Part shown: positions 1 through 10,385 of the stretch, one piece after another
Numbering within the stretch: the first letter of the stretch is position 1
Layout of the letters: the number at the start of each line of letters is the position of its first letter
DNA from: Bacteroidales bacterium
GTDB lineage: Bacteria > Bacteroidota > Bacteroidia > Bacteroidales > JAAUTT01
NCBI GenBank assembly: GCA_012031335.1
Contig: JAAUTT010000078.1
Coordinates: forward strand, 1 to 10,385
DNA: 10,385 nucleotides
Direction: 5' to 3'
The notes under the pieces: generated by a model
Database searches by the model: none
Told to the model about the DNA's origin: nothing
Seen by the model: only the letters and a program-made list of their open reading frames with translations
Made by a program: the position numbers and the translations under genes

Positions 1-936
1 TTCTGTGATTCACAAACAAATATCCCTACTGATTTGTCCATTTGTACGTACGAAGAATAAGTGGAGATGCGTATCGCCGCCCTATCGTGAGCCGAGTCCT
101 GAGTCTGATCGTTTTTCTCTTTTTGTGTTTGTTTCCGCTCACTCTCTGTCGTTTCGTTTTGTTGCACTCTTCTTCTTTCTTTTTTTCAAAATCAGTTTTT
201 AATAATTTTTCAATAATTTGGAAATACTCGGTTTTTGAAAGAACATCAATTAAATTTTTGTATCACTTCTATAATTGTCCTCTGTTATTCTTTTAGTATT
301 ATGCCCAAACCTGGCCGTTTCGTAATCTCTAATATCATCAATTTGACTTTTGTGATATCGTTTACCATCTACTTCGATAATAACAGCACTTCGTTCTTTT
401 AAATCTTTTTCCTTATGATAAATAGTATTCTTTATAACGTTTTTATAATATGGAGCTTCGAAAGAAAAATCAACTCTTCCATTATCACCTCCGTCATTTG
501 TTAAAGTCTTTTTCTCTCTTTGATGCTGAAAAAACTGAATTAAGTATTTTTTATTTGCTGGAATTCCATTAAGAAATGCTCTTTCAAAATTACTTCCTAA
601 ATCTTCCTTATATAATTTCGGAATATCTGGTCTGGCATCAACTATATGTAACGCAGAAAAGAAATCCTCTGATTTAAAATCATTTGATATTAAGTTTAGC
701 TTTGAAGAAGTGTTATAGCTACAAATTGTGGGATTCCCTCTTGTTATAATATTATTTGTAACAGCTAAAAGTGGAGGTATATGTTTAGGGTTTTTTAAAT
801 CTAAATCAGTTATTACATCAAATGTTGAAACGAATTCGAGTAATCCAATAGTTTTAAACTTTAATTCCTTATTGTTTTTTAGCTCAAGGATGCTATCAAA
901 AACTTTTTTAGTAAGATAACTAGCTTTGAATTGCAT
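1..936 (-). CDS. N-terminal part of a large protein with a PD-(D/E)XK-like nuclease domain; frameshifted, runs off left edge
   Basis: An uninterrupted frame runs from the ATG at 936 to a TAA at 250-252 (228 aa). Residues about 145-205 contain NGRVDFSFEAPYY, then AVIIEVDGKRYH and DDIRDYETARFG. This D...ExD layout is seen in the nuclease-like domain at the N-terminus of large superfamily-II helicases of defence loci, so a helicase part to the left of the window is an inference. The stop follows a short A5 run (255-259). Adding one base gives TEDNYRSDTKNLIDVLSKTE and an open frame on to about 187. One more base in the A7 run at 180-186 opens a third frame to the edge (ending DKSVGIFVCESQ). The ATG shares one base with the stop of the 68-residue gene before it (TAATG), so it is the last visible gene of the operon. 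The protein family is uncertain; a C-terminally truncated pseudogene is the alternative. Confidence 0.55.
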
Positions 937-1142
937 TATTTATTTGTAACTACTTTAATTAATCTACCAACGGCTTGCATCAATAATTCAAAATCAGAAG
1001 TACTCAGCTTATCGTATTCAATGTATCTCTTTTTACGGGAATACAAGGATTTTAATCCTGAAATACTAAAAAGAACTTCCAAATATTCATTATATACTTT
1101 TTCTGGAATCTGACAGTCTTGTGCCATTGTGGAAGTAATCAT
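936..1142 (-). CDS. Small protein of unknown function (68 aa)
   Basis: I do not recognise this protein. It is predicted to be helical and soluble, with no membrane segment or cysteine pair; the middle is basic (GLKSLYSRKKRYIEY) and the C-terminus is FELLMQAVGRLIKVVTNK. The ATG at 1142 overlaps the upstream TGA as ATGA, and an internal ATG five codons later is a possible alternative start. Its stop overlaps the next start by one base. This double coupling between two nuclease-like genes makes it likely to be real and translated with them, perhaps as a small subunit or adaptor. That role is inference from position only. Confidence 0.6.
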   Translation of the reverse strand: MITSTMAQDCQIPEKVYNEYLEVLFSISGLKSLYSRKKRYIEYDKLSTSDFELLMQAVGRLIKVVTNK

Positions 1143-2074
1143 TGAAATATATGTGGGATATATATCCAGAATTGTAATCCATTTATCGTTAATGCATCTT
1201 TAACACTGAATCCCATTACTCCCCAGTATAAGAACAATTCGGGATTATTTAACCATTCATTTATCCAAATATCAAGTAATGGCGCTTTATCAGCCCTGCA
1301 TTGTGAGATAAATGTTTCTTTGTTGGTTTTTGTCTTAGGTTGCTGTTTCTCATCTTCTAATTGAATATCCACTTTAGGCTTTTCATTATTGTATTGAACC
1401 CTTATTATACCTCTTACAATTTCAACCGTTTTACCAACAATGTCAGGTATTAAAATTATACCATCATTACATCTGAATAATTTCATCTCAATTAATGAAA
1501 GTGAAAAATTTAATCCCGGGGAGGATTGAATAGTATCGGACAAAAGCATCAGATTAGGTGATATTTTATCACCAACAATACTCAGTTTTAAACATCCTTC
1601 GTTCAGTTTTTTATTCAGCTGTTCTATTAAATCGGTACTTTTACCCGGAAATTCTTTTTTGATTATTTCTTCTAATGATAAAATTTTATTACTGTTTATA
1701 CTTTTTTGGGAAGTTATTATGGCATCATTTAAATCCATAAAATTCCACTTACTTAATTCCTTGGCGTAATCAATAACTTGAGCTAATACTGTTCTTGATT
1801 TTTCAGGATTCCTCCAGAGCTTTGTTTCAACAACAATTAAATCTGCTTCAGATGTTAATAATAATACATCAATAAAACCTGCTCCGCTATCTATTTCTCT
1901 ACCTAATGAAATAATTTTCAGATTCGAATCAAATGGATTTTCAATAGGATAACATTGAGGGTTTTCATGAATAATATTTTGAAGCCAATCTTCACTAAAA
2001 GTAGAGGTAGATTCATCAATTCTTGTGAGTTCCCTGGATTTGGTTCCGGAAATGATTAAAGGTTTTATGATCAT
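1139..2074 (-). CDS. PD-(D/E)XK family nuclease, NucS/DUF91-like
   Basis: This is a complete 311-aa ORF with the ordered signature of a PD-(D/E)XK core. E28 lies in a helix (SEDWLQNIIHENPQCYP), D69 in GFIDVLLLTSEADL, E83 and K85 in VVETKLWRNP, and Q99 in LAQVIDYAKEL. The stretch 'DVLLL..DLIVVETKLWRNPE.....AQVIDYAKELSKW' matches a widespread uncharacterised family related to the NucS/DUF91 nucleases. All expected catalytic residues are present, so DNA (or RNA) cleavage is plausible. The C-terminal third (from about 215) is a variable domain with a charged linker (EDEKQQPKTKTNKE) and an aromatic-rich end. It starts four bases inside the upstream gene and ends in an ATGA overlap with the next, so it is an internal operon gene. 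The substrate cannot be told from the sequence. Confidence 0.75.
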   Translation of the reverse strand: MIIKPLIISGTKSRELTRIDESTSTFSEDWLQNIIHENPQCYPIENPFDSNLKIISLGREIDSGAGFIDVLLLTSEADLIVVETKLWRNPEKSRTVLAQVIDYAKELSKWNFMDLNDAIITSQKSINSNKILSLEEIIKKEFPGKSTDLIEQLNKKLNEGCLKLSIVGDKISPNLMLLSDTIQSSPGLNFSLSLIEMKLFRCNDGIILIPDIVGKTVEIVRGIIRVQYNNEKPKVDIQLEDEKQQPKTKTNKETFISQCRADKAPLLDIWINEWLNNPELFLYWGVMGFSVKDALTINGLQFWIYIPHIFQ

Positions 2075-2730
2075 GATGTAGGTTTTAGTTTTGTTTTATT
2101 TAATTTCTGGTATTTCCAGATTTCAAAATCCAAATCTCTTAACGGATAATTGATTTTATAAGCTGCTTTTTCCAAAATATAAAGAGATTGAACAGCTGTA
2201 ACTTCTTTTCCAATAACATTTGAGATAAATGCTTTTATATGAACATCGGGTTTTGTTGTCTGTGCACCAAAAAGCATCCTTAAGTATTGAAAACCTGCTA
2301 ATCCGAAACCTTTTATTCCTAAAAAATACGCATCTCCAGGTCTTGCATTTTCGGCCCAGTTTTTACACCTAGTTAATTGGTCACCCGATTCATCATTAGC
2401 TATTTCAAGTAGCAAGTACTCACAAACCTCTTTTATTATTATCTCACGCTCAGTATGATTATAGTTCAATTCTGCATTAATAAATTCACCTTCTGAATAT
2501 TTTTTGATCAATTTCAGGAGATCTTCAATATTAAAGCAACTTGGATTGTTAATTCTAAATCTTTCAACTCTGGGTTTTACAACTTCTTCATATTTTCTGT
2601 TTAATGACAGCACACAATCCAGAATATTTAATGAAGGATTTTTCCAATCATAATTTGAGTTAGGTATTACTTTAGTAAATCTATTTTTTAATTCATTAGC
2701 AACTCTATCGATATCAGATATTATTATCAT
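2071..2730 (-). CDS. HhH-GPD (endonuclease III-like DNA glycosylase fold) protein
   Basis: A complete 219-aa ORF. The helix-hairpin-helix lies at residues 138-154 (GIKGFGLAGFQYLRMLFG) and is followed by KPDVHIKAF (160-168). Its Asp162 matches the conserved catalytic Asp of the endonuclease III/MutY superfamily ('GVGxKTA...VDTHV'). The Lys that makes bifunctional glycosylases cut the backbone (in GxKTA) is replaced: here the hairpin reads GFGLAG. It would therefore be a monofunctional glycosylase or a DNA-binding relative. I see no Fe-S cysteine cluster: only C39, C65, C103 and C122, scattered. The N-terminal half (DCVLSLNRKYEEVVKPRVERF) resembles the N-terminal helices of this fold. It overlaps the HEPN gene by 17 bases and the nuclease gene by four. 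Placement between an RNase-like gene and a nuclease suggests recognition of modified or foreign DNA; that is inference. Confidence 0.65.
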   Translation of the reverse strand: MIIISDIDRVANELKNRFTKVIPNSNYDWKNPSLNILDCVLSLNRKYEEVVKPRVERFRINNPSCFNIEDLLKLIKKYSEGEFINAELNYNHTEREIIIKEVCEYLLLEIANDESGDQLTRCKNWAENARPGDAYFLGIKGFGLAGFQYLRMLFGAQTTKPDVHIKAFISNVIGKEVTAVQSLYILEKAAYKINYPLRDLDFEIWKYQKLNKTKLKPTS

Positions 2731-3127
2731 TTACAAATATTTTTGTTTCAAGATGATTAATTATGCTTTGAATCTGTTCTATAATTTTAGGTTCAATTGA
2801 ATTTATCTCTCCATGAACAACTAGATTTCTGAACCTATTAATGTTTTTGAGGTCATGATATTGCTTTTCATTAATTAAAAGCTGACGAAATAAACCATAT
2901 ATCAATGAATTTAAACTATCAAGCTTTTCTTGTCCCCTATTATTAATAAAGTTTACATTCTTTTCTTTAGCAATTTTACGAATGAGCTGTTCAAGTTCAA
3001 TAAACTTATCTAAAAATTTAATCCTTGGTATAGTATTAATTGATTCTTTTTCAAAGGCCTCATTATCCTCTTTTATAAGTTTAGCAGCAGTAAGTTTTAT
3101 TTTATTTGGATTTATTATGTATATCAC
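2714..3127 (-). CDS. HEPN-domain protein; probably the C-terminal half of a membrane-anchored HEPN protein
   Basis: The frame is open for 137 codons from a GTG at 3125-3127 that follows a T9 run; no ATG lies near. Residues 36-130 form a helical bundle ending in NINRFRNLVVHGEI, where R100-N-x3-H105 is the Rx4H motif of HEPN RNases, with the usual polar residue after Arg. HEPN domains with this motif are typical RNA-cleaving effectors of abortive-infection and toxin systems. The first residues (VIYIINPNKIKLTAAKLIKE) read as the end of a transmembrane helix plus a basic juxtamembrane stretch. This fits them being continuous with the membrane segment encoded just upstream in another frame. Removing one T from the T9 run (3128-3136) joins the two into a 249-aa protein, a layout I recall from intact homologues. 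A separate GTG-started protein is possible but less likely. Confidence 0.65.
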   Translation of the reverse strand: MIYIINPNKIKLTAAKLIKEDNEAFEKESINTIPRIKFLDKFIELEQLIRKIAKEKNVNFINNRGQEKLDSLNSLIYGLFRQLLINEKQYHDLKNINRFRNLVVHGEINSIEPKIIEQIQSIINHLETKIFVNDNNI

Positions 3128-3464
3128 AAAAAAAAATAGCTAAAGCAATTGTTATAAAATTAATCAATCCAACAAATCCAGTTAAAATTCCTAACCAATA
3201 GCCCAGTTGATATCCATTAAGAAACAATAAACTTAAACTGGATGCAATTGATATTCCCGTTAAAACAAGGAGTGCAAATATTCTTCTGTAATATTGATTT
3301 TTAATCTCATTATTTATCTCTTCGAGAGTTTCATCCAGTTCAACTGCTTTATCTAATCTTTCATAAGCAAAGAATAATCCTGCCGTTAAAAATCCGGTAA
3401 AAGCTGCAATTGATTGAGCTGAAGAACTGAATAACCAATATATGTTATCGGGTCCGTTTTGCAT
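3102..3464 (-). CDS. Three-helix membrane segment, N-terminal half of a TM-HEPN protein
   Basis: First gene of the leftward operon, 120 codons from an ATG at 3464. Hydrophobic helices lie at about residues 9-33 (YWLFSSSAQSIAAFTGFL), 61-84 (FALLVLTGISIASSLSLL) and 87-112. An acidic loop at about 35-57 (ERLDKAVELDETLEEINNEI) is presumably cytoplasmic. There is no cleavable signal peptide; the first helix is an anchor. The ORF ends soon after the T9 run with the hydrophilic tail CDIHNKSK, which cuts helix three short. With T8 the reading continues AIFFVIYIINPNKIK into the HEPN domain. The full protein would place an RNase-like domain at the inner membrane, as in membrane-tethered abortive-infection effectors. 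No nuclease motif is in this half itself. Confidence 0.65.
   Translation of the reverse strand: MQNGPDNIYWLFSSSAQSIAAFTGFLTAGLFFAYERLDKAVELDETLEEINNEIKNQYYRRIFALLVLTGISIASSLSLLFLNGYQLGYWLGILTGFVGLINFITIALAIFFCDIHNKSK
3128..3136 (-). other. T9 run (A9 on plus strand) at the TM/HEPN frame boundary
   Basis: Nine consecutive T residues on the coding strand lie exactly where the membrane frame leaves the HEPN frame. One T fewer fuses the frames. Candidates are a sequencing error, phase variation, or transcriptional slippage. Confidence 0.6.
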
Positions 3465-3820
3465 TAGTTTTGATATACTAATTTTCCAAAGACGTTAAAA
3501 GTAATCAAGTTGAAATTAGGATCACAATATACAAATAATTCTCTTCAATTATTTTTCCAAAATAACTGTCATTCATTCAAAAGCACCACTGTAGTGTGAT
3601 TCAAGCTAAAATAATTTACAGGTAAAAAGAAATGGTAAGTATTACATGAACTTAGATTTAATCTGAAAACACTTAAAAACAGAATGTTATTTTTACTAAC
3701 CCCAACACTAACCCAATAACTGGCGGGTGCCTGCTTGTGCCCCCAAATAATTGATTCATGAATTTCATGAACTATTTTTCATTTACTTTTAATTTTAATA
3801 TATTTTACAGGAAAATAACT
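3465..3820. other. Divergent intergenic region between the defence-like operon and membrane gene copy 1
   Basis: These 356 bases must hold the leftward operon promoter and the leader of the rightward membrane gene. I found no convincing -33/-7 pair and no ORF with protein-like character. From about 3769 the sequence (GAACTATTTTTCAT, then an AT-rich run) is also present in front of the second membrane-gene copy at about 6835. Confidence 0.5.
3755..3771. promoter_or_regulatory. 17-bp palindrome upstream of membrane gene copy 1
   Basis: TTCATGAA-T-TTCATGAA: each half is itself a perfect 8-bp palindrome and the whole is symmetric around one base. It lies about 50 bases before the ATG of copy 1 and is absent from the equivalent place before copy 2. 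It could be an operator; no regulator is identified. Confidence 0.3.
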
Positions 3821-4482
3821 ATGACAAACATTATTCGGTTTCAACTAACTCTGATACAAAGTATATTACTTATGGCTTACGGGATTGGAATGCTTTTTTC
3901 AATATTTTTTTAATTCCGGTTTTTGGTGGTAATGATTTTTGCAATTATTCTGTTTTCAGGGAATTTACGTCTTGGGAGTCTATTTCCCATTGCCTTTGCA
4001 ATTCTTCTAATTGGATATATTTTTAGAATTCAGCACTGGGTTGGCTCTGCTTTTATACTATCTATCGGAATACTAATTTTTGTTATAGCAACCACTCTAA
4101 AACTCATTAATAATGCTTATGAATTAAGCCTTATTCTTTTATACATCACCTGCTTGATCTTTGCTTTAGCTATGTTATTAAAGATTTTTCACTATCCATT
4201 TTTTTTGGATTTTTTATTATTGGGTTTATATCTCTTTCAATTTCTTATTTAATAAGATTTGTATTAAAATCTTATAAAAACTTTGAAGATTATAATAAAC
4301 TTTTACTGGTGATCTTCTGGTCTGCGGATGCTGTTTTTTACATATTCCATTGGTTTGGAGGAGATTTACTACATGTTTTAACTATTATTCTCTTTTGGAC
4401 ATGGTTAATTTATTCTTTGGTCAGGGAAATTAATAAGAAGAAATCAATTACTAATAAACTGAAAAATGGATTCATTGCCTAA
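3821..4482 (+). pseudogene. GldL-like polytopic membrane protein, copy 1 (frameshifted)
   Basis: Reading starts at ATG 3821 (MTNIIRFQLTLIQSILLMAY) and meets a TAA at about 3912. The middle is open as a 109-codon frame (3923-4252), and the last part (about 4210-4482) is in a third frame ending KNGFIA. Alignment with copy 2 places the lesions in the T7 run near 3909-3915, at GG near 3928-3929, and in the T8 run at 4201-4208; adding a T there gives HYPFFFGFFIIGF against HYPYQFEFFITGF. The reconstructed protein is about 220 aa with six or more membrane helices. It has three motifs with His followed by an aromatic residue: FRIQHWVGS, LKIFHYPFF and YIFHWFGGD. The spacing and the 'K.xHW.G' motif recall the N-terminal membrane part of the Bacteroidota gliding/secretion protein GldL. 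That relationship is only suggestive and the function is unknown. Confidence 0.6.
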
Positions 4483-4610
4483 ACTTTTCGTACTGGGATT
4501 GTAGTGAGAGCTTAGAATGCCTCAGCCACCAATAATGAGTTGCCTGAGGCTATATACGGCAACGACAACGGGAAACTCAGTCACCAATCTAAGCTGACCA
4601 TTAATACCGT
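4483..4610. other. Short intergenic stretch with hairpin
   Basis: Composition is clearly richer in G+C than the flanks. Apart from the inverted repeat at 4519-4550, no feature is recognised. Both strands give short open stretches but no known family. Confidence 0.3.
4519..4550. repeat. Inverted repeat, hairpin-forming
   Basis: GCCTCAG (4519-4525) pairs with CTGAGGC (4544-4550); the arms extend to about 10 of 12 pairs, with a loop of roughly eight bases. It lies 37 bases after the stop of membrane gene copy 1, so it could help end that transcript, but there is no following T run. The decamer TGCCTGAGGC recurs at 5018-5027, just after the abiEii stop. Confidence 0.4.
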
Positions 4611-4919
4611 TTACAAATCCACCCCTCCACTGCAATCAAGACATGCAAGTGCGTATGCGTCATATTCATCATAAGCCGGGCCCGGTATTCCGTTAATTAC
4701 AATTATCCGGTCAAGCCTTATAAGTGAACCTGTATCCAATAATAAATACTCCGCATTTTCTTTATTCCTTACTATGCTTTCAATTTTGCCTTTTGCATCT
4801 TCAAGATTATTGTTTTTGTCAAAAAAGAAAACTATACTATCCGACTTTTCTTTTTCCTGTTCAATAAGATCGAAAAAAGAAGGATTTATGGGACTATATG
4901 TATTTCCATATTGAATTTT
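4611..4919 (-). pseudogene. Orphan coding remnant, about 102 codons, unknown family
   Basis: The minus frame is open from 4919 to a TAA at 4611-4613 and reads like real protein: NPSFFDLIEQEKEKSD, SIVFFFDKNNNLEDAKG, ENAEYLLLDTGSLIRLDR, and the end PAYDEYDAYALACLDCSGG. No ATG, GTG or TTG occurs in its first 50 or so codons. The codon just before it is a TAA (4920-4922), and the same frame before that stop reads KPYWPDPVY, which also looks coded. It is probably the 3' part of a gene broken by a nonsense change and upstream loss. I do not recognise it; there is no transmembrane segment. It lies between the abiE pair and membrane gene copy 1. Confidence 0.45.
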
Positions 4920-5041
4920 TTAATAAACAGGATCGGGCCAGTAAGGTTTTGTCCTCTTTCAATCATTTATCAACCATGATAAGTATTAGATTGTTCACCG
5001 GGTAGAATTACTGGATGTGCCTGAGGCCGGAAATTTCTTAG

Positions 5042-5962
5042 TTATGATTTCAGTTTTTCTTCTAAAACTTTTACAAATTCTGCATGTTTTTTAGGATTGG
5101 TTTCCTTCAGCTTTTTAAGATTTTCAAGTTTCCATTTAACCGCAGGAAAATCTTTCAGATTCTCAACAGGAAATAGCTTCCAATCGGGTTCACCATTTTT
5201 AAAACTTAACAGGAAAGATTTATCTGTTTCTTTTAATTTGGAATGAATTTCATTTAAAAGTCTTTTTCGGGTGTTTTCGTATTCTTCATATGAAAACGGG
5301 GCTGCAGTCATTCCGGAAAATTGATTTTCAAAAGTTTCTTTTTGATCTGAAAGATGAGGAAACAACACTTCATTTATTGGGCGCATATGACTTAGAAGAG
5401 CTGTGAGAAAACCAATTTTTATATCATCAGTGTAACCTTCATTTTCAAATAATAAATGAACATCAAACAGGTCGCGCGGATGCTGTCTGTCCAAAGCTGC
5501 ACAAATTTTTCCTCCATAAAGTTCTGCTTGCGATACTACATTTATGGCAGCAAACTTTTTAAATTCTTTCTGAACTGTTTCTGAAACCTGAAGTAAGCGA
5601 ACAGGTTGTATAATTCCCCGGGTTGTGGAATTAACCTCAATTTTGATTTGAGCTTTGTCCAGTTGACAATGAAGTTTAATATCTTCGTTTTCTCTCAGGG
5701 CAGGAGTAACTGTTAAATTCTTAACTGATTTTTCCAGATTCTGCTTGATTCGACTCAGTCCTTCAGAAATATTATGCAAAGCAGTTGATCTGTCATCAAA
5801 AGGTAAATATGTCAAATCGATATCTACCGATAATCTTGGCATATCCAGAACAAACAGATTGATGGCAGTGCCTCCTTTTAGAGCAAATATTTTTTCTTTT
5901 GCCACATGTGGTAATACCTGTAAAAGAAGGTCAGCCTGAGCCCAGTATTTAGCGAAGATCAT
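5042..5962 (-). CDS. abiEii: AbiEii toxin, nucleotidyltransferase (type IV toxin-antitoxin)
   Basis: An intact 306-aa ORF with the nucleotidyltransferase signature of the AbiEii/AbiGii (DUF1814) family. FALKGGTAINLF (27-37) holds the GG(T/S) turn, and RLSVDIDLTYLP (43-54) the paired Asp47/Asp49 that bind the metal-nucleotide. ELYGGKICAALDRQHPRDLFDVHLLF (147-172) holds the conserved Lys152 and the R-D-x2-D motif with Asp164 and Asp167. Family members transfer nucleotides (to tRNA ends in the MenT relatives; AbiEii itself binds GTP) and halt growth on phage infection. The ATG overlaps the antitoxin stop as ATGA, the normal antitoxin-first coupling. Length is normal and no lesion is seen, so the toxin gene looks functional, which would require a working antitoxin. 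Confidence 0.9.
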   Translation of the reverse strand: MIFAKYWAQADLLLQVLPHVAKEKIFALKGGTAINLFVLDMPRLSVDIDLTYLPFDDRSTALHNISEGLSRIKQNLEKSVKNLTVTPALRENEDIKLHCQLDKAQIKIEVNSTTRGIIQPVRLLQVSETVQKEFKKFAAINVVSQAELYGGKICAALDRQHPRDLFDVHLLFENEGYTDDIKIGFLTALLSHMRPINEVLFPHLSDQKETFENQFSGMTAAPFSYEEYENTRKRLLNEIHSKLKETDKSFLLSFKNGEPDWKLFPVENLKDFPAVKWKLENLKKLKETNPKKHAEFVKVLEEKLKS

Positions 5963-6722
5963 AATCCTGCCAGTTCTTTAGGTATAGAAATATTAAACTG
6001 GGAAACATATATACCGCCTTTTACGACACTTCGGTCACCATGGCCAAGAGAAATTTTTGAAAGATCGATAAAAGAAAGCCATTGGTGATTAGCTTTATGG
6101 GCCATGTAAAGAAAAAGTCTTTTTACTTTTACAGACTTGCATAATTCAAGTAATTGCTGAAGTTCACCAGGACGTAAATTTGTTAAACCTTCAAATAATT
6201 GATAACATTCAATTAGATCAAACTGATCGGGCGCCAGGTACAAACATTCAAGTATTGCTCTTTCCGGTGAAGATATTTGAATAGAGAAATTTTTTTCTTC
6301 ATTTTTAACCAATCCGATTTCAGAGGGGAGCATTGAAGTTTTTATGTGTTCTATCTTTACATTCCAGTTATATTGAAGGAACCATACAGGTAATTTTATT
6401 TGAGGAGAAAACAGGTGAAGAGTTTCTTCACCTAAGCGAACATAATGAGCCAATCCCTGCAATGATAGGGCGGAAGGACCACCAACATGGACCGGTAAAT
6501 TAGCCTGGGTTTGTATTGCAAAAAGCCCTCCTTGCCATTGAACCTGATCTTTTGGTCTTTTAAATGCTCCTGTTCCAACACTTTCTAACCATCCGCTCTT
6601 ACGATAATACTTTTGAAGGTCATAAGAGATTCCTTTTTTTTCCAGCCATGAAGCTAATAAGACCGTTCCGGGTATATGTTCCTCTAAAGGTTCTTTAATT
6701 TTTTATCTGTATTGGTAGTCAT
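5959..6722 (-). CDS. abiEi: AbiEi antitoxin/transcriptional repressor (one frameshift after the start)
   Basis: The uninterrupted frame reads from about 6697 to a TGA at 5959, but the only suitable ATG, at 6722 (MTTNTDKK), is in another frame. One added A in the A6 run at 6699-6704 joins them into a 254-aa protein. The N-terminal winged helix is typical of AbiEi: TVLLASWLEKKGISYDLQKY, RKSGWLESVGTGAFKR, and WQGGLFAIQTQANLPVHVGG. The rest (from about residue 88) is the toxin-neutralising domain, with SSPERAILECLYLAP and KRLFLYMAHKANHQW. A start at the in-frame TTG 6462 would discard the whole DNA-binding domain, so I reject it. AbiEi blocks AbiEii action and represses its own operon through two inverted repeats. 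Two matching repeats lie at and before this start. Confidence 0.82.
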
Positions 6723-6730
6723 ACTACCAA
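6712..6730 (-). promoter_or_regulatory. AbiEi operator 1
   Basis: Perfect inverted repeat TTGGTAG-N5-CTACCAA overlapping the abiEi start codon. Its core GGTAGTCATACTACC matches the core of operator 2 at 13 of 15 positions. The centre-to-centre distance is 72 bp, close to seven helical turns, which would suit cooperative binding. Confidence 0.65.
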
Positions 6731-6777
6731 AAATAGAATATTTTTAATGTTAAACCAAGAATTTCATTAAATAATTA

Positions 6778-6785
6778 CAAACTTA
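6778..6785 (-). promoter_or_regulatory. Predicted -7 element of the abiE promoter
   Basis: TAAGTTTG on the minus strand matches the Bacteroidota -7 consensus TAnnTTTG. TTTCAA at the expected upstream distance is a weak -33. This predicts a leader of about 50 bases before the ATG at 6722. Operator 2 fills the spacer. Confidence 0.4.
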
Positions 6786-6803
6786 GGTAATAATACTACC
6801 TAA
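6783..6803 (-). promoter_or_regulatory. AbiEi operator 2
   Basis: Inverted repeat TTAGGTA-N7-TACCTAA with core GGTAATAATACTACC. It abuts and overlaps the predicted -7 element (6778-6785), so a bound repressor would cover the promoter. Confidence 0.65.
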
Positions 6804-6884
6804 ATTGAAATAATTTTAATGATACTATGTTAATGAACTATTTTTCATTTTAATATAATTTTTATATTTTCAAGAAAATTATCT

Positions 6885-7520
6885 ATGGGAAATATTCATC
6901 GATTTCAGTTAACCCTGATACAAAGTATATTACTCATGGCTTACGGCTTCGGAATGATGTTTTATTCAGTTTTTTCAAATCCGGCCGGTTGGGTCATAAT
7001 GATTATTGCTATTATTTTGTTTTCAGGAAATTTACAGTTTGGAAAATTATTTACCATCGCATTCGTCATACTGCTGATTGGCTATATTTTTAAAATTCAA
7101 CATTGGAAAGGCTCTGCAATTTTAATAGAAACCGGTATGCTTGTTTTTGCAATTGCAGCCTTTTTTAAATTCATTTATAAAACTTATAAATTAAACCTCA
7201 TTCTGTTATACATTTCTTGTTTGATTATTGCCACTGCTATTCTCTTAAAACTATTTCACTACCCTTACCAGTTTGAATTTTTTATTACAGGGTTTTCTCT
7301 TCTTGTCATTTCTTACTTGTTCAGGTGAGATAAGAACTTTGAAGATTATAATAAGCTATTATTGGTGATCTTTTGGTCTGTTGCAGCTATATTTAATATA
7401 TTTCATTGGATCGGAGGAAATTTTCTGTCTGTATTTACTGCTATTTTCTTTTGGACCTGGCTAATTTATTCTTTGGTCAGGGAACTTAAAAAGAAAAAAA
7501 CAAGTGGATTGTTCACATAA
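6885..7520 (+). pseudogene. GldL-like polytopic membrane protein, copy 2 (in-frame TGA)
   Basis: The reading frame is continuous from ATG 6885 to TAA 7518-7520 except for one TGA at 7326-7328. The first 147 residues carry about five membrane helices (MGNIHRFQLTLIQSILLMAY, VIMIIAIILFSGN and so on). After the stop the same frame continues as DKNFEDYNKLLLVIFW and ends in a helix plus the basic tail RELKKKKTSG. Copy 1 has the matching region without the stop and with about four extra codons, so copy 2 has a small deletion next to the nonsense change. The three His-aromatic motifs are FKIQHWKGS, LKLFHYPYQ and NIFHWIGGN. A truncated 147-aa protein could still be made, lacking the last two helices. 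Copy 2 starts 3064 bases after copy 1, in direct orientation, and the two bracket the abiE module. Confidence 0.65.
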
Positions 7521-7533
7521 CTTTTTGTAGTAA

Positions 7534-7989
7534 TCAACACCTTTTATCCTTTGAACCTCCATCAAAAGCAACCAAATTAAACTGCTCCCTCATCCGGCTC
7601 CTGACCCTTATCTCGTAAGGTCTTCAATTTCGTTGCTGTCGAGGTTGGTTGTAATATGTGTAATCATCCCCGGGTAATGAAAAGGTCGTACCTGGATAGC
7701 ATGATCTCTGCCATTACATTGCAGTTATTGCCGTAATATTTCAGGTTGTTTTCGGTGCCCAGATCATCGAAACAATAGTTTTGGGCGTGTCCTGGGTAAA
7801 GGAACTGCGGCTGTATTTTTGGATTACGGAATAACCGTCCCGGATAAACTCAAAACTTACATCACGGCAGGATTTTAAAACAAATCGTTCTTCAGGTTTT
7901 TGGAAATGCCTGAGGATATTCATTAAAGAAGTTTTACCGCATCCGACGGGACCGGAAAGTAAAGAAGAAAAATTAATAAAGGATAATAT
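7534..7989 (-). pseudogene. Decayed DnaC/IstB-like AAA+ ATPase
   Basis: The start is missing; a stop at 7990-7992 precedes the readable part. It then gives a Walker A, GPVGCGKTSLMNILRHF, and CRDVSFEFIRDGYSVIQKYS. After a one-base shift near the A4 run at 7776-7779 comes a Walker B, NYCFDDLGTENNLKYYG, with VMAEIMLSRYDLF. After a further break comes THITTNLDSNEIEDL (the sensor-like TTNL), and after a third break the C-terminal RVRSRMREQFNLVAFDGG. The order and spacing are those of the DnaC-like loader ATPases common in Bacteroidota mobile and phage-related DNA. With an absent N-terminus and at least three breaks this is a fossil. Its last about 72 bases recur at 9650-9722. Confidence 0.7.
7539..7610 (-). 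repeat. Direct repeat copy A (3' end of the DnaC-like ATPase)
   Basis: About 86% identical by hand alignment to 9650-9722. It encodes the C-terminal arginine-rich RVRSRMREQFNL segment and the end GGSKDKR. Confidence 0.7.
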
Positions 7990-8041
7990 TTACTAATCTT
8001 AGAATGCGGGTAAAAATTTGTTTTGCACTGTATAACTGAAT

Positions 8042-8087
8042 ATTCTGGAGTATAGTGTACAACTCATTCCGGGGTATAGTGTACAAC
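8042..8087. repeat. Two tandem 22-bp repeats, possible transposon end
   Basis: Two units, 8042-8063 and 8066-8087, begin ATTCYGGRG and end in TATAGTGTACAAC; they differ at two positions and have a 24-base period. A weaker third unit ends in TGTATAAC at 8029-8036. Iterated repeats of this kind with TGTACAAC are found at the ends of IS21-family elements in Bacteroidota. With an ATPase remnant next door this may be a leftover terminus, but no transposase or second end is present in the window. Confidence 0.4.
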
Positions 8088-8116
8088 AGACATGATATAA
8101 AATGTTAAAAATGTTT

Positions 8117-9124
8117 TTATAGATCAGTAAGATCAAAACTGTAATCATATTTTATCAGTTGTCTGCCTGATTCAAAATTTTCTTTCCATGCCTTTTCTTT
8201 ATGACTTAAAGCAATCATACTATTAGTGCTTGTTCTTTGAAATTTTTTTGCAACTTCTTTAATAGTGTATACTCATCGGCAGTTAAAATACCTTCTTCAA
8301 ATTTTCTTTTAGGATTTAAAATGAATTGTTCCCCAATATTCCCATCTTGAAATTCTATGTGATTTATTATCACATCTTCATTATTGCTGATATATTCAAA
8401 ATACTCTGAAAATTGTTAGGAACTGGTCCCATATCTATTGCTCTATACCTAACACCACTTATTGAAAAACAAGTCTTTTTGAAATGAAGGAAATCGGCAT
8501 AAAAAAGAAGTTTATTAAGTTTTGTTTTCCAAGGTTGTAATTCTTTTGCAAAATAAACAACCATCTCAGTAAATTTAGCCAAATTAGGTGTTTTAAAACC
8601 TGAATAAATATCAGGGTTCCTTGATCCAAGTAAATAATCTATCAGGTGAAGTTTAAATTGACCTGCATTTTCAGCTTCAATAATTTTTTCTATGTGTTTC
8701 TTAATTTTATTTAGTTCATTTTCCGAATAAACACCACTAATCTCAACTAATTCCAGAAACTTAACAGGATCTTTTGCTACATGAATTAATCTTGCATTTG
8801 ATTCATTTGGTACTTCACCTGCTTCATAATTTCGATATGTATTTTATTCCAAAACCTAAAAACTTCTGACATTTTGGAAGCAGATAAACCATATTTCTCC
8901 CTTATAGATATAATCTCATCAGGGAAAGGCAGATTATGTGCCACCCTGAATTGATTATAAAGTTGGTTGAGGTTAATCTCATCCAATTCTTCATTAGTAA
9001 ATTGTTCTTTTGAATCCTTACAAAGGAAAAAATGATAATTGACATCGAATTTTTCTTTACGAAATATCAATGTTCTGATTTCATTTTGCAGGATCATTTC
9101 CTTTCCTGTAAAAGGGCTTTTCAT
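8117..9124 (-). pseudogene. MqsA-like/Panacea (SocA, DUF4065) fusion antitoxin, four frameshifts
   Basis: Four frame segments join into one protein of about 335 aa. The ATG at 9124 begins MKSPFTGKEM, with an MqsA-type N-terminal domain (HFFLCKDSKEQFTNEELDE) but only one Cys, so no zinc ribbon. An Xre-like helix-turn-helix follows (about 70-115): IREKYGLSASKMSEVLGFG, then YRNYEAGEVPNESNARL once the A5 (8858-8862) and T4 (8842-8845) plus-strand runs each lose one base. The Panacea domain (about 180-335) has TKLNKLLFYADFLHFKKTCF and RYRAIDMGPVPNNF. It continues after one added base at 8398-8401 and another near 8262-8274 to HKEKAWKENFESG and the stop at 8117. The net length change is zero. Panacea is a promiscuous toxin-neutralising domain; here it pairs with the MqsR-like gene 54 bases upstream. 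It is a functional gene if the lesions are sequencing errors. Confidence 0.75.
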
Positions 9125-9178
9125 AAGTTTAAAATTTTATTTAAGAAAATTAAAATAAGTATCATTTTGTTTTCGATA

Positions 9179-9529
9179 CTACTTTTTAAATGGATAAGTT
9201 AATGAATACTCAGATATATGGAAGGAAATACATACTGGTCTATCTGAAAAATCTCCAAGTGTGATTTTAATATAAATTTCTTTTCCTTTAACTTCTTTTC
9301 CAAAAACCCACATTTCCATTCCATCATAATGTTTTTCGTTTAAAGGTCCGTCAGAATAATCTTGAATAATTAAATTTTCAATTATCCTATCTCTTTCCGA
9401 TGCTTTTAATTCTAAATCAGCAAGAGTTTGAGCGTTTTTTGATCGATCATCCAAATATAATATACCCCAGACTTTAGCCTTCTGCTTCAATAGTCGAAGA
9501 AACTTTTCGACCTTTTCTTTGTCACTCAT
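9179..9529 (-). CDS. MqsR-family toxin (mRNA interferase-like)
   Basis: A complete 116-aa ORF. The regions NAQTLADLELKASERDRII (32-50), LIIQDYSDGPL (53-63), MWVFGKEVKGKEIYIKITL (73-91) and VCISFHISEY (99-108) follow the MqsR order. That order is a helix with TL.xLGL, an x-L-xxxDYxxGP turn, a W-V-F/Y strand, a YxKI strand and a final I-S-F strand. MqsR is a RelE-fold ribonuclease that cleaves mRNA, at GCU in E. coli. The toxin precedes its antitoxin, as in mqsRA and unlike most type II pairs. The intergenic gap is 54 bases. Start ATG 9529 is supported by a nearby promoter-like TACATTTG and operator palindromes upstream. The gene is intact while the partner's frame is broken, which a cell could hardly tolerate; this supports reading the partner's breaks as errors. 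Confidence 0.75.
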   Translation of the reverse strand: MSDKEKVEKFLRLLKQKAKVWGILYLDDRSKNAQTLADLELKASERDRIIENLIIQDYSDGPLNEKHYDGMEMWVFGKEVKGKEIYIKITLGDFSDRPVCISFHISEYSLTYPFKK

Positions 9530-9540
9530 GATTCTGCATG

Positions 9541-9548
9541 CAAATGTA
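9541..9548 (-). promoter_or_regulatory. Predicted -7 element for the mqsR-like operon
   Basis: TACATTTG on the minus strand matches TAnnTTTG, 11 bases before the ATG. A TTTAAA about 20 bases upstream is a weak -33. It implies a very short leader. Confidence 0.35.
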
Positions 9549-9558
9549 ATACCATTTT

Positions 9559-9570
9559 AACTATAAAGTT
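9559..9570. promoter_or_regulatory. MqsA-like operator, proximal half of an inverted pair
   Basis: AACTATAAAGTT has AACT/AGTT arms around four bases and is the exact reverse complement of 9600-9611. E. coli MqsA binds AACCT-N3-AGGTT, which has similar arms. It lies in the spacer of the predicted promoter. Confidence 0.5.
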
Positions 9571-9599
9571 TAAATTTATGCTAAAATAACATATTTTTT

Positions 9600-9611
9600 A
9601 ACTTTATAGTT
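9600..9611. promoter_or_regulatory. MqsA-like operator, distal half of an inverted pair
   Basis: AACTTTATAGTT, centred 41 bp from its mirror copy at 9559-9570, about four helical turns. Together they form a 12-bp perfect inverted repeat that could bind two antitoxin dimers. Confidence 0.5.
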
Positions 9612-9622
9612 ATTAATTGCAA

Positions 9623-9636
9623 ATTTTAGCTAAAAT
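9623..9636. promoter_or_regulatory. 14-bp perfect palindrome
   Basis: ATTTTAGCTAAAAT, with a half-site (GCTAAAAT) at 9580-9587. It lies upstream of the toxin promoter; its role is unknown. Confidence 0.3.
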
Positions 9637-9649
9637 ATATTATTTATAA

Positions 9650-9722
9650 CCCTTTTATCTTTTGAACTCCCATTAAAAGCAATCAAATTAAAACTGCTCT
9701 CGCATCCGGCTCCTGACTCTTA
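9650..9722 (-). pseudogene. Second remnant of the DnaC-like ATPase 3' end (direct repeat copy B)
   Basis: This is the only surviving piece: RVRSRMREQF, then a TAA. Removing one T from the T4 run at 9690-9693 gives QFNLIAFNGSSKDKR, against QFNLVAFDGGSKDKR in copy A. Several differences are at third codon positions, so it diverged as coding sequence before decaying. Nothing of the ATPase is recognisable beyond 9723. Confidence 0.6.
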
Positions 9723-9856
9723 CAAACCAAAGCTCTTAACAATTCGATTTCTCTGGTAAATCAAATGATTCATTTTCTGTAAGCGTGACTACTAAGCAGT
9801 TAACGTCTACTTGTGTTTGCGGAGTTGCTTACTAATGACTGAACTGGTTTTCTGAA
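9723..9856. other. Intergenic stretch, nothing recognised
   Basis: It lies between the ATPase remnant and the hipA stop. No open frame with protein-like character, no hairpin followed by a T run, and no RNA gene was seen. Confidence 0.4.
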
Positions 9857-10385
9857 TCAAACAATGTCTAATTGCTGATATTTGGTCTTTAGGGTACCTA
9901 TATAAGCTGTCTTCATATCCTCTGATAAAAAAGACTTTTCAATCCATCCAATAGCATTTGGCATATTTTTCAGCATCCGTTTGAATGTGCTTTCTATTTG
10001 TTTATCTGTTAAATCCAAACTTTTCCCAAACCTTATAAAGTTTTCTTTTGATAGTTTTTTCTTTTTCCCTTCAATGGTTAAGGCCATTTTCTTCCTTATC
10101 ATCGGGTAAAATTATGGCAACATTTAACAGATCATAGGCCGGTGCTAATACCCACCCCGAAGCACCTCTGATCATAGAAAAGTTCTTAAGATGCATATCG
10201 TTATTTCCGGTTAAGAAACAGAACAAGGCTAATTCGAAGTAGAAAATTTTATCCAGCATGGTATTCTGGGAATAACTATGCAATGCCTTACCCACTTTCT
10301 CCATGGAGCTTTTGTATTTATCGAAAGCTTCGGTAATCTGAAACATATCGAGCATGTGAATTTTTTGTCCATTTTCAGTTCTGTC
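9857..10385 (-). pseudogene. hipA: HipA-family kinase toxin, C-terminal part (one frameshift, runs off right edge)
   Basis: It enters from the right edge in frame as DRTENGQKIHMLDMFQ, the family's 'HMxDFxQ' segment, so the internal ATG at 10355 is not a real start. The catalytic loop is CFLTGNNDMHLKNFS (Asp63, His65, Lys67, Asn68 of the visible part). The metal-binding Asp is in LAPAYDLLN (Asp85). The frame stops at 10071, but removing one base from the T4 run at 10088-10091 joins DDKEE to MALTIEGKKKKLSKENF and carries it to the natural stop at 9857. About 175 residues are visible; full HipA proteins are roughly 300-440. HipA phosphorylates glutamyl-tRNA synthetase or related targets and is held by HipB, which would lie beyond the right edge. 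Both catalytic Asp residues are kept, so it may be functional if the frameshift is an error. Confidence 0.8.

Follow-up and report, generated by a model that had tools for sequence, protein, structure and literature searches.

A run of overlapping reading frames on the minus strand, at the left end of a Bacteroidales contig, raises the question of whether it forms one undescribed anti-phage system or a row of separate defences. The stretch analysed here, which we refer to as the window, is 10,385 nucleotides long, and the original prediction read this end of it as five proteins probably acting together. We find real components, all of defence type, and no support for a new five-gene system. 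The best explanation, which we judge to stand about an even chance of being right, is a defence island in which one transcription unit carries four genes for separate or loosely coupled anti-phage modules.

Six open reading frames (ORFs) that overlap one another lie on the minus strand at 250-3464, and alignment of relatives reduces them to four genes: AB, C, DE and F. The 245-aa relative P0242 aligns end to end over ORFs A and B (residues 4-114 at 3458-3126 and residues 114-243 at 3127-2738, both at ~61% identity), and AB is therefore one gene, with a frame change near 3126-3136 at a 9-base run (3128-3136). P0123 (384 aa) and P0128 (382 aa) align over both ORF D (311 aa) and ORF E (68 aa), the frame of DE changing near 1199-1223. 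Because these two relatives span both pieces, the 68-aa 'small protein' (936-1142) of the original prediction is the C-terminal end of the DE nuclease in another frame, and its candidacy as an antitoxin or adaptor is ruled out; coverage of both halves of AB and of DE likewise rules out five separate proteins. The operon and its flank are laid out as follows:

2714-3464, minus strand: AB, a single gene encoding a membrane-anchored HEPN protein, read as ORFs A (3102-3464) and B (2714-3127)
2071-2730, minus strand: C, 219 aa, predicted HhH-GPD DNA glycosylase fold, intact
936-2074, minus strand: DE, one gene for a PD-(D/E)XK, NucS/DUF91-like protein, read as ORFs D (1139-2074) and E (936-1142)
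250-936, minus strand: F, the first 228 residues of a large protein with a DUF559-type nuclease and a RecQ/DpdF-like helicase, the remainder absent
1-250, no strand: contig end, where F has no recognisable continuation and G+C is raised over the first ~150 bases

The ORFs had been described as overlapping by 1 to 26 bases on one strand, and as listed the six do so; the 26-base case is the frame change within AB, and the true junctions overlap by 17 bases (AB/C), 4 bases (C/DE) and 1 base (DE/F). Because the junctions overlap in this way, an operon is probable and co-expression of AB, C, DE and F, as originally proposed, is likely. The window holds no exact copy of the Bacteroidetes-type promoter consensus, and the two sigma-70-like sites upstream of the operon both lie on the opposite strand and are no more than expected by chance; a scan of the window for RNA families and tRNAs returned none.

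The domain assignments fared better than the gene count: hydrophobic segments, an HEPN-like motif, the HhH-GPD fold and the motifs of two nuclease-type domains were all upheld, as was the view that the set matches no named system, since no Pfam, NCBIfam or PADLOC model names it. The six window ORFs gave no Pfam match above cut-off, and in NCBIfam window F, C, B and A, two C relatives and one DE relative likewise had no match above cut-off. PADLOC, run on the six window ORFs, matched DE weakly to PDC-S11 twice and, at chance level, to an orphan methyltransferase; the remaining five gave nothing. Profiles compared with the sequences of solved structures, at E up to 1, yielded no matches for DE, three for C and one for AB, none of them credible.

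AB carries two hydrophobic stretches upstream of a domain with the HEPN motif. Within its family (24 rows, the window's ORF B included), H218 of the R-x4-H motif is invariant, and R213 and N214 are conserved at 90% or more. The structure model of P0242 has a pLDDT of 80.7; HepT, Csm6 and further HEPN chains match its residues 140-245, but helical proteins can score as high by chance. Matches to HepT models fall below cut-off in both NCBIfam (19.3 versus 60 bits) and Pfam (17.2 versus 23.5). The best reading of AB is thus a predicted membrane-anchored HEPN RNase, mainly because of the R-x4-H motif. Queried as a read-through sequence, AB lists 48 proteins; one is ORF B of the window itself, and the remaining 47 range from 224 to 278 aa in length. 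This membrane HEPN family is unnamed above cut-off in Pfam and NCBIfam, and we count it as a novelty.

For C, the structure model and its structural matches predict an HhH-GPD fold over the whole protein, with a 3-methyladenine glycosylase as the best match; the matches listed share 8-17% identity, and no uracil DNA glycosylase chain is among them, the listed rows being of another fold. By sequence, C has no match in Pfam, NCBIfam or the solved structures. In Endonuclease III the catalytic Asp is expected ~20 residues after the hairpin, and in the C family D162, invariant in 40 rows, lies 19 residues past the hairpin residue G143. C has no Lys at the place used by bifunctional glycosylases, and the enzyme is probably monofunctional. 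The C query lists 797 proteins, the window's own included, and this HhH glycosylase family, which is unnamed, is a further novelty.

Close relatives of DE are ~380-390 aa long, and D69, E83 and K85 (P0121 numbering) are invariant in 20 rows, matching a D...ExK active site. The PADLOC match to PDC-S11 (E 2.2e-8) is partial, covering only positions 23-134 of 358. A full-length DE relative scores 16.7 bits against a cut-off of 216 for the NCBIfam NucS model, and two relatives reach 12.1 and 16.7 bits against a cut-off of 24 for Pfam NucS_C. The DE query lists 437 proteins, a count that takes in the query itself and the window's protein. One relative, on a Rhizobium plasmid (L009), adjoins a cytosine methyltransferase and Vsr; from our reading of unannotated ORFs, another lies by a cytosine methyltransferase (L036) and a third by type I restriction genes (L040), and no clear defence neighbour is seen in the ORF lists of L037 and L038. 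In a Mariniphaga genome the end of the DE gene appears to continue on another contig, where the next listed ORFs are lipoprotein-like and radical-SAM-like and belong to neither the AB, C nor F family.

F is the start of a recognisable helicase family: of its 228 residues, 1-227 align to residues 1-252 of L047, a helicase of 1502 aa (32%, E 9e-39), and more weakly to four further relatives (L013, L050, L048 and L007), with an alignment to L012 over 70 residues only. The concern raised with the original prediction, that the large gene might be an unrelated fragment, is ruled out by this alignment to helicase N-termini. The relatives are 1,313-1,502 aa long, and the window's F is the N-terminal nuclease-like domain only, cut off near the contig end. 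Their cores match the DEAD, RecQ and DpdF models; one of the two relatives tested reaches the NCBIfam cut-off for the RecQ family, and both miss that for DpdF (164 and 116 versus 550 bits). For DUF559, two relatives score 18.2 and 19.0, just under the Pfam cut-off of 20.6. A pattern search finds an E-[VI]-D-G nuclease motif in four of six relatives, and inspection adds a fifth (L048); the motif is missing from L012, where a methyltransferase-like stretch, below cut-off, takes its place.

At all five loci that extend far enough to show it (L007, L012, L013, L047 and L050; L048 stops short), the gene after the F-type helicase encodes a protein of 187-292 aa with one strongly hydrophobic stretch at its end. 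Four of these partner proteins, when aligned, share 18-21% identity, and their likeness is therefore one of layout; our reading of them, together with weak SMC-type matches, suggests that they are of coiled-coil type. We would expect a tail-anchored gene to the left of the window's contig, downstream of F. One helicase and tail-anchored gene pair sits between a type I restriction methyltransferase and Septu PtuA/PtuB, and ZacABC adjoins another F relative. The pairing of a DUF559-RecQ helicase with a tail-anchored partner recurs near defence genes, and we count this as a novelty too.

Translation in three frames gave no credible protein match to the left of F, and bases 1-260 have no match among plasmids. 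G+C per 100 bases is 0.35-0.49 over the first ~150 bases and 0.22-0.36 over the rest of the first kilobase. F may change frame at its listed end, and the continuation gave no match to its relatives.

Toxin-antitoxin-type genes lie elsewhere in the window:

5042-6462: AbiE pair, above Pfam cut-off
8373-8582: SocA piece, above Pfam cut-off
9182-9529: MqsR-like, below cut-off
10074-10385: HipA C-terminal piece, above Pfam cut-off

Three such loci had been said to adjoin the operon; the genes exist, at a distance of at least 1.6 kb upstream.

Whether the gene order recurs bears directly on the question. We probed 50 loci, many of them short, overlapping or ending at the match or contig end, with 5 AB, 5 C, 4 DE and 3 F proteins (E 1e-4) and found that 39 match one of the four families and that two or more occur together only in the window, with the same outcome in 41 loci. 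When relatives were compared for common contigs, judged by equal size (all 48 rows for AB, and for C and DE the 120 best rows out of 797 and 437, respectively, with the longest contig per cluster), only contigs of 1070 and 1330 bases emerged besides the window's own, too short for two whole genes. The proposal that these genes act together as one undescribed system is thus not supported, since among the 50 loci none besides the window carries two families and the listed relatives share no usable contig.

Distribution is sparse in the genomes sampled. Viral contigs hold one match each for C, DE and AB and none for an F relative queried with its first 453 residues; the C relative lies in a phage-type contig (L005) and the AB relative at the end of another (L019), each without the other three families. 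Genome contigs searched with DE gave three loci, one with a match only 28 residues long. Plasmid records number six each for C and for a DE relative (coverage up to 56% and up to 59%, respectively), one for F, two for an F relative and none for ORF B or an AB relative; phages searched with C gave none. In samples that overlap one another, C occurs in 1 of 296 genomes from the phylum of G001 (34 bits), in 0 of 393 from its order and in 1 of 149 from another phylum (23.5 bits); F occurs in 2 of 296 from the phylum of G001 and DE in 9 of 296, some weakly. AB matches 4 of 395 genomes from the phylum of G001, all at 20-23 bits, too weak for the same family, and an F relative is found in 4 of 159 genomes of one class, two of them already known. 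Neither of 2 chosen genomes has F, and none of 9 has AB.

Because the same row is absent from the relatives checked, the four genes may be separate defences side by side. Under this reading AB would be a membrane HEPN RNase that, once triggered, stops translation or kills the cell; C would remove a modified base to leave an abasic site; DE would act as a NucS-like endonuclease; and F would unwind and cut DNA, normally with a small tail-anchored partner of coiled-coil type whose gene would directly follow F, off the end of the contig. Relatives of each gene occur without the other three, and some lie near defence genes: ZacABC, the type I methyltransferase with Septu, and the cytosine methyltransferase with Vsr. 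From the plasmid and genome hits, 13 neighbourhoods were selected for viewing. The window itself has an AbiE pair and pieces of HipA and SocA. Against it, three successive overlapping junctions are more than a loose pile needs and suit one system equally well, some DE relatives have no evident defence neighbour (e.g., L037 and L038), the promoter search upstream was negative, and the negative result for a second copy comes from limited samples, the closest relatives (AB: P0242, P0243, P0245; C: P0002-P0005; DE: P0123-P0128) lying in metagenome contigs outside them. We infer the defence role, the substrates, co-transcription and the missing F partner, and our weighing of this and the following three readings is likewise an inference.

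The foremost rival, a single composite anti-phage system, is unlikely. In it, C would make abasic sites from modified phage bases, DE and F would act on the DNA so marked by cutting and unwinding it, and AB would serve as a membrane RNase fail-safe; these functions could follow one another, and the junction overlaps of 17, 4 and 1 bases fit. The glycosylases Brig1 and Brig3, of a different fold, are proven anti-phage enzymes, Brig3 with an operon partner (PMC11078745, PMC13160076). The failure to find two of the four families together, among the 50 loci, anywhere but in the window, or on a usable common contig among listed relatives, argues against such a system, as do AB and C relatives in viral contigs without the others and F relatives with a different, recurring partner. 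A fuller version, in which an HhH-fold glycosylase (not of the Brig1/Brig3 fold) makes abasic sites, the NucS-like nuclease and the DUF559-RecQ protein with its tail-anchored partner cut them, and the membrane HEPN protein is the fail-safe, all as an undescribed system, is more doubtful still. Searches of the open-access literature, with subscription papers mostly outside their scope, found neither an HhH-GPD glycosylase in phage defence, nor this gene set, nor the DUF559-RecQ and tail-anchored pair.

It is rather improbable that the locus is decayed or misassembled, its genes broken or read so and the set functionless at present. The frame changes in AB and DE are accompanied by an interrupted GldL-like gene (3821-4446), SocA and HipA are present as pieces only, and F lacks a recognisable continuation at the contig end, all of which would fit; however, C and AbiEii are full-length, and residues on both sides of the breaks in AB and DE align at 46-65% identity. 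The pattern suggests sequencing error or decay, and because the breaks hit defence and other genes alike, sequencing or assembly error fits better. In any event, the locus shows that four genes with broken frames can pass for a five-gene system.

Least probable is a non-defence DNA-repair cassette of a mobile element, combining base excision, NucS-like cutting and a RecQ-type helicase: repair families, too, include glycosylases, NucS-like proteins and RecQ-like proteins, and C has its best structural match in a 3-methyladenine glycosylase, but neither the membrane HEPN gene nor the DUF559-type nuclease domain suits repair, and the relatives' neighbours are often defence genes.

Returning to the four genes as modules of a defence island, each can be set beside a known system. 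AB has the R-x4-H motif in common with HepT (type VII toxin-antitoxin) and other HEPN RNases, and differs from HepT in its added N-terminal membrane helices and in an operon without a nucleotidyltransferase partner. DE shares the PD-(D/E)XK core with NucS/EndoMS (DUF91) and PDC-S11, with weak NucS and partial PDC-S11 matches; it differs in an extra C-terminal part, and a relative of it scores far below the NucS cut-off. The F relatives match DpdF, of the Dpd system, and RecQ helicases over the helicase core and add an N-terminal nuclease-type domain and a tail-anchored partner; PADLOC found no other dpd genes among the six window ORFs, and the window's piece of F is without the helicase part. 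C resembles MagIII, Endonuclease III, OGG1 and MutY in its predicted fold, its hairpin and an invariant Asp at the expected place, and differs in having no sequence match to Pfam or NCBIfam models or solved structures and structural matches of 8-17% identity. With Brig1, Brig2 and Brig3, C would share the role of a glycosylase as a possible anti-phage enzyme; Brig1 and Brig3 are described as being of the uracil DNA glycosylase type, with Brig3 acting with its partner in a two-gene operon (PMC11078745, PMC13160076), whereas C is predicted to be HhH-GPD. Should C prove to excise modified bases of phages, Brig-type immunity would gain a second fold.

The DUF559/RecQ-type helicase gene, the type whose N-terminal piece (F) lies near the left end of the window, is closely followed by a small tail-anchored gene in each of the five loci whose sequence extends to the following gene:

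L007 11905-16827, helicase and small tail-anchored genes
L012 10763-15885, helicase and small tail-anchored genes
L013 642-5769, helicase and small tail-anchored genes
L047 8630-13780, helicase and small tail-anchored genes
L050 9920-14910, helicase and small tail-anchored genes

At the contig end itself (window 1-150), G+C rises from about 0.28 to 0.45-0.49; a read end that is chimeric or of poor quality may lie here. Elsewhere in the window, the AbiE pair has a related GldL-like membrane gene on either side, with 66-70% identity between the two. These genes and a stretch beside AbiEi lie at:

window 3821-4446, first GldL-like membrane gene, interrupted
window 6462-6720, stretch upstream of the AbiEi ORF start
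window 6885-7517, second GldL-like membrane gene

The AbiEi ORF starts late, and a further frame break at 6462-6720 is suggested because the upstream sequence reads as more AbiEi protein.

Relatives of the HhH-GPD protein (C) and the PD-(D/E)XK protein (DE) lie among other genes, whose names here come from reading only:

L014 9175-11807, distant C relative and neighbours
L005 7926-10099, C relative and neighbour
L002 2772-4319, small lipoprotein-like gene, then radical-SAM-like gene
L035 681-2248, the same two types of gene, in that order

The L014 HhH protein (21.7% identity to C) overlaps a QueC-like gene and lies downstream of a gene that reads as kinase plus deoxyribosyltransferase; the locus may serve base modification or defence. 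On the viral-collection contig L005, a ParB/DNA-methyltransferase-like gene is back to back with the C relative, and an AbiE-like pair is also present. The L002 and L035 genes are near DE relatives, both in Bacteroidales genomes.

The helicase/tail-anchored pair adjoins type I methyltransferase and Septu PtuA/PtuB genes in L047, and ZacABC in L012. An oxygenase gene immediately precedes the L012 helicase:

L012 10147-15262, AlkB-like 2OG-oxygenase gene, then F-type helicase gene

This helicase has an N-terminal methyltransferase-like stretch in place of the nuclease motif, and the oxygenase gene matches PADLOC CARF_2OG.
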